The notes below the pieces were generated by a model that worked only from the letters and a program-made list of their open reading frames with translations, was not told the DNA's origin and did no database searches. A program made the position numbers and the translations under genes. Of a DNA stretch of 64,000 nt, positions 1 through 64,000 are shown piece by piece. Within the stretch, counting starts at the first letter, position 1. Each line of letters starts with the position of its first letter. The DNA comes from Actomonas aquatica (GTDB lineage Bacteria > Verrucomicrobiota > Verrucomicrobiia > Opitutales > Opitutaceae): contig NZ_CP139781.1 of NCBI RefSeq assembly GCF_019679435.2, forward strand, positions 3,162,001 to 3,226,000, given 5' to 3'.

Positions 1-1
1 G

Positions 2-1195
2 GTGATTTTGGCGGAGCGTCCGGCGGTGAATGTTGCCCCGCTCATCGGCCACAACTCCGTGCGCACCGACATCCTCGGCCTCGCCGATCGCGACCCCACT
101 GCGGCCGAACTCGCGGCCATGGGTGACCTCGTCGAGTCCGCCATGCGCGAGGGCGCGTTCGGGCTGTCGGCCGGTCCGTTTTACACCCCGGGCGCGTTTT
201 CCAAAACGCCCGAGCACATCGCCCTCGCCACCATCGCCGGGCGTTGGGGTGGCGTTTACACGAGCCACCTCCGCGACGAGGGCGACTACTCCATCGGACT
301 CGTCGCGGCGGTCGACGAAGTCATCACCGTGGCGCGAGAGGCGCAGTTGCCCGGCATCGTCACGCACATCAAAGCGCTCGGGCCGCGCGTGTGGGGGCTG
401 TCGACCGAGGTCATTCAACACATCGAGGCGGCGCGCGCCGCGGGCGTGGAGGTATTCGCCGATCAATACCCGTTTGAGGCCTCGTCCACCTCGCTCGACG
501 CCGCGCTCATTCCGGCGTGGGTGCGCGAGGGCGGCCGCGCCGCGAAGTTGGCGCGACTCGCCGATCCGACGCAGGACGAGATCATCCGCGACGGCATTGC
601 CGAAAACCTCGATCGCCGCGGCGGCGCGCAACGCATTCAGATTCGGTCCTACGCACCGCATCCCGCCTGGGAGGGTCAGCGCCTCGACGCCATTGCCCGC
701 GAACTCGGCGTCGATGCGATCGAGGCGACCTTGCACATCGTCAAAGCCGGCGGCGCGTCGATCGTGTCCTTCAACATGGCCGAGGCCGACATCGTCGCGT
801 TCATGCGACAGCCGTGGACGATGACCTGCTCCGACGGCGCGCTCGTCGCGATGGGCGACGGGGTGCCGCATCCGCGCTCCTACGGCACCTTCCCCGAAAA
901 GCTGCGTCGCTACGCGCTCGATGGTGATGCGGTGACCTTGGCGCAGGCGGTGCACAGCATGACCGGCCTGCCCGCCGCCGTGATGCGCCTGCGCGACCGC
1001 GGACTCGTGCGTCCGGGCCTCGTCGCCGATCTCGTGCTCTTCGATCCGGCGACCATCGCGTCGCGTTCCGAGTATCAGGACCCGCACCATCTCTCGGTCG
1101 GCGTGGAGTGGGTGTTGGTGAACGGCCAGATCGCGTGGCGCGAGGGTGCGTCGACCGATCAGCGCGCGGGCGCGTGGTTGCGCCTCAACGAGTGA
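2..1195 (+). CDS. D-aminoacylase / N-acyl-D-amino-acid deacylase, 5' end outside window
   Basis: C-terminal ~397 residues of an amidohydrolase of the D-aminoacylase group, zinc enzymes that hydrolyse N-acyl-D-amino acids. Visible family motifs are TSHLRDEGD, GIVTHIKALG (metal-binding His) and CSDGA, whose Asp fits the catalytic Asp. The end, GLVADLVLFDP followed by a VNG strand, is the usual closing beta-sandwich of amidohydrolases. Family members are about 480-530 residues, so roughly the first 100 lie upstream of base 1. The apparent GTG at base 2 is an internal Val codon and not a convincing start. The substrate cannot be told from sequence. Confidence 0.88.
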   Translation: MILAERPAVNVAPLIGHNSVRTDILGLADRDPTAAELAAMGDLVESAMREGAFGLSAGPFYTPGAFSKTPEHIALATIAGRWGGVYTSHLRDEGDYSIGLVAAVDEVITVAREAQLPGIVTHIKALGPRVWGLSTEVIQHIEAARAAGVEVFADQYPFEASSTSLDAALIPAWVREGGRAAKLARLADPTQDEIIRDGIAENLDRRGGAQRIQIRSYAPHPAWEGQRLDAIARELGVDAIEATLHIVKAGGASIVSFNMAEADIVAFMRQPWTMTCSDGALVAMGDGVPHPRSYGTFPEKLRRYALDGDAVTLAQAVHSMTGLPAAVMRLRDRGLVRPGLVADLVLFDPATIASRSEYQDPHHLSVGVEWVLVNGQIAWREGASTDQRAGAWLRLNE

Positions 1196-1202
1196 GAGCG
1201 GC

Positions 1203-2153
1203 TTATCCGTCCGCCAGCACGCGCGCCCGGTGCTCCGACGGACTGATGCCGCGCACGCGTTTAAACGCCGCGCTCAACGCGTAGGGACTACCGTAGCCCA
1301 CCTGCTCGGCCACCGTGCCGACGGTGGCGTCCGGTTCGCTCAACAGATCGGCCGCCAACGCGAGTCGCCATTGCGTAAGAAACGCCATCGGCGACTCCCC
1401 CACGATCTCCTGAAAACGCCGCGCCAACGACGCCCGCGATACGCCCACCGCCGCCGCCAGGCGCGCGAGCGTCCACGGCTCGGCCGGTTGTTGATGGATG
1501 AGCTTCAATGTGCGCGTCACCACCGGATCTCCCTTGGCCTGATACCATGGCGTGGCGCGGCTTTCGCCGCGCGCAAACCACGTGCGCAGCACCGCGATGA
1601 GCAGCATGTCGAGCAAGCGGTCGAGCACCGCCGCCTGACCCGGCGCATCCCGCGCCATCTCCGCGCTCAAGAGATCGACGAGTGGTGAATCCCACTCCGC
1701 CTGCTTCACCCACAGCAGGGGCGGCAGGGCGTCGCGCAGACGTGCGCTGATGTCGCCCGCCGAATCGTAGCTGCCCACCAAAAACAAAGTCGGCGCCGCC
1801 GGATCGTTGCCCCACGTGCGCACGCCGAGTTTGAGCTCCTCCGTGAGCGGTTGGCCATCGGTCCCGCGACAATCCTGCCCCGGCAACACGCGAATGGTGG
1901 GCGTCGTGCCGGGCGTATCCGTCACCGTGTAGTTGCCCGGCGCGCGCGTGATCGCGACGTCGCCCGGACCGAGCGAAACCGCGTCGCCGTTGTCGTGGTG
2001 CATATGACAAGCGCCTCGCACCACCGCCCAGACTGTCACCGGCGATGCCGTTTCCATGCGCAGGCCCCACGGCGGCGCCATCAGCCCGCGCAACGCAAAC
2101 GCACCGCGCGCCCGCGGTCCTTCCAACAGCCCACTGAAGTCGTCGGATTCCAT
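1203..2153 (-). CDS. AraC-family transcriptional regulator with N-terminal cupin
   Basis: 316-residue regulator. Residues ~20-190 resemble the AraC cupin_6 ligand-binding domain (RGLMAPPWGLRM, HMHHDNGDAVSLGPGDVAI). Residues ~215-310 hold the double helix-turn-helix (WTLARLAAAVGVSRASLARR, then VGYGSPYALSAAFKRVRG). It is convergent with the aminoacylase gene and divergent from the small SnoaL-like gene at 2229, sharing a ~75-bp intergenic region. Relatives of this layout often control a neighbouring oxidoreductase or detoxification gene, so the divergent gene is the natural candidate target (inference). Confidence 0.9.
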   Translation of the reverse strand: MESDDFSGLLEGPRARGAFALRGLMAPPWGLRMETASPVTVWAVVRGACHMHHDNGDAVSLGPGDVAITRAPGNYTVTDTPGTTPTIRVLPGQDCRGTDGQPLTEELKLGVRTWGNDPAAPTLFLVGSYDSAGDISARLRDALPPLLWVKQAEWDSPLVDLLSAEMARDAPGQAAVLDRLLDMLLIAVLRTWFARGESRATPWYQAKGDPVVTRTLKLIHQQPAEPWTLARLAAAVGVSRASLARRFQEIVGESPMAFLTQWRLALAADLLSEPDATVGTVAEQVGYGSPYALSAAFKRVRGISPSEHRARVLADG

Positions 2154-2228
2154 CAGTTTGGACGATCACACATGAGGTTGAGCATTCTGGCCATGGCCGG
2201 TTCCCGTCCAGTCACATAGACTGTGGAC

Positions 2229-2687
2229 ATGAACACAACCTCTGCTTCCCCGCTCGCCGCCACCCCCGCCGCCCTCGTCAGCCAATTCATCGCCGACGTC
2301 TTCAACCAAGGCGACCTCGCCGCCCTCGAGCGCTACATCGCGCCGTCCTACCGCTACCACTCCCCCTCCGAGGAGCTCGTCGGCATCGCGGCCTTGCGCA
2401 CGTTCATCGCCGATCTGCGGACGGCCTTCCCCGACATGCACGTCGCGGTCGTCGACCAGGTCGGCGACGCGCACAAAGTCTGCACCCGCGTCACGCTCAC
2501 CGGCACCCACCGCGGCACCTTCGCCAGCGTTCCCGCAACGCAGCGCGCAGTGAAGGTCGACGGCGTGATCATCAGCGAAGTGAGCGCCGGGCGCATCACC
2601 CGCGAATGGGAGCTGCTCGATCAGCTCACCATGTTCCAACAACTCGGCCTGCTCCCCACCGAGGACGCGACCGCTTCCAGCAAGTAG
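2229..2687 (+). CDS. SnoaL-like / ester cyclase family protein
   Basis: Protein of ~152 residues with the SnoaL-like NTF2 fold pattern: FIADVFNQGDLAALERYIAPSYRYHSP near the N-terminus, then LRTFIADLRTAFPDMHVAV and TLTGTHRGTF. The family covers polyketide cyclases and many uncharacterised small enzymes or ligand-binding proteins. The start is either ATG at 2229 or GTG at 2223, two codons earlier, and no strong Shine-Dalgarno separates them. It is divergent from the AraC regulator. The exact substrate is unknown. Confidence 0.82.
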   Translation: MNTTSASPLAATPAALVSQFIADVFNQGDLAALERYIAPSYRYHSPSEELVGIAALRTFIADLRTAFPDMHVAVVDQVGDAHKVCTRVTLTGTHRGTFASVPATQRAVKVDGVIISEVSAGRITREWELLDQLTMFQQLGLLPTEDATASSK

Positions 2688-2787
2688 CTGCGCTTGAGCC
2701 GCAGGTGAAAGCGTGGCCCGAGGGCGCCCCTCCCGCGGACGCGCCATCGCTGCGCGGCGACGCCCCAACGCCCAACGAGCCAACCGC

Positions 2788-3717
2788 TCAGGCCTTCTTC
2801 ACCTTCCAAGCCGAGTCCATCATGCCCGCATCATACGGAGCCGGCACCACGCCTTCGGTCGCATAGATGTAGAGGGCGCAGCGATAGATGTGGCCGATCA
2901 TGGCCATGAGGAAGCCGTAAGCGATGATGGCAATGAGCCAAACACCGACGCCCGACAGAATCGGCCACGGTGTCTGCAGGACGCCGGACACCACCCCCAA
3001 GGTGCCCAGGAACAACACCGAACCGATCGCCACGATCCAGCCACCAAAGGTCACGCCGAGGTAGCCGATCAAAGCCTCGCCCCAGGTCTGGCGCAGGGTC
3101 TGCGCCGAACTGCGCAGCAGCGCGATCGGGTTGGCTTTGCCTTCACGAATCAGCACCGGAATTGCGAAGACCGACGCCACGCTCCACACCACGCCCACGA
3201 AGCGCATGACCAGGGCCCCCACCCAACCGAGACGCTCCTCGAGCATCTTGATGATGAGACCGATCACCCCGGCGAAGAGGCTCCACATCAGGATCGAACG
3301 CAGCCGCGTCAGGGCGAAAGCCACGCCGGCGCGGATCGAAACCGCCTCACCCGAGAACGCTTGGATGATCTGGTGATAAAACGCCGTGTTCGCGAAGGTC
3401 GCGATGAACATCGACACCAGGTAGAGCAGCGCGCCGTAAGCATAAACGACCGGCTCGGGACGTATCGGACCTTCCACTACACCGTCCTGATACACCCCGA
3501 TCATGCGGGCCAGGCTGATCCAGTGCTCGGACTCGTTGAGCGAATATCCGGTCGGATAAAACACCGCCGGCGTCAGGAAGAAACCCGTGATCACCAGCGT
3601 GCAGACGAAGGTGATGATCGGAAACAGCAACAGGCTGGGATGCTGGCGAAGGACAACGAGGGACGCCTTGAAGAGCGCCCAACTGCGCGCGAATTTACCC
3701 GGGGTGCGGTCAGACAT
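2788..3717 (-). CDS. DUF6159-like integral membrane protein
   Basis: 309 residues from MSDRTPGK, chosen because this ATG overlaps the GntR gene stop by 8 bp (ATGTCTGA) and gives a cytoplasmic N-terminus. It has about six hydrophobic segments: LLLFPIITFVCTLVITGFF, the YGALLYLVSMFIATF region, the LMWSLFAGVIGLII region, a Val-rich segment near IPVLIREGK, WIVAIGSVLFLG and IAIIAYGFLMAMIGHIY. The pattern fits the DUF6159 family of bacterial membrane proteins of unknown function. Coupling to a YtrA-type GntR regulator suggests joint regulation, perhaps with envelope stress, as YtrA operons often carry membrane or ABC-transport genes (inference). Confidence 0.8.
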   Translation of the reverse strand: MSDRTPGKFARSWALFKASLVVLRQHPSLLLFPIITFVCTLVITGFFLTPAVFYPTGYSLNESEHWISLARMIGVYQDGVVEGPIRPEPVVYAYGALLYLVSMFIATFANTAFYHQIIQAFSGEAVSIRAGVAFALTRLRSILMWSLFAGVIGLIIKMLEERLGWVGALVMRFVGVVWSVASVFAIPVLIREGKANPIALLRSSAQTLRQTWGEALIGYLGVTFGGWIVAIGSVLFLGTLGVVSGVLQTPWPILSGVGVWLIAIIAYGFLMAMIGHIYRCALYIYATEGVVPAPYDAGMMDSAWKVKKA

Positions 3718-4108
3718 GATTTTTCTGGAGGTGGAGTTGACGGATGAGCTGCTCGAGCGAAATGCCGTGACTGCGGGCCTCCGCCGCCACGCGCGCACTC
3801 AACTCGATGACCTTGGCTTGCCGGCTGGCGGCCGGAAGTGCCGGCGGCTCGACGGGCGGGGCGGTGACGTAACAACCGCTCCCGTGCGCCGTGGCCACCA
3901 ATCCCAGATGGGCCAGTTCGCGATAGGCCCGCGCCACCGTGTTGGGATTCACGTCCAGTTGCCGGTGCAGGGCCCGAATGGTCGGCAGTTGATCGCCCTC
4001 CTTCAGCGTGCCGGCCGCGATGGCCGCCTGCACGAAGTGGATGATCTGCTTATAGACCGGAATTCCGGAGTGAAACTCGATCTGCCAAGCCTGACCTATC
4101 TGACCCAT
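3710..4108 (-). CDS. GntR-family (YtrA-type) transcriptional regulator
   Basis: 132 residues. N-terminal winged helix with the family signatures IEFHSGIPVYKQIIHFVQAA, GDQLPTIRALHRQLDVNPNT and VARAYRELAHLGLV, followed by a short ~50-residue helical tail with no large effector domain, as in the YtrA subfamily. It is the first gene of a two-gene unit, since its stop overlaps the start of the membrane-protein gene by 8 bp. A repeat-rich region directly upstream is a likely autoregulatory operator. No Shine-Dalgarno is visible before the ATG, so the message may be leaderless or start a few codons on. Confidence 0.9.
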   Translation of the reverse strand: MGQIGQAWQIEFHSGIPVYKQIIHFVQAAIAAGTLKEGDQLPTIRALHRQLDVNPNTVARAYRELAHLGLVATAHGSGCYVTAPPVEPPALPAASRQAKVIELSARVAAEARSHGISLEQLIRQLHLQKNHV

Positions 4109-4146
4109 GGTGTATTAACACACTAGAACACTTGGACCAAAGTCAA
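4109..4146 (-). promoter_or_regulatory. Candidate promoter/operator of the GntR operon
   Basis: Read on the minus strand, a TTGACT element (4141-4146) is followed by an AT-rich repeat segment ending at the start codon. GTGTATTAACAC at 4110-4121 has inverted GTGT/ACAC arms, and the flanking AACACACT and GAACACTT repeat the half-site. YtrA-type regulators usually bind such dyads in their own promoter. The assignment rests on position and symmetry only; the -10 element is not clear. Confidence 0.45.
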
Positions 4147-4240
4147 CGCTCCTTTTCAGGCGGCGACGCGGGTGCAAACACGAGCAACCACCGCCGATTT
4201 GAAACTGGCGCGTCGGAGCGCCGCCCGGTATCTCCGCGGC

Positions 4241-4978
4241 ATGGCCACCGTGGTCTGCCCTGATTGCCGTCAGACAATCCCGCTCGGCGACGTGAATGTC
4301 GCCAAAGACGTCGCGCTGTGTCGGCGCTGCTCCATGACTCACGCGTTCTCCGAACTGTTGTTGGAGAAAGAGAGCCAGGAGCTGATGGAATCAGCCCATC
4401 GGCCCAGCGGAGTCTGGGAGCGCACCTCGGCGCGCGGTGTGATCTTCGGCGCCTCGCATCGCTCCATCGGCGGCACGTTGGGGTGGCTGGCGGTCGCCCT
4501 GTTTTGGAACGGTATCGTAGCGGTGTTCGTGCTGCTCAACCTCGCCAGCACACTCCACTTGCTCGGCATCGGCCTGCCCGAGTGGTTCCCCGTCGCCTTG
4601 GCGGATAACGACAGCATGGGGTGGGGCTTCACGCTCTTTCTGTGGCTGTTCCTCACGCCGTTCATCGCCATCGGCGCGACCTTGATCGGCAGTGTTTTCA
4701 TGTGTCTTGGCGGGCGCACCGAAGTGCGCCTCGAGCCGGAGCAAGGCAGTGTGTTCACCGGCGTCGGTCCGTTCGGGCGGCGACATCGTTTCAACCCGCG
4801 CGACGTGAAACGCCTGCGGCTGCTCGACCAACGTTGGACCGATAGCGACGGTGACCCGCAGCGACGGCAGGAGATCGTCCTGGAGAAGATCGGCGGCCCA
4901 CCGATCAAGTTTGGCGCCTCGCTCCAACCCGCCCGCCGCCTCTACCTCGCCGCCCTGCTCCGCAAGACGCTCGGTTGA
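4241..4978 (+). CDS. Membrane protein with N-terminal zinc-ribbon-like motif, unknown function
   Basis: 245 residues from MATVVCPDCRQ, an ATG preferred over an upstream in-frame one at 4172 because the protein then begins directly with its Cys motif. Residues 6-35 contain two CxxC pairs (CPDC and CRRC), a likely zinc ribbon. Two hydrophobic stretches follow (WLAVALFWNGIVAVFVLLNL and FTLFLWLFLTPFIAIGATL). The C-terminal half, with VRLEPEQGSVFTGVGPFGRR and REIVLEKIGG, looks like a small beta-rich cytoplasmic domain. I do not recognise a named family. It is divergent from the GntR unit. Confidence 0.72.
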   Translation: MATVVCPDCRQTIPLGDVNVAKDVALCRRCSMTHAFSELLLEKESQELMESAHRPSGVWERTSARGVIFGASHRSIGGTLGWLAVALFWNGIVAVFVLLNLASTLHLLGIGLPEWFPVALADNDSMGWGFTLFLWLFLTPFIAIGATLIGSVFMCLGGRTEVRLEPEQGSVFTGVGPFGRRHRFNPRDVKRLRLLDQRWTDSDGDPQRRQEIVLEKIGGPPIKFGASLQPARRLYLAALLRKTLG

Positions 4979-5009
4979 GCGACGGCTGCCGAGGGTATCC
5001 GACAGATCC

Positions 5010-5537
5010 TCAGGGCTCCGCCGTCGTTGGCGTGGACTTGGCCGTTGGTGCGGGCGCCTCCGCCGACGCTGCCGTCTCCGTCTCAGCCGTTTCCGCCAAG
5101 TGGAAGTCGAGCGGACCATCGGTCCAGAGCAGGAGCTCGGTCTCCTCCAGCGCGACTCCGCCATGCACGACGTCCGTTGGAGTGTAAATGAAGTCCCCGG
5201 CGGTCAGGATCTCGCCATCGTAATCAATCCGCCCCTTGAGCACGTAGATCGAGTGACCAGCGGTGGTGTGAAAGTGGCGCGGCTCCACGAAGCCCTTGGC
5301 AAATCGCAGCGTCGCCACCCCACCCTCGATGCGCGCATTGGCGTGGAGGGATTTGATGGCGAGCCCCGGCGGAAACTCCGCCCGCTCAATCTCCCGCCAA
5401 GCCACGTCCGCGGACCGCACGACGGTCACTGGCGCGGACACCTCCACACCTTCGCCGTCCGTGGCGGATTGCCCCACCAGCGGCAGCACCAGCAAACCCA
5501 CGACCAAACCAACAACACTTCGGAGCATGATTTTCAT
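5010..5537 (-). CDS. Exported cupin-domain protein
   Basis: About 175 residues starting at MKIMLRSVVG; an alternative ATG lies four codons upstream. An N-terminal hydrophobic segment (VVGLVVGLLVLPLVGQSA) looks like a signal peptide. The core is a single cupin barrel: RFAKGFVEPRHFHTTAGHSI, YVLKGRIDYDGEILTAGDFI, TPTDVVHGG, with the two His-rich motifs that normally bind a metal. The tail (ETAASAEAPAPTAKSTPTT) is low-complexity and probably disordered. A periplasmic sugar- or metal-binding role is possible, but the sequence does not identify the ligand. Confidence 0.78.
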   Translation of the reverse strand: MKIMLRSVVGLVVGLLVLPLVGQSATDGEGVEVSAPVTVVRSADVAWREIERAEFPPGLAIKSLHANARIEGGVATLRFAKGFVEPRHFHTTAGHSIYVLKGRIDYDGEILTAGDFIYTPTDVVHGGVALEETELLLWTDGPLDFHLAETAETETAASAEAPAPTAKSTPTTAEP

Positions 5538-5818
5538 AAGATGGAGCATCTCTGCTAGGGGGACACGGGTCGCACAGATCACCACGGAGGTGCCGTCTCA
5601 TTCTACGGCCAAACGATCCGTCGTGGATCCGGGGAATTTGTCGTTAGGAAGCGGTTTAACGAAGCAAATTTCCCTTTCGCAGCAGAAATAGCCCCCTCAC
5701 CGACGACCCTCGCCGGACCATTGGACTCCCCACTCCGCCCGCCTACCGCCTGACCGGGCTTGCGCTCCGCATCATCCTGCAACTTTATGCAATCTTTCTC
5801 CAAACCCCAATCGACCCC

Positions 5819-6673
5819 ATGACCCGTTTTTCGCTCCTACTGGCCCTGGTAGTTGGCTTCGCCGGCTGCCAAAATCGCCCCTCAACCTCGGCCCCCGTCG
5901 TGGCAGCCAAAGACCCCGCGGCGACTGCGCAGCCCGGCTCGGACTGGGAATTGGTGTGGAACGATGAGTTCGACGGCACGGGGTTACCGGACGCCGCAAA
6001 ATGGACCTACGACGTGGGCGGGCACGGTTGGGGTAACAACGAGAAACAATTCTACACGCAGGCCCGCCTCGAGAACGCCCGCCAACACGATGGCAAACTT
6101 CACATCACCGCGCGCCGGGAAGCGTGGGAGGGCAATGATTACACCTCCGCCCGGGTCATCTCGAGTGGCCTCGGTGATTTTCAATATGGCCGGTTTGAGA
6201 TCCGCGCCAAACTTCCCGCCGCTCGCGGCTCCTGGGCTGCCATTTGGATGATGCCGTCGGATTGGGACTTCAGCCAAGGTGGGTGGCCCGACGTCGGCGA
6301 AATCGACATCATGGAACACGTGGGCCACGACCCCGGGGTGATCCACGCCTCGGCCCACTCCCGCGATTACCAATGGCAAAAAGGCACCCAGAAAACCGGC
6401 ACGATCTCCGTTCCTCGCGCGACCGAGGCGTTTCACACCTATGTGCTGGAGTGGTCGGAAAACCGCTTGGCGGCCTACGTCGATGACGCGCTTTATTTCG
6501 AATACCTCAACGAAGGTGACGGCGAAGGGAAGTGGCCCTACGTCAAACCCTTCTATCTGATCCTCAACGTCGCCGTCGGCGGGGAATGGGGCATGGTCAA
6601 AGGCATCGACGAAGCCGCCTTCCCCCAAACCATGGAAGTCGACTACGTCCGCGTCTACCGCGCCACCCACTGA
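5819..6673 (+). CDS. GH16 family beta-glucanase (laminarinase-like) lipoprotein
   Basis: 284 residues. A lipoprotein signal ends with FAGC (Cys17), so the protein is probably lipid-anchored to the envelope. From ~residue 42 it is a typical GH16 jelly roll: WELVWNDEFDG, WTYDVGGHGWGNNEKQFYT, YGRFEIRAKLPAARGSWAA. The catalytic signature GEIDIME lies at 160-166, with nucleophile Glu161, assisting Asp163 and acid/base Glu166 all present. The motif spacing fits the GH16 laminarinase/beta-1,3(4)-glucanase groups. Full length for a single-domain enzyme, with no binding module. Likely role is degradation of external algal or fungal beta-glucan. Confidence 0.93.
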   Translation: MTRFSLLLALVVGFAGCQNRPSTSAPVVAAKDPAATAQPGSDWELVWNDEFDGTGLPDAAKWTYDVGGHGWGNNEKQFYTQARLENARQHDGKLHITARREAWEGNDYTSARVISSGLGDFQYGRFEIRAKLPAARGSWAAIWMMPSDWDFSQGGWPDVGEIDIMEHVGHDPGVIHASAHSRDYQWQKGTQKTGTISVPRATEAFHTYVLEWSENRLAAYVDDALYFEYLNEGDGEGKWPYVKPFYLILNVAVGGEWGMVKGIDEAAFPQTMEVDYVRVYRATH

Positions 6674-6890
6674 ACCGTTATCGCGGTCTCGTCCGTGGGG
6701 ATCGTCAAAAACCACGAGCACGAGCCAAGAGCCTGCTCGGCCCGCAACACTCGCACCCGAAAGCTTCGGAATTAACCGTCACTTCCGAGCGCCAGTTGCC
6801 CCGCCTCTGTGCTATGGGCAGCTGCTTAAGGCCGTGGTCCGCCTGCCTGACCCATTTACTTTTTTACCGGCAGAGTATGAAAACTCCGGT

Positions 6891-7739
6891 CTAGGTGCTG
6901 GGACTGACCACAATGTTATCAACTGGGATTATGATGTCATCATTAGTAACGACATCCTCCAGATCTACATCGGCTGCGCTATCAGCGACATCGGTCTCGG
7001 TTAATCCACTGAGATTGGCTCCATTATTGGAGGCGGCGGTGAAAGCCGTTGAGGCCATGCTGTCAACAGACTGACCGGAACCGGCACTGGCGGCCGCTAC
7101 AACGGTATTGATCGCCGATAGCGTTGTTGCATCCGATGCACCGTCTTGGGTCAGACCACCAACGGCGGCCTCCACAATACTCGCCGCGGCCGAGGGGTCC
7201 GCGCTGGAAAGCACCTGCACCACCGTGGCGAGCGCCCGGTTCAGTTCCGCGGCCTGTGTGCTGTCCGTGTTATTTGAGAGCTGGCTTGCCGCAGTTTTGA
7301 CCGCGTCCATCAGCATGTCGCGATACTCCGGGGCGCCCATCAGCTCGGCGATAGGCTGGACCGTGCTCTGACCAGGGTTTTCGGAATCGATCACGGTCGC
7401 GTTGCCGGCACCGATCTGGATCTCTCTTCCGTTGGGGAACTGCAAGGTGATCGTGCCGGAATACACGGCCAGGGTGCTTTTGTCCCCATCGGTGGTCAGC
7501 GAACCAGCGAACTGGTCTTGCCCGCCGGTGCTTCCGGAATCGGACATCTGAATTCCGTTCATCAGGTTTTGCAGACTAACATTTAGTTCATTCCCAGCCC
7601 CGTTGAAGAAGTTACTGAGGCTTGAGCTCGAAACTGGTTTAATGCTGAACCACGTCAGCAGATTCTGGGCATGGGACGTGGCGACCGGCGCGAGTAGCAG
7701 CAAGGCCAGTAGGCGAAATGTTATGCGGGAAGGCATCAT
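6891..7739 (-). CDS. Secreted Ala/Ser-rich protein of unknown function
   Basis: 282 residues with a clear signal peptide (LLALLLLAPVATSHA-QN). A short beta segment (STLAVYSGTITLQFPNGREI, near residue 90) recalls FecR-type periplasmic strands but is too short to assign. The middle is an Ala-rich helical part (ALATVVQVLSSADPSAAASI) and the C-terminus is very acidic (DVADSAADVDLEDVVTNDD). No recognised catalytic motif. It resembles in style the exported protein at 46641-47315. Its upstream region is AT-rich and contains a perfect palindrome. Confidence 0.6.
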   Translation of the reverse strand: MMPSRITFRLLALLLLAPVATSHAQNLLTWFSIKPVSSSSLSNFFNGAGNELNVSLQNLMNGIQMSDSGSTGGQDQFAGSLTTDGDKSTLAVYSGTITLQFPNGREIQIGAGNATVIDSENPGQSTVQPIAELMGAPEYRDMLMDAVKTAASQLSNNTDSTQAAELNRALATVVQVLSSADPSAAASIVEAAVGGLTQDGASDATTLSAINTVVAAASAGSGQSVDSMASTAFTAASNNGANLSGLTETDVADSAADVDLEDVVTNDDIIIPVDNIVVSPST

Positions 7740-7794
7740 TCCGCGGATGAAGGAGTGATGTTTTAGCTAATCAACAAGTTTGGATACTTAATCG

Positions 7795-7846
7795 GAATTT
7801 CAGTTATTTTTAACTTAGTATTGCTTTTTACATTCTGAAATTTCAG
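7795..7846. promoter_or_regulatory. Candidate operator: perfect 12-bp palindrome plus half-site
   Basis: CTGAAATTTCAG at 7835-7846 is a perfect palindrome. A second copy of its half, GAATTTCAG, lies at 7795-7803, about four helical turns away, in an AT-rich region 50-110 bp upstream of the secreted-protein gene at 7739. Symmetry and position suggest a regulator site; the regulator is unknown. Confidence 0.3.
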
Positions 7847-7983
7847 CAGATCGAGGCTGTAATACACCTCATACTTATTGTTATCGGTGACAACACGCCC
7901 TCATCAATCCACCTACCGGGTGACCCGATGCAAACAACGTCGCAGCCGACGGGATCGATTACGCTACCCCTCTGCTCCGCCAT

Positions 7984-8013
7984 AAGGGGTCATGTCGTCA
8001 CCTGTCTACATTT
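7984..8013 (+). repeat. Left terminal inverted repeat of RAYT element
   Basis: Thirty bases that are the exact reverse complement of 8971-9000. They overlap the 3' end of the transposase gene, whose TAG stop lies at 8006-8008 inside the repeat. Confidence 0.93.
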
Positions 8014-8935
8014 TGCGCATCCGCCACAGCCCCATCCGCAGCGTGGCCGACCGCTGGATATTGAGCTGTTCAGCCAGCCAGACCAGAGAAGCCCCCGTTT
8101 CGCGCTGTAGCTGATCAGCCACCTCGCATTTCCAACGCTCCGCTCGCCTTGTCGCTTGGAGATCGGCCGTCGACCGATGCCTCGCTTTGAGAATCTCGCC
8201 CAGCCGCGCGCGCCAACGCGCGTGATTGGCTTCCTGAGGTGTCGTGTATTCGGCATGCGGCTTGGATGCTACCGCCGCCGCGTTATCGGTCGCCACCACC
8301 TGTTTCCATTCCGTTGCGCCAATCGCCCAGCCCCGGGTGTAATTACTCCGCTCTCGCAGCGGCTTCCCCTGCTCGATGGCGTGAATCTCTTTGAGGTAGT
8401 CGAGATAGCGCAGCCAGTCTTTCCGCCGACTCTGATTCCAACCCAAGGTCCCCAGCCACGGGTTCGCAGTGAGTCCAGGAGCGGAATCCCTGCTGAGGTA
8501 ACGCCTTAAGCTGGACCACCGAAAATTCCCCAACTGCGCCGGCTCGACGACAAACGCCCGCAATGGATTCAGATGAATGTAGTCCGCAACCCTGGCCCAC
8601 ACCTCCTCGTCCTGTAACAGCAGCGCTTTGTAACGACCTTGGAACAGGTGACCATTCTCACCGCGGAGACGGTTAAAACGTGCTGCAAAGGTCGCTTGCA
8701 GCCAGTGCATCCCCGCCGAGAGATTCGGCACCGGGGTGCGGACGGCCAAATGGTAGTGATTTCTCATCACCACATACGCTCCCAGCTCCCACTCATATCG
8801 CTGAACCGCCTCCTCCAACGTTTCCACAAAACGCTGCGCCGCTCCCGCCGAGCCAAACACATCCCACCGATAGTTTCCTCGGTTAATCACATGGTAAATC
8901 GCCCCGGGGTATTCGATTCGCGCCGTTCTTGGCAT
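8006..8935 (-). CDS. REP-associated tyrosine transposase (RAYT, Y1_Tnp)
   Basis: 309 residues. HUH/Y1 transposase of the IS200/IS605-related RAYT group: start MPRTARIEYPGAIYHVINRG, metal-binding HYH at His60/His62 within VVMRNHYHLAV, FQGRYKALLL, and a catalytic Tyr candidate (Tyr119) in ADYIHLNPLRA. A C-terminal extension ends in a helix-turn-helix-like segment (GASLVWLAEQLNIQRSATLR). RAYTs nick and rejoin single-stranded DNA at REP hairpins. The gene sits inside a perfect 30-bp inverted repeat, and its stop codon lies within the left copy. It appears intact. Confidence 0.93.
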   Translation of the reverse strand: MPRTARIEYPGAIYHVINRGNYRWDVFGSAGAAQRFVETLEEAVQRYEWELGAYVVMRNHYHLAVRTPVPNLSAGMHWLQATFAARFNRLRGENGHLFQGRYKALLLQDEEVWARVADYIHLNPLRAFVVEPAQLGNFRWSSLRRYLSRDSAPGLTANPWLGTLGWNQSRRKDWLRYLDYLKEIHAIEQGKPLRERSNYTRGWAIGATEWKQVVATDNAAAVASKPHAEYTTPQEANHARWRARLGEILKARHRSTADLQATRRAERWKCEVADQLQRETGASLVWLAEQLNIQRSATLRMGLWRMRKM

Positions 8936-8970
8936 GACGCCTCACTCCAACAATCTACCACCCCAACGTC

Positions 8971-9000
8971 AAATGTAGACAGGTGACGACATGACCCCTT
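8971..9000 (-). repeat. Right terminal inverted repeat of RAYT element
   Basis: Perfect 30-base reverse complement of 7984-8013. It lies 35 bp upstream of the transposase start codon. Similarity to the left copy ends at both borders, so the pair delimits a unit of 1017 bp. Confidence 0.93.
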
Positions 9001-9026
9001 CTGCCTGCCCCTCTTCAGCCTGCCGC

Positions 9027-10220
9027 CTACGGATCTCCCGCAATCGTCGACAAAAGCTCGGCATCTTCATGATCCAAACGTCTTTTCTCCAAAGAACCCA
9101 GCAACTGCATTAGACCACTGTGGCGCTTTTTATAGATACTCAATTTCTCACTTAGCCGGGCAATCTGTTCTCTCGCTGCGCTACCATTGGTGCCCACCGA
9201 TTCCGCACACTCCTCCATCTTGCTCTCTATATCGAATATACAACTCTCACACTTACTAACTTCACGCTCCACCACTTGAATTTCTCTCCACAAGTTCCTT
9301 TCATCTTTCTCCGCTATTGAAACCCGCAAATTCGGACGCTGGACGCGTGTTTCTTGAATCACACGCTCATCAAGCCTGCCACCGATATTCTTATTCGCCT
9401 GCGACAAGAACCGGTGCGGCTTATACATTAAAAACCGCTGGCCAGTCTCTTCTACAAATTCTGCCACAAGTTCCGGCCTTGGGCCCAAGGTATTTCCCGA
9501 CTTCATCAACCACCAATCTTCTTTTTGATCATCAGAAACAAAAATCACATCCCTAGAATCCGTCTTAGATTTAAGAACAATCTCCTTCCAAATTATCAGA
9601 TCCGCATATGGGCGATAGATATCCCCATCCGTTGACTTAGAATCATCCTTAAATCCGGGTGGTATGTGCCGCTTGTATCGAACCTCGCCCTCCTTAGCTA
9701 TCGTGTCTTTCTCCTCACGAGAAAATCCCCCACCTACCCTACCACCGATCACTAATTCGACTCGATCGAGGATAGGATCTTTTGAGACAAGATTTTTGTA
9801 ACTCTCAGCTTCACCATCTAGATGCTCAACTATCTCACCAACCATCGTATTTAGCTTCTTCGCAAGCGGTTCACTCAAGAATGGATGTGCTCGCTCACTC
9901 TCAAACCGCTTGCTAATATTTTCGAGCTCAGTCTTCGCGGACTTGTATGATTTCTCTTGCTCAAGTATTACATCAACCCTCTTACGGAGAAATTCAAAGC
10001 ACGCTTGGTGCGGGGTCCAAATCCGATGCTTATGCTTAGTCAGCAAATCCAACAAAGCACCACGCGTCCCAACAGAATAGCGATAAAGGTTAAGTAACAC
10101 ATTGGCATCAAAGATGATTAGTGCCGATTTCCAAATCTCACTAATGATTAAATCACTTGGCTTAATATAACCAGGAAACTGCTCCCTCAATCTAGCATTC
10201 TCTGCTTTCTTATTACTCAT
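9027..10220 (-). CDS. PIN-like domain nuclease with C-terminal coiled coil
   Basis: 397 residues. LIIFDANVLLNLYRYS (Asp38) is the first acidic motif of PIN-like nucleases of the PIN_8 type. Further acidic candidates are Glu76 (HQACFEFLRK), Asp207 (YADLIIWKEI) and Asp230/231 (VIFVSDDQKEDWW). Residues ~85-145 and ~310-390 are long charged helices, the latter probably a coiled coil with a Cys pair (KCESCIF). Codon use is clearly AT-richer than the neighbours, suggesting recent acquisition. It lies between the RAYT element and higBA. PIN_8 proteins are often found in defence or accessory islands; RNase activity is inferred only. Confidence 0.8.
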   Translation of the reverse strand: MSNKKAENARLREQFPGYIKPSDLIISEIWKSALIIFDANVLLNLYRYSVGTRGALLDLLTKHKHRIWTPHQACFEFLRKRVDVILEQEKSYKSAKTELENISKRFESERAHPFLSEPLAKKLNTMVGEIVEHLDGEAESYKNLVSKDPILDRVELVIGGRVGGGFSREEKDTIAKEGEVRYKRHIPPGFKDDSKSTDGDIYRPYADLIIWKEIVLKSKTDSRDVIFVSDDQKEDWWLMKSGNTLGPRPELVAEFVEETGQRFLMYKPHRFLSQANKNIGGRLDERVIQETRVQRPNLRVSIAEKDERNLWREIQVVEREVSKCESCIFDIESKMEECAESVGTNGSAAREQIARLSEKLSIYKKRHSGLMQLLGSLEKRRLDHEDAELLSTIAGDP

Positions 10221-10307
10221 GGCGTTAAATGAAGGTGGTGGTGCTGTGGATGTAAGTGCGAGGAACAGACTGTTGGATTCATGCCTTCACCTGATCAAAC
10301 TGGAGGG

Positions 10308-10604
10308 CTACGCAGTCACCAACTCCGAGGCCGGACGAACTGCTTTAGCCAGTTTGGGGGCTTCGGTCGCAAGAGCCCGGAAGTCGCACTCGACCTGAAT
10401 CCCGTGCCAGAATTTTGGCGACTGGTCGAAGAAGGCGCCGAATCGGATGGACATGGCGGGGGTGATGGAGCGCTTGCCGAGGACGATTTCGTTAATGGCA
10501 CGAGGAGCCACGCCGATGGCGCGGGCCATGGCGTTTTGGGAGATGCCCATCGGCTTCAGGTATTCCTCCAAGAGGATTTCACCGGGTGTGATCGGCGGGT
10601 TCAT
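10308..10604 (-). CDS. higA: HigA-family antitoxin (XRE helix-turn-helix)
   Basis: 98 residues from the ATG at 10604; a TTG two codons earlier is also open. The start, [20 protein letters not shown], is the HigA signature, followed by the [23 protein letters not shown] and the conserved tail [19 protein letters not shown]. It lies 31 bp after higB in the same orientation, the toxin-first order typical of higBA. It should bind and neutralise HigB and repress the shared promoter. Confidence 0.94.
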
Positions 10605-10635
10605 AAGCAATAACGTGTAACGTCATACGGGTGTT

Positions 10636-10914
10636 TCAATGGTAATCTTGAACCCGAACTTCGGCAGGACCGGCATCGGTCCAGCGGAAGACGATGCGCC
10701 ATTGGTCGTTGATGCGGATGGAGTGATAGCCGGCAAGGTCACCAGAGAGCGGTTCGAGGCGATTGCCGGGCGGAACGGAGAGGTCGCCGAGACGTTCGGC
10801 GTGGTTCATTTGGATGAGTTTGCGCAACGCGACACGGGCGATGGCGTGGAAGCGTCGGTTCTTCTCCTCGTGGAAGAGTTGTTCGGTGTCTCGATCGGCG
10901 AACGACTGGATCAT
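10636..10914 (-). CDS. higB: HigB-family toxin (RelE-like mRNA interferase)
   Basis: 92 residues with the HigB/RelE fold signatures: [19 protein letters not shown] at the N-terminus, [39 protein letters not shown] and the basic core [11 protein letters not shown]. Known HigB proteins cleave mRNA at the ribosome. First gene of the pair, with higA 31 bp downstream. All expected conserved residues (Arg/Lys in the helix, the QWRIVF strand) are present, so the toxin looks functional. Confidence 0.94.
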
Positions 10915-10964
10915 TCTTATGGGGTGTAACGTTGGTGCGGGGCGGTTTCTTTCAATGGGGCATG

Positions 10965-10990
10965 AAAAAGGCCCGGTTTTGAGCCGGGCC
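10965..10990 (-). terminator. Intrinsic terminator downstream of nrdA
   Basis: Perfect 7-bp G/C stem GGCCCGG/CCGGGCC (10970-10976 with 10984-10990) around a 7-base loop. On the minus strand it is followed by a run of five T. It lies ~70 bp past the nrdA stop and before the higB start region. Confidence 0.8.
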
Positions 10991-11056
10991 CGAAGGGAGA
11001 GCGGAGAGGCAGGTCAAGCGCCTGCAAGCAGGCAGCCTACGTTGAGGTTCGCACGC

Positions 11057-14000
11057 TTACTGACAGGCTTCGCACTCCTCTCCGTTGCGCATCGCCTCGA
11101 TTGAACAGGCGCGCTTCTCGGCCTCGGTAAAGGTCTTTTTCTGGCCTGCTTCCGCCGTCGCACCACGCATCTCCTTCTTCACAGCAACCGTGGCTTTCTC
11201 GATGTTCGAGGCGCCCAAGGTCCTCAAATAATACGTGGTCTTGAGGCCGGTGTGCCAGGCGTGGCGATACATGTGGCTCAGGGTCTTGAGGTCCGGCGTC
11301 GCCAACCAGAGGTTCACCGACTGGGCCTGGTCGATCCACTTTTGGCGGCGGGCCGCCGCGTCCACCACCCACTTGTGATCGATGCCGAAGGCGGTGAGAT
11401 ACTTCGCTTTGATGTCCTCGGGAATCCGATCGATGTCCTTCAGCTCGCCGTCGAAATACTTGAGGTTGTCGATCATGTCCTGGTCCCACAGGCCGCGGGC
11501 CTTGAGGTCGCGGACGAGGTGGTGGTTCAGCACGGTGAAGTCACCGGACAGGTTGCTCTTCACGAAGAGATTCTTGTAGCCGGGCTCGATGCAGGGGCTG
11601 GTGCCGGTGATGTTGGAAATGGTCGCGGTTGGGGCGATGGCCAGCACGTTGCTGTTACGCATGCCTTGCTTGGCGATCTTCTCGCGCAGCGGGGTCCAGT
11701 CCATCTTGCCACCGCGCGGGACCTCGACCGGAACGCCGCGTTCCTGCTCGAGGAGGTCGACGGTGTCGGGCGGGAGGAGTCCGCGGTCCCACTTGGAGCC
11801 TTTGTAGCTCGAGTAGGTGCCGCGCTCGGCGGCGAGGTCGGAGGAGGCTTCGTAGGCGTAGTAGGCGATGGCCTCCATCATCTCGTCGTTGAAGTCGACG
11901 GCGGCCTCGGACGCGAAGGCGATGCCCTTGCGGTAGAGGGCGTTGGCCAGACCCATGACACCCATGCCGATGGGGCGGTGGCGACGGTTGGAGGTCTCGG
12001 CGGCCTTGGTCGGGTAGAAGTTGATGTCGATGACGTTGTCGAGCGCGCGGATGGCGGTGCGGATGGTCTCGCGCAGCTTCTCGTGGTCGATCGCGCCGTC
12101 GGGCGTGAGGTGGTTCTCGATGATGACCGAGCCGAGGTTGCAGACGGCGGTCTCGTCGTTGGAGGTGTTGAGCGTGATCTCGGTGCAGAGGTTGGAGGAG
12201 TGCACCACGCCGACGTGGTCCTGCGGCGAGCGGAGGTTGCAGGCGTCTTTGAAGGTGATCCAGGGGTGGCCGGTCTCGAAGAGCATGGAGAGCATCTTCT
12301 TCCAGAGCTCTAGGGCCTTGATCTTCTGGCCGTAGATTTTGCCTTCCTCGGCGAGTTGCTCGTAGCGCAGGTAGGCTTCCTCGAACTTTTTGCCGTAGAG
12401 GTCGTGGAGGTCCTTCACCTCGTTGGCGCGGAAGAGGGTCCACTCCTCGCGGGCTTCCATACGCTTCATGAACAGGTCGGGAATCCAGTTGGCCGTGTTC
12501 ATGTCGTGGGTGCGACGGCGGTCGTCACCGGTGTTTTTGCGAAGTTCGAGGAACTCGAAGATGTCGTTGTGCCACGACTCGAGGTAGGCGCAGCCGGAGC
12601 CCTTGCGCTTGCCGCCCTGGTTGACGGCGACGAGCTGGTCGTTGTGGAGCTTGAGGAAGGGGATGACGCCCTGCGACTCGCCGTTGGTGCCGGCGATGTG
12701 CGCGCCGGTGCCGCGGACGGCGGACCAGGAGCCACCGAGGCCGCCGGCCCACTTGGAGAGCTGGGCGTTCTCGGCGATGCCGCGATACATGATGCCCTCG
12801 AGGGAGTCGTCGACGTAGTAGAGGTAGCAGGAGGAGAGCTGGGAGTGCAGCGTGCCGGAGTTGAAGAGTGTCGGCGTGGAGCTGCAGAAGCGGCGGCTCT
12901 TGTAGAGGTTGTAGAGCGAGAGCACGCGGGCTTCGCGGTCGCCCTCTTCGCCGAGGAAGAGGCCCATGGAGACGCGCATCCAGAAGAGCTGCGGGGTCTC
13001 GAGGCGGCGGGCCGGCTTCACCGTCTTGTCGATGATGAGGTAGCGATCGTAGAGGGTCTGGACGCCGAGGAAGTCGAGCTCGAGGTCGGCGGAGGGATCG
13101 AGGGCTTCGGCGAGGCGTTCGAGGTCGTAGTCGAGGAGCTTGCCGTTGATGCGTTTGATGTCGGCGCCGTGCTTGAGGTGCTTGGCGAGGGCCTTGTGGT
13201 GGAACTCCTTCAGCTTGCCGATGCCGTCGGTGACGATGTCCCAGCCGAGGACTTCCTGGTAGATGTAGGTGAGCTGGATGCGGCCGGCGAACTTGGAGAA
13301 GTCGGCGTCCTTTTCGATGAGGGTCTTGGAGTTGAGGACGATGGTGGAATCGAGGTCCTTTTGGTTGATCTCATCGAAGACGGAGCGGAGGAGCTCGATC
13401 TCGATCTCCTCGGGGGAGAGGCAGAGGTCGAGGCCGATGGAGGCGAACTCGATGCGCTTCTTGAGGTCGGCGCGGTCCCAGAGCTTGGTGGAGCCGTCGG
13501 GCTGCTTGACCACGATCATGGCGGGCTGGGCGGAGGCGGCGGCCTTGCGGAAGGCGGCCTCGTCGCCCTCGTCGTTGTCGTTGGACTCGTCGCGGTGCTC
13601 GTTGCGCAGGGCGCGGTAGAGGATGTAGGCCTCGGCGACCTTGTAGTGGCCGGACTTCATGAGCTCCTCCTGGACGATGTCCTGGATCTCCTCGATGTGG
13701 ACGAAGCTCTGCTTGGAGCCGAGCACGCGGGCGGTGACGGCCTCGGTCACGCCGACGGCGCCGGAGGAGTCCTGCTGGAGGGAGAGGAAGGATTTGCGGA
13801 CGGCGATCTCGACCTTTTGGGCGATGTAGGGGACGACTTGGTTGGAGCGGCGGATGACGCGCACGCCGGCGGTGGCGTGACGGGAGCCGGGAGGGGTGAG
13901 CTTGCGGGAGCGGTTGAGGAGGAGGCTCTTGGCGACGTCGTAGGCGTTGTTGTCGACGAGGGTCTTCTCGATGAGCTCGTAGAGGTCGTTGAGGGAGACC

Positions 14001-14323
14001 TTGAGCGGGGACTGCTTGAGGGACTGGGCGGCGAGGTTGGCGGCGACCTCCTTCACGATGCGGCCCACGAAGCCGCGCGTCTCGGGGGTGAAGATGTTGC
14101 CCTTCTCGCCGCGGGCGAGGTGCACGTTGGTGACGGCGTTGCCCAGGGTCTCGGCGACTTCGGCCAGGTTAAACTCCGTCTCGCCCTGCGGCGCGATCAG
14201 CTTGATGGGCGGGAGCAGGGGCGTGTCGGTGGGCACGCACTCGCGCCAGGCGTAGCTGGGTCGGTCGGCGGTGTTTTGGTTGGCGGCTTTGAGCGCGAGG
14301 TCGTGGGCGAGGGAAGGATTCAT
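11057..14323 (-). CDS. nrdA: Ribonucleoside-diphosphate reductase, class I alpha subunit
   Basis: 1088 residues. Converts ribonucleotides to deoxyribonucleotides together with NrdB. The ~370-residue N-terminal part appears to hold up to three ATP-cone regulatory domains: one from ~residue 50, one around VRVIRRSNQVVPYIAQKVEI, and one around VVKQPDGSTKLWDRADLKKR. The catalytic barrel shows CSSTPTLFNSGTLHSQLSSC, the radical-site motif NLCTEI (Asn, Cys, Glu) and AVCNLGS. The C-terminus, EECEACQ, carries the redox Cys pair that passes electrons from thioredoxin. It is larger than E. coli NrdA (~760) because of the extra ATP-cones, as in the chlamydial class Ic type. It lies downstream of nrdB. Confidence 0.97.
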   Translation of the reverse strand: MNPSLAHDLALKAANQNTADRPSYAWRECVPTDTPLLPPIKLIAPQGETEFNLAEVAETLGNAVTNVHLARGEKGNIFTPETRGFVGRIVKEVAANLAAQSLKQSPLKVSLNDLYELIEKTLVDNNAYDVAKSLLLNRSRKLTPPGSRHATAGVRVIRRSNQVVPYIAQKVEIAVRKSFLSLQQDSSGAVGVTEAVTARVLGSKQSFVHIEEIQDIVQEELMKSGHYKVAEAYILYRALRNEHRDESNDNDEGDEAAFRKAAASAQPAMIVVKQPDGSTKLWDRADLKKRIEFASIGLDLCLSPEEIEIELLRSVFDEINQKDLDSTIVLNSKTLIEKDADFSKFAGRIQLTYIYQEVLGWDIVTDGIGKLKEFHHKALAKHLKHGADIKRINGKLLDYDLERLAEALDPSADLELDFLGVQTLYDRYLIIDKTVKPARRLETPQLFWMRVSMGLFLGEEGDREARVLSLYNLYKSRRFCSSTPTLFNSGTLHSQLSSCYLYYVDDSLEGIMYRGIAENAQLSKWAGGLGGSWSAVRGTGAHIAGTNGESQGVIPFLKLHNDQLVAVNQGGKRKGSGCAYLESWHNDIFEFLELRKNTGDDRRRTHDMNTANWIPDLFMKRMEAREEWTLFRANEVKDLHDLYGKKFEEAYLRYEQLAEEGKIYGQKIKALELWKKMLSMLFETGHPWITFKDACNLRSPQDHVGVVHSSNLCTEITLNTSNDETAVCNLGSVIIENHLTPDGAIDHEKLRETIRTAIRALDNVIDINFYPTKAAETSNRRHRPIGMGVMGLANALYRKGIAFASEAAVDFNDEMMEAIAYYAYEASSDLAAERGTYSSYKGSKWDRGLLPPDTVDLLEQERGVPVEVPRGGKMDWTPLREKIAKQGMRNSNVLAIAPTATISNITGTSPCIEPGYKNLFVKSNLSGDFTVLNHHLVRDLKARGLWDQDMIDNLKYFDGELKDIDRIPEDIKAKYLTAFGIDHKWVVDAAARRQKWIDQAQSVNLWLATPDLKTLSHMYRHAWHTGLKTTYYLRTLGASNIEKATVAVKKEMRGATAEAGQKKTFTEAEKRACSIEAMRNGEECEACQ

Positions 14324-14629
14324 TTTCTTAAGTCTAAAAGTCTAAAGGTCGGAAGGTCTAAAGGTCGGGAAGCGGACAGGCGCAGGCGGGGACGCGAGCG
14401 CCCGGTCGACGCTGGGACGCGGGTCGGCCGGGCACGGAAGAAGTCAGACGACGAACTGGCAGAAGGAACGAAGCTGGGGAGACGACGGAGGTAGGGGTAG
14501 GGTTGAAGGTTCTGGTTTTGGGGGCGAAAGCGCGGTCGGTTTTTAGGGGGGAGCGCCGGGCCTTAGGGTTTGCGAGCGGTGGAAGGGGAAGACCACCGCC
14601 CGGCCGGTCAGGCGCGACGACCGCAGGGA
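14324..14629. other. nrdB-nrdA intergenic region (306 bp)
   Basis: No coding gene seen. It contains a short tandem repeat next to the nrdA start (14330-14370) and a 7-bp hairpin GCGGTGG/CCACCGC at 14576-14599, just after nrdB. The hairpin lacks a clear T-tract and may be a processing site or weak attenuator rather than a full terminator. Confidence 0.5.
14330..14370. repeat. Short tandem repeat (TCTAAAGGTCGG units)
   Basis: Three imperfect copies of a ~12-16 bp unit with core GTCTAAAGGTCGG or GTCTAAAAG, directly before the nrdA start codon and on the 5' side of the message. The position would place it in the nrdA ribosome-binding region. It has no coding content. Confidence 0.6.
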
Positions 14630-15715
<1,086 letters not shown>

Positions 15716-15815
15716 GGCAGGCGCGGGTGGTCCGGAAAGGTTGGCGGAGGAAGACGAAACGGAGGCTGAAAGCTGGCGGAAACCGGTCGTTGTTTGCGGC
15801 TGAGCGCCAACTCGC

Positions 15816-15869
15816 GAACAAAAGTTGTTCAGAGTTGTTCGCACGTTGTTGACCACAAGGGGTTGTGGT
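15816..15869 (-). promoter_or_regulatory. Candidate NrdR-like box and GAACAA repeats upstream of nrdB
   Basis: CCACAAGGGGTTGTGG at 15853-15868 is a perfect dyad whose outer arms match the NrdR-box pattern (CACAA, 4 bases, TTGTG); the centre is G/C rather than TATA. Next to it, GAACAAAAGTTGTTC (15816-15830) is a second dyad, and a further GTTGTTC half-site follows at 15834-15840. All lie 100-150 bp upstream of the nrdB start. NrdR is the usual repressor of ribonucleotide reductase operons; assignment here is by similarity and position. Confidence 0.4.
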
Positions 15870-16240
15870 TACCCGCCCGACAGGCCACTACCGATGGGCT
15901 TGAGGCCAAATTCCGTCAACTGGTTTGTCCTCAAAAAATGCCAAAAAAAACTTCATTTTCCCCTTGATGTGACGAGACCCAAACACGCCCCCGGAGCAGG
16001 CCCCCCAAACGGGCTGAGCGCAGCTCCCCGGGAGCATTCCGGCAAGGTCGGCGCAACACGGCGAAGCGACGTTACGCAAGCCCCCTTGGGGCAGGGTTTA
16101 AGCGACCGCCAAGGTCGCGCGGACCTTCGCAAATCAGGTTGACGCGGACGACCCCGGCTGCGTCGGGCCGGTGCTTCCCGGTCACTCCCCTCGCCCTTCC
16201 AACCGCCCCCGACGCCGCCCGGAGGTCGGCGTCCACCTAC
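15870..16240. other. Non-coding 370-bp region with several short hairpins
   Basis: No supported gene. Perfect short inverted repeats: GCCCCTTGGGGC (16082-16093), GCGACC/GGTCGC around a 5-base loop, and GCTCCC/GGGAGC near 16022-16034. They are spaced over ~100 bp. I do not recognise RNase P, 6S, SRP, tmRNA or a B12 riboswitch. It could be a small RNA or just the nrdB upstream region. Confidence 0.3.
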
Positions 16241-16810
16241 TTAGAACGGAGCGGCGCTGGAGCGCGTGCGCACTCGCGCCCGCTCGGCGGCGCACTCGGG
16301 ACAATCGGTATAGGTGAAGGCAACGGGCTCCCCCTCGGGCACCACCACTTCCATGGCACACCATTCACCGTCGGCATTCGCCACTCGGCGACAGCGACGG
16401 CAACTGGGCAGCGCCTGATCGATCCGACCCGCGCGGTCGGCAAACCCGATCAAACGCCGGGCGACGCCGAGGCGCATGGCCAGCTCTTCTGGATTGATCG
16501 GCTTGGTGAGAAAATCGTCCACGCCAGCACGCAGGGCCATTTCGCGGTTGGAGCGGGTGGGCGCACGGTTGGTCAGCAGGATGAAATACACGTAATGCCC
16601 CGCCTGATCCCGCACGCGCTGACAGAGGTCCAGACCGGTGATCTCCGGCATCACCCAATCGCTGATCACGATCTGCGGCTCTTCACGGATAATCATATCC
16701 CAGGCAGAACGCCCGTCGACGGCCTCGATGGGTTCGCAACCGTGCTCCCGCAGTGCGGCATCGAGCATCAGGCGGGTGACGTATTCGTCGTCGGCAATGA
16801 GAACTTTCAT
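16241..16810 (-). CDS. Response regulator: receiver plus Cys-rich (zinc-binding?) C-terminal segment
   Basis: 189 residues from the ATG at 16810; the frame stays open to a TTG two codons earlier. Residues 1-115 are a complete receiver domain: acidic pocket at Asp7-Asp8, phospho-acceptor Asp51 in VISDWVMPEITG, Thr80 and Lys103 (TKPI). There is no HTH or enzymatic output domain. Instead residues 130-175 contain CRRC (137-140), Cys151 and CPEC (170-173), a likely zinc-ribbon-like unit. The gene starts 10 bp after the stop of the adjacent hybrid kinase, so the two are almost certainly co-transcribed and it is the probable phosphorelay partner. Confidence 0.9.
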   Translation of the reverse strand: MKVLIADDEYVTRLMLDAALREHGCEPIEAVDGRSAWDMIIREEPQIVISDWVMPEITGLDLCQRVRDQAGHYVYFILLTNRAPTRSNREMALRAGVDDFLTKPINPEELAMRLGVARRLIGFADRAGRIDQALPSCRRCRRVANADGEWCAMEVVVPEGEPVAFTYTDCPECAAERARVRTRSSAAPF

Positions 16811-16820
16811 GGTCAATCAC

Positions 16821-19634
16821 TTAGGCCGCTGAAGTGCGGGTAACTACGTAATCGGCCAGTAGGGGTTCTAACCTAAGCCAAGAATCGCGGGCGCGGGCAA
16901 TTTCGTTGGGCACCTGCTCCCACCCGTGATCGGCGGCGAGGTTTTCGATCTCGCGCAGGGCATCCCGCATCACGAAAGCACCGATATTGGCGGCACTGCC
17001 GGCGAGTTTGTGCGCGACCATTTCCAACTCGTCCGCGTCACGAGCCGCAAAACAACGCTCCACCTCAGCGAGTCGCCCCGCCGTCTCCTTCAGGAACAAT
17101 TCCACCATCGTGACCGCCAGGGAGGCGCCGTCCCGCGTGGACATGGTTTCAAACAAGCGCACCGGCTGCGGATCCCAGTCGCTCATCCGCAAAGCCGCGG
17201 GGACCGTCCGCGCCGCCGCGGCCGATGCCCCCTCCCCCGCCGTCGGTTCGCCCAGCAGACGGCAGCGCGCAAAGGCCGCCGCCAGTTCCTCCGGCTCGAT
17301 CGGTTTGGCGATGTAGTCGCTCATGCCGCTTTGCAGGCAACGCTCACGATCCGACTCCAAGGCATTGGCGGTGAGGGCGATGATCGGCAGGTTTTCGCTC
17401 ACGCCCTCCACTTCTCCGCGACGGATGCGCCGCGTCGTCGAGAAGCCATCGAGCACCGGCATGTGGCAATCCATCAACACGGCATCGAAAGTCGCCTCAC
17501 GCAGTCGCGCCAAAGCCTGCTTGCCGTCGCCGACCACTTCCACGCTGTGCCCCAGCCAATCGAGCAGCATGCGCGCGACGATCTGGTTCTCGTGATTGTC
17601 TTCCACCACCAGCAGGCGCAGCTTGCGCTCCGGCGCCGCCGGTCGGCGATTGGTCAACAAAACATCCTCTTCGCCAGCCTCGCGCTCCGGCTCTGCGACC
17701 GGGTGAAGCGCCTCCAGCACCTCGTTGAAACACGAGCGCAGCGCATCGCGGCTCACCGCCTCCGGCCAGCGCCAATCAAAACACGCCGCCGCCACGCCTG
17801 TCGCCCGGCCATCGACCGCGCCGACCAAACCCAGCTTCACCCCACGGTAAGCGACATCTGCCCGGATAAGCGTGGCCAGTTCCACCGCGTCGACCCCTTG
17901 CAGGTCATCCAGCATGAGCACGCATTGAAACTCCCCATCGTCCAGTCCGTCACGGGCCGCGGTGAGCCGATGCACCGCGCCTTCGGCCGTGGTGGCTTCA
18001 TCACCGCGGATACCGACCTCCAGCAAACGCGCCAGCAGCGAGCGGCGCCGATCCCCGTCATGCGCCACCACCAGCACGCGCAAGTCTTCCAACCGCGGAT
18101 CGCCTTTACGCCCACTCCGCGACCGCCCGCCCACCAACGGGATCTCAAACCAAAACGTGGAGCCTTCCCCTTCCTCGCTCTCAAAATCGATCACTCCGCC
18201 CATCAGCTCGACCAGGCGCAACGAGATCGCCAGCCCCAACCCGGTGCCGCCGAAGCGACGCGTGGTGCTGCCATCGGCCTGGGTGAAGGGTTGGAACAAC
18301 TTCGCCTGCGCGGCGCGCGGAATGCCCACGCCGGAATCGTGCACCTCGATGCGCACGGTTTCGCAATCCCCGTCGGTGCACACCACTCCGGCACTGACGA
18401 GCACCTCGCCTTCCTGGGTGAACTTGATGGCGTTGCCCACCAGATTTGTAAGGACCTGGCGGATACGCGCGCCGTCGCCCAGAAACTCCCCATGCACCCG
18501 CGGCTCCAGCTCGCAGGTGAGCTTGATGCCTTTCTGCCGCGCCGTCGCGTCGAGCAGGGCGCAGGTGTCCTCGATCATGCGCCCGAGGCCGAAAGGCTCG
18601 CGGTCGACCTTGAAGCGGCCCGACTCGATCTTCGAAAAATCGAGGATCTCATTGATGATCCCCAACAGCGATTCGCCACTGCGGCGGATGACTTCACTCA
18701 TCTCGCGCTGCGGATCGCTGAGCTCCCCTTTGAGCAGGAGATTGGTCATGCCGATGATCCCGTTCATCGGCGTGCGAATCTCATGACTCATGTTGGCCAA
18801 AAACTCCGATTTGAGCCGTGACGATTCCAACGCCCGGTCACGCATGTCGGCCAGGTTCGCCTCCAATTCCTTGCGGTCCGTGATCTCGGTGATGAAGCCA
18901 TGCCACAACACGCCGCCCGCCGGTTCACATTCCGGCGTGGCCGTGCCTTCCAGCCAACGCACCGCACCGTCGCCCTGGCGCCAGCGACATTCATGTTTCC
19001 ATGGCTTCAACAGCCGCGCCGACTCCCGCAACGACTCCACAAATCCTTCCGCGTCTTCCGGCAGCAGCTTGTCCAGGAACAGCCCCATGTTCGCCCGCAG
19101 GTCAGCCGGTGCGAGGTCGAAGAGATCCCGCAAACGCTCCCCGGCAAAGGGAAACCCCAGGCTGCCATCCGGCCGCATACGCGCCTGGAACAGCACCCCC
19201 GGCACCTGCGAACCGAGTTTGCCCAGCCGCGCCATGAGCTCCTCGCGCTCCGAGCGCTCCCGGGCGGTCTGCAACGCTCGCCGCACCGCCGGCGCAAACC
19301 GGGCCGGGTTGGACTTGAGCACGAAGTCGGTCGCCCCGGCCCGAAAACACTCGGCCACAAGCTCTTCGGTGCCCTCGGATGACATCACGATGATCGGCAA
19401 CCCCGGGCGACTGGCGCGCATCAGCCGCAACGCGGAGAGACCGTCGTAATCGGGCAGCCGATAGTCGCAGATCGCGAGGTCGTAAACATCCTCGTCGAGC
19501 GCCCGACGCAGCGGCCCCTCGCGATCGGCCACGACGGTGAGGCACTCGATACCATCCACCGCCAAACGATCACCCACCCAACGCGCCTGCATCGGGTCGT
19601 CCTCCACCATCAACAATCGGATCGTCATGCTCAT
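16821..19634 (-). CDS. Hybrid histidine kinase REC-PAS-HisKA-HATPase-pseudoREC-REC-Hpt
   Basis: 937 residues, no membrane segment, so cytoplasmic. Order: receiver (~5-125, Asp in AICDYRLPDYDG), PAS (~145-265), HisKA with phospho-His in NMSHEIRTPMNG (~290-350), HATPase with VGNAIKF, SGVGIP and GGTGLGLAIS (~395-510), a receiver-sized region without the Asp motif (~525-650), a complete receiver (VVEDNHENQIVARML, LMDCHMPVLDG), and a canonical Hpt domain (AHKLAGSAANIGA). All elements of an internal phosphorelay are present. It immediately precedes the single receiver with the Cys-rich tail. Confidence 0.95.
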   Translation of the reverse strand: MSMTIRLLMVEDDPMQARWVGDRLAVDGIECLTVVADREGPLRRALDEDVYDLAICDYRLPDYDGLSALRLMRASRPGLPIIVMSSEGTEELVAECFRAGATDFVLKSNPARFAPAVRRALQTARERSEREELMARLGKLGSQVPGVLFQARMRPDGSLGFPFAGERLRDLFDLAPADLRANMGLFLDKLLPEDAEGFVESLRESARLLKPWKHECRWRQGDGAVRWLEGTATPECEPAGGVLWHGFITEITDRKELEANLADMRDRALESSRLKSEFLANMSHEIRTPMNGIIGMTNLLLKGELSDPQREMSEVIRRSGESLLGIINEILDFSKIESGRFKVDREPFGLGRMIEDTCALLDATARQKGIKLTCELEPRVHGEFLGDGARIRQVLTNLVGNAIKFTQEGEVLVSAGVVCTDGDCETVRIEVHDSGVGIPRAAQAKLFQPFTQADGSTTRRFGGTGLGLAISLRLVELMGGVIDFESEEGEGSTFWFEIPLVGGRSRSGRKGDPRLEDLRVLVVAHDGDRRRSLLARLLEVGIRGDEATTAEGAVHRLTAARDGLDDGEFQCVLMLDDLQGVDAVELATLIRADVAYRGVKLGLVGAVDGRATGVAAACFDWRWPEAVSRDALRSCFNEVLEALHPVAEPEREAGEEDVLLTNRRPAAPERKLRLLVVEDNHENQIVARMLLDWLGHSVEVVGDGKQALARLREATFDAVLMDCHMPVLDGFSTTRRIRRGEVEGVSENLPIIALTANALESDRERCLQSGMSDYIAKPIEPEELAAAFARCRLLGEPTAGEGASAAAARTVPAALRMSDWDPQPVRLFETMSTRDGASLAVTMVELFLKETAGRLAEVERCFAARDADELEMVAHKLAGSAANIGAFVMRDALREIENLAADHGWEQVPNEIARARDSWLRLEPLLADYVVTRTSAA

Positions 19635-19790
19635 GGCAGACGAACGCCCTCGGCGCAGCCGCAGCCAGCGGCCGGCGATCTCGCGAGCACGCAGCGATCA
19701 GGGGGACAGGATGGGCCGACACACATGCATCAACCGGAATCGGTCGCTGCCGCCGTTTTTTTAGCGAAATCGCCCCGCGCCGACCGGAAA

Positions 19791-21869
19791 TCAGGTCAAC
19801 GCAAAGGGCGCCGCAGTGCCCGCCTCGTGACTGGCCAGCACCGCCCGCTCCAACACCTTGGCCAACTGCGGGATACGCACGGGCTTGGAAATGTAGTCAT
19901 CCATGCCGCAGCGCAGGCACCGCTCGCGGTCGCCTTCCATCGCATTGGCCGTCAACGCGATGATCCACGGCCGATGCGCACCGGCGTCGCTGGCGGCGCG
20001 GATTTCACGGGTGGCGGCTTCGCCATCCATCGCCGGCATGTGCACATCCATGAGGATGACATCAAACTTGGTCTGCGCGGCCGCCGCCACGGCTTCGTTG
20101 CCATCGAGCGCCAACGACACGTCGCAGCCGAGGCGACGCAGCATGACCGCCGCCACCCGCTGGTTGACCAGGTTGTCCTCGGCCAACAGCACCTTCAGAT
20201 TGCCAAAGGGCGGAGTCACCACCGGGTCGGTGCTCGCGGGGCCGGCCACGACGGGCGGTCGGCTCGGGGCCGACATCACCTCGGCTTCGACCGGCTCACC
20301 ATCCGGCTCGGCCTGCGCCAGACGCAGCAAGGTCGCCAGGACCTGCGCGGGTTTGGCGGGCTTGGTCAAACTGGCCTGAAACAGCGCCCGTCCCGCGCCC
20401 AGATCCTGCAGGCAGAGCGACGACAGCATCACCAAAGGCAACTGGGCAAATGCCTCACGCCGACGAATCGCCTTGGCCAAATCAACGCCATCCATCTCCG
20501 GCATCTGCATGTCGAGAATGGCAAAATCGATGCGCCCGCCCCCATCGAGCACGGAGAGCGCCTCGCGGCCGGAGTTGGCCAGCACCGGCTGCATCCCGTG
20601 GTTGCGCGCCATGGTGCCGAGGATGCGGCGGTTGGTTTCATTGTCGTCGACGATGAGCAGGCGCCGCCCGGCCAGCACCGGACGCCCCGACTCCGTCGGC
20701 GGCACCACATCGGACGCCACCGGCTCGACCACCACGCTGAAGCGGAACACCGACCCTCGGCCCAACTCGCTCTCCACCTCGACTTCCCCGCCCATGAGCT
20801 CGATGAGGCGCTTGCTGATCGCGAGCCCGAGCCCCGTGCCGCCATAACGCCGGGTGGTGCTGGCATCGACCTGGTAAAAGGTTTCGAACAGTCGCGATAC
20901 CGATGCATCCGGGATGCCGATGCCGGTGTCGCGCACCGAGAAGAGCAGGCGTTGGCGACCATCGGGTTGGAGTTCGCCAGTCGACACGGTCAGCGCCACT
21001 TCGCCCTCCTCCGTAAATTTCACCGCGTTGCCCAAGAGGTTTACCAACACCTGCCGCAGGCGCATGCAGTCCCCTTTCACGATCGACGGCACCGCGGGAT
21101 GAATGTCGTAGAGGAAATCCAGGTTTCGCTTCGTCGCGCGCTGCGCGAAGATGTCGAGCGCGACCTCCACACAGTCCGAGAGCAGGAACTCCTCGTGCTC
21201 CACCTCGATGTGACCCGATTCGATTTTCGAGAAGTCGAGGATGTCGTTGATGACCGACATGAGCAGGTCGCCGCTCTGCCGAATGGTCTCCACGAACTCG
21301 CCCTGTTGTTCGTCCAAGGCAGTGTCACTCAACAGCGACGCCATACCGATCACCCCGTTCATCGGCGTGCGGATCTCGTGACTCATCATGGCGAGAAACT
21401 GACTTTTGGCGCGGTTGGCCGCCTCGGCGGCTTCCTTGGCCTTGCGCAGCGCCTCCTCCGCCTCCTTGCGCACGGAGATATCCTGCACGAATCCCTCGTA
21501 ATACTGCACCTGTCCGTCGGGCCCCCGAACCGCCCGCGCCGATTCGCGAATCCAAATCACCGCCCCGTCCTTGCGCCGCACCTGATACTCCATGCCCTCA
21601 ACCACCCCGTCGCGCTGCATGCGCTCGGCAAACTCCCGCCGTTTGGCCGGGTCGAAATAGATCAGTCGTGAAATATCGGATACAACCGACTGCGCCATCA
21701 ACTCGTCCGGCCCCGCGTAGCCATACATCCGGGCGAGCGCCGGGTTGACCAGCAGATAGCGGCCATCCGGGGTCGATTGGAACACGCCTTCCACTGCGTT
21801 GTGCACGATACCGGCATAACGCTCGAACTCCGAGGGCAACCCGGCGGGGGCGGAGAAGTGGACAGACAT
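19791..21869 (-). CDS. Hybrid histidine kinase PAS-HisKA-HATPase-REC-REC
   Basis: 692 residues from MSVHFSAPAG; an extra 12 codons upstream look non-coding. It is soluble. PAS (~10-130, with LVNPALARMYGYAGPDELM and a PAC-like QYYEGFVQDISVRK), HisKA (MMSHEIRTPMNGV), HATPase (LGNAVKFTEEG, GTGLGLAISKRL), receiver 1 (IVDDNETNRRILG, AILDMQMPEMDG) and receiver 2 (LAEDNLVNQRVAA, LMDVHMPAMDG). No Hpt is present, so phosphotransfer would need a separate Hpt protein, possibly that of the neighbouring 937-residue kinase (inference). Same orientation as the kinase downstream, separated by ~155 bp. Confidence 0.95.
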   Translation of the reverse strand: MSVHFSAPAGLPSEFERYAGIVHNAVEGVFQSTPDGRYLLVNPALARMYGYAGPDELMAQSVVSDISRLIYFDPAKRREFAERMQRDGVVEGMEYQVRRKDGAVIWIRESARAVRGPDGQVQYYEGFVQDISVRKEAEEALRKAKEAAEAANRAKSQFLAMMSHEIRTPMNGVIGMASLLSDTALDEQQGEFVETIRQSGDLLMSVINDILDFSKIESGHIEVEHEEFLLSDCVEVALDIFAQRATKRNLDFLYDIHPAVPSIVKGDCMRLRQVLVNLLGNAVKFTEEGEVALTVSTGELQPDGRQRLLFSVRDTGIGIPDASVSRLFETFYQVDASTTRRYGGTGLGLAISKRLIELMGGEVEVESELGRGSVFRFSVVVEPVASDVVPPTESGRPVLAGRRLLIVDDNETNRRILGTMARNHGMQPVLANSGREALSVLDGGGRIDFAILDMQMPEMDGVDLAKAIRRREAFAQLPLVMLSSLCLQDLGAGRALFQASLTKPAKPAQVLATLLRLAQAEPDGEPVEAEVMSAPSRPPVVAGPASTDPVVTPPFGNLKVLLAEDNLVNQRVAAVMLRRLGCDVSLALDGNEAVAAAAQTKFDVILMDVHMPAMDGEAATREIRAASDAGAHRPWIIALTANAMEGDRERCLRCGMDDYISKPVRIPQLAKVLERAVLASHEAGTAAPFALT

Positions 21870-22000
21870 AGAGCGGCACCTTGCCGCACGCCGCGTGCCA
21901 TGCAAGTCGGTGCGTTCGACAGTTTTACCCTTTGATTACGGGCAAACGACTATAAGGCCCCTACCCCACCTATCGACCGACGCTCGAGGCCGCTTGAATT

Positions 22001-22039
22001 AAAAAATTTCACCCCGACCAGCGCGCGCCGGTCGGGGTG
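22001..22039 (-). terminator. Intrinsic terminator after the deoxyhypusine-synthase-like gene
   Basis: Perfect 10-bp stem CACCCCGACC/GGTCGGGGTG (22010-22019 with 22030-22039). On the minus strand it is followed by an A/T tract containing six T. It lies ~40 bp past the stop of the gene ending at 22077. Confidence 0.85.
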
Positions 22040-22076
22040 CAGAAGCTCGATTGAGCAGAAGTGGGCAGCGCCGGAC

Positions 22077-23123
22077 TTATTCGCCCAGCACCCAGCTGAA
22101 GATGAGCGGAGCCACGATGGTGGCGTCGCTCTCCACGATAAATTTCGGCGTGGACGCGGCGAGTTTGCCCCAGGTGATCTTCTCGTTCGGCACCGCACCG
22201 GAGTAGCTGCCGTAGCTGGTGGTCGAATCGCTGATCTGGCAGAAGTAGCCCCACAGCGGCACGCCCGTGCGCTCGAGATCCTGGTGCAGCATCGGCACCA
22301 CGCAGATCGGGAAGTCGCCGGCGATGCCACCACCGATCTGGAAGAAACCGATCGAGCCTTCGCCGTTTTTGAGCAGACGCGCCTTCTTGGTGTAAAGCTC
22401 GGCCAGCATCGTCATGTATTCGATACCGGTGCGCACGGTGTGCACGTTCTTCACGTCACCGCGGATGACCGCCGCCGCATACATGTTGCCGAGCGTGGCG
22501 TCTTCCCACCCCGGCACGATGATCGGCAGGTTCTTCTCCGCCGCGGCCAGCAACCAGGAATTCTTCGGGTCAATCTGATAGGACTTCTCCAGCTTCCCGC
22601 TGCGCAGGATGCGATACATGAACTCGTGCGGGAAGTAACGCTCGCCGGCGGCGTCGGCCGCCATCCACTCCTCCAGCACCGCTTTTTCGATGCGACGCAT
22701 GGCCTCCATCTCGGGAATGCAGGTGTCGGTCACCCGGTTCATGTGACGATCAAGCAGTGCCTGCTCGTCGGTGGCGGTCAGATCGCGGTAGTGCGGCACC
22801 CGCTCGTAATAGTCGTGTGCCACCAAATTGAATACATCCTCCTCGAGATTGGCGCCGGTGCAGACAATGCCATGCACCTTGTCCTGACGGATCATCTCCG
22901 CGAGCGAGATACCGAGCTCGGCGGTGGACATCGCGCCGGCGAGCGTGACGAACATTTTGCCGCCGGCCTTGAGGTGGTCTTCGTAACCTTTGGCCGCATC
23001 GAGCAGGGCCGCGGAGTTGAAGTGCCGGTAGTGGTGCGCAATGAACTTCGAGATCGGTCCCTTGCGGGCGGCTCGCTTGGCATTGAGGTCTTCGGGGCGC
23101 TGCTTCTGACGTTTGGCTTTCAT
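22077..23123 (-). CDS. Deoxyhypusine synthase family protein
   Basis: 348 residues from MKAKRQKQRP. Clear homology to deoxyhypusine synthase: FVTLAGAMSTAELGISLAEM, GIVCTGANLEEDVFNLVAHD, IVPGWEDATLGNMYAAAV, FFQIGGGIAGDFPICV, and the active-site lysine motif NEKITWGK (Lys320, matching the WGK lysine of eukaryotic enzymes). Bacteria lack eIF5A, the normal target, so these homologues are thought to make homospermidine or another polyamine, or to modify an unknown substrate (established for some members, inferred here). The gene lies alone between two hybrid kinases in the same orientation and has its own terminator. Confidence 0.9.
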   Translation of the reverse strand: MKAKRQKQRPEDLNAKRAARKGPISKFIAHHYRHFNSAALLDAAKGYEDHLKAGGKMFVTLAGAMSTAELGISLAEMIRQDKVHGIVCTGANLEEDVFNLVAHDYYERVPHYRDLTATDEQALLDRHMNRVTDTCIPEMEAMRRIEKAVLEEWMAADAAGERYFPHEFMYRILRSGKLEKSYQIDPKNSWLLAAAEKNLPIIVPGWEDATLGNMYAAAVIRGDVKNVHTVRTGIEYMTMLAELYTKKARLLKNGEGSIGFFQIGGGIAGDFPICVVPMLHQDLERTGVPLWGYFCQISDSTTSYGSYSGAVPNEKITWGKLAASTPKFIVESDATIVAPLIFSWVLGE

Positions 23124-23178
23124 ATTGAAGGCCCAACCTAGCGACTGCCGGAAGGTGCAGAAGCACAAAAGTGTAAAA

Positions 23179-26100
23179 TCAGCGCACCGCCGTCTTCAGC
23201 TCCGCCATGCGCAACTCGGCCCGTTCACTGAGCACCCGGCTAGCCTCTGCCAACTCCGGCCACAGCTCCTGCGCCGCCGTCCGATCCCCCTCCTTGACCC
23301 GCTTCTCCATGTAAATCGCCAGACGCCGCACCCGCTGCCCCCCAAAGGTCGCCGCCGAGCCCCCGAATTGGTGCACCTTCTGCGCAAATGCCTCCCATTC
23401 CCCCTCGTCCCGCAGGGCCGCCAGCACAGCCAACTCGTCCGCCCAACTGGCCACGAACCCCCGGGCCACAAAGGTAAAAACATCCAAGCCCGGCTCGGCC
23501 TCGATCTCACAGAGCTCCGCCACCACCTCCTCGTCGAGCACGTCGGCCGCGCTCTCTTCGTGGATCCCATCCGTCTTCCGGGCCGGACCCATCGCCATCG
23601 CCGCCCGCTGCACCACCCCACGCAAGGCCGCCGTCACCTCGCGCGCCCGCAGCGGCTTGGTCAAATAATCATCCATGCCCGCATCGATACATCGCTGCCG
23701 GTCCCCCTCCATCGCGTAAGCCGTGAGCGCCACCACCGGAATCCTGGGATCCACCCCCGGCACGTCGCCGGCCCGCAACTTGCGCGTAGCCGTGAAACCA
23801 TCGAGCACCGGCATCTGGCAGTCCATCAACACCACATCGAAGCGCGCCACGCTCAGTGTATCCAATCCTTCCTGACCGTTGTTGGCCACGGTCACCGTGT
23901 GGCCCATGCGCCGGAGCATCAGCGTCGCCACTTCCTGATTCGCCCGATTGTCCTCCACCAGCAGAATCTCCAACGGCCCCGGCCCGGACGGTTCCTTCGC
24001 CGGCGTCTCCGCCGAACCGATACGCGTCCGCTCCGCCCGCACGGCCGCCGGCTTGGCCACAGCCGTCAATCCGCCGGGCACCGGGCGCACACCCACCGGC
24101 AGCGAAAGCTCCACCCAGAAGGTCGAGCCGACCCCGAGCTCACTCTCCACACCAACGCGCCCGCCCATGAGCTCGATGATCTGCCGCGAGATCGACAGCC
24201 CCAGCCCCGTGCCGCCCTGCGCCCGTGAGTCGGATCCATCCACCTGCACAAAGGATTCAAACAACCGTTCCAGCATGTCCGCGGGGATGCCACAGCCCGT
24301 ATCCTCAACCTCGATACGCATCTGGCGCCGACTCGACAACGAGCTCAGGTCGCGCAGCCGCAACGACACCGTGCCGGCATCGGTAAACTTGAGGGCATTG
24401 CCCAGCAGATTGATCACCACCTGCCGCAGACGCCCCTCGTCGCCACTCACCCACCAGTCGCTGCCCGGCGGGATCTCGCAGCGCAGCGCAACATGTTTCG
24501 ACTCGGCCCGCGGCACCAACAACTCGATCGCTTCGCGCAGCAGCGTCGCGAGATCGAAATCCGCCACGCTCAGACGCATCTTCCCGGCCTCCACCTTGGA
24601 GAGGTCCAGGATGTCGTTGATGATCGTGAGCAGATTTTCGCCGCTCTGCCGGATCACCTCGATCATGCGATGGTGCTCCGGGTGGGTGACCATGCCCGAC
24701 AGCATGTCCGCCATGCCGATCACCCCGTTCATCGGCGTGCGCAGTTCGTGGCTGACGTTGGCCAAAAATTCCGACTTGAGGCGCGACAGGGCGATGGCGT
24801 CGTCCCGCGCCTGCGCCAGACCCTTCTCGTATTCGCGGTTGCGGGTCACATCGATGCGGATCGAGACGTAGCGGCGCACCTCTCCGTCGACATTGAGCTC
24901 CGGCACGATCAATGTATCCACCCAGTAATTACGCCCGTCCTTGGTGCGATTGCAGATATCCCCGTGCCAGTTGTAACCGCCGCGGATTGTTTTCCACAAC
25001 TTGCGGAAGAACTCCGGCGCATGCTCGCCGGAGTTGAGGATGCTGTGGTTCTGGCCCACCAACTCGTCGTGAGTGTAACCGGAATTTTCGCAGAACTTGC
25101 GGTTCGCGTAGAGAATCGTGCCATTCAGATCCGACACTGAAATCTCCACAAATTGATCGAGCGCCTGCTTGAGCATGGAGAGCTCAATCATCGCCGCACG
25201 GCGGCTCGCCTCGGCTTGCTTGTGGCTGGTGAGGTCCTGCGCCACGCCGAGGAATCCGGTCACTTCGCCGGCCTCATTGCGGATCGCGGTGACGGACAAT
25301 TTAACCGGCACCTTCACCCCATCACTGCGCACGTAGGTCCACTCGCGTTCGTCCTTCAATCCGCGCAGGGCCAGCGCGACAAACACCCCCATATCGGCCG
25401 CCACCGGTTCGCCAAATTTGCGCGAGAGGGCCGCGGCTTCCCGCTCCACTTCCTCGACGAGGTGAAACCCCTCCGGCGTCCGCCGGCCAATCACCTCACT
25501 GGCCGCATAACCCAACATCCGTTCCGCCCCCCGGTTGAAGCTGCGGATGATCCCCTGCAGATCCACGCTGATGAACGCGAAATTATTGCTGTCCAAGACC
25601 CCGCGTTGCAGCGCGATCAATTCGGCCATTTGAGCCTGCGCTTTTTCGAGCTCGGTGGTGCGTTCGGTCACCAGCACCTGCGCCCGTTGCTGGGACACTT
25701 GGAGCAAGGTCGCCATTCCCGCTGCAGCCAAGACTGCCAACGCCAACCCCGCCCCGATCCAGGACGAGGTCACCGCCCCCGCCCCGGCAAATTTCTCCGT
25801 CTTGCGCCAACCCAGCGTGAACGATTCTCCGCCCAGCTTGAGCTCCCGCACCGCTGCGTAGGCCGCACCGGCATCTTGCGTCGGACCGCCCGCATACAGC
25901 AAATCTCCCGGAGCCGTGGAGCTGCCTTCAAACAAATCCAGCGTGAGCTCCTGCGTGAGACTCGGCAGCACGCCCTCGACAAAACTCTCGGTCACAAACG
26001 GCGCATACACCCAGTGCCGAAATGCAGCGCGTCGCTCCGCCACCGTAGTGGTCGGCCAGCCATTCGCATACACCGGCAGGTAGAGCAAAAAGCCCGCGCG

Positions 26101-27600
26101 CTTTCGCCCATCCTGCACCAGGACGATCCGCCTGGTCAGCCGAGCCTCGCCGCTATCGCGCGCCAACAGCGCCGCCGCCCGCCGGTTGGCCTCCGAGCCT
26201 ACATCCAATCCCAGCGCCGCTCCATTGGCCGACTCCGGCTCGATGTAGCCGATCACCAAGTGCCTCGGATCCCCCGCCGCTACGACCGGCCTCTCCACGC
26301 CCGGCACCTCGTGCACCGCCAAGTCGCCGGCTCGCGCCGCCGCCATTTGCACCCGAAACGCCGGCAGGTCCGCCTCCTCCACCGGCCAGATCACCCCCAC
26401 GCCACGGATTCCGGGAAACGATTCCGGCAACCTCAGCGCATCCGCAAACCGTCGCCACTGCGCCGCATCCACATCGCCCGTCGTATGAAACAACGCCTCT
26501 CCCGCCCGGAGCGCTTCGACATAAATCGTCATCCGGTCCTCCAGCGCATCCATCGTGTTGACGACCTCCGCATCCAGATGGGCCACCTCCGCCCGCACTT
26601 CCGTGCGCCGGTGCAAATGGTAAACCACCGCACTCAAACTCCACCCGGTCAGCAATACCACCGCGCCCAACCGGAACGTCCCCAGCATCCGAAACAGCGG
26701 CAGCGCCAACGCCGTCGCGATCACACTGGCCAGGAACACCTCCATGCTCAGCAGGCCTTCGTTCAGCTGATCCCCATAAAACGGTCCCCGACCCGTAGCG
26801 GTGGCCAGCACCGCCGCCACCGCGATGAGCATCACGACCAACTGCACGCCCATACGCCCGCCCCAGTGTTTGCCGAGCAAGAGCGGCGGAAACAGCAGAA
26901 ACAACCAACCTCCCGGCTCGCTCGGCCAGAGCGCCACCCCCGCCGCCAACACGGTCGCCCCCACCAGTCCGGCCAATCGTCCGAGATTTCGCCACAGCGG
27001 CTCCGCCTCACCGCGGCTTCGCCACCACGTCTCCAAGGTCGAGACGAGCAATACGATGCCAAACACATCCCCCACCCACCACGTGAGCGCCACGACCGGC
27101 AGGTCAGTTGTCGGAACCACCCCCACGCCCCACAGGATTCCGACGCCCAAAACCATATTGGGCAGCGCCCCCGCCACGGCTGCCACCAACCACGAAACGA
27201 CTTCGGCCAGCCGCCGCGAACGCAGCACCGTGCGCGCGCCGACGCGACGGATCACCTCCGCCCCGATCCAGGCTTCCACGCCCGGCCCCAATGCCGCCAC
27301 CCAGGATTCCGCGCCCAGACCCGTATTCACCCGGCTGAGGAACGCGCCCAACACCACGCCCCACAACATCCGGCGCCCGCCGCGCAACACCATCCATACG
27401 CCGAGGCCCGCCGCCGGCCACACCGGCGACGCCATGCCGCTCACCGAGCTGACCAAGAGCCCCAACTCACTGAGCCCCCACACCAGCAAGGCCCCTGCGA
27501 TCACCAGACGCCAAGACGCCCGCGGCGGCGCATCCATTGATGCAGCCGCCCCGCCAAACGGCGAATTCGAGCCGAAAGCGTTCCAGGCAGAGAAGGACAT
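23179..27600 (-). CDS. Membrane-bound hybrid histidine kinase MASE1-CHASE-PAS-PAS-HisKA-HATPase-REC-Hpt-like
   Basis: 1473 residues. The first ~320 residues contain about eight membrane helices of MASE1 type (WGLSELGLLVSSVSGMASPV, AALAVWW-like segments, LFLLFPPLLLGKHWGG). A CHASE-like extracytoplasmic sensor follows (RTEVRAEVAHLDAEVVNTMD, SFPGIRGVGVIWPVEE), then another membrane helix. PAS 1 (FNRGAERMLGYAASEVIG) and PAS 2 (YANRKFCENSGYTHDELVGQ) are followed by HisKA (NVSHELRTPMNGV), HATPase and one receiver (LMDCQMPVLDG). The C-terminal ~120 residues look like an Hpt domain, but the motif reads KVHQFGGSAATFG, with the usual Lys after His altered. Largest sensor of the cluster. Confidence 0.93.
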   Translation of the reverse strand: MSFSAWNAFGSNSPFGGAAASMDAPPRASWRLVIAGALLVWGLSELGLLVSSVSGMASPVWPAAGLGVWMVLRGGRRMLWGVVLGAFLSRVNTGLGAESWVAALGPGVEAWIGAEVIRRVGARTVLRSRRLAEVVSWLVAAVAGALPNMVLGVGILWGVGVVPTTDLPVVALTWWVGDVFGIVLLVSTLETWWRSRGEAEPLWRNLGRLAGLVGATVLAAGVALWPSEPGGWLFLLFPPLLLGKHWGGRMGVQLVVMLIAVAAVLATATGRGPFYGDQLNEGLLSMEVFLASVIATALALPLFRMLGTFRLGAVVLLTGWSLSAVVYHLHRRTEVRAEVAHLDAEVVNTMDALEDRMTIYVEALRAGEALFHTTGDVDAAQWRRFADALRLPESFPGIRGVGVIWPVEEADLPAFRVQMAAARAGDLAVHEVPGVERPVVAAGDPRHLVIGYIEPESANGAALGLDVGSEANRRAAALLARDSGEARLTRRIVLVQDGRKRAGFLLYLPVYANGWPTTTVAERRAAFRHWVYAPFVTESFVEGVLPSLTQELTLDLFEGSSTAPGDLLYAGGPTQDAGAAYAAVRELKLGGESFTLGWRKTEKFAGAGAVTSSWIGAGLALAVLAAAGMATLLQVSQQRAQVLVTERTTELEKAQAQMAELIALQRGVLDSNNFAFISVDLQGIIRSFNRGAERMLGYAASEVIGRRTPEGFHLVEEVEREAAALSRKFGEPVAADMGVFVALALRGLKDEREWTYVRSDGVKVPVKLSVTAIRNEAGEVTGFLGVAQDLTSHKQAEASRRAAMIELSMLKQALDQFVEISVSDLNGTILYANRKFCENSGYTHDELVGQNHSILNSGEHAPEFFRKLWKTIRGGYNWHGDICNRTKDGRNYWVDTLIVPELNVDGEVRRYVSIRIDVTRNREYEKGLAQARDDAIALSRLKSEFLANVSHELRTPMNGVIGMADMLSGMVTHPEHHRMIEVIRQSGENLLTIINDILDLSKVEAGKMRLSVADFDLATLLREAIELLVPRAESKHVALRCEIPPGSDWWVSGDEGRLRQVVINLLGNALKFTDAGTVSLRLRDLSSLSSRRQMRIEVEDTGCGIPADMLERLFESFVQVDGSDSRAQGGTGLGLSISRQIIELMGGRVGVESELGVGSTFWVELSLPVGVRPVPGGLTAVAKPAAVRAERTRIGSAETPAKEPSGPGPLEILLVEDNRANQEVATLMLRRMGHTVTVANNGQEGLDTLSVARFDVVLMDCQMPVLDGFTATRKLRAGDVPGVDPRIPVVALTAYAMEGDRQRCIDAGMDDYLTKPLRAREVTAALRGVVQRAAMAMGPARKTDGIHEESAADVLDEEVVAELCEIEAEPGLDVFTFVARGFVASWADELAVLAALRDEGEWEAFAQKVHQFGGSAATFGGQRVRRLAIYMEKRVKEGDRTAAQELWPELAEASRVLSERAELRMAELKTAVR

Positions 27601-27728
27601 GAGACTGGGGCTCTACATCGGCGCGCGACCGCCAAACTGAAACGACCTTACGCCACCGCCCCGGTTGGCAGCTTGCGCCCGCGATCCGTTCTTTCCACAC
27701 ACAGCCTCGACCCTGCCGCCCACGCCCC

Positions 27729-28643
27729 ATGTTCGCCTCCCTGCTCACCACCGTCTTTTTCTCGTTCTCGGCGATCTTCGCCACGCGATCGATCAAGACG
27801 ATCGGGTCCACCACCGCCAACCTGGGCCGACTCGCCCTCGCGATGTTTTTCCTCGGGCTCTACGCCCACCTGTTCGGCATCGGTCTCGGCGGCGCGGGTC
27901 GCGACTGGTTCCTCCTCAGCGGCGTCATCGGCATGGGGCTCGGCGACCTCGCGCTCTTCGCCGCCCTGCCCCGCCTCGGCTCTCGCCTCACCGTGCTCAT
28001 GTGCCAATGCATCGCCGTGCCGGTCGCCATGCAGGCCGAATGGATGTGGATGGGCACCCGCCTCACCCTCGGGCAAATCAGCTGGGCCTTCGTCATCCTC
28101 GTCGGTGTGACCGTCGCCCTCATGCCCTCGCGGCGCGATCCGCCCAAGGTGCCGGTCACGCGACTGGGCCTGTTGTTTGGCTTCCTCGCCGCCGTCGGCC
28201 AAGGCCTCGGTGCCGTCGTCAGCCGCCACGCCTACGAGGTCACCACCGCCGCCGGTTCGAGTATCGACGGCGTCAACGCCGCCTACCAGCGCATCACCGG
28301 CGGCCTATGCATCACCGCCGCCTACTTTATCATTCGTCACCTTGCCCAGCGCCGCCGCGAAACCGCCGTCACCGCGACACCACCGCTCGACCGCTCCACC
28401 CGGCTGCGGGGCTGGGCGCTCATTTTGGCCAACGCGCTCTGCGGGCCGACCCTCGGCGTGAGCTGCTACCAATGGGCCCTCGCGACCACGCCTTCCGGCA
28501 TCGTGTTGCCCATCGTGGCCACGACGCCACTGGTGATCATCCCGCTCAGTTACTGGATCGAGGGCGACCGTCCCAGCCGCCGCTCCGTGGTCGGCGGCAT
28601 CATCGCCGTCGCCGGCGTGGTGGCCCTCACCCTCGTGCGTTAG
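27729..28643 (+). CDS. DMT-superfamily (EamA) transporter
   Basis: 304 residues with about ten hydrophobic helices in two EamA repeats. First repeat starts LLTTVFFSFSAIFATRSIK and contains LLSGVIGMGLGDLALFAALP; second starts LGLLFGFLAAVGQGLGAVVS and ends VVGGIIAVAGVVALTLV. EamA proteins export amino acids or metabolites across the inner membrane; the substrate cannot be predicted. It is divergent from the large hybrid kinase with a ~130-bp shared upstream region. The ATG at 27729 begins directly with the first helix. Confidence 0.9.
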   Translation: MFASLLTTVFFSFSAIFATRSIKTIGSTTANLGRLALAMFFLGLYAHLFGIGLGGAGRDWFLLSGVIGMGLGDLALFAALPRLGSRLTVLMCQCIAVPVAMQAEWMWMGTRLTLGQISWAFVILVGVTVALMPSRRDPPKVPVTRLGLLFGFLAAVGQGLGAVVSRHAYEVTTAAGSSIDGVNAAYQRITGGLCITAAYFIIRHLAQRRRETAVTATPPLDRSTRLRGWALILANALCGPTLGVSCYQWALATTPSGIVLPIVATTPLVIIPLSYWIEGDRPSRRSVVGGIIAVAGVVALTLVR

Positions 28644-28692
28644 CCAGCGCAGGGTGGGCGCGGACGTCCCCGGGGCGGGCGGCGAGCGCCGA

Positions 28693-29499
28693 TCAATACG
28701 GCGCGATTTCCGCCAGCTCCGCCTCCTTCTGGCTCTCCGCCTCGGCGCGCTGGCTATCGTGCTCGAGCTGGGCTTCGTCCAGCCGGCGGGCGATGGCATT
28801 GAGCTTTTCATCGCGCTGCGCTTCCAGCTCCGCCAGACGCGGATCCCCGGCCACCCCGTAGCTGCTGCTGCGTCCGGCCGCCACGTCCTCCTGGATCTGC
28901 AGAACGAGCCGCGCCACCTCACGATCGTAGAGGTTGTGCGCCTGCCGCTCCTCGCGCTGCAGCTCGATGCGCGCGAGTTCCCATTCGTGACTCAGCGCGT
29001 CAAACCGCTCCTGCCAGCGCTGCTCGATCTTCACCGACTTGCTGAGATACTCCCGCATCTGCCGGTTCTGATCCTCGTCCCCCACGTCGAGCGTGCGGGC
29101 GTGCACCGCCGTTTCGTCGGCCACCCGCTGACGCTGGATGGCGTTCTCCGCCTGCGTCTGCGCCGCATCGATCAACGGAATCGTGCGCCACTGCAGCTCG
29201 GCCTCTGCCTCCGCCAGGGCATACTGCGCCTCCACCACCGAACCATCCCGCTGCATCGCCGCCGGCGTGATGCCTCGCTTGAGCTCCGCGATACGACCGC
29301 GCGCCTCATCCCGCGCCTCCAGCCGCTGCCGATCGAAGTCCAACTGCACCTGACGCAACTGGTCCTGCGCCTTGCGACCGATGTCCTGCACCTGACGCAG
29401 CACGCTCGCATCCTGCGCGAACAGGCTGGTGGCAAAAATGACGGCGGCGAGCACGAGGCCCGACCCGCGCCGTCCGAAAAGAGGCAAAGAGAAGATCAT
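28693..29499 (-). CDS. Exported coiled-coil protein, unknown function
   Basis: 268 residues from MIFSLPLFGRR; upstream codons in the frame are not protein-like. A signal peptide (SGLVLAAVIFATSLFAQD) precedes an almost entirely helical, charged protein rich in Glu, Arg and Gln (QDIGRKAQDQLRQVQLDFDR, LEAQRDEKLNAIARRLDEAQ), typical of a long periplasmic coiled coil. No enzymatic motif. It is divergent from the ABC-F gene, 70 bp apart. Confidence 0.68.
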   Translation of the reverse strand: MIFSLPLFGRRGSGLVLAAVIFATSLFAQDASVLRQVQDIGRKAQDQLRQVQLDFDRQRLEARDEARGRIAELKRGITPAAMQRDGSVVEAQYALAEAEAELQWRTIPLIDAAQTQAENAIQRQRVADETAVHARTLDVGDEDQNRQMREYLSKSVKIEQRWQERFDALSHEWELARIELQREERQAHNLYDREVARLVLQIQEDVAAGRSSSYGVAGDPRLAELEAQRDEKLNAIARRLDEAQLEHDSQRAEAESQKEAELAEIAPY

Positions 29500-29569
29500 A
29501 CTCACCCATTCGCCAACCGCATCGCGACTGTTGCAAAGCGCGCCCCCGGCCCTTTGCGTGCCCGACTCC

Positions 29570-31465
<1,896 letters not shown>

Positions 31466-31484
31466 GGGGTCGGCCCAGCGAAGA

Positions 31485-31553
31485 GTCGGGCATAAAGCCC
31501 GACCCACATGACAGGAACCCTATCTAAATTGTGGGTCGGGCTTTACGCCCGAC
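31485..31553. repeat. REP-like palindromic pair
   Basis: Two 24-base arms, 31485-31508 and 31530-31553, are inverted copies with one mismatch. Each arm is itself a hairpin, GTCGGGC/GCCCGAC, with a 5-base centre. Located between the convergent ABC-F and nth genes, where it could also act as a bidirectional transcription or processing barrier. No transposase is adjacent. Confidence 0.85.
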
Positions 31554-31580
31554 ATCCTGTTCCGTCGGCCCGCCCCCCCG

Positions 31581-32249
31581 TTACTTCACCCGCTTCGCCA
31601 CCCGTTTCCGTTTCGCCGCTGGCGCCGGACCATTCAGGTGCGCACAGATCTCGCAGGTGTGCCCATCACACCCGCGCGCCGAGCAATGCTCGCGACCGTA
31701 GAAAATGATCTGCAGGTGCAGCTTGTTCCAACTCTCCATGGGGAAGAGCCGCTTCAGATCCTGCTCCACTCGCACCACCGTCGCGCCCTGCGGTGTGAGT
31801 TTCCAACGCTGAGCGAGTCGATGGATGTGGGTGTCGACCGGAAACGCCGGCACTCCAAACGCCTGCGCCATCACCACCGAAGCCGTTTTGTGCCCCACCC
31901 CCGGCAACGCCTCAAGGGCTTCGAAAGAGGCCGGCACCTTGCCGTCATGATCGGTCATGAGGATCTCGGACAGCTTCCAAATCGCCTGCGCCTTTCGCGG
32001 CGCGAGACCACACGGCCGCACGATATCGTTAATGTCATCCACCGACAGAAGCACCATCGACTGCGGCGTCGAAGCCCGGTTAAAAAGCGCCGGCGTGGTC
32101 AAATTCACCCGCTTGTCCGTGCACTGCGCAGAGAGCAAAACCGCGATCAGCAACGTGTAAGCATCCGAATGGTCCAACGGAATCGGCGTCTCTGGGTATA
32201 ACCCCCCAAGGCACTGTTCTACATAAGAGGCTCTCTCCGAACGAGTCAT
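31581..32249 (-). CDS. nth: Endonuclease III (DNA glycosylase/AP lyase)
   Basis: 222 residues. HhH-GPD base-excision repair enzyme that removes oxidised pyrimidines. Motifs: LLIAVLLSAQCTDKRVN, the hairpin LPGVGHKTASVV with catalytic Lys121, and VDTHIHRLAQ with catalytic Asp139. The C-terminal Cys cluster is Cys189, 194, 199 and 202 (x4, x4, x2 spacing), unlike the classical C-x6-C-x2-C-x5-C iron-sulfur motif of E. coli Nth, so the cluster may be altered. The tail KRKRVAKRVK is basic and probably binds DNA. Divergent from the PEP-CTERM gene. Confidence 0.95.
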   Translation of the reverse strand: MTRSERASYVEQCLGGLYPETPIPLDHSDAYTLLIAVLLSAQCTDKRVNLTTPALFNRASTPQSMVLLSVDDINDIVRPCGLAPRKAQAIWKLSEILMTDHDGKVPASFEALEALPGVGHKTASVVMAQAFGVPAFPVDTHIHRLAQRWKLTPQGATVVRVEQDLKRLFPMESWNKLHLQIIFYGREHCSARGCDGHTCEICAHLNGPAPAAKRKRVAKRVK

Positions 32250-32381
32250 AAGGCGAAATAAGGGCTGTTACTCAAATTTGACGCAATATCCGGCCCTGAA
32301 AACTTGCTGCTTTGGCCCGCCACTTGCAGCGTCATTCCCAATACATTCTTCCAGACCCGTTCAGGCCCACTTCGCTCAGCC

Positions 32382-33239
32382 ATGAGATTTTCCCTTTTTC
32401 CGCTTTTGCTCGCCGGTCTTCTTTCGTCAGCCCAAGGCCAATTCGTGTCTATTTCGGATGATTTTTCGAACAACGGATCACTAGGAGGAAGCACTCCAGA
32501 CAGCGGTGTTGGCAACTGGGAATCCAATGACTCAGATCCTGCAATTTCCGTCACCGGTGGCGAAGCGCTGGTCGCCGCCGGATCTGGAGAGATGGTTCAA
32601 CTGAACTTTTACGACGGCAGCGGCGACCTTTCGTCGGGAACATACTACTACGGCTTCAGTTTCCGAGTGGATGATTCGGGATCAATAAGCACCAACAACA
32701 CCGTTCAGGCTGTAACCGGTTTTAGACAAGGAACCGTAGGTAGTGGCACCTACGCACTCTCATTCGGAATTTTTCGTCCTTCGACAGCTACACAAAACAA
32801 TAGTGGTGTCCCCAACACCTCGACGAGCCAGTTTGCAGTGGGGTTTTTCGATGGCGCCTCCCTCAACGGATCCACCAACAGCCTAACTTCATGGGGCAGT
32901 GCTCTAGACCGTGGAACCAATTACCGGGCAGTCATCTCATTTGACCTTGAAAACAATGGGGCGGAACTCTGGATCGATCCAACAAGTTCATCCTCGTCAT
33001 CGATCACCTTGACCGGAATTACGAGCGACACCCGCGGTATTTTTCTTAGGCAAGCAAGCGGTTCTCATGGAGATGTCTACTTCGATGACGTGTTAGTCGC
33101 GCAGTCATTTGAGGGCGCCCTCTCCGCCGTCCCCGAGCCTTCCACCTACGCGGCGATCGCGGGTGCCGCCATGCTCGGCTTCGCGGTATATCGCCGCCGC
33201 CGCCAACAACGCAACTCGGTGGCGGCCGCCGCGGCTTAA
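32382..33239 (+). CDS. PEP-CTERM sorting-domain protein
   Basis: 285 residues from [10 protein letters not shown]; codons upstream in the same frame do not look coding. Signal peptide ([14 protein letters not shown]), a Ser/Thr/Gly/Asn-rich beta domain (~residues 20-240, with [20 protein letters not shown]), then the C-terminal sorting signal: [19 protein letters not shown] followed by YRRRRQQR. Such proteins are exported, processed by an exosortase and placed in the envelope or extracellular matrix. It resembles the PEP-CTERM proteins with a single concanavalin-like beta domain. The coding region is AT-richer than the flanking genes. Confidence 0.9.
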
Positions 33240-33269
33240 TTCCGTCGCGTTCATCTTCTTTCAATTTGC

Positions 33270-33301
33270 CGGACGGTAGGCCCCGCCTACCGTCCGTTTT
33301 T
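33270..33301 (+). terminator. Strong hairpin ending at the gcvP start codon
   Basis: Perfect 12-bp stem CGGACGGTAGGC/GCCTACCGTCCG (33270-33281 and 33285-33296) with a 3-base loop, followed by TTTTT and then the gcvP ATG at 33302. It fits an intrinsic terminator for the PEP-CTERM gene, but it leaves no Shine-Dalgarno space for gcvP. Confidence 0.85.
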
Positions 33302-36193
33302 ATGTCCGACTCTGCGAACGACCTTTCGTCGCTCTCCTCCCTCCTGCCGCCGCCCGATAGCTTTGCCCGCCGCCACAACGGCCCCGATGCCGCCGAACAG
33401 GCGCGCATGCTTGAAGTCCTCGGCCAAAGCTCCCTCGACGCCCTCGTCGATACCGCCGTCCCGGCCGACATCCGTCGCGACGGCCTCGACCTGCCACCCG
33501 CCCTGGGTGAATCCGCCGCGCTCGCCGAACTCCGCGAGATCGCCGACAAAAACCAAGTCTTCCGCTCCTTCATCGGCCAGGGTTACTACGGCACCCATAC
33601 CCCCGCCGTCATCCAACGCACCATTCTGGAAAACCCGGGGTGGTATACGGCCTACACGCCCTACCAGGCCGAGATTTCCCAGGGCCGTCTCGAGGCCCTG
33701 CTGAATTTCCAAACCCTCGTCACCGACCTCACCGGTCTCGAGATCGCCAACGCCTCCATGCTCGACGAGGGCACCGCCGCCGCCGAAGCCATGATGATGG
33801 CCCACCGTCTCCGCCGCGGCAAAGGCTCCACCTTCTTCGTCTCGGAAAAGTGCCACCCGCAAACGATCGACATCGTCCGCACCCGCGCCGAGCCCCTCGG
33901 CCTCACCATCACCGTCGGTGACCACACCACCTTCGCGCCCGACGCCGATACCGTGGGCGTGCTCGTGCAATACCCCGACACCACCGGCGACATCCTCGAC
34001 TTCACCGACTTCTTCGCCGCTGCCCACGCGGTCAAAGCCTACACCGTCGTCGCCACCGATCTGCTCGCACTCACCCTCCTGCGCCCGCCCGGCGAGTTTG
34101 GCGCCGACATCGCCGTCGGCTCCGCTCAACGCTTCGGCGTGCCCATGGGCTTCGGCGGACCGCACGCCGGTTTCCTCGCCACCAAAGACGACTTCAAACG
34201 CCAGATGCCCGGCCGCCTCGTCGGCGTCTCCAAGGACGCCCAGGGCAACCCCGCCATGCGCCTCGCCCTCGGCACCCGCGAGCAACACATCCGCCGCGAC
34301 AAAGCCACGTCCAACATCTGCACCGCCCAGGTCCTCCTCGGCGTGATGGCTTCGATGTATGCCGTCTATCACGGCCCCACCGGCCTGCGCACCATCGCCC
34401 GCCGCACCAAGCTCCTCACCGAGCTGCTCGCCGCAGGCCTGCGCACCGCCGGCGCCACCGTCAACACCGCCCCGGTCTTCGACACCCTCACCATCGGCAA
34501 CGTCGCCGCCGATCGCGTGCACGCCGCCGCCACCGCGCAGCGCCTCAACCTGCGCGCGATCGACACCCACACCGTCGCGATCTCGCTCGACGAAACCACC
34601 ACCCTCGAAGACCTCCACAGCCTTCTGCGCTGCTTCAACGAGTCGGTCCACCTGCCCGACCTCACTTCCCCTTCATCTTTCGACTTAAACTCGGCGCAGT
34701 TCACTGCGCCGTTCGCCCGCACCAGCGCCTTCCTCGAAGCCCCCGTCTTCAATCAACACCACACCGAGCACGAGCTGCTGCGCTACATCAAGCAACTCGA
34801 GGCCAAGGACCTCTCCCTGTGCCACTCGATGATCTCGCTCGGCTCGTGCACCATGAAGCTCAACGCCGCCAGCGAGATGTTCCCCGTCTCCTGGCCGCAG
34901 TTCGGTACCCTGCACCCCTTCGCCCCGGCGGAGCAAACCCGCGGTTACGCCCACCTCGTCGCCGACCTCGAGCAATGGCTCGCCGAGATCACCGGCTTCG
35001 CCGCCGTGTCCCTCCAGCCCAACGCCGGCTCGCAGGGTGAATACGCCGGCCTGCTCGCCATCCGCGCCTACCACGCCGCCCGCGGTGAGCCCGACCGCAC
35101 CGTCTGCCTCATCCCCACCAGCGCTCACGGCACCAATCCCGCCAGCGCCGTGATGGGCGGCATGCAGGTCGTGCCCGTCGCCTGCGACGACGCCGGCAAC
35201 ATCGACCTCACCGACCTCCGCGCCAAGATCGAGCAACACGCCGCCAAACTCGGCGCGCTCATGGTCACCTACCCATCGACTCACGGCGTATTCGAATCAA
35301 CGATACGCGAGATCTGCGAGCTGGTGCACGCCGCCGGTGGTCAGGTTTACATGGACGGCGCCAATATGAACGCCCAGGTCGGCCTCACGTCGCCCGGCCA
35401 CATCGGCGCCGACGTCTGCCACCTCAACCTGCACAAAACCTTCTGCATCCCCCACGGTGGCGGCGGACCCGGCGTCGGCCCCATTGCGGTCGCCGCCCAC
35501 CTCGCCCCCCACCTGCCCGGTCACGTCAACTGGGGTTCGACCGATGGACGCGTCGGCGCGGTCAGCGCCGCGCCCTATGGTTCCGCCAGCATTCTCGTCA
35601 TCTCCTGGATGTATATCCGCATGATGGGCGCCGCCGGACTCACCGAGGCCACCAAGCTCGCTATCCTCAACGCCAATTACGTGGCCAAGCGCCTCGATCC
35701 GCACTTCCCCGTGCTCTACCGTGGCAATGAGGGCCTCGTCGCCCACGAGTGCATCATCGACCTGCGCGCCTGGAAGGCCCACGGCCTCGAGGTCGAAGAC
35801 GCCGCCAAGCGACTCATCGACTACGGTTTCCACGCCCCGACCATGAGTTTCCCGGTGGCCGGCACGTTCATGATCGAGCCCACCGAGAGCGAATCCCTGG
35901 CCGAGCTCGATCGCTTCTGCGACGCCCTCATCGCCATCCACGGCGAAATGCAAGCGGTGGTGCACGGCGAGTCCGACGCGACCAACAACCCGTTGGTGAA
36001 TGCGCCGCACACCGCTCAAGCCCTCGCGGCCGGGACCTGGGATCATCCCTACTCCCGCGAGACGGCGGCCTTCCCGGCTCCGTGGACCCGCAACAGCAAG
36101 TTCTGGCCCGCCGTCGGCCGCGTCGACAACGTTTACGGCGACCGCAATCTCGTCTGCTCCTGCATCGGCATGGCCGCCTTCGCCGAGAACTAA
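33302..36193 (+). CDS. gcvP: Glycine dehydrogenase (decarboxylating), P protein, single-chain form
   Basis: 963 residues. PLP enzyme of the glycine cleavage system that decarboxylates glycine and passes the aminomethyl group to lipoylated GcvH. N-terminal [17 protein letters not shown] is typical and fixes the start between 33302 and ~33360; ATG 33302 is the only good codon. N-domain: [14 protein letters not shown] and [14 protein letters not shown]-domain: [18 protein letters not shown] and [20 protein letters not shown], with the PLP lysine at 712. Full length for the homodimeric type. The gcvT, gcvH and lpd partners are not in the window. The start codon abuts a terminator-like hairpin. 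Confidence 0.97.
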
Positions 36194-36198
36194 CGCCT

Positions 36199-36266
36199 CC
36201 ACTCGCTCACGCTCGTAGCTACCATGGATGACCCAACGCCAAGTAGCTACGAGCGGAAGCGAGTGG
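36199..36266. repeat. Left palindromic repeat pair (REPIN) of second RAYT
   Basis: Two 24-base arms, 36199-36222 and 36243-36266, inverted with two mismatches. Core of the arm: CTCGCTCACGCTCGTAGC. The arms overlap the start of the RAYT reading frame, so residues SYERKRV are encoded by the repeat. Confidence 0.9.
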
Positions 36267-36838
36267 CTGCGCCAGCGCCTCATCGACACCTCCCGCGCCT
36301 CTCCCCGGAACACTACACCGGGATGGCCACGGTGCACTGGACCTTCGTCGTGGAGCGTCGCGCGACGGGGTGGCTGAACGCGACGTTTCACGCCCGCTGG
36401 AGAGAGGCGCTGCTGCACGCGTGCTGTCGCTATGAACTTCTCTGTCCGATCTACGTGCTCATGCCTGATCACACCCATCTCCTCCTGATGGGATTGAACG
36501 AGCAGGGCTCAGACCAACGCACCGCGATCGCGTTTCTGCGCGGGCACACCAAACACGCGCTCGAGCCTCAAACCTGGCAGCACCAAGCTCACGATCACGT
36601 GCTCCGACCGGCGGAACGGCAGCGGAATGCCTTCGCCAAAGCCTGCCACTACGTCGCGAAAAACCCGGTGCGCCAATCCCTGTGCGACTTGGCAACCGAC
36701 TGGCCCTATCTCGGAAACGTCATTCCCGGCTATCCAGACCTCCCCCTCCGAGACAACGACCACTGGGATCGATTCTGGCGGATTCGCACCAAACACCTTG
36801 CCGCGCACGACGCACCACCCACTCGCTCACGCTCGTAG
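36224..36838 (+). CDS. REP-associated tyrosine transposase (RAYT), short type
   Basis: 204 residues. Y1_Tnp fold: VHWTFVVERRATGWLNATFH, metal-binding HTH at His83/His85 within LMPDHTHLLLMG, and Tyr143 in CHYVAKNPVRQSL as the likely nucleophile. Shorter than the RAYT at 8006-8935 and with different flanking repeats, so it belongs to another subgroup. The reading frame begins and ends inside the flanking palindromes (SSYERKRV at the start, TRSRS at the end). Translation may start at the ATG shown or at a GTG near 36262; the conserved part begins by residue ~25. It appears intact. Confidence 0.88.
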   Translation: MDDPTPSSYERKRVAAPAPHRHLPRLSPEHYTGMATVHWTFVVERRATGWLNATFHARWREALLHACCRYELLCPIYVLMPDHTHLLLMGLNEQGSDQRTAIAFLRGHTKHALEPQTWQHQAHDHVLRPAERQRNAFAKACHYVAKNPVRQSLCDLATDWPYLGNVIPGYPDLPLRDNDHWDRFWRIRTKHLAAHDAPPTRSRS

Positions 36839-36880
36839 CCACCAAGCAACCATCCCGTGGCTACGAGCGTGAGCGAGTGG
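36819..36880. repeat. Right palindromic repeat pair (REPIN) of second RAYT
   Basis: Arms at 36819-36842 and 36857-36880 are perfect 24-base inverted repeats separated by 14 bases. They share the core CTCGCTCACGCTCGTAGC with the left pair. The RAYT stop codon (TAG, 36836-36838) falls inside the first arm. Confidence 0.93.
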
Positions 36881-36893
36881 ACGCGTCGGCCCC

Positions 36894-38303
36894 TTACGCC
36901 GCCATCAACTCGCGGCGGCGAGCGGAGGGGGCGGCGAAGTGTGCACCTGCGCCATCACTGTCACCATCCGCCCCCGCGCCTTCGTCGGTGCGACCCATGG
37001 CGCGACGGAGCGCTTCCACGGCGGCGACGACTTCGTTGGCCTGGCTGCGCAGTTCGGTGGCGCTGGCCGAAAGTTCCTCGGCGTGCGCACTCGTCGCCTG
37101 CGCGGCTTGGTCGACCTGACTCATCGCCCCGGAAATCTGGCCCACGCCCGCTTCCTGTTCCGCGATGGAACCGGCGGCTCCGACCACGACATGCTCCAGT
37201 TGGTCGAAGCTTTGGCGCACCTGTTCGAGGCGACGGGTCAGTTCGTCGGACGCCTTGCCGCCATCCTTGCCGCTCGCGGCGGCCTGTTGCAGCAACTCAC
37301 CGGTCTTGCCGGCGGCTTCCGAGGCGCGACCGGCCAGCGAACGCACCTCTTCGGCAACAACCGCAAAACCCGCACCGGCTTCGCCCGCCCGGGCGGCTTC
37401 CACCGCCGCGTTGAGCGCGAGAATATTGGTTTGGAACGCGATCTCCTCGATCGTCTTCACGATGCCAGCGATGGCCGAGCTCGACTCCGCGATGCCTTGC
37501 ATGGTCTGCGCGATGCGCGAACCCGCCTGCTCGATATCGGAAATCGATCCGCGCAACTGACCCACGTGCTGATTGCGCGCTGTATTCAAATCTTCGGCAC
37601 ACGACTTGGACTGGGCGGAGATTTCCTGCAGCGAGGCGCTGACTTCCTCCACCGTCGCCGCCTGGCTGTTGGCATCCTCGGCGAGGTGATCACTCGCATT
37701 GCTCAATTGGGCAGAGGTGTGACGCAGCCCCCGACCGGTCTCAGCGAGTTGATCGACCACCAGCCCGGCCCCCACGACATACTGGCCAAAAATCCGCGCT
37801 AGGTAGCAACCCGGGATGGTCGCGATGACCACAAAAACCGCGTGCAACACCACGATGCCAAATCCGGCGTCGTAGTTGAACAGGCTCTCCGGTCGCCAGA
37901 AGAACATCGCAATGTGATGCACTGCCGCCGCTGCCGCTCCCGCGACGACCACCCACGGATTTCCATACATGGCGAAGAGCGGCAGAATCACGAAGATGTG
38001 GAAGTGCATTTCGATCATGCCGCCGCCCAAGTGGATAAGACCGCCACTCAACAGAATGCCGGAGCCAGCCGTCGCGATCGCCGTGAGAAATCCTCCCGGA
38101 TCGAGACGGTAGAGCAGCGTCGGGCCCACCGCGCCGGCGAGACCCAGCCCCAGCGCCAGCCAGATGCTGTCGCGCCCGCTCCACCAGGCGATCGCCATAA
38201 ACACCGGCACGTGCAGCCAGTAAGCGAGAATGAACCAGCGCGAGATTCGCGCCCGGTGGCCTTCAATTCCGGAGAGTGAGGCAGGGTGTTGAGTCGAATT
38301 CAT
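36894..38303 (-). CDS. Methyl-accepting chemotaxis protein with six-helix His-rich membrane sensor
   Basis: 469 residues. Residues ~20-180 form about six membrane helices containing His/Met-rich motifs ([20 protein letters not shown] and [12 protein letters not shown]). This sensor type, also found in diguanylate cyclases, has no periplasmic domain, so it probably senses a membrane-soluble or gas ligand or a metal. No HAMP is evident. Residues ~200-440 form the signalling coiled coil, with the conserved tip [20 protein letters not shown] and [20 protein letters not shown]. The C-terminal ~25 residues are Gly/Ala-rich. There are no che genes nearby. Confidence 0.92.
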
Positions 38304-38342
38304 AGGAGGAGAATCTGGAAAATTAAGATCGGCTGAAGGGCG

Positions 38343-38897
38343 TCAGAGACCGCAGCCCGCGGGCACCTGCGGAGGCAGGGAGTCCCCCCGGAGAACCGCC
38401 CGAAAGGCCGCCGTATCAAGCGGCGCCGCCCCCGCCACCAACAGGCCGGGACCGTCGTGTCGCGCCTGCCAGGCCAGTTCGCCATCGGGGCGCCACAGGG
38501 CCACGCCCAGCGAAGGCACCGTGGAAAACTCGTCCTCACCTACCACCGTCCAGCCCGCGTTTTCGAGCGCCGGGGCAAAAGCCTGCGCATCACCGCTGAG
38601 CGACACCCGCTCTGGCAGCCCCGGCAACGGGCCCCGCGCCAGCAGATGATCCACCACGCGTGCCTCCACATCCGTCGCAGCCGTCAACCGATGCTCCGCG
38701 CGCCAGCCGGGCTCCGTCCACGCCTTTTCGGCCAACACCCCGCGGGGCAAGCCACACGGCAATTTACCCATCCAGCCAAAGACCGCTACCGCCAAACCCA
38801 GCCACAGACCGAACACCGTCAGGACCCAACGTCGGCGGGACGTGGTCGGAGTGCGGTGGTGGTTGGGCGATAGAGACGGCATGCCAACGGTCTGCAT
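38343..38897 (-). CDS. Single-pass membrane protein, unknown function
   Basis: About 184 residues from the ATG at 38897; further in-frame starts are the GTG at 38903 and ATG at 38882. One hydrophobic segment (WVLTVFGLWLGLAVAVFGWM) follows a short basic N-terminus, giving a cytoplasm-in topology with an exported C-terminal domain of ~130 residues (PDGELAWQARHDGPGLLVAG). No motif I recognise. It follows the chemoreceptor in the transcription direction opposite to the FAH gene, 40 bp upstream of the chemoreceptor start, so the two may be co-transcribed. Confidence 0.6.
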   Translation of the reverse strand: MQTVGMPSLSPNHHRTPTTSRRRWVLTVFGLWLGLAVAVFGWMGKLPCGLPRGVLAEKAWTEPGWRAEHRLTAATDVEARVVDHLLARGPLPGLPERVSLSGDAQAFAPALENAGWTVVGEDEFSTVPSLGVALWRPDGELAWQARHDGPGLLVAGAAPLDTAAFRAVLRGDSLPPQVPAGCGL

Positions 38898-39085
38898 CGG
38901 CACCCCTCAAACATACTAAAGCCAAACTCTGCCTGCCCGGGTTGAAGTCGCTCGGTTTGAACGGCATGCTGTGCCAGAAATTTGCCACAAAACACAACGC
39001 CCGGCGCTCGCCCCGCGCGCCGCGATTGCGTTTGCTCCCGCAGACTCCGCCTTCCCGTTCCTTTTTCGACCCGATCCGACCCACC

Positions 39086-39874
39086 ATGCGCTACATCCGC
39101 CACCTCACACCCACCGGCCCGGCCTGGGCCACTCTCACTGTCGATGGTGCCACCCGCGCCGTGCAAGGCGACCTCTTCGGCCAACACCACGTCACCGAGA
39201 CGCCCGTCGTCCCGACCAAGATCCTCGCCCCCATCGCGCCCACCAACATCCTCGGCATCGGTCTCAACTACCGCAAACACGCCGAGGAGGGCGGCAAAGC
39301 CGTGCCACAGCGCCCCATGTGGTTCATGAAGACCACCGGCAGCCTCCAGCACCCCGGCGACCCGATCCGCCTCCCCGCCGATTCCACCAAGGTCGATTAC
39401 GAGGGTGAACTCGCCATCGTGCTCGGTCGCGACACGCTCAACGCCACGCCCGCCAACGCCATCGACCACGTGCTCGGCTACACCATCGCCATCGATGTGT
39501 CGGCGCGCGACTGGCAGTTTGAACTCGGCGGCGGCCAGTTCAACCACGGCAAGAGCTTCGATACCTTCTGCCCGCTCGGCCCCATGCTCGTCACCCCCGA
39601 CGAACTCACTAACCCCGACGCCCTGCGCCTCGTCACCCGCGTCAACGGCGAGGTCCGCCAGGACTCCACCACCGCCGACATGGTGTTCGACGTGCGCACC
39701 CTCATCAGCTTCCTCAGCACCGACCGCACCCTGCCCGCCGGCACCGTCATCCTCACCGGCACACCCTCCGGCGTCGGCTACGCCCGCAAGCCCCCGACCT
39801 TCCTCCAAGCCGGCGACACCATCGAGGTCGAGATCGAGGGCATCGGCACCCTGTCCAACTCAGTCGCGAGCTGA
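39086..39874 (+). CDS. Fumarylacetoacetate hydrolase family protein
   Basis: 262 residues from MRYIRHLTPT; the frame is open far upstream but only this ATG gives a normal FAH N-terminus. Family features are KILAPIAPTNILGIGLNYRK, His65, and the metal-binding acidic residues Glu106 and Glu108 in VDYEGELAIVLGRD, then GYTIAIDVSARDWQ and VILTGTPSGVGYARKPP. FAH-family enzymes hydrolyse or decarboxylate acylpyruvates, or isomerise or hydrate 2-oxo acids in aromatic or sugar-acid breakdown. Neighbours do not reveal the pathway. Confidence 0.93.
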   Translation: MRYIRHLTPTGPAWATLTVDGATRAVQGDLFGQHHVTETPVVPTKILAPIAPTNILGIGLNYRKHAEEGGKAVPQRPMWFMKTTGSLQHPGDPIRLPADSTKVDYEGELAIVLGRDTLNATPANAIDHVLGYTIAIDVSARDWQFELGGGQFNHGKSFDTFCPLGPMLVTPDELTNPDALRLVTRVNGEVRQDSTTADMVFDVRTLISFLSTDRTLPAGTVILTGTPSGVGYARKPPTFLQAGDTIEVEIEGIGTLSNSVAS

Positions 39875-39887
39875 GTGGGCCGGGACG

Positions 39888-40059
39888 TTTTCCACAGTAA
39901 TTCACAGGGCCTCCCGCACTCGGCTCGCTAAGGAAAACGGCTCGGTTCGTGTGCCCGAAGGCATTTAAGATCCTACCTACCTGAAACTTACGAATCATTA
40001 GCCACTCCAATATACCGTTTGGACGGGAGTAGGCAGCCTTGGTTCACAAGTTATTCACA
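39888..40059. promoter_or_regulatory. Cluster of DnaA-box-like sequences in intergenic region
   Basis: TTTTCCACA (39888-39896) and TTATTCACA (40051-40059) match the DnaA consensus TTWTNCACA. TAATTCACA (39898-39906) differs at one position and TGGTTCACA (40040-40048) at two. All are on the same strand in the 290-bp gap between the FAH gene and the exported protein gene, with a moderately AT-rich stretch between them. No dnaA, dnaN, gidA or parAB gene is present in the window. Confidence 0.3.
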
Positions 40060-40165
40060 ACGCCCTGCCGCGATTTGCGCTCACTGCAGTTCCTTACAAC
40101 CGCGCGCTGCTATTCCACTCGCCCAAGCGAAACAATCCAGAGTCCGGCCCGTCCCATAGGGTGCT

Positions 40166-40678
40166 ATGAAAAACCTCAGCACCCGCATCCTTGGCACCCT
40201 GGTCGCCTTCGCGCTCCTCGCTCCCTTGGCCTCGGCCAAGAGCACTGCGGTTCCGCCCGCCCTGCAGGTGCGCATCGAAACCCCCACGGTGATCGACCTC
40301 ATGCGCGAGACCGACATCCAGGACGCCATCAGCGTTCACCTGTCCGACGCCTTCCGGCGCAGCGGCTTCAAAGGCCGCATCGCGCAAGTCGACCACCGCG
40401 ACGATGCCGATCCGGCCATCCCACTCCTCACCATCCGCTTGGACAACTGGCGCGCCCGCCCCACCGGCATGGTCGAATGCCGCTTCTTCGCGACCCTCAC
40501 CGCCACCGACGGCTCCGAAATCCGGTTGGGCAGCTACTACGGCACGACCATGCATTGGGGTCACGCCAACCGCTTCACGGTGCGCAACGCCTTTGAAGAC
40601 GCCGCGGTGAGCGCCCTGCGCGACCTCTACCGCGACTACGCGAAGCTCGACACCGCCAACGCCGATTCGACGGAGTAG
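40166..40678 (+). CDS. Small exported protein, unknown function
   Basis: 170 residues. Signal peptide (LGTLVAFALLAPLASAK). The mature part (ETPTVIDLMRETDIQDAISV, then FRRSGFKGRIAQVDHRDDAD and IRLDNWRARPTGMVECRFFA) has the pattern of a small periplasmic domain that binds or positions an unidentified partner, with a C-terminal helix (FEDAAVSALRDLYRDYAKLD). No named family recognised. It is followed by an intrinsic terminator and so is probably monocistronic. Confidence 0.7.
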   Translation: MKNLSTRILGTLVAFALLAPLASAKSTAVPPALQVRIETPTVIDLMRETDIQDAISVHLSDAFRRSGFKGRIAQVDHRDDADPAIPLLTIRLDNWRARPTGMVECRFFATLTATDGSEIRLGSYYGTTMHWGHANRFTVRNAFEDAAVSALRDLYRDYAKLDTANADSTE

Positions 40679-40713
40679 ACCCTGACGCCCACCGCGCGTC
40701 GTCCTCATCTCTC

Positions 40714-40744
40714 AGCGCCCGTTTTTAACGACGGGCGCTTTTTT
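40714..40744 (+). terminator. Intrinsic terminator
   Basis: AGCGCCCGT pairs with ACGGGCGCT (arms 40714-40722 and 40731-40739) around an 8-base loop, followed by a T-run into 40744. It ends the exported-protein gene at 40678 and faces the convergent HAD gene. Confidence 0.88.
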
Positions 40745-40755
40745 ACGTCCCCGGC

Positions 40756-41409
40756 TCAAACGTTCTCCGCCAGCCCCCAAAGCTCCAGGATCGCCGGCAT
40801 GCCATCGAGCACCACCTCCGCGCCCGCTTCGCGCAACTGCGCCTGATCATGCGTGCCGGTGGTCACGCCCACAAATCCCATGCCGGCCCGTGCCGCCGCC
40901 TGCACGTCAAACGGCGAGTCGCCCACCAGGCAGGTCGTCGCCGCGTCGGCGCCGATCCGCTCCAGCGCCCATGCCGCAAACTTCGGCTCCGGCTTCAGCC
41001 ACTCCGTGTCGCCCGCCCCCACCACATCGTCGAGCAGCTTCGCCACGCCGAGATGCTCACACACTTTGCGCGCCGACGGTCCGTGTTTGTTGGTGAACAC
41101 CCCGCAGCTCACGCCCCGGGCCTTGAGCGCCCGCAACAACGCCTCCGCCCCCGGCATCAGTTCCACGCCCTCCAGCATGGTCTCATCCCAATGCGGCCGG
41201 TAGATCGCCAGCGCTTCCTCCACCCGCTCCGGCGGCACAAAATGCGCCATCGCCCGCGGCAACCCACCCCCGATCGCCCGCTTCACCTGCTCGTAGGTGG
41301 GGGCCGGATACCCCAGCTTCGGCAGGGTGTAGCAATAACAGCGGTGAATGGCCGGCAGATGCTCGATCAAAGTGCCATCCAAGTCGAAGAGGACCGTGCG
41401 AAAACGCAT
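40756..41409 (-). CDS. HAD-family phosphatase (phosphoglycolate phosphatase-like)
   Basis: 217 residues. HAD motif I is FDLDGTLIEH (Asp9 nucleophile, Asp11 acid/base), motif II GVFTNKHGPSA, and motif IV region CLVGDSPFDVQAAARAGM. The insert after motif I is a helical C1 cap, as in Gph/pyrophosphatase-type members. Probable role is dephosphorylation of 2-phosphoglycolate or another small phosphoester, but the substrate is not fixed by sequence. It is divergent from the mlaE-like gene, with a polypyrimidine repeat in between. Confidence 0.9.
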   Translation of the reverse strand: MRFRTVLFDLDGTLIEHLPAIHRCYCYTLPKLGYPAPTYEQVKRAIGGGLPRAMAHFVPPERVEEALAIYRPHWDETMLEGVELMPGAEALLRALKARGVSCGVFTNKHGPSARKVCEHLGVAKLLDDVVGAGDTEWLKPEPKFAAWALERIGADAATTCLVGDSPFDVQAAARAGMGFVGVTTGTHDQAQLREAGAEVVLDGMPAILELWGLAENV

Positions 41410-41446
41410 ACCTCTCCACCTTCGTTCGCCCCACCACCCCGCCTCA

Positions 41447-41482
41447 ATCTTTCTCTTTATTCCTTATCTTTATCTTTCTCCC
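41447..41482. repeat. Polypyrimidine repeat, copy 1
   Basis: Intergenic C/T-rich run with core TCTTTCTCTTTATTCC then TTATCTTTATCTTTCTC, in the gap before the mlaE-like gene. The same core recurs at 44487-44520 and 61884-61998. Confidence 0.7.
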
Positions 41483-41515
41483 CTGCCCATTCTCCCCAAA
41501 CCTCCCGCGACGCCG

Positions 41516-42646
41516 ATGTCCGCACCGACCGCAGATGCACCGCCCGCCACCGCCGAGCTCTCCGCGACCGATTCCGGTCTGTGCGTGAAGCTCGCCGGCG
41601 ATTGGCGCGTCACCCGGTCGACCCCCGATTGGGACAAACTCTCCCGCAACACCCCGCCCGCCCGTATCGACTTTGAGTTTTCCCAACTCGGCTACTGGGA
41701 CAGCTCGCTCGTGCTCTTCCTCGACGATGTCTGCAACTGGTGCCGCACCCACGGCACCTATTGCAACGTGAAGCCGCTCCCGGCCGCCCTGCGCGACCTC
41801 GCCAGCCAGCTCGAGGACAAGACCGTCCACCCGCTGCCCGCCAACCGCTCGCCCGACTTCCTCACCCTCGTCGGCAACGCCACCCTCGATCTCTGGGAGA
41901 AGACCAAACAATACTCCAACTTCGTCGGCCAGTGCGTCATCAGCGGCGTCTACCTCGCCAAACACCCGCAGAAGTTCCGCTGGCGTGACGCCACCTCCGA
42001 GATGCAGCGCTGTGGCGCCATGGCCCTGCCCATCACCGGCCTCATCGCCTTCCTCGTCGGCGTCATCCTCGCCTACTCCGGGGCCATCATCCTGCGCCCC
42101 TTCGGCGGCGACATCTGGGTGGCCGACCTCGTCGGCGTCACCATGACCCGCGAGATGGGCGCCATGATGACCGCCATCGTCATCGCCGGCCGCACCGGCG
42201 CGTCCTTCGCCGCCGAGATCGGCAACATGCGCGCCAACGAAGAAGTCGACGCCCTCGTCACCCTCGGCATCCGCCCGGTCGATTTTCTGGTCATCCCCCG
42301 CATCGTCGCCCTCGGCGTGATGATGCCGTTGCTCGCCATCTACGCCAACGCCCTCGGCATCCTCGGCGGCGCCATCATCGCCTGGGGCCTGCTCGACATC
42401 CCGCCCCCCGCCTACTGGGTCGAGCTGCTCACCATCGTCGACACCTCCGACCTCATGACCGGCCTCATCAAGGCCGCCACCTTCGGCCTCATCATCGGTA
42501 TGGCTGGCTGTCTGCGCGGTCTCCAAGCCGAACGCTCCGCCTCCGGGGTCGGCCAAGCCACCACCTCCGCCGTGGTCACCGCCATCACCCTCATCATCAC
42601 CTTCGACGCCATCTACGCCGTCATCTTCAACATCCTCGGCTGGTGA
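41516..42646 (+). CDS. mlaE: MlaE-type lipid ABC permease with N-terminal STAS domain
   Basis: 376 residues from MSAPTADAPPA, chosen because the preceding codons are polypyrimidine repeat. Residues ~15-110 form a STAS-like domain (FEFSQLGYWDSSLVLFLDDV), the role usually played by MlaB; residues ~120-375 are the MlaE permease, with MALPITGLIAFLVGVILAYS, GVTMTREMGAMMTAIVIAGR and TGASFAAEIGNM, and several membrane helices. Together with the ATPase and MCE protein it should move phospholipid between inner and outer membrane. Its stop overlaps the ATPase start by 4 bp (GTGA). Confidence 0.93.
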   Translation: MSAPTADAPPATAELSATDSGLCVKLAGDWRVTRSTPDWDKLSRNTPPARIDFEFSQLGYWDSSLVLFLDDVCNWCRTHGTYCNVKPLPAALRDLASQLEDKTVHPLPANRSPDFLTLVGNATLDLWEKTKQYSNFVGQCVISGVYLAKHPQKFRWRDATSEMQRCGAMALPITGLIAFLVGVILAYSGAIILRPFGGDIWVADLVGVTMTREMGAMMTAIVIAGRTGASFAAEIGNMRANEEVDALVTLGIRPVDFLVIPRIVALGVMMPLLAIYANALGILGGAIIAWGLLDIPPPAYWVELLTIVDTSDLMTGLIKAATFGLIIGMAGCLRGLQAERSASGVGQATTSAVVTAITLIITFDAIYAVIFNILGW

Positions 42647-43422
42647 GTTCGCCCGATCCCACTTCTGCTTCCGCCCCCGTGATCGTCGCCGACGATCTCG
42701 CCATCGGCTACGACGGCGTCGCCATCATGGAGCAACTCAACTTCGCCATCGCGTCCGGCGAGATCTTCTTCGTCATCGGCGGCTCCGGCTGCGGCAAATC
42801 TACCCTCCTGCGCCACCTCATCGGCCTGCTCCCGCCCATTCGCGGCGACGTGCAGATCTTCGGCGAGTCCTTCATCAAAACCACCCTCGAGCGCCGCCGC
42901 GAACTGCTCAAATCCTTCGGCGTGCTCTACCAGGGCAGCGCCCTCTGGTCGTCCCTCACGCTCGCCGAGAACATCATGCTGCCGCTGGAGGAATACACCA
43001 CGCTCTCCAAACGCGACCGCCTCCAGATCGCCCGCCTCAAACTCGCTCAGGTCGGCCTCACCGGCTACGACGACTACTATCCCAGCGAAATCTCTGGCGG
43101 CATGAAGAAACGCGCCGGCCTCGCCCGCGCTCTCGCCCTCGATCCCGACATCGTCTTCTTCGACGAGCCCTCCGCCGGCCTCGATCCCATCACCTCGCGC
43201 GAACTCGATGAACTCATCCTCCGCATCCGCGACAACCACGGCACCACCTGCGTGATCGTTTCCCACGAGCTCGCTTCCATCTTCGCCATCGCCGACCGCG
43301 TCATCCTCCTCGACAAGCAGGCCCGCACCATCATCGCCGAAGGCCCGCCCAAAGACCTCGCGAAAAACAGCACCGACCCGCGCGTCCAAACCTTCCTCCA
43401 CCGCGGCGATCGGCCTTCCTGA
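42643..43422 (+). CDS. mlaF: MlaF-type ABC ATPase
   Basis: 259 residues from a GTG that overlaps the mlaE stop. Walker A GGSGCGKST at 46-54; signature YPSEISGGMKKRAGLARALA; Walker B with DPDIVFFDEPSAGLD; H-loop VIVSHELASIF. The GGMKKR signature is typical of the Mla/MCE ATPase group. It powers the MlaE permease on the cytoplasmic side. Confidence 0.95.
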   Translation: MSSPDPTSASAPVIVADDLAIGYDGVAIMEQLNFAIASGEIFFVIGGSGCGKSTLLRHLIGLLPPIRGDVQIFGESFIKTTLERRRELLKSFGVLYQGSALWSSLTLAENIMLPLEEYTTLSKRDRLQIARLKLAQVGLTGYDDYYPSEISGGMKKRAGLARALALDPDIVFFDEPSAGLDPITSRELDELILRIRDNHGTTCVIVSHELASIFAIADRVILLDKQARTIIAEGPPKDLAKNSTDPRVQTFLHRGDRPS

Positions 43423-43442
43423 CAGGCCGACCGTTTCCTCCT

Positions 43443-43471
43443 CGCTACTCACTACCCGCTACTCACTACTT
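43443..43471. repeat. Tandem repeat (CGCTACTCACTAC)
   Basis: Two copies of CGCTACTCACTAC, one base apart, in the 54-bp gap between the mlaF- and mlaD-like genes, immediately before the mlaD start. Low coding potential; possible interspersed repeat or translation-related element. Confidence 0.6.
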
Positions 43472-43476
43472 TTAGA

Positions 43477-44481
43477 ATGAAGACCAAGGTCAGCCCCACC
43501 GTTGTCGGTTTTTTTGTGCTCGGGGCCATGCTTATCGGCATGATCGGGCTCTTCTCCTTCGGCAGCCTCAACTTCCTGCGCAAACCGCAGCGTTTCGTCG
43601 TCTATTTCGATGAATCCGTCTCCGGTCTCGACGAGGGCTCCCCCGTCAAATTGCGCGGCGTGCGCGTCGGTCGAGTCACTCAGGTCAACCTCACCTACGA
43701 CGAGCAAAACCATAACTCCGTCGTCGCCGTGCTCTGCGAACTCAACCGCGCCGTCATGAAGGACACCAGCGGCGAACTCATCGACGTCACCGACCGCGCC
43801 GAGATCGAGAAACTCATCGACGGCGGCCTGCGCGCCCAACTCGGCGTCATCGGGCTCGCCACCGGCCTGCTCTACGTCGAACTCGATTTCCGCAACCCCG
43901 CCGAATACCCCGCCGACGCCCGCGACCGCGTGCCGGTCGACTACGCCGTCGTGCCTGCCGTGCCCTCCGCCATCTCCGAGTTTCAGGCCACCTTCTCCGA
44001 GATCCTCGCCAGCGTGAAGGACATCGACTTCAAAGCCATGGCCGAGGAACTCCACGGCCTGCTCGCCGACAGTCGCCGCCAGATCAACGCCATCGACGTC
44101 GCCACCCTCAGCAGCGAACTCACCGCCACCGCCAAGTCGGTGCGCGCCCTCGCCGAGAACCCCAAGATCCCGACCATCGTTGACAACCTCGACGGTGCGC
44201 TCGCCGACCTGCGCGCCACCCTCCAACGCGTCGAATCCAACATCGACCCCACCGCCGCCGAACTCGCCGAAACGCTCCAACAGGCCCGCAAGTCGCTCGC
44301 CGCCCTCGACGAGGTGACCGGCACCGCCAACCAGTTCATCGCCGCCCAATCCGGCCTCGGCGCCGAAGCCGCCGTCGCCCTGCGTCAACTCGGCGAAGCC
44401 TCCCGCGCCATCGCCCGTCTCGCCGACTTCCTCGAGCGCAACCCCAACGCCCTCCTCACCGGCCGCCAACCCCAGCCGTAA
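43477..44481 (+). CDS. mlaD: MlaD-like MCE domain protein
   Basis: 334 residues. One N-terminal membrane helix (VGFFVLGAMLIGMIGLFSF), then the MCE domain (~residues 38-125): VVYFDESVSGLDEGSPVKLR, VRVGRVTQVNLTYDE. The remainder is a long helical region (LRATLQRVESNIDPTAAELA) as in MCE proteins that form a periplasmic tube. It is the substrate-binding part of the lipid transporter encoded just upstream and is probably in the same operon. Confidence 0.92.
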   Translation: MKTKVSPTVVGFFVLGAMLIGMIGLFSFGSLNFLRKPQRFVVYFDESVSGLDEGSPVKLRGVRVGRVTQVNLTYDEQNHNSVVAVLCELNRAVMKDTSGELIDVTDRAEIEKLIDGGLRAQLGVIGLATGLLYVELDFRNPAEYPADARDRVPVDYAVVPAVPSAISEFQATFSEILASVKDIDFKAMAEELHGLLADSRRQINAIDVATLSSELTATAKSVRALAENPKIPTIVDNLDGALADLRATLQRVESNIDPTAAELAETLQQARKSLAALDEVTGTANQFIAAQSGLGAEAAVALRQLGEASRAIARLADFLERNPNALLTGRQPQP

Positions 44482-44486
44482 CCGAC

Positions 44487-44520
44487 TCTTTCTCTTTCCT
44501 CTTTATCTTTCTCTTTCTCC
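44487..44520. repeat. Polypyrimidine repeat, copy 2
   Basis: TCTTTCTCTTTCCTC then TTTATCTTTCTCTTTCTCC, an uninterrupted pyrimidine tract apart from one A, filling the gap between mlaD and the lipoprotein gene. It shares its core with the copies at 41447 and 61884. Confidence 0.75.
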
Positions 44521-44530
44521 CCGCCGACCG

Positions 44531-45127
44531 ATGACCCGACGCCCTTCAATTCTCCCGCTCCTTCTCGGTGCCGTCCTGCTCCTCACCGGCTGCCAAATCC
44601 TGCCCGAAGCGCAACCCGACCCCACCCGCTTCTTCCGCCTCGACGAGCCCGCCCCCTCCACCACCGCACCCGCCAGCGATGCCGCCGTGCTCGGTCTGCT
44701 GCCCATCGAGGTGCCCGCCTACTTGCTCGACGCCCGCGCCATGGCCGTGCTCGACGCCGACCTCCAGGTTTCCTACCGCGACTTCGACCGCTGGGCCGAA
44801 CCGCTCGACGAGGGCATGAGCCGCGTCCTGCGGGGCGCCCTCGCCAATGCTCCGCAGATCCAGCGCGTGCTCATCCCCCCCTTCCCGCTCCAACCCGAGC
44901 GCGACTACGACCTGCAGATCCGCATCGTCGAAGCCGCCCCGCTGCGCAGCGGCAGCCTGCGCTTTGTGCTCCGCTACGACCTCGCGTCGCCCGATGGCGC
45001 CAAGTATCACTCCGGCGAATACACTGCCAGCGGCATCGCCTGGGACGGCACCCCCGCCGACCTCGCCCGCGGCCTGAGCACCGCGCTCCAGCAAGCCGGT
45101 GCCGCCATCGCGGCTGAGCTCGAGTGA
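44531..45127 (+). CDS. ABC-type transport auxiliary lipoprotein (PqiC/LbtC-like)
   Basis: 198 residues with a lipoprotein signal ending LLTGC (Cys21). The rest matches the ABC_trans_aux/PqiC family that accompanies MCE transport systems: RFFRLDEPAPSTTAPASD, GLLPIEVPAYLLDARAMAVL, FDRWAEPLDEGMSRVLRGAL and a C-terminal LSTALQQAGAAIAAEL. Outer-membrane anchored, it is expected to receive lipid from the MCE tube or to link it to the outer membrane. Last gene of the Mla set. Confidence 0.86.
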   Translation: MTRRPSILPLLLGAVLLLTGCQILPEAQPDPTRFFRLDEPAPSTTAPASDAAVLGLLPIEVPAYLLDARAMAVLDADLQVSYRDFDRWAEPLDEGMSRVLRGALANAPQIQRVLIPPFPLQPERDYDLQIRIVEAAPLRSGSLRFVLRYDLASPDGAKYHSGEYTASGIAWDGTPADLARGLSTALQQAGAAIAAELE

Positions 45128-45247
45128 GCGCAATCGCTACGCCTCGGGCCGGATGCGTTAAAAAACGTCCGCGTGCGCTTTTTTTGAAACCTGCGGGCAG
45201 GCGGCGGTGAAACTCATGATACCGACGCCCGCCGTCGGCGTTTCGCC

Positions 45248-46537
45248 ATGAATTCCACCTTTCGCTTCCTTTCCACCGGTTTCCTTTTTGCGGCGCTGCT
45301 GCTCGGCTTCACCGCGCGCGCCGACGCCAACGAGGCGCTCGCTCCCGCCGAGAACGAGCTGCCGCTGCATCTCGCGCCCTTCGTGGTCACCGGCAACGAC
45401 CTCACCGTCACCATTCACGCCCGCAGCAAAAGCGACCGCCGCTACGCCGAGAAGTTTGCCGATGCCGTCATGCGCGTCGCCGACGATACCCTCGAGGACG
45501 GTTATTCGCCGGGCCGTGGACTGATCATTTTGGGCGACGAAGGTGAACCGCACCCGCTGTGGGTCTTCCGCAAATTCCTCGCCATGGCCGAAGCCGGCCA
45601 GCTCCAACCCGCCGTCGCCGAACGCGCCCCGGAGTTACAGGCCTACCTCACCGAGTGGGAGGAAAAGCTCGAGCTGGACGAAGCAGATTCCGAGCTGGGC
45701 CTCGAGTTTGACCTCGTCGTGCCCGCCCTGCCCTTCCAACTCGAGGGCATCGGCACCGCCATCTACCAGGTCGCTTGGATCCACGAGTTCGACGTCGAGC
45801 AGGTGGAATACGCCTTCCACGATCTCACCGTCGCCGACCTGACCCAAGACCGGCTCTCTCGCTTCAACTGGGTCTACTTCCTGCCGCCCCGCAACGCCTT
45901 CGACCAGGTCATCAAGGTCATCCTACCGAAAGTCATGGAACAGGAGGACATGGGCTTCTTCACCCGCACCGCCGTGCGCGGCGCCATGGTCGTTTTTAAG
46001 CCCCTCATTCGCAAAGCCATCGAAGGTCTGCGCAAGGGCATGCTGTTTAACACCATCCTGCAGACCCGCAGCCCGTGGAGCGAAGACGACAACTATGCCC
46101 TCACCGAGGCCTATGTGAGCGCCATCATGCCCGACATGAAGTTCAACGACTCCCGCGATGCCACCCACGCCCGCGCCATGGAAGCCATCGACGAGCAGAA
46201 GCGCAAAAACGCCGAATACGCCAAGGACCCCTTCATCACTCCCGAGCGCCTGACCGACTACGATCCGGCCGACTACGCGGCCTTCCTCGGCGACTACACC
46301 GACAAGGACGCCGAAGAGCCCACCCATCACTTTCTCCAGGTCGACGGCACCTATCAGTGGAACTATCGCGACGAAGACCCGCGCCTGTTTTACCCGGCCG
46401 GCCCCCGCCTGCTCGTCCGGGAGGACGGCAAAATGACCATCGAGTTCCTCGTCGACGCCACCACCGGCGAACTCACCGGCATCGAGGAACGGTGGCACCG
46501 CCGCCGCAAAACCGTCCCGGCCGGCCCGGAGGCGTAG
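45248..46537 (+). CDS. Exported protein, unknown function
   Basis: 429 residues. Signal peptide (LFAALLLGFTARADA). The rest shows no family I know; it mixes acidic helical parts (WEEKLELDEADSELGLEFDL, KDPFITPERLTDYDPADYAA) with a hydrophobic-aromatic segment (YAFHDLTVADLTQDRLSRFN) and a C-terminal beta pattern (LLVREDGKMTIEFLVDATTG). Soluble periplasmic protein of moderate size. It is separated from the Mla operon by 120 bp, so a role in the same process is not shown. Followed by a bidirectional terminator. Confidence 0.72.
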   Translation: MNSTFRFLSTGFLFAALLLGFTARADANEALAPAENELPLHLAPFVVTGNDLTVTIHARSKSDRRYAEKFADAVMRVADDTLEDGYSPGRGLIILGDEGEPHPLWVFRKFLAMAEAGQLQPAVAERAPELQAYLTEWEEKLELDEADSELGLEFDLVVPALPFQLEGIGTAIYQVAWIHEFDVEQVEYAFHDLTVADLTQDRLSRFNWVYFLPPRNAFDQVIKVILPKVMEQEDMGFFTRTAVRGAMVVFKPLIRKAIEGLRKGMLFNTILQTRSPWSEDDNYALTEAYVSAIMPDMKFNDSRDATHARAMEAIDEQKRKNAEYAKDPFITPERLTDYDPADYAAFLGDYTDKDAEEPTHHFLQVDGTYQWNYRDEDPRLFYPAGPRLLVREDGKMTIEFLVDATTGELTGIEERWHRRRKTVPAGPEA

Positions 46538-46575
46538 CCCGGCCCCCCCCTCAACGACTCCCCCCCAAAACAACA

Positions 46576-46606
46576 AAAAGCGCCTCCCGATCAGGGAGGC
46601 GCTTTT
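46576..46606. terminator. Bidirectional intrinsic terminator
   Basis: Perfect 13-bp arms AAAAGCGCCTCCC/GGGAGGCGCTTTT (46576-46588, 46594-46606) around a 5-base loop, giving T-runs on both strands. It ends the gene at 46537 and the oppositely oriented gene ending at 46641. Confidence 0.92.
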
Positions 46607-46640
46607 GGGATTTAGAAAACGAGTAAGACCAATCGATCGA

Positions 46641-47315
46641 TCAAGCCGACGGGCTGGCGACGTCGCGCGGGTTTTCCGGCACCTCGATCTCAGGCGTTTC
46701 AGGGGAGGTCGGACTGTCGACCGTCGGCGTCTGCGCGATCGGAGTCTGGGCCGCGCTTTGGACCTGCCCGGTCTGCTGAGCGCCCGGAGTCTGGTCTTGT
46801 CCGCCAGAGGAGGGGGTCACAAACGCCGTCTGCATCGTGGACGAGCCACGCGTATTAACCGCAGTCTGCACCTGAGCAGCCGCCTGCGGATTGCTAGTCT
46901 GCACGGTCGCCACCACCGTATTGGCGGCGGAACCGACGGTGGTCTCCAGCGTGATGTCGGCCGCAGACACGGCCGGATCCGAAGCGATTTCCACCGCCAC
47001 AGCCATCAGCGCGGCCGAGTTCTGCGGATCCACATTGGCGAGGTTCACCGCCATCGTCGAGATGCTGGCGACCACCCGAGCCAAGCTCGCCGCGCGACCA
47101 GCGCGCACCTGAGCCTGGACGAGGGCATTGAGACCAGCCGTGTTACCAGCTTGGGCCAGCGCAACAATCTGCGCCTGCAAGGTGCGTTCGGCCTGCGACA
47201 TCGGAGCCGCGGCCTGCGCGGAAGCAGTCGACGTGACCGTAAACACGAGCGGGGAACAAGCAGCCAAGCCCAAGGCGAGGCGCGCGAGACGGGAAAGGGA
47301 TGAAAAGCGGTTCAT
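46641..47315 (-). CDS. Secreted Ala/Gln/Thr-rich protein, unknown function
   Basis: 224 residues from MNRFSSLSRLA; an earlier ATG 16 codons upstream is less likely. Signal peptide ends near TSTASAQA. The mature protein is Ala-rich and probably helical (AERTLQAQIVALAQAGNTAG; RVVASISTMAVNLANVDPQN) with a disordered Pro/Thr/Gln tail (PTVDSPTSPETPEIEVPENP). It is compositionally like the secreted protein at 6891-7739, including a similar TVVAT...QAAAQV pattern. No catalytic motif. Confidence 0.65.
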   Translation of the reverse strand: MNRFSSLSRLARLALGLAACSPLVFTVTSTASAQAAAPMSQAERTLQAQIVALAQAGNTAGLNALVQAQVRAGRAASLARVVASISTMAVNLANVDPQNSAALMAVAVEIASDPAVSAADITLETTVGSAANTVVATVQTSNPQAAAQVQTAVNTRGSSTMQTAFVTPSSGGQDQTPGAQQTGQVQSAAQTPIAQTPTVDSPTSPETPEIEVPENPRDVASPSA

Positions 47316-47446
47316 TCCGCACACATGAGCGGCCTTGGACCTAACTTCAAGCGTCTCACTCATCCATGTTTGGAATCATATCATGCATTCTGCACGCATC
47401 CAGCGGCGCCGATTTGCCAAATCCCTCCACCGCACTTGTCTGCCCA

Positions 47447-47923
47447 ATGCGCCTTCGCCCTTGGCTTGCTCTGATTCTTTTTCTCCTCGCCGCCTTCCTC
47501 GTCGCCGCAATCGGTGGCGGAGCGACCGCCAGCAGCGTGCGCGAGTGGTATCCCACGATCGCCAAACCGAGCTGGACGCCCCCGAGCTGGGTCTTCGGCC
47601 CGGCGTGGACCACTCTCTACATCCTCATGAGCATCGCGGCCTGGCGCGTGTGGTGTCGGCGCGAGGCCCTCGAAGGCGCCGCCCTCACCCTGCGCCTGCA
47701 TGGCGTCCAGCTGGTGCTCAACGCCCTGTGGTCCATCCTGTTCTTCGGACTGCGCAACCCTGCCCTCGCCCTCATCGAGATCCTCCTGCTCTGGGCCGTG
47801 CTGGCCACCTTGCAACTCCGCCTCTTCCGCCACGACCGCGTCGCCGGCGCGCTCTGGGTCCCCTACCTCGCCTGGGTCAGTTTCGCCACCGCGCTCAATG
47901 CCGCGATCTGGTGGCTGAACTGA
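47447..47923 (+). CDS. tspO: TspO/MBR family protein
   Basis: 158 residues with five membrane helices. Conserved TspO motif WYPTIAKPSWTPPSWVFGPA, then WTTLYILMSIAAWRVW, LHGVQLVLNALWSILFFGL and YLAWVSFATALNAAIWWLN. TspO proteins bind porphyrins and related ligands and regulate stress or tetrapyrrole handling. It stands 67 bp upstream of eutB; the start is at the first ATG with a good N-terminus (MRLRPWLALIL). Confidence 0.9.
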   Translation: MRLRPWLALILFLLAAFLVAAIGGGATASSVREWYPTIAKPSWTPPSWVFGPAWTTLYILMSIAAWRVWCRREALEGAALTLRLHGVQLVLNALWSILFFGLRNPALALIEILLLWAVLATLQLRLFRHDRVAGALWVPYLAWVSFATALNAAIWWLN

Positions 47924-47990
47924 TTGCGATCGTCACGGTCTTATCACCCAGTCGCCGATTCCCCGGCGACAATCCTGCTAACCTGAACTT

Positions 47991-49364
47991 ATGAGCGCCT
48001 GGTCCTGCACCCTCGGCGGCCGCCACTACGGCTTCGCGACCTTGGCTGAATTGTTGGCCAAGGCGACCCCGCTGCGCTCGGGCGACGAACTGGCCGGAAT
48101 CGCCGCCACCTCCGCCGCCGAGCGCGTCGCTGCCCAACACTGCCTCGCCGACGTCCCGCTCGCCCGCTTCCTCACCGATCCGCTCATTCCCTACGAAGCC
48201 GACGAGGTCACCCGCCTCATTCTCGATACGCACGACGCCGACGCCTTTGCGTCCGTCGCCGATCTGTCCGTCGGGCAGTTCCGCGATTGGCTCCTGCGCT
48301 ACGAGACCGATACGACCACCCTCACCGCCCTCGCCCCCGGCCTCACGCCCGAGATGGTCGCCGCAGTGACCAAACTCATGGGCAACCAGGACCTCGTGCT
48401 GGTTGCCGCCAAATGCGAGGTCGTCACCGCCTTTCGCAATACCCTCGGCCGTCGCGGCACCTTCGCCACCCGCCTCCAGCCCAACCATCCCACCGACGAT
48501 CCCCACGGCGTCGCGGCCTCCGTCGTCGACGGCCTGCTCCTCGGCGCCGGCGACGCCTGCATCGGCATCAACCCCGCCACCGACAACGTCGCCGCCACCA
48601 CCACGCTGCTGCACCTGCTCGACGACCTCATCCAGCGCCACGCCATCCCCTCCCAGTCCTGCGTGCTGGCCCACGTGACCACCACGCTCGACGCCATCCG
48701 CCAAGGCGCCCCCGTCGATCTCGTCTTCCAATCCATCGCCGGCACCGAGGCCGCCAACCGCGCCTTCGGCATCGACCTCGCCCTGCTCGCCGAAGCCCAC
48801 GACGCCGCCCTCTCCCTGCAACGCGGCACCGTCGGTCACAACGTGATGTATTTTGAAACCGGTCAGGGATCCGCGCTCTCCGCCGACGCCCATCACGGGC
48901 TCGATCAACACACCTGCGAGGTCCGCGCCTACGCCGTCGCCCGCCACTTTTCGCCACTGCTGGTCAACACCGTCGTAGGCTTCATCGGCCCCGAATACCT
49001 CTACGACGGCAAACAGATCACCCGCGCCGGCCTCGAGGACCACTGCGGCGGCAAACTGCTCGGCCTGCCCATGGGCGTCGACGTCTGCTACACCAATCAC
49101 GCCGAGGCCGATCAGGACGACATGGACACCCTGCTCACCCTGCTCGGGGTCGCCGGCTGCAACTACATCATGGGCGTGCCCGGCGCCGATGACGTCATGC
49201 TCGGCTACCAGTCCACGTCGTATCACGATGCCCACTACATCCGCCAGGTGCTCAACCGCCGACCCGCGCCTGAGTTCGCCACCTGGCTGGAACAGCAACA
49301 CATCCTGACGCCCAACAATCGCCTGCAATCCGTCGCCCCCGACCACCCCTTGCTGAATGGCTGA
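47991..49364 (+). CDS. eutB: Ethanolamine ammonia-lyase, large subunit
   Basis: 457 residues. Adenosylcobalamin-dependent enzyme that splits ethanolamine into acetaldehyde and ammonia. Family motifs include EVTRLILDTHDADAFASVAD, NPATDNVAATTTLLHLLDDL, FQSIAGTEAANRAFGIDLAL and FETGQGSALSADAHHGLDQH, followed by GLPMGVDVCYTNHAEADQDD. Normal length. Its stop overlaps the eutC start by 8 bp, so the two are translationally coupled. There are no microcompartment shell genes, eutD/E or eutR nearby, so the acetaldehyde must be handled elsewhere. Confidence 0.97.
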   Translation: MSAWSCTLGGRHYGFATLAELLAKATPLRSGDELAGIAATSAAERVAAQHCLADVPLARFLTDPLIPYEADEVTRLILDTHDADAFASVADLSVGQFRDWLLRYETDTTTLTALAPGLTPEMVAAVTKLMGNQDLVLVAAKCEVVTAFRNTLGRRGTFATRLQPNHPTDDPHGVAASVVDGLLLGAGDACIGINPATDNVAATTTLLHLLDDLIQRHAIPSQSCVLAHVTTTLDAIRQGAPVDLVFQSIAGTEAANRAFGIDLALLAEAHDAALSLQRGTVGHNVMYFETGQGSALSADAHHGLDQHTCEVRAYAVARHFSPLLVNTVVGFIGPEYLYDGKQITRAGLEDHCGGKLLGLPMGVDVCYTNHAEADQDDMDTLLTLLGVAGCNYIMGVPGADDVMLGYQSTSYHDAHYIRQVLNRRPAPEFATWLEQQHILTPNNRLQSVAPDHPLLNG

Positions 49365-50127
49365 CCTCCCCGCCAAGACCTCATCGACTTGGGCCGCCCT
49401 CCGGCGCCACACCACCGCGCGCATCGGGCTCGGTCGCAGCGGCGGCAGTCTGCCGCACCGTGCCCTGCTCGACTTTCGCGGCGCCCACGCCCGCGCCCGC
49501 GACGCCGTGCACAGCACCTTCGACGCCGCCCAACTGGCCGCCGACCTGCGCCACGCCGGCCTCGACTCCCTCACCCTCGCGTCGGCCGCCACTGATCGCG
49601 CCACGTATCTGCGCCGACCCGACCTCGGCCGCCAACTGGACCCGGTATCCGCTACTCAACTACGCGAGCGCGTCGCCGCCCGTCCCGACCTCGTCATCAT
49701 CGTCTCCGACGGCCTCTCCGCCACCGCCGCTCACCGGCAGGCCGTTGCGACCGTGGCGCCGCTGCACGCCGCACTCAGCGCCGCGGGCTGGACGCTCGCC
49801 CCCATCCTGCTGGTGCCGTTTGCGCGCGTGAAGCTACAGGACGAGATCGGTCATCTACTGCAGGCCCGCCTGAGCCTCATGCTGCTGGGCGAACGTCCCG
49901 GTCTCGGCGCGCCCGACAGCCTCGGCGCCTACTTCACCCACGCGCCGCATCCGCGCTGCACCGATGCCGATCGCAACTGCTTGTCCAACATCCGCCCGGC
50001 CGGTCTGCCGCCGACTCAGGCCGCCCGCAAACTCGCCGCCCTGCTGCAGGCCTCGCGCGAAGCCGGGTTGAGTGGAGTCCGCCTGAAGGACACCTCTCAA
50101 CCCGACGCGCTGGAATCCGCCGAATAG
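49357..50127 (+). CDS. eutC: Ethanolamine ammonia-lyase, small subunit
   Basis: 256 residues. Start MADLPAK overlaps the eutB stop. Conserved segments are TTARIGLGRSGGSLPHRALL, FRGAHARARDAVHSTFD, YLRRPDLGRQL, VIIVSDGLSATAAHRQAV and SLMLLGERPGLGAPDSLGAY, then CLSNIRPAGLPPTQAARKLA. Forms the active complex with EutB and helps bind the cobalamin cofactor. Full length. Confidence 0.97.
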   Translation: MADLPAKTSSTWAALRRHTTARIGLGRSGGSLPHRALLDFRGAHARARDAVHSTFDAAQLAADLRHAGLDSLTLASAATDRATYLRRPDLGRQLDPVSATQLRERVAARPDLVIIVSDGLSATAAHRQAVATVAPLHAALSAAGWTLAPILLVPFARVKLQDEIGHLLQARLSLMLLGERPGLGAPDSLGAYFTHAPHPRCTDADRNCLSNIRPAGLPPTQAARKLAALLQASREAGLSGVRLKDTSQPDALESAE

Positions 50128-50136
50128 CGGATCGGC

Positions 50137-51852
50137 TCAGGACACGTATTCCAGCGGCGTGGCGGCTTCGACCTCTTCGATGGTGGTGAGGCCGAGCAGC
50201 ACTTTCTTTAGTCCGTCGTAGCGCAGCGGCCGGTAGCCGACTTTGCGCGCGGCTTGCGTGATATCCTCGAGGTTCGCGCGATTGGCGATGAGGCCGCGCA
50301 ACTCGCGGTTGACGACCAGTAGCTCGTGAAATGCGACGCGGCCCTTGAAGCCGGTATGGTCGCAATGCGGGCAACCGCGACCGCGATGGAAGAGCACCTT
50401 TTCGGGCAGCTCCTCATCATCGAAGTAGCGGCGCAACACCGCCTCCTCGGGCTCGTAGGATTCTTTGCAACGCTCACAGATGCGCGGCACCAATCGCTGC
50501 CCCGCCACCGCCAGCACCGACGGTGCGATGAGGTAGTTGTCCACGCCCATTTCCTGCAGGCGCACAAACACCTCGGGTGCGCTCTTCACGTGCAACGTGG
50601 TGAGCACCAAGTGACCGGTGAGCGCCGCTTCGGTGGCGATCTTGGCCGTCTCGAGATCGCGGATTTCACCGACCAGCAGGATGTCCGGATCCTGACGCAG
50701 GAGCGCGCGCAGCATGCGGGCAAACGACAGGTCGATGGTGTGGTTGACCTGGGTCTGGTTGATACTCTCGAGCTTGAGCTCGATCGGATCCTCGATGGTC
50801 GAGATGTTGACGTCGGGCTGGTTGAGCTCCGCCAGCGTCGCGTAGAGCGTGGTCGTCTTGCCTGAGCCGGTTGGACCGGTGACGAAGATGATGCCGGACG
50901 GACTCTTCATCACGCGGCGGTAAGGCTGCAGAATCGACTGCGAGATCATCATCTTATCGAGCGAGAGCATGGTGCGCAGGCTCGTGTTGCCGAGGAGGCG
51001 GATGACGGACTTTTCGCCGTATTGCGACGGGATGGACGAGAAACGGAAGTCCGCGCTGCTGGCCCCCACCGGAATCGAGAAGCGACCATCCGCCGGCATG
51101 CGCGACTCGGTGATGTCGCAATCCGCCATGACCTTGAGGCGGATCGTCACCGCCGGATGCAGCGCCCGCGGAATCGTCAGCAAAGGACGCAGCGAACCGT
51201 CGATGCGGTAGCGCACGGTGACTTCGGTCTCCTGTGGCTCGATGTGGATGTCGGACGCGTCCTTGTTGATCGCGAAGTAGATGAGCGCGTTGACGAACTC
51301 GATGATCTGCTCGTTCTCGGCGATCGCTTTGAGTTGCGCCCCACCGGCGGAGAACTCCACGTCGTCTTTGAGCAGCTCCTGGGCTTCGGCCAGTTGGCAG
51401 GCCTCGGCGAGGGACTCCTCCGTGGCGTAATGGATGCGCACGAGATCGGCGATCTCACTCGGCGGCGCAAAGGCCGGACTCACTTCCATCTGCGCCACCA
51501 TTCCGAGGCGGCGCACCAGCGCGGCATCCTCGGGGTGAGCCATGGCGACAGTGAGCACGCCGTTGAGCACGTAGAGCGGCAGGGCGTTGGCTTTGGTCGC
51601 GATCTCCGCCGGGATGGCGGCCAGCGCCTCGGGGGTGACGATGGTGGTGAACGGGTCGACGTAGGAGTGATTCACCTGCCCGGCCCAGAGGCGGCAGATC
51701 TCGGTCTTGTTCACATTGCCCGAGCGGATGAGCTGCTCGATGAGCTGCAGCGGATCGTCGACCGTGAGCGCGAGCGCCTGCAGATCGATGTTGCGCGAAA
51801 AGGTGCGCAAGTCGCGGATGGCGACCAGGAATTCGGGCTCAATCTTGGGCAT
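50137..51852 (-). CDS. PilB/GspE family secretion or pilus-assembly ATPase
   Basis: 571 residues. N-terminal T2SSE/MshEN-like domain (~1-150), then the hexameric ATPase: Walker A GPTGSGKTT (326-334), Asp boxes around STIEDPIELK, Walker B DPDILLVGEIRD (389-400), His box HLVLTTLH (414-421). Two Cys pairs, CERC (459-462) and CPHC (494-497), form the zinc site typical of GspE/PilB. It powers type IV pilus or type II secretion extension. It overlaps the 70-residue gene upstream by 14 bp and forms a coupled set with a receiver and probably the histidine kinase. Confidence 0.94.
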   Translation of the reverse strand: MPKIEPEFLVAIRDLRTFSRNIDLQALALTVDDPLQLIEQLIRSGNVNKTEICRLWAGQVNHSYVDPFTTIVTPEALAAIPAEIATKANALPLYVLNGVLTVAMAHPEDAALVRRLGMVAQMEVSPAFAPPSEIADLVRIHYATEESLAEACQLAEAQELLKDDVEFSAGGAQLKAIAENEQIIEFVNALIYFAINKDASDIHIEPQETEVTVRYRIDGSLRPLLTIPRALHPAVTIRLKVMADCDITESRMPADGRFSIPVGASSADFRFSSIPSQYGEKSVIRLLGNTSLRTMLSLDKMMISQSILQPYRRVMKSPSGIIFVTGPTGSGKTTTLYATLAELNQPDVNISTIEDPIELKLESINQTQVNHTIDLSFARMLRALLRQDPDILLVGEIRDLETAKIATEAALTGHLVLTTLHVKSAPEVFVRLQEMGVDNYLIAPSVLAVAGQRLVPRICERCKESYEPEEAVLRRYFDDEELPEKVLFHRGRGCPHCDHTGFKGRVAFHELLVVNRELRGLIANRANLEDITQAARKVGYRPLRYDGLKKVLLGLTTIEEVEAATPLEYVS

Positions 51853-52051
51853 CGTTCGAGGGGGTTGCGGGCTGATCCTGGCGGAAGAGGCGATGGATTT
51901 CGTCCTGCTTCAACTTCTGCATGCCGAGTGCGCCGGAGACGCGTTCGATCGAGACTTCAGTCAGCAGATCGGCCAGCGAGAAACGTTCCTCCGTCATGCT
52001 CCACGAAGCGTGGGGCGCGGGAGTGGTGGGAGGTGGGGTGGAATCGCTCAT
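51839..52051 (-). CDS. Small protein (70 aa) between receiver and PilB/GspE genes
   Basis: 70 residues, start MSDSTPPPTT. Coding is supported by exact coupling: its ATG overlaps the receiver-gene stop (ATGA, 52048-52051), and its 3' end overlaps the ATPase start by 14 bp. A Pro-rich N-terminus precedes an amphipathic helical part (FSLADLLTEVSIERVSGALG, KQDEIHRLFRQ). No family recognised. Its place suggests an adaptor between the two-component system and the secretion ATPase (inference). Confidence 0.7.
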   Translation of the reverse strand: MSDSTPPPTTPAPHASWSMTEERFSLADLLTEVSIERVSGALGMQKLKQDEIHRLFRQDQPATPSNDAQD

Positions 52052-52446
52052 GAGTCGGAAGAAGATTGCGGCAGAGCCTCGACGATGGACCGCAGCGACG
52101 CGGCGAGTTCGTCCATCGGCGTGTCTTTGAGAATGTAACCACGCGCGCCGGCGGTGAGCGCGGTCTCCACCGCACGGCGCACGTCCACCGAGGTGACCAT
52201 GACGACGTTGGCGGTGGGATCGGCCGCCCGCAGCGCTTGCAAGGTTTCGAGTCCGTCCATGCCCACCATGTTGATGTCGAGCAGGACGAGGTCGGGGCGC
52301 TGCGCGGTGTAACTGGCAACGGCCTCCTGGCCACTGCCGACCGCGGTGACGGTGGCGTCCTCAAAGGTGTCTTCGAGGAGCATGCTGAGAAAACGGCGAA
52401 CGTGCGGTTCGTCGTCGACGATAAGGACAGTGGCGGGAAACGGCAT
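52048..52446 (-). CDS. Single-domain response regulator (CheY-like)
   Basis: 132 residues from MPFPATVLIVDDEP; the frame is open further upstream, but that part lies in non-coding sequence. Complete receiver: Asp11-Asp12 pocket, phospho-acceptor Asp57 (LVLLDINMVGMDG), Thr/Ser85-86 and Lys107 (ILKDTP). There is no output domain, so it works by protein contact, like CheY or Spo0F-type relays. Lies 28 bp downstream of the histidine-kinase gene and overlaps the next small gene. Confidence 0.92.
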   Translation of the reverse strand: MPFPATVLIVDDEPHVRRFLSMLLEDTFEDATVTAVGSGQEAVASYTAQRPDLVLLDINMVGMDGLETLQALRAADPTANVVMVTSVDVRRAVETALTAGARGYILKDTPMDELAASLRSIVEALPQSSSDS

Positions 52447-52474
52447 GAGGCAGGAGGGGATGAGTTGAAAAACG

Positions 52475-53989
52475 TTAGGCCGTGGGCGGCGGCGGTGAAG
52501 GAAGGACAGGCGGGAGGCGCAGCCAAAACCGCGCGCCGGCGCCGGGCGAGCTGTCGCAACCGACGGCGCCGCCGTGGAGTTCGACGATGGTTTTGACGAT
52601 GGAGAGACCAAGTCCGGTGGAAGTCTCTCCGCCGGTCGGGCGCGGGGTCAGTTTTTGGAATTTTCCAAACAGCTTCGCCTGGTCTTCCGCGCTGAGTCCC
52701 GGGCCCTGGTCCTGCACCGCAAACTCGGCGCCGCCCGTCGCCGCATCGGGCGCGAGACTCACCGTCACGGTGCATCCAGAAGGTGAATACTTCACCGCAT
52801 TGGACACGTAGTTGTCGCAGGCTTCGCGCAGGAGTTGCGCATCGGCTTGGAGCGTGAGCGGGTCGCCCGGTAGCAGTTGCAGGTTGATCTTTTTGCGGGC
52901 AGCGGCCGCGGCGCTGAACCGCACCACTTCGGCCGCGATGCGGCGCAGGTCGACGGACTCCGGGTGCAGCGTCATGCGGCCGGATTCGATGCCCTCGTTC
53001 AGCAGGATGCCGCGCACGATGTCGGACATGTGATTGGCCGATTCCTCGATGCTCTCGAGTGACTCGATCTCCGCCTGCGCGCGATCGTCGTCCGGAGCGG
53101 CGTGCTTGCGTTTGCGGCGCAGTAGCAGCCCCGCGATGCCGGCGATGGCCGCCAGCGGGTTTTTTAAATCGTGGGTGGCGATGGCGAGCAGTTCGCCTTT
53201 CGCGGCATTGGCCTGGTCGGCGCGATCACGTTGCACCCGCATGTCGGCTTCGGCGGCCTCGATGCCATGCAGGTGGGCCAGACTTTCGCGCCGACCGACA
53301 AACGCTGTGCCGGCCAGCATCACGCTGATCAGCAGCGCGCCGCCAAACGCGATCCAGCCCGCCACGCGCACCTCGTTGAGCCGTTGATGAAAGGTCGCCA
53401 ACGAGTAGTGAATTCCACCGTAGCCGACGTAGCGGCCCGACGCGTCGAAGAGCGGATGGCGCGCATTGATGAAGGTGCCAAAGTCGTCCGAATACGGGAT
53501 GTCGAACACGTAGGAACTGCCGCCGCGCAGGAGGGCGTCGGCCGCTTCGTTGCCCGGCGGAGTGTGGTAGACTTCCAGCAGCGGCGAGGGCACCGGCTCC
53601 CGCCCCTCGGCGCGCTCGAAGGCCATCACCTCGTCGTCCGTGGTGGTATCAAGCATCACCAGTTCCTCGCCGTCGGCGGTGACCCGCATCGTATAGACGT
53701 AGATCACCTCAGGATGGCGCAGGTGAAAGGCCTTCAGTGGAGCGAGCAGTTCCCGGTAGAGCGGCGAGTTAAACTGTTCGGGGCGCTGCAGGAGTTCCTG
53801 CCGATCTGCATCGACCGAAGCCGCGACGATGTGAGCCAGATCGGCCACATGCCGACGGATCATTTCGGAGTGATGGGAAACCGCCTGCCGATAGAAGTAG
53901 GCCAAGGTCCCCGCGCTACTCCCCAGGATGAGAACAAACACCAGCCCGGAGAGGGCACGCGGACTGAGTTGGGCGAGGTGACGAAACAC
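52475..53989 (-). CDS. Membrane histidine kinase with periplasmic sensor
   Basis: 504 residues. Two membrane helices (LSGLVFVLILGSSAGTLAYF near residue 15 and WIAFGGALLISVMLAGTAFV near residue 220) flank a ~180-residue periplasmic domain with a Cache-like pattern (VIYVYTMRVTADGEELVMLD, YVGYGGIHYSLATF). A linker coiled coil is followed by HisKA (IATHDLKNPLAAIAG) and HATPase (DNYVSNAVKYSPSG, DQGPGLS, STGLGLSIVKTIVELHGG). Probably phosphorylates the receiver encoded next. Confidence 0.93.
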   Translation of the reverse strand: MFRHLAQLSPRALSGLVFVLILGSSAGTLAYFYRQAVSHHSEMIRRHVADLAHIVAASVDADRQELLQRPEQFNSPLYRELLAPLKAFHLRHPEVIYVYTMRVTADGEELVMLDTTTDDEVMAFERAEGREPVPSPLLEVYHTPPGNEAADALLRGGSSYVFDIPYSDDFGTFINARHPLFDASGRYVGYGGIHYSLATFHQRLNEVRVAGWIAFGGALLISVMLAGTAFVGRRESLAHLHGIEAAEADMRVQRDRADQANAAKGELLAIATHDLKNPLAAIAGIAGLLLRRKRKHAAPDDDRAQAEIESLESIEESANHMSDIVRGILLNEGIESGRMTLHPESVDLRRIAAEVVRFSAAAAARKKINLQLLPGDPLTLQADAQLLREACDNYVSNAVKYSPSGCTVTVSLAPDAATGGAEFAVQDQGPGLSAEDQAKLFGKFQKLTPRPTGGETSTGLGLSIVKTIVELHGGAVGCDSSPGAGARFWLRLPPVLPSPPPPTA

Positions 53990-54071
53990 AGCGAGGCTGG
54001 AGGAAGGGAGCAGAGAGGACCGCGGCCATCACGGAGACAAATCCCGCCGCTGCCAACACCAACCGTTTGCT

Positions 54072-54947
54072 TTAAGCGCCCACCGGGTGCCAGGTCGTCT
54101 TAAACTCGAGCAAATCGCGGATGGCGTAGAGGGACGGCATGGGACCATTGCCCGCCAACCAGTCGATCGGTTCCTCGGCCTTGAGCAGGCGCGTGCGCTT
54201 CACGGAGTCGGCCGCCTTCTGCTCGACGGACTCGCGTTCCTCGGCACTCAGCACACCGCTCAGAGCGCGGATGCCAACATGACTGGCCATGGTTGATACC
54301 ATCTCGGCGCGGAAACCGGTGAGCAGGTTGACCACTCCACCCGGCAGGTCGCTCACGGCCAACATCTCGCCGAGCACGATCGACGCGTAAGGCGCGGTCT
54401 CACTCGCCACGGCGACGACGCTGTTGCCCGAAGTGATGGCCGGCAGGATGAGGGTCATGAGCCCGAGCAGCGGCGCCTCGTCCGGCGCGACCACGGCGAT
54501 CACGCCCATGGGATCGGTCACGGTGAAATTGAAGTGCGGCGACGCGACCGGATTCACGCTGCCGAGCAGCTGCTCGTATTTATCGGTCCAGCCCGCGTAG
54601 TGCACGATGCGATCGATCGTCGCAACGACCTCGGCCTTGGCAGCGGCGGCGGTCACGCCGGGCGTGAGCAACAGTGCGGCTTCGAGTTCGGCGGCGCGCG
54701 GCTCGATCATCTCGGCGAGGCGGTAGAGGATCTGTCCGCGGTTGTAGCCGGAGCGCCCGGCCCAGCCACCGCCCGCCTTCCCGGCGACCTCCACCGCGTT
54801 GCGCACGTCTTTGCGCGTGCACTGCGGAACATGGGCGAAAAAGTTCCCCTTCGCATCATTGAGCGCAAACGTCCGCCCGCTCTCCGAACGGATGAACTTA
54901 CCCCCCACATAACACTTGGGCGTTTTGGAAACAGTCAGACGAGACAT
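54072..54947 (-). CDS. Aldehyde-dehydrogenase-like protein lacking the catalytic part
   Basis: 291 residues from MSRLTVSKTP. Resembles the N-terminal, NAD-binding half of ALDHs (KCYVGGKFIRSESGRTF; RGQILYRLAEMIEPRAAELE; GVIAVVAPDEAPLLGLMTLI; PGGVVNLLTGFRAEM), but residues ~215-291 do not contain the catalytic Glu (LELGGK) or Cys (GQxCC) motifs, and the length is well short of ~480. Two-ALDH-plus-deoC operons are known, and this short form could be a partner or regulatory subunit of the full-length enzyme at 55508-57001. No internal stop suggests it is not a recent pseudogene. Confidence 0.8.
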   Translation of the reverse strand: MSRLTVSKTPKCYVGGKFIRSESGRTFALNDAKGNFFAHVPQCTRKDVRNAVEVAGKAGGGWAGRSGYNRGQILYRLAEMIEPRAAELEAALLLTPGVTAAAAKAEVVATIDRIVHYAGWTDKYEQLLGSVNPVASPHFNFTVTDPMGVIAVVAPDEAPLLGLMTLILPAITSGNSVVAVASETAPYASIVLGEMLAVSDLPGGVVNLLTGFRAEMVSTMASHVGIRALSGVLSAEERESVEQKAADSVKRTRLLKAEEPIDWLAGNGPMPSLYAIRDLLEFKTTWHPVGA

Positions 54948-54972
54948 GGCAGAAAAGATGGAACGAGGATTT

Positions 54973-55018
54973 GTTTTTTTAACCACGGATGGACACGGAT
55001 GACTTCGCTAACGCTACG
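54973..55018 (+). repeat. Inverted repeat flanking GxxExxY gene, copy A
   Basis: ~46 bases beginning with a T-run and containing CCACGGATGGACACGGATG and then CTTCGCTAACGCTACG. Near-perfect reverse complement of 55438-55484 (about three differences). Confidence 0.9.
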
Positions 55019-55037
55019 TCTTCTATATCGGAGAAAT

Positions 55038-55421
55038 TCAGAGAACCACGCGCTCCCATTGCAGTTTGGCGTGTTTAAAATTGATGATCAGACCCACGGT
55101 CAGACCCGTTATCCTTAAATAGTTTATCATCTGGCCACGTTCGTGCCCGGTGATCCGATCGATCACCTTGGTATCGACGATTACCCGCTCATCCACCACC
55201 AGATCCGGGATATACTCGCCAACCTTTCGCCCCCGAAACTCGACTCGATACGAGGGCTGTTGTTCGAAGGGCACATGCTCTTCTTCGAGGGCGACCACCA
55301 ACGCGTTCTCATACGGCTTCTCATGCAGTCCATGACCTATCTCCCGCGCCACTGCCATGGCACATCCGAGAATCTGGTAGCAGATATCCTCCTCCCTCAA
55401 AGATGCATCATCTCCATTCAT
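55038..55421 (-). CDS. GxxExxY protein (PD-(D/E)XK nuclease-like)
   Basis: 127 residues from the ATG at 55421 (MNGDDASLREE); an ATG at 55457, inside the flanking repeat, would add 12 residues. Family hallmarks: EDICYQILGCAMAVAREIGH, then GHGLHEKPYENAL (the GxxExxY motif), FEQQPSYRVEFRGRKVGEYI, PDLVVDERVIVDTKVIDRI with the Asp and Lys typical of PD-(D/E)XK nucleases, and QMINYLRITGLTVGLIINF. The family is annotated as a nuclease-like fold of unknown role. The gene interrupts an ALDH-ALDH pair and is bracketed by inverted repeats. Confidence 0.9.
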   Translation of the reverse strand: MNGDDASLREEDICYQILGCAMAVAREIGHGLHEKPYENALVVALEEEHVPFEQQPSYRVEFRGRKVGEYIPDLVVDERVIVDTKVIDRITGHERGQMINYLRITGLTVGLIINFKHAKLQWERVVL

Positions 55422-55437
55422 TTCGATTGGTTTGGGG

Positions 55438-55484
55438 CGTAGCGTTAGCGGAGCCATCCGTGTCCATCCGTGGTTAAAAAAAAC
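55438..55484 (-). repeat. Inverted repeat flanking GxxExxY gene, copy B
   Basis: Mirror of copy A: CGTAGCGTTAGCGGAGCC, then CATCCGTGTCCATCCGTGG and an A-run. It overlaps the upstream alternative start codon of the GxxExxY gene. Confidence 0.9.
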
Positions 55485-55507
55485 AGCGTCGGGCGGGGAG
55501 GCGTTAC

Positions 55508-57001
55508 TCAGGTGAGTTTCACGTAGTCGGCGAGGCCGTGTTTGCCGCCTTCGCGGCCGAAGCCGCTTTCTTTGTATCCACCAAACGGCGACGCCGGGTC
55601 GAACTTGTTGTAGGTGTTGGCCCAGACGACTCCCGCTTTAAGCGCCGTGCTCATCTTCAGGATGCGCGAGCCTTTGTCGGTCCACACGCCGGCACTCAGT
55701 CCGTAGGCGGTGTTGTTGGCCTTCTCGATCGCCTCCTCCACCGTGCGGAAGGTGAGGATCGACAGCACCGGACCAAACACTTCTTCCCGCGCGATGCGGT
55801 GACTCAGCTCCACGCCGCGGAACAAGGACGGGCGGAAGAACCAGCCCTTCTTCGGCAACGGGCAGCTGGGCTGATACAACTCCGCGCCCTCGTCCTGACC
55901 GGCCTGCACCAGCTCGGCGATCTTGTCCAACTGAGTCTTCGAGTTGATCGCGCCGATGTCGGTGTTCTTGTCCATCGGATCACCCACGCGCAGGGTGCGC
56001 ACGCGATTGCGCAGTCGCGTGAAGACCGCGTCGGCCACACTCTCCTGCACCAGCAGGCGCGAGCCCGCACAACACACGTGACCTTGGTTGAAAAAGATGC
56101 CGTTCACGATGCCCTCCACCGCCTGGTCGAGTGGCGCGTCGTCGAAGACAATGTTGGCCGCCTTGCCGCCCAACTCGAGGGTGAGCTTTTTGCCGGTGCC
56201 GGCCGTGCTGCGCATGATCACCTTGCCGACTTCGGTGGAGCCGGTGAACGCCACCTTGGCCGCCGCCGGATGATTGACCACTGCGGCACCCACGTCGCCC
56301 GCGCCGGTCACGATGTTGACCACGCCCGGCGGCAGTTCCGCCTCGGCGATGATCTCGGCAAACTTGAGCGCGGTGATCGACGTCGTCTCGGCCGGCTTGA
56401 GCACGACCGTGTTGCCGGTCGCCAAAGCCGGAGCGAGTTTCCACGCCAGCATGAGCAGCGGGAAATTCCACGGGATCACCTGCCCCACCACGCCGTGCGG
56501 CACCGGGGTCGCGCCCGGAAACGCGTAAGCGAGTTTGTCGGCCCAGCCCGCATGATAGAAGAAGTGTGCTGCGGCCATCGGCACATCGAAGTCGCGCGAC
56601 TCCTTGATCGGCTTGCCCCCGTCGAGCGTCTCCGCCACCGCAAATTCACGCGCCCGATCCTGCAGCAGCCGGGCGAGGCGGTAGAGGTATTTGCCGCGCT
56701 CGGCACCCGGCAACGTCGCCCAGGCCGGGGCGGCCTTGGTCGCGGCGGCGTAAGCGGCGTCGACGTCCTTGGCCGACGCGTGTGGGATCTCCGCCAGCGG
56801 CTGCTCCGTCGCCGGGTTGATCGACGCAAAATACTTCCGGCTCTTCGGCGCGACAAACTTGCCATCGATAAAGAGCGTGTAGCGGTCCTTCAGTTTCGGA
56901 TCCGCCGACTCCGGCGCGGGATCAAACTCCCACAGATCGCCAAACACCAACTCAGGCTCAGCACGACGGGAACGGGATTTTTTCGGAGTAGAAACAGGCA
57001 T
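55508..57001 (-). CDS. Aldehyde dehydrogenase (NAD(P)+)
   Basis: 497 residues from MPVSTPKKSR; the nine codons further upstream run into a repeat. Full ALDH: substrate/cofactor motifs PWNFPLLMLAWKLAPALATG, AFTGSTEVGK, catalytic Glu276 (LTLELGGKAANIVF) and catalytic Cys310 in NQGHVCCAG. It has a basic, ~40-residue N-terminal extension. Located between deoC and the truncated ALDH, it probably oxidises acetaldehyde or the C3 product of deoxyribose-phosphate breakdown (inference from context). Confidence 0.95.
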   Translation of the reverse strand: MPVSTPKKSRSRRAEPELVFGDLWEFDPAPESADPKLKDRYTLFIDGKFVAPKSRKYFASINPATEQPLAEIPHASAKDVDAAYAAATKAAPAWATLPGAERGKYLYRLARLLQDRAREFAVAETLDGGKPIKESRDFDVPMAAAHFFYHAGWADKLAYAFPGATPVPHGVVGQVIPWNFPLLMLAWKLAPALATGNTVVLKPAETTSITALKFAEIIAEAELPPGVVNIVTGAGDVGAAVVNHPAAAKVAFTGSTEVGKVIMRSTAGTGKKLTLELGGKAANIVFDDAPLDQAVEGIVNGIFFNQGHVCCAGSRLLVQESVADAVFTRLRNRVRTLRVGDPMDKNTDIGAINSKTQLDKIAELVQAGQDEGAELYQPSCPLPKKGWFFRPSLFRGVELSHRIAREEVFGPVLSILTFRTVEEAIEKANNTAYGLSAGVWTDKGSRILKMSTALKAGVVWANTYNKFDPASPFGGYKESGFGREGGKHGLADYVKLT

Positions 57002-57020
57002 GGGAAAATCGGGAGAGGGG

Positions 57021-57120
57021 TTAACCACGGATGAACACGGATGGCTTCACTAACGTTCCGCCGGCACTGTCTCAGCGCGTAGCCGGTAGGCGAAGCTATC
57101 CGTGTTCATCCGTGGTTAAA
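57021..57120. repeat. Palindromic repeat pair of the CCACGGATG family without a gene
   Basis: Two inverted arms, ~57021-57047 and ~57092-57120, share the core AACCACGGATGAACACGGAT and flank a ~45-base centre. It sits between ALDH and deoC. Same family as the repeats around the GxxExxY gene (one-base variant in the core), so it looks like a non-autonomous, gene-less derivative. Confidence 0.85.
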
Positions 57121-57128
57121 AAAAGAGG

Positions 57129-58082
57129 TTAATAGGAGCCGGCGGCTTCGCTGAATTCGTAGGCGGCGCGGTAGGTGCCGGTCTTCATTTTCACGAGCTG
57201 GCGCAGGAGGTCGTTAAGCAGGGACGAGGCGCCGAAACGGTAGCGGCGGTTGTTCAGCCACTCGTCGCCGAGGGTTTCCTTCACCGCCACCAGGAAGGTG
57301 AGCGCCTGTTTGGCCGACTTGATGCCGCCGGCCGGTTTCATCGCGATGGCCACGCCTGTATCCAAATAATGGTCACGGATGGCATCGAGCATGACCTGGT
57401 TGTTGCCCAGCGTCGCGTTGGCCGAGGTTTTGCCGGTGGAGGTTTTGATGAAATCGTTTTCGCGGATCACCCGCATGGCCAGAAACGAGGCCGCGCGAAT
57501 GTTGTCGTAGGTCTCCAGCTCGCTGGTCTCGAGGATGACCTTGAGCGTCGCCTCCCCGCAGGCTTCGACCACCGCCGCAATTTCGTCCTGCATGCGACCG
57601 AACTCGCCCGCCAGAAACGTGCCACGGTTGATCACCATGTCGATCTCGTCCGCCCCGTCGGCCACCGCCGCCTTCACTTCGGCCAGACGAGTTTTGATCG
57701 GCGCCTGGCCGCTCGGAAACGCGGTCGCGACCGAAGCGATGCGCACGGGTGCTTTGGTGCCGAGCGCCGCCCGGGCGTGTTTTACCATCGACGGATACAC
57801 ACACACCGCCGCGACCTGCGGGATGTCGGGGTCGTCGTGCGGATGCAGGGCCTTGGCGCAGAGCGCCTGCACCTTGCCCGGCGTGTCCTTACCCTCGAGG
57901 GTGGTGAGATCGACCATGGTCGTGGCGAGTTTAAGGCCCGCGATCTTCGAGCCGGTCTTGATGGAACGGGTCCCGTATTTGGCGACCCGTTCTTCAATCC
58001 CGACCGCGTCGACGGTCCCGATCTCACTGAACAACCGGCGAAAGGCATTGGCTCCGGAAGGCATGGCGGCACGTTCAGCCAT
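57129..58082 (-). CDS. deoC: Deoxyribose-phosphate aldolase
   Basis: 317 residues. Class I aldolase splitting 2-deoxyribose-5-phosphate to acetaldehyde and glyceraldehyde-3-phosphate. Schiff-base Lys213 in DFIKTSTGKTSANATL, proton-relay Lys249 in AIAMKPAGGIKSAK, and Asp145/Asp148 in GADEIDMVINRGTFLAGE. Longer than E. coli DeoC (259) by an N-terminal stretch, as in many non-enteric bacteria. It starts the deoC-ALDH-ALDH-like series and fits a deoxyribose or deoxynucleoside degradation operon in which the ALDHs remove acetaldehyde. Confidence 0.95.
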   Translation of the reverse strand: MAERAAMPSGANAFRRLFSEIGTVDAVGIEERVAKYGTRSIKTGSKIAGLKLATTMVDLTTLEGKDTPGKVQALCAKALHPHDDPDIPQVAAVCVYPSMVKHARAALGTKAPVRIASVATAFPSGQAPIKTRLAEVKAAVADGADEIDMVINRGTFLAGEFGRMQDEIAAVVEACGEATLKVILETSELETYDNIRAASFLAMRVIRENDFIKTSTGKTSANATLGNNQVMLDAIRDHYLDTGVAIAMKPAGGIKSAKQALTFLVAVKETLGDEWLNNRRYRFGASSLLNDLLRQLVKMKTGTYRAAYEFSEAAGSY

Positions 58083-58125
58083 TCGCCCGACGAAGCCAAC
58101 GGCAAAGATGACCGTCTCCGGCCCC

Positions 58126-59766
58126 TCAGAATTCAGCGCCGGCCGGCAGGTCCGCCACCACTCCGGCGGCGACGATTTGTTTCCAATCGCGCAACTGCAC
58201 GTGCTGCCCGGCGAGCCCCGCCGCCGCCTGACGGCCGGCCTGGCCGCCGATCACTGAGCGCGCGTCACACAACGCATCGCCGGAGCGCACGTCGTAAAAG
58301 AAGTCGACTTGGTTGATCGTGGCCACCTCGCGCGCCGCGATCGATCCTCGCACCTGCGGACGCGGCAAACGCGCGCCGCCCTGCACCGTGACCTTCGACT
58401 GCGGGGCGTGAATCAGCCCAGTGAATACGTCAAAGTCGCGCATCCGCACCTCGTGTCCACCGAGGGCGTGCACCACAAATCGCGCCGGCGGCCAGTCGCC
58501 ACAGTTTACCGCCAGCACAATCGCTTCGTTCACGCAGAGAGTGAGCGTGGCATCACCGACCAGACGCAGCTCGCCCAGCCACTCCAGGCCCTGCTCTGCG
58601 TGCACGATGACTTGTCCCTCGATGGTGAGAGGCTGGTTCTGCGGCAGCTGCGAGAGGTCCTTAAAATGCACCAGGGTTTTGGCGGCCGGCTGACCGAGTT
58701 CGTAGACCGGCTGACCCGCGCCCGCGTCGGGCGGCGTGAGGCCGCCCAAGACCACCACACTGGTGCCGGTGCCGGTCATGTGTGGGTTGCCATGCTGACC
58801 CGGTTGGTGGGGATCACCGTGTTGCCCGGCCTGGTGCGGGTCGCCCGTGCCACCGACGATCAGGCCGCCCGTCTGCACGGTGCCGCCAGTCGTGGCCTTG
58901 CCCGTCGTCGCGCTGCCCGTCGACTTTCGCGTCCACCCCTCCTGACGCGCCCAGGTTGAATCCACTTGCGGCAGAACCGCCGGACAGAAATTACCCGCAA
59001 AATCCGCCGTGACCCGATTGTTATCAAAGCCCACCTGCGGCGGCGTATCCGGTCCCACCAGGAGGGTGCCACTTTCCGCCGGCCCTCCCGCCGGTCGCAC
59101 CTGCGGGGTGCCCCCGCCGGTGCGGATCGTGCCGCGCACAAAACCATTTTGAATGCGGATCGCGCCATCCTGCGCCGAGGCCGTGCCGAGGGCGGCGTCG
59201 AAGCCAAAATTGTTATCCCAATCGGGGGCACCAAAATTTTCGCTGCTGTCGTAGCTCGCCACCCGCACGCCTTGGTCCGGCGCGTTGCGCAGTTCCATCT
59301 TATCCTGCACCGCGATCACATAACCCGGTCCGGTCAGCGGGCCTTCCAGCAAGGCCACCGTCGCCTGCACGGCACGCAGCGCCACCAACCCTTCGGCGTG
59401 TGTTGCCTGCGCCACCGAGCGCACGGTGTAGAGGTTGGAGTTGGGCGCACGCGTCAGCAGGATGCGTTGCGCGCCGGAGTTGCCGCGACCGAGATCGGTG
59501 TCCGCGGGCTTGAGCACTTCGAGCACACCTTGGTGCTCGATCCCGGCCACCGGATCGACCGCCCATTCGCCCGCTCGAATGCGTCGCGCGGCCTCCTCCA
59601 GACCGGACTCCGCCAGATAAAATGCGGCGTTCTCCAGGTGCGCGCGATGCGCTGTGTTGAGCTCGTTAAAAGCCGTTTTGTAGAGCCGCGCGGTCACGGT
59701 GATGAGCACCACCGCCAGGATCAGCGCGACCAGGAGGACCGAGCCCCGTTGCGACTGCATCCTCAT
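58126..59766 (-). CDS. PilX-like pseudopilin-associated protein with His-rich repeats
   Basis: 546 residues. The N-terminal hydrophobic helix follows a short basic leader (RGSVLLVALILAVVLITVTA), as in PilX/GspK-type minor components, then LENAAFYLAESGLEEAARRI. A linker at ~residues 305-332 (58772-58851) has the repeats GDPHQAGQH, GDPHQPGQH and GNPHMTG. The C-terminal half (QNQPLTIEGQVIVHAEQGLE; FDVFTGLIHAPQSKVTVQGG) is beta-rich. The start overlaps the stop of the previous gene by ATGA. Belongs to a three-gene pseudopilin operon. Confidence 0.78.
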   Translation of the reverse strand: MRMQSQRGSVLLVALILAVVLITVTARLYKTAFNELNTAHRAHLENAAFYLAESGLEEAARRIRAGEWAVDPVAGIEHQGVLEVLKPADTDLGRGNSGAQRILLTRAPNSNLYTVRSVAQATHAEGLVALRAVQATVALLEGPLTGPGYVIAVQDKMELRNAPDQGVRVASYDSSENFGAPDWDNNFGFDAALGTASAQDGAIRIQNGFVRGTIRTGGGTPQVRPAGGPAESGTLLVGPDTPPQVGFDNNRVTADFAGNFCPAVLPQVDSTWARQEGWTRKSTGSATTGKATTGGTVQTGGLIVGGTGDPHQAGQHGDPHQPGQHGNPHMTGTGTSVVVLGGLTPPDAGAGQPVYELGQPAAKTLVHFKDLSQLPQNQPLTIEGQVIVHAEQGLEWLGELRLVGDATLTLCVNEAIVLAVNCGDWPPARFVVHALGGHEVRMRDFDVFTGLIHAPQSKVTVQGGARLPRPQVRGSIAAREVATINQVDFFYDVRSGDALCDARSVIGGQAGRQAAAGLAGQHVQLRDWKQIVAAGVVADLPAGAEF

Positions 59767-60332
59767 GGCAACGCGATCCTCCGCAGCTGAAAGAGACTGG
59801 ACGTGAACACCGCCGCGCTTCGCTCGATACCGCCGCCCGCCGAGTGATGATTCGGCACCAACGAGACCCGCACCGCGTTGACCTCCGCCGTGGTGGCCGC
59901 GACCTGTTCCACCCCGCCCACCCCGCGCCGGAAATAATGAAACGCGCCGTCGACCAACTGGTTCATCAGCACCCGTTCCTCGCCGCCTTCCTCCCGCCGA
60001 AATTCGCCCGCCGCCGCGTCCACCCGATACGTCACCACGCGCTCGTCCTTGGGGCCATCCTCGTAATAACGCACCCGCAACGTGAGCGCCTCCGGTCCCA
60101 TGCTGACGAGGGCGACGGTGTTGCGCAGATCGAGCCCCAGTTGCTCCTGCACGAAGATGAAGCGGTTCACCTCCACCATGTCCTCCTGCGCCGCCACAAA
60201 ACTCCGCTGCAGCGAGATGAAGGCCGTCAACACGCCCACCATCGCAAACGCCCCCAAGGTCGTCGCCAACAACACCTCCGCCAAGGTGAAGCCGCCCCGC
60301 CGATTCCGCTGTGCCTCAGCCCTCGCCCTCAT
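59763..60332 (-). CDS. PilW/PulJ-like type IV pseudopilin
   Basis: 189 residues from MRARAEAQRN, chosen because it overlaps the preceding gene stop by ATGA and gives a prepilin leader. RRGGFTLAEVLLATTLGAFA is a type III leader-peptide/N-methylation motif (cleavage after Gly, Phe next, Glu at +5). The mature part is a globular beta-rich minor pilin (ALVSMGPEALTLRVRYYEDG; NAVRVSLVPNHHSAGGGIER). Probably works with the PilB/GspE ATPase 8 kb upstream, but the two are not in one operon. Confidence 0.9.
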   Translation of the reverse strand: MRARAEAQRNRRGGFTLAEVLLATTLGAFAMVGVLTAFISLQRSFVAAQEDMVEVNRFIFVQEQLGLDLRNTVALVSMGPEALTLRVRYYEDGPKDERVVTYRVDAAAGEFRREEGGEERVLMNQLVDGAFHYFRRGVGGVEQVAATTAEVNAVRVSLVPNHHSAGGGIERSAAVFTSSLFQLRRIALP

Positions 60333-60772
60333 AACTGATTCACCCCTTCGCGAAAAAAGTCCGCCACCACATCGAGTTCCCCGGTGTGGCTGTCGACCGT
60401 CCACAACACCCGCACACGCAGTCGCATATAATCCGGATCCACCTGCTGCGGCACCACCACCCAATCCACCGGATACACCCCGGCAACACTGGGCGCACGG
60501 ACAGTTCCCTGCAGCTTCCCGGGATCCTGCAACTGTTGCTCCAACACCCCGTAGTCCATCGCCCGAAACTCCTCCACCTTGGAGCTCAACACCGTGTTGG
60601 CCCGCGCCGTCGCCTCCGCCACCACGGCCACTTCGCGGATCCGCACCGCCGCTGTCATCACCCCGGCAAACACCATCGCCAACACACACACGCCCAAGGC
60701 GACCTCCAGCAGGGTGAAGCCGGTGGCGGGCCGTCGAACTCTCGATTTCGAGTTGGGGCTGGAGCGAAACAT
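60329..60772 (-). CDS. PilV-like type IV pseudopilin
   Basis: 147 residues from MFRSSPNSKS; a longer frame upstream is not convincing. Leader and helix ATGFTLLEVALGVCVLAMVF (Gly, then Phe, Glu at +5) identify a prepilin cleaved by PilD; the rest is a short minor-pilin domain (VYPVDWVVVPQQVDPDYMRL, GELDVVADFFREGVNQL). First gene of the operon PilV-like, PilW-like, PilX-like, each joined by a 4-bp ATGA overlap. Confidence 0.9.
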   Translation of the reverse strand: MFRSSPNSKSRVRRPATGFTLLEVALGVCVLAMVFAGVMTAAVRIREVAVVAEATARANTVLSSKVEEFRAMDYGVLEQQLQDPGKLQGTVRAPSVAGVYPVDWVVVPQQVDPDYMRLRVRVLWTVDSHTGELDVVADFFREGVNQL

Positions 60773-60936
60773 GTCCGTAGTCGGGCTGAAGCGGACGCCA
60801 AGCCAGCAGCCTGCCCCGTTCGCGGCAAGCCGAGATGCCATTTCCCTGCATTTCTCGTCCCTCCCCTCGCTCGATTGACGGCTTTTGACTTGGCCGCACC
60901 TCCCCACCGCCGATGCTTCCGGGCTTTGTTCCGCTC

Positions 60937-61869
60937 ATGCGCGCCTTGTTGATCACTCTCCTTACCACCGCCTTGCTCTCCGGCTGCACCGCTCTGCCGC
61001 AACGCACCCCCACCTACGGCCCTCACACCGAGTTTGCCGCGATCACCGACCCCAACCTCGCGGAGGTCAGCGGCATCGCCCCGTCCCGCCGCGAACCCGG
61101 CGTGTATTGGGTCCACAATGACAGCGGCGACACGCCGCGCATCTTTGCCCTCAACGCCCAGGGCCAGCGCCTCGGCACCGTCGAACTCGCCGGCGCCACC
61201 GCCATCGACTGGGAAGACATCGCCAGCTTCACCTACCAGGGCCAGGCGTGGTTGCTCATCGCCGATGTGGGCGACAACTACGGCCGCCGCGACGACTTGC
61301 GTTTCTATTTTCTGCCCGAGCCCGATCCCACGACGCTCCGCCCCGATACGCTCACGGTCGTCCGCCCGACCCACACGTGGAACGTCGCTTTCGCCGACGG
61401 CGCTCGCGACTGCGAAGGCGTGACCGTCTCCCCCGCCACCGGCGAGGTGCTGCTCATCTCCAAACGCACCGAACCGCCCGTGCTCTACACCCTGCCGCTG
61501 CACTTCGACGCCACGCCGTCAACCGCCCGCCACGTCGCCCGTCGGGTCACGCCGTTGCCCGGCATCGCCGCCCCCACCACGCTCGAACGCGCCCTGCCCG
61601 GCCGCCTCGGTCAGTTCCGCTCCCAAGTCACCGCCTTCGACCTCTGCGCCGACGGCACCTGCGCCGCCGTGCTCACCTACGGCAACATCTGGATCTACCA
61701 ACGCCAGCCCGGCGAAACTTGGACCGACACCTTCACCCGCGACCCCGCGCGCATTCCGATCTCCGGCCTCACTCAAGCCGAAGCGATCTGTTTCGAGGCC
61801 GACAACCACGACCTCATCGTCACCACCGAACGCCTCCCCGCCCCCCTCCTGCGCTACGAAGCGAAATAG
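60937..61869 (+). CDS. Lipoprotein with beta-propeller-like pattern, unknown function
   Basis: 310 residues from MRALLITLLT, whose signal ends LLSGC (Cys17); the ATG at 60913 would put eight residues before an otherwise ideal lipoprotein signal. Repeating short motifs (EVSGIAPSRREPGVYWVHND, IDWEDIASFTYQGQAWLLIA, DCEGVTVSPATGEVLLISKR) suggest a six- or seven-bladed beta-propeller such as seen in periplasmic SdiA-regulated or esterase-like phytase-type proteins. No enzyme residues can be confirmed. Divergent from the pseudopilin operon, 165 bp from its first start. Confidence 0.8.
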   Translation: MRALLITLLTTALLSGCTALPQRTPTYGPHTEFAAITDPNLAEVSGIAPSRREPGVYWVHNDSGDTPRIFALNAQGQRLGTVELAGATAIDWEDIASFTYQGQAWLLIADVGDNYGRRDDLRFYFLPEPDPTTLRPDTLTVVRPTHTWNVAFADGARDCEGVTVSPATGEVLLISKRTEPPVLYTLPLHFDATPSTARHVARRVTPLPGIAAPTTLERALPGRLGQFRSQVTAFDLCADGTCAAVLTYGNIWIYQRQPGETWTDTFTRDPARIPISGLTQAEAICFEADNHDLIVTTERLPAPLLRYEAK

Positions 61870-61883
61870 AGCGCCCCAACCAA

Positions 61884-61998
61884 ATCTTTCTCTTTCCTCT
61901 TTATCTTTCTCTTTATCTGACGGCGCGGAGCGCCGCCCTTCTGAGCGTGCGGTTGGGTCCGACTCGTGGAGAGAAAGAGAAAGACGAAAGAGAAAGAT
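61884..61998. repeat. Polypyrimidine repeat, inverted pair
   Basis: Copy 3 (61884-61918) has the core TCTTTCTCTTTCCTC then TTTATCTTTCTCTTTATC; copy 4 (61970-61998) is the reverse complement of a similar run, with ~50 bases between them containing GGCGCGG. It sits in the gap between the convergent genes ending at 61869 and 62013. It pairs like a REPIN, unlike the single copies at 41447 and 44487. Confidence 0.75.
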
Positions 61999-62012
61999 GC
62001 CGCCGGTGACGG

Positions 62013-63062
62013 CTACTCCACCCGCACCGGCTGCCCCGTCTCACCCGACTGATACAGCGCGGTGATCAGCGCCACGGCCTTGCGCGACTCGGGTCCATCG
62101 ATGTGCAGCGGCCGCTGCTCGCGGATCGCGTCCACCAAATCTTCGATCTGGCGTTTGTGACCTTCGATCGAAATGCCCGCCGGGTTCGACGCGCCGGAGC
62201 CCAGCTCCGCCGAACCCGCCTCCCGGATCTTGGCGTCGCCCGGTTCCTCATCCCGAAATTTCCATTCGGTGATCACACCGTCCTCCAGCCGCACCGAGCC
62301 GTTTTCGCCACACAACTCGATCCGCAGCGACCAACCGGGCCACGCCGCCGTCGTCGCTTCGATCGTGCCCAGCGCCCCGCTCGGAAAACGCAGCACCGCC
62401 ACCGCTGTATCCTCTGCCTCAATACCGGTGTGCACGCGCCGCGTTTTGAACGCACTCACTTCCTCCGGCAGCCCCGCAAACCACTGCAGCAGGTCCACAC
62501 CGTGGATGGCTTGGTTCATCACCGCACCACCACCGTCGAGCTTGAGCGTCCCCTTCCACGGTGAGCCTTTGTAATATTCCTCCGTGCGGAACCACTTCAC
62601 GTAACAGCCCGCCGTCGCCAGTCGCCCAAAGCGTCCCGCATCGAGCGCGGCTTTGATCGTGCGCGCGCCGTCGCTGAAGCGTTGCTGGAAAATCGGCGCC
62701 AGCTTCACGCCCGCCATGCGCGCTTCGCTGATGAGTTTGTCCGCCCGCGCCGTGGTCGCCTCGATCGGTTTCTCCACCACCACGTGTTTGCCCGCGCGAA
62801 TCGCCACCAGCGCCGGTTCCAAATGCGCGCCACTCGGCGTCGTAATGCAGACCGCATCCACATCGGGCCGCGCCACCATCTCTTCGACGGTCGAGGTCAG
62901 CGCCACCGCGCCATGCTTCGCCGCGAAGGCCGGCCCCTTTTCCGGCGACCGGCTCACCACCCCGACCAGGCGGGCACCGTCGACAGCGTTGATGGCTTGG
63001 GCATGCACACCGGCAATCATGCCGGTGCCGACGATGGCGAATCCGAGGGGGTGATCAGACAT
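62013..63062 (-). CDS. Gfo/Idh/MocA-family NAD(P)-dependent oxidoreductase
   Basis: 349 residues. N-terminal Rossmann fold GFAIVGTGMIAGVHAQAINA; the conserved EKP motif (VVVEKPIEATTARADKLI), with the usual active-site Lys; then the C-terminal substrate domain (GGGAVMNQAIHGVDLLQWFA, PSGALGTIEATTAAWPGW). Family members oxidise sugars or inositols, or act on glycosides, with NAD(P). Substrate not predictable from here. It is monocistronic, facing the lipoprotein gene. Confidence 0.94.
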   Translation of the reverse strand: MSDHPLGFAIVGTGMIAGVHAQAINAVDGARLVGVVSRSPEKGPAFAAKHGAVALTSTVEEMVARPDVDAVCITTPSGAHLEPALVAIRAGKHVVVEKPIEATTARADKLISEARMAGVKLAPIFQQRFSDGARTIKAALDAGRFGRLATAGCYVKWFRTEEYYKGSPWKGTLKLDGGGAVMNQAIHGVDLLQWFAGLPEEVSAFKTRRVHTGIEAEDTAVAVLRFPSGALGTIEATTAAWPGWSLRIELCGENGSVRLEDGVITEWKFRDEEPGDAKIREAGSAELGSGASNPAGISIEGHKRQIEDLVDAIREQRPLHIDGPESRKAVALITALYQSGETGQPVRVE

Positions 63063-63240
63063 GCCGCCATCAAAGCCCGTCCGTCACCCCCGCGTCGAGC
63101 GGAAGTCTTGAGCAACCGTTTCGTCGGCAGCGGTGAAGATTTTCCACCGTCGCTGCAACAGACCGAACCGACTTCGCGAACAAAGACCTAGAACCCGCTT
63201 GGCCGCGCTCTCCCGCGACCCTGTCCCAAACGCTGTCCTC

Positions 63241-64000
63241 ATGAAAAAACGCTCTGCTCCCGCCGCTTTTACCATGGCGTGCCTCCTTCCGGTCTTGGCT
63301 TCCCTGGCTCAGGCCCAGTTCACCACGGCTTCCGGCACAGGCCTGACCCTGATCGCCGACAGTTCCAACATGCCTGATTTCTATAATTTCACGCCCGAGT
63401 TCGGCAGCGTGTCCGTGTCGAACGGCCAGGTGGCCTTTGCGGTCGACGGCTGGAACAAGGGCGTGCTGCTCACCAGCACCAGCGGCGGCGGCGCCTTCAC
63501 CGTCATCGCGTCGGATGCCACCGACGTTCCCGGCGCGACGACCGGCACCAAATTTTCCAGCTTCAACGGCGTCACGCTGCACAACGGCACCGTCACCTTC
63601 AGCGGCAGCGGCGCCTCCTTCAGCAGCCAGGGCGTGTTTTCCGGCAACGGCGGCGCCCTGACCACCCGGCTGTATTATGGCGATACCCCCACCAACGCCT
63701 CCGGCAGCCTGAACGGCATCTCCACCAGCTCGCCCGGCATCGGCGCCAACGGCACAATCCTGACCACCGCCTCCACCTCCGGCGCTCAGAACCTCGTCAC
63801 CATCACCAGCGGCGGCGCCCAAACCGTCGTGCTCGCCCCTGGCGACACGATCCCCGACGGCAATGGCTACGCCGGCGGCACCGCGTCGACTTCCGGCCTC
63901 AGCAATGCCCGGATCGTCACCACCGGCGATCTCGCCCTGCACACCTTCGCCTCCAGCGGCACTCAAAACGGTTCCTCCTTCACCAACCGCAGCGGCCTCA
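63241..64000 (+). CDS. Exported repeat protein, C-terminus beyond window (DUF7453/NxxGxxAF-like)
   Basis: The reading frame starts at MKKRSAPAAFTM and stays open to base 64000 (253+ residues). Signal peptide (LLPVLASLAQAQF). The mature part consists of repeats of ~50 residues with the pattern N-G-x-V-A/T-F: VSVSNGQVAFAVDGWNKG, VTLHNGTVTFSGSG, IGANGTILTTAS, ARIVTTGDLALHTF. This fits the NxxGxxAF tandem-repeat, choice-of-anchor protein type, so a PEP-CTERM or similar anchor may lie outside the window. The function of the family is unknown. Confidence 0.72.
   Translation, partial: MKKRSAPAAFTMACLLPVLASLAQAQFTTASGTGLTLIADSSNMPDFYNFTPEFGSVSVSNGQVAFAVDGWNKGVLLTSTSGGGAFTVIASDATDVPGATTGTKFSSFNGVTLHNGTVTFSGSGASFSSQGVFSGNGGALTTRLYYGDTPTNASGSLNGISTSSPGIGANGTILTTASTSGAQNLVTITSGGAQTVVLAPGDTIPDGNGYAGGTASTSGLSNARIVTTGDLALHTFASSGTQNGSSFTNRSGL

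Follow-up and report, generated by a model that had tools for sequence, protein, structure and literature searches.

A unit of about 0.5 kb, in which a GxxExxY gene lies between two inverted arms built of short repeated words, recurs across bacterial phyla, has gene-less derivatives, is present at a site in some genomes and absent from it in others, and is linked to the number of repeats in a genome. That the unit itself is mobile is well supported, and as far as one open-licence literature library shows, it is a real, general and undescribed mobile unit. With moderate confidence we read it as a minimal element with terminal inverted repeats (TIRs), whose own GxxExxY nuclease mobilises both the gene-bearing and the gene-less copies. 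The copy described first lies in the window, the 64,000-nucleotide stretch of the Actomonas aquatica genome that was analysed, and coordinates are positions in that stretch.

The unit in the window and its protein

The left terminal arm (54974..55018, plus strand) consists of a T-run, AACC, two CACGGAT units (54984-54990 and 54994-55000, plus strand) and then a subterminal stretch. The right terminal arm (55438..55482, minus strand) is its mirror image, and its units occupy 55456-55462 and 55466-55472, again on the minus strand. An earlier note, made from the letters of this DNA, had seen a GxxExxY gene flanked by inverted repeats, and its coordinates and layout were right, with the ORF between 54974-55018 and 55438-55482. 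It had described arms of about 46 bp with about three differences; the inverted arms stand, and they are 45 nt long with two differences (96% complementary, separated by 419 nt). Two 7-nt units are recognisable in each arm of this copy, where three are usual in other GxxExxY units. With up to 3 mismatches allowed, the window holds 4 copies of the repeat core, where shuffled sequence would give 0.08.

The GxxExxY gene (55038..55457, minus strand) encodes 139 amino acids. If its upstream ATG is used, the right arm overlaps the first codons, and an alternative start at 55421 lies outside the arm. Domain matches assign two of the neighbours to the ALDH family and one to the DeoC family of aldolases, in agreement with the earlier placing of the unit between two aldehyde dehydrogenase (ALDH) genes. 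On one side is ALDH1, an aldehyde-dehydrogenase-family protein (54072..54986, minus strand), whose ORF as listed starts inside the arm and whose true start is probably near 54947; on the other is the aldehyde dehydrogenase ALDH2 (listed as 55508..57028, minus strand, with a true start probably at 57001). A second, short pair had been reported between ALDH and deoC, and it is there: a gene-less unit at 57021..57119, between ALDH2 and deoC, with inward-facing arms of 28 nt (57021-57048 and 57092-57119) that are 96% complementary and 43 nt apart. This gene-less unit folds as a hairpin with z -8.2, the two units folded giving -8.2 and -7.5. A known RNA family as the identity of the unit was ruled out by the absence of Rfam matches, of which there were none up to E 0.1 in window positions 54800-57300 and none at the gathering score in six loci.

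The protein matches TIGR04256 with 125.2 bits (cut-off 35) and PF13366, PDDEXK_3, with 115.8 bits (cut-off 22) in profile searches. These are its sole matches in NCBIfam (E up to 0.001) and Pfam, and no known transposase domain was matched in the unit. The predicted active site comprises D85, D95, K97 and Q109; across 75 aligned sequences D85 and K97 never vary and D/E95 and Q109 hardly do, and by this alignment the PD-(D/E)XK active-site pattern appears to be present. An AlphaFold2 model (mean pLDDT 90) has the PD-(D/E)XK fold; the earlier note had called the protein PD-(D/E)XK-like. With the predicted model as query, the best structural matches are SSO0001 (4ic1; Foldseek E 1e-3, Z 10.3), which we take to be a Cas4, and LHK-Exo (3syy; Foldseek E 7.5e-4). 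They fall in the Cas4 / lambda-exonuclease branch of PD-(D/E)XK nucleases, from which GxxExxY differs in having no sequence relative in the PDB (none up to E 1) and in being set in a repeat-bounded unit.

The identity of a phage or defence gene was ruled out: no PADLOC anti-phage defence model and no PHROGs family matched the protein (both E up to 0.01), and none of 50,697 phage records did so with the window protein as query. Among 72,556 plasmid records 8 matched, and a pattern-limited scan of viral contigs gave one relative. One open-licence literature library yielded no function for GxxExxY, PF13366, PDDEXK_3 or TIGR04256 and no mention of the array repeat strings, and the earlier note knew of no established mobility role for these proteins; the passages of PMC8934634 that mention GxxExxY have a subject other than its mobility. 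We know of no PD-(D/E)XK protein that works alone as a transposase.

Arms across phyla

The flanks of 136 GxxExxY loci were compared: 30 from relatives, 80 from named genomes spread over many phyla, plus further stretches, in a set that includes duplicates (L032 and L172 are apparently one place, and L155 and L158 are near-alike). In the first flank test, a plain alignment score, 71 of 108 loci reached 14 or more; among cross-paired comparisons 30 of 540 did so and among direct ones 22 of 108, with L124 and L173 left out for having less than 120 bases of flank. This test under-counted arms because the spacers vary, and it was replaced by a unit-chain detector. The flanks are inverted arms that string together 7-nt units CRCNNAN, three as a rule, with spacers of 1-3 nt, and the consensus of the terminus is roughly T(n)-AACC followed by these units at fixed 1-3-nt spacings. 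A loose rule detected both arms at 100 of the 136 loci, the remaining 36 failing it, and at 5 of 574 shifted controls, where the same rules were applied 0.9-2 kb away; by a strict rule the counts were 83/136 and 2/574, and 1/30 for four-helix-bundle loci. When the 20 genes of six genomes were read by eye, arms stood on both sides except at L288, the third GxxExxY gene of A. aquatica, where a clear downstream arm was not found; L289 was ambiguous.

Three units on each arm were present at 62 of the 83 strict loci, and the spacer signature was equal on both arms at 57 of these 62, against 13.5 by permutation. Base 2 of the units, which is independent of how the loci were picked (bases 4-7 helped to pick the 57), was mirrored between arms at 54, 51 and 55 of the 57 loci against 37, 36 and 40 when permuted, and the outermost 3-5 nt were mirrored as well. 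Spacer bases were mirrored slightly above chance (60/104 against 47.9, P 0.003; 58/119 against 46.6, P 0.0075), and inside the third unit mirroring was at chance (201/669 against 190.9, P 0.18). Units and spacer lengths that are mirrored, with spacer bases mirrored weakly, are expected of a protein that recognises words a fixed distance apart. The arm pattern is therefore what would be expected if recognition is modular, rather than if a long continuous hairpin alone matters.

The type of arm goes with the GxxExxY protein subfamily. Nearest protein neighbours with at most 70% identity had the same last unit base at 93 of 100 loci (permuted 56.7, maximum 77) and the same spacer signature at 39 of 100 (permuted 14.8, maximum 30). 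The proteins closest to that of the window, which are 53-57% identical to it and come from Planctomycetota, the PVC group and a Nitrosomonas MAG, are bounded by units whose last base is T and whose spacers measure three nt, as in the window. Plain linkage by descent could account for part of this covariation of gene and arm. Within genomes, the gene-arm classes of six genomes matched their own arrays at 0.38, and the figure fell to 0.14 when assigned otherwise (P 0.0097), in a test in which gene entry was incomplete for A. aquatica, G001 and G020. None of the listed arrays matched an entered gene-arm class in G057, and 9% did in G020, where a fourth gene (arms CACGGAT, spacers 3,3) would account for just 8 more of the 45 arrays.

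Gene-less copies and repeat number

The core, with at most 2 mismatches, has 141 copies in the whole 6.1-Mb A. aquatica genome (one contig) against 1 for the reversed pattern. Array layout was counted in stretches chosen around cores, which gave 110 distinct arrays. Close inward-facing pairs hold 76 of them, or 38 pairs, of which one contains a gene; 34 of the 110 arrays have no recognised partner. Where neighbouring arrays are at most 250 bp apart (n=39), 37 face inward, none outward and 2 lie on the same strand, and the gene-less repeats are accordingly inverted doublets able to fold as hairpins. Core-to-core spacing in inward pairs up to 700 bp apart (n=38) is 65-201 bp, the GxxExxY unit being the exception at 473. 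The layout of gene-bearing and gene-less pairs proposed earlier, as in RAYT/REPIN or IS/MITE systems, thus extends from the two pairs of the window to the genome. The gene-less units of this genome also have a subterminal CTACC/GGTAG stretch, and GTAG is absent from the arm units.

For counts across genomes the pattern AACCRCRRAKN{1,3}CRCRRAK was used. It found 2,674 arrays against 43 control matches in 95 relatives, and the arrays are very unevenly divided: the 28 relatives without TIGR04256 hold 26 in total, none of them more than 6 (4 control matches), and the 67 with it hold 2,648 (39 control matches). With about nine arrays per GxxExxY gene, most arrays are not gene flanks. In the phylum set of 288 genomes, which overlaps the relatives set and in which genomes without the gene are those not among the 162 listed positive for TIGR04256, at least 10 arrays were found in 88 of the 162 genomes that have the gene and in 6 of the 126 that lack it. 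Outside the relatives set (265 genomes) the counts were 74/144 and 6/121, and of the 17 families holding both gene states, 14 show more arrays with TIGR04256. The idea that repeat number tracks GxxExxY is borne out by these counts, and repeats equally common without the gene, which the earlier note had named as speaking against its proposal, were not found.

This correlation supports a mobilising role of the nuclease well, and it is from the correlation that we infer the role; the same data also hold points for another enzyme. The arrays might be moved by a Y1/RAYT transposase, by host repair or by an unrecognised gene, with GxxExxY as cargo caught between two copies. Six genomes without TIGR04256 still hold at least 10 arrays (G196, G219, G275, G283, G297 and G348), and for the main gene-less family a matching gene arm is absent in G057 and scarce in G020; these points count against the earlier proposal of GxxExxY as the mobilising nuclease. 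Y1_Tnp matches occur in 70 of the 95 relatives, and taken singly, all three families correlate with array number (rank correlation 0.65 for GxxExxY, 0.59 for TIGR02436 and 0.53 for Y1_Tnp). When genome size and the other two families are held constant, however, the partial rank correlation is 0.33 for GxxExxY (p 0.0013) and 0.13 for both Y1 and TIGR02436, neither significant (p 0.22 each). Arrays also occur without any Y1_Tnp match, 26 of them in G024 and 113 in G035, which has one GxxExxY gene and no TIGR02436 match either. Of the nine Y1_Tnp genes of A. aquatica five were examined, and four have clear inverted flanks of another sequence, the fifth a weak one; the core (up to 3 mismatches) is absent from the stretches around all five. 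Y1/RAYT was rejected as the mobiliser on these grounds, the other flanks of the A. aquatica Y1 genes and the existence of array-rich genomes without Y1. Since matching arms bracket the gene at most loci and arm type follows protein subfamily, we consider GxxExxY unlikely to be cargo.

A close parallel is RAYT/REPIN, for which Bertels & Rainey (2011, PMC3116915) describe a gene beside matching inverted repeats, many gene-less, hairpin-forming inverted doublets, and a repeat type that goes with the protein type. The GxxExxY unit is alike in all three respects. It differs in that the enzyme of RAYT/REPIN is a Y1 HUH transposase and GxxExxY is PD-(D/E)XK, that REPs are palindromic and the GxxExxY arms are spaced 7-nt units, and that the inverted pair encloses the GxxExxY gene, which is present in several copies, up to 13 in one genome. 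In the way it works the unit is like RAYT/REPIN, but its enzyme keeps it out of that group: no Y1 (PF01797) transposase is found in the unit, and array-rich G035 has zero PF01797 matches.

Sites and spread of the unit

By a simple ORF rule, the GxxExxY gene has the same orientation as its upstream neighbour at 73 of 94 loci and as its downstream neighbour at 70 of 93; both neighbours are co-oriented at 57 and both opposed at 8 of 89 loci. A preference for co-directional gene runs is what would be expected of an element that lies inside transcripts, whose arms fold and are processed in RNA, and which spreads via RNA, in the manner of the 23S rRNA intervening sequences (IVS) that RNase III processes. 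The likeness extends to size (about 0.4-0.5 kb), one small ORF, and stem-forming inverted repeats at the ends, themselves made up of short direct repeats, all found in the GxxExxY unit too. Genes for S23p, a four-helix-bundle protein, share the layout with heptamer arms: the best period is 7 or 14 at 28 of 30 TIGR02436 loci and 8-10 at 84 of 108 GxxExxY loci. The part of PMC4990558 on the Coxiella IVS describes heptameric repeats upstream of the S23p start together with a terminal stem. Because inverted period-7 arrays bracket TIGR02436 genes, the GxxExxY unit resembles the S23p IVS in layout, but it is not one, because protein and location differ: the window unit encodes a protein of another fold, with TIGR04256 and not S23p (TIGR02436) as its NCBIfam match, lies between two ALDH genes and not in a 23S rRNA gene, and has many gene-less copies. 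Spread via RNA seems quite improbable, given that the gene-less pairs are numerous and near-symmetrical, that the unit has no reverse transcriptase, and that the fold is that of DNases, with SSO0001 and LHK-Exo as best matches; co-orientation may reflect read-through expression alone.

Filled and empty sites of the unit were found. The deoC-ALDH2-ALDH1 locus was compared in 21 genomes, A. aquatica included (the G029 contig ends too early). Eight carry the unit between the two ALDH genes (A. aquatica, G001, G006, G007, G033, G046, G049 and G060), some of them with further genes there too, and one (G055) carries it in the deoC gap; 11 have no GxxExxY match at the locus, and that of G020 was later found to be filled too. 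A gene fixed at this position, the other finding that the earlier note had set against its proposal, is thus not what these genomes hold. One of the 11, G045, keeps a remnant near ALDH1 in which, read by eye, both arms and both gene ends are kept and the middle is lost, which shows directly one way for a gene-less pair to come about. The arms at this locus carry CGGAT in A. aquatica, CAGAT in G001 and CGAAT in G007 and others, and are decayed in G006. The gene tree joins A. aquatica with G007 (99/93) and the species tree joins it with G001 and G006 (94/91), a disagreement at odds with simple vertical descent; an old insertion that was lost repeatedly may lie behind the pattern.

Conserved operons offer clearer cases of empty sites. 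In S. parapaucimobilis the unit lies between fabD and fabG, which are without it in S. paeninsulae and Rhizobium indigoferae (both sequences read) and are spanned at equally short length in six further tabulated records. In Bacteroides finegoldii it lies between radA and an FAD-protein gene, a gap that is 13 bp in Parabacteroides distasonis and holds a different ORF in Phocaeicola massiliensis. No clear excess of target-site duplications was seen in the 38 A. aquatica pairs (best z 2.2) or in 82 gene-bearing loci (best z 3.4 among 210 combinations, for a 3-mer 24 nt out at 6/82), and old copies may have lost theirs. The unit shares with IS/MITE systems a gene-bearing form and internally deleted, non-autonomous copies with the same termini, namely the gene-less pairs of A. 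aquatica and the deleted copy of G045; it differs in having no known transposase domain and a TIR that is a modular set of words, and perhaps in target duplication, of which none was detected.

That the arrays are immobile, serving a chromosomal role of GxxExxY in repair or recombination as its regulatory or structural sites and spread by gene conversion or replication slippage, is very unlikely, for although GxxExxY is rare outside chromosomes (viral contigs, phage and plasmid records) and an apparently orthologous unit (L277 in A. aquatica, L283 in G001) has stayed in place as its two arms changed in step, there are empty sites in operons, sites that differ between species, up to 13 gene copies per genome and the deleted derivative in G045.

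For the nuclease-mobilised TIR element a route can be proposed. GxxExxY, probably as an oligomer, would bind the units of an arm and act on the hairpin or cruciform formed by the two arms, cutting this DNA at or near the border of AACC and the T-run; repair or replication would then place a copy elsewhere. Gene-bearing and gene-less units alike would move or copy into intergenic spots of transcribed operons, without target duplication, and deletion of the gene would leave the short inverted pairs that fill the genome as MITE/REPIN-like gene-less copies. More tentatively, and with doubt on our part, this may be a new class of bacterial mobile DNA in which a stand-alone PD-(D/E)XK nuclease reads a multi-word, spacing-coded terminus, and which with the S23p/four-helix-bundle genes might form one "word-array" superfamily, unrelated small proteins exploiting one hairpin-based spread.

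Should the nuclease-mobilised element be the right reading, the large GxxExxY family would supply the enzyme for one of the smaller mobile units that carry a gene, the CACRGAG/CACGGAT arrays, a common class of intergenic repeats without assignment, would be explained, and nuclease chemistry would join the list of DNA movers. The S23p parallel gives a fresh handle on the purpose of S23p and of the intervening sequences in 23S rRNA. DNA recognition can be tested directly through the arm code, in which unit letter and spacer length are set against protein subfamily.

Similar arms beside another protein family

Inverted arrays of heptamers were also seen on both flanks of S23p (four-helix-bundle) genes, at TIGR02436 loci L061-L090 and at the A. 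aquatica copies L070 and L210. The best inverted-repeat score was at least 14 at 18 of the 30 TIGR02436 loci, versus 5 of 150 cross-paired flanks. The heptamer sequence beside these genes varies between genomes, with for example TCAG-, GTAG- and GGAGTCA-type words. The layout of the S23p loci is like that of the GxxExxY units, but the protein is a different one.

Apparent paired change in the arms of a GxxExxY unit

Two apparently orthologous GxxExxY units, L277 in A. aquatica and L283 in the related genome G001, occupy ABC-transporter sites of the same type. In one species both arms carry CACGAAA, and in the other mostly CACGGAA, so that a change in one arm of a unit seems to have been matched in its partner.

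Sequences within and beside the gene-less units

Many gene-less units of A. aquatica have subterminal stretches such as GGCTTCGCCTACCGGCTACGC / GGCTCCACTACCGTTCCGCC, as at window positions 57043-57097, and these stretches are similar to GTAG-tagged REPs. Directly beyond the T-run, many of the gene-less units have a GC-rich motif, GAGAGGCAGG or CCACTCCACCGC, on one side or both, and related motifs occur beside other array types in sister genomes. These motifs could reflect a target preference or be part of a larger unit.

An array cluster and Y1_Tnp genes

In another related genome, G055, about thirty arrays of two classes are clustered at C1:2194000-2233000 (L264 and L265), nearly all on the same strand. 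L265, the portion of this cluster that was analysed, contains nested tandem duplications and short ORFs.

The window itself has a profile match to the RAYT-type transposase domain Y1_Tnp (PF01797) at 8573-8902 (genome positions 3170573-3170902). Of five other Y1 genes of A. aquatica that were inspected, four have clear inverted flanks, which are unrelated to the arrays.
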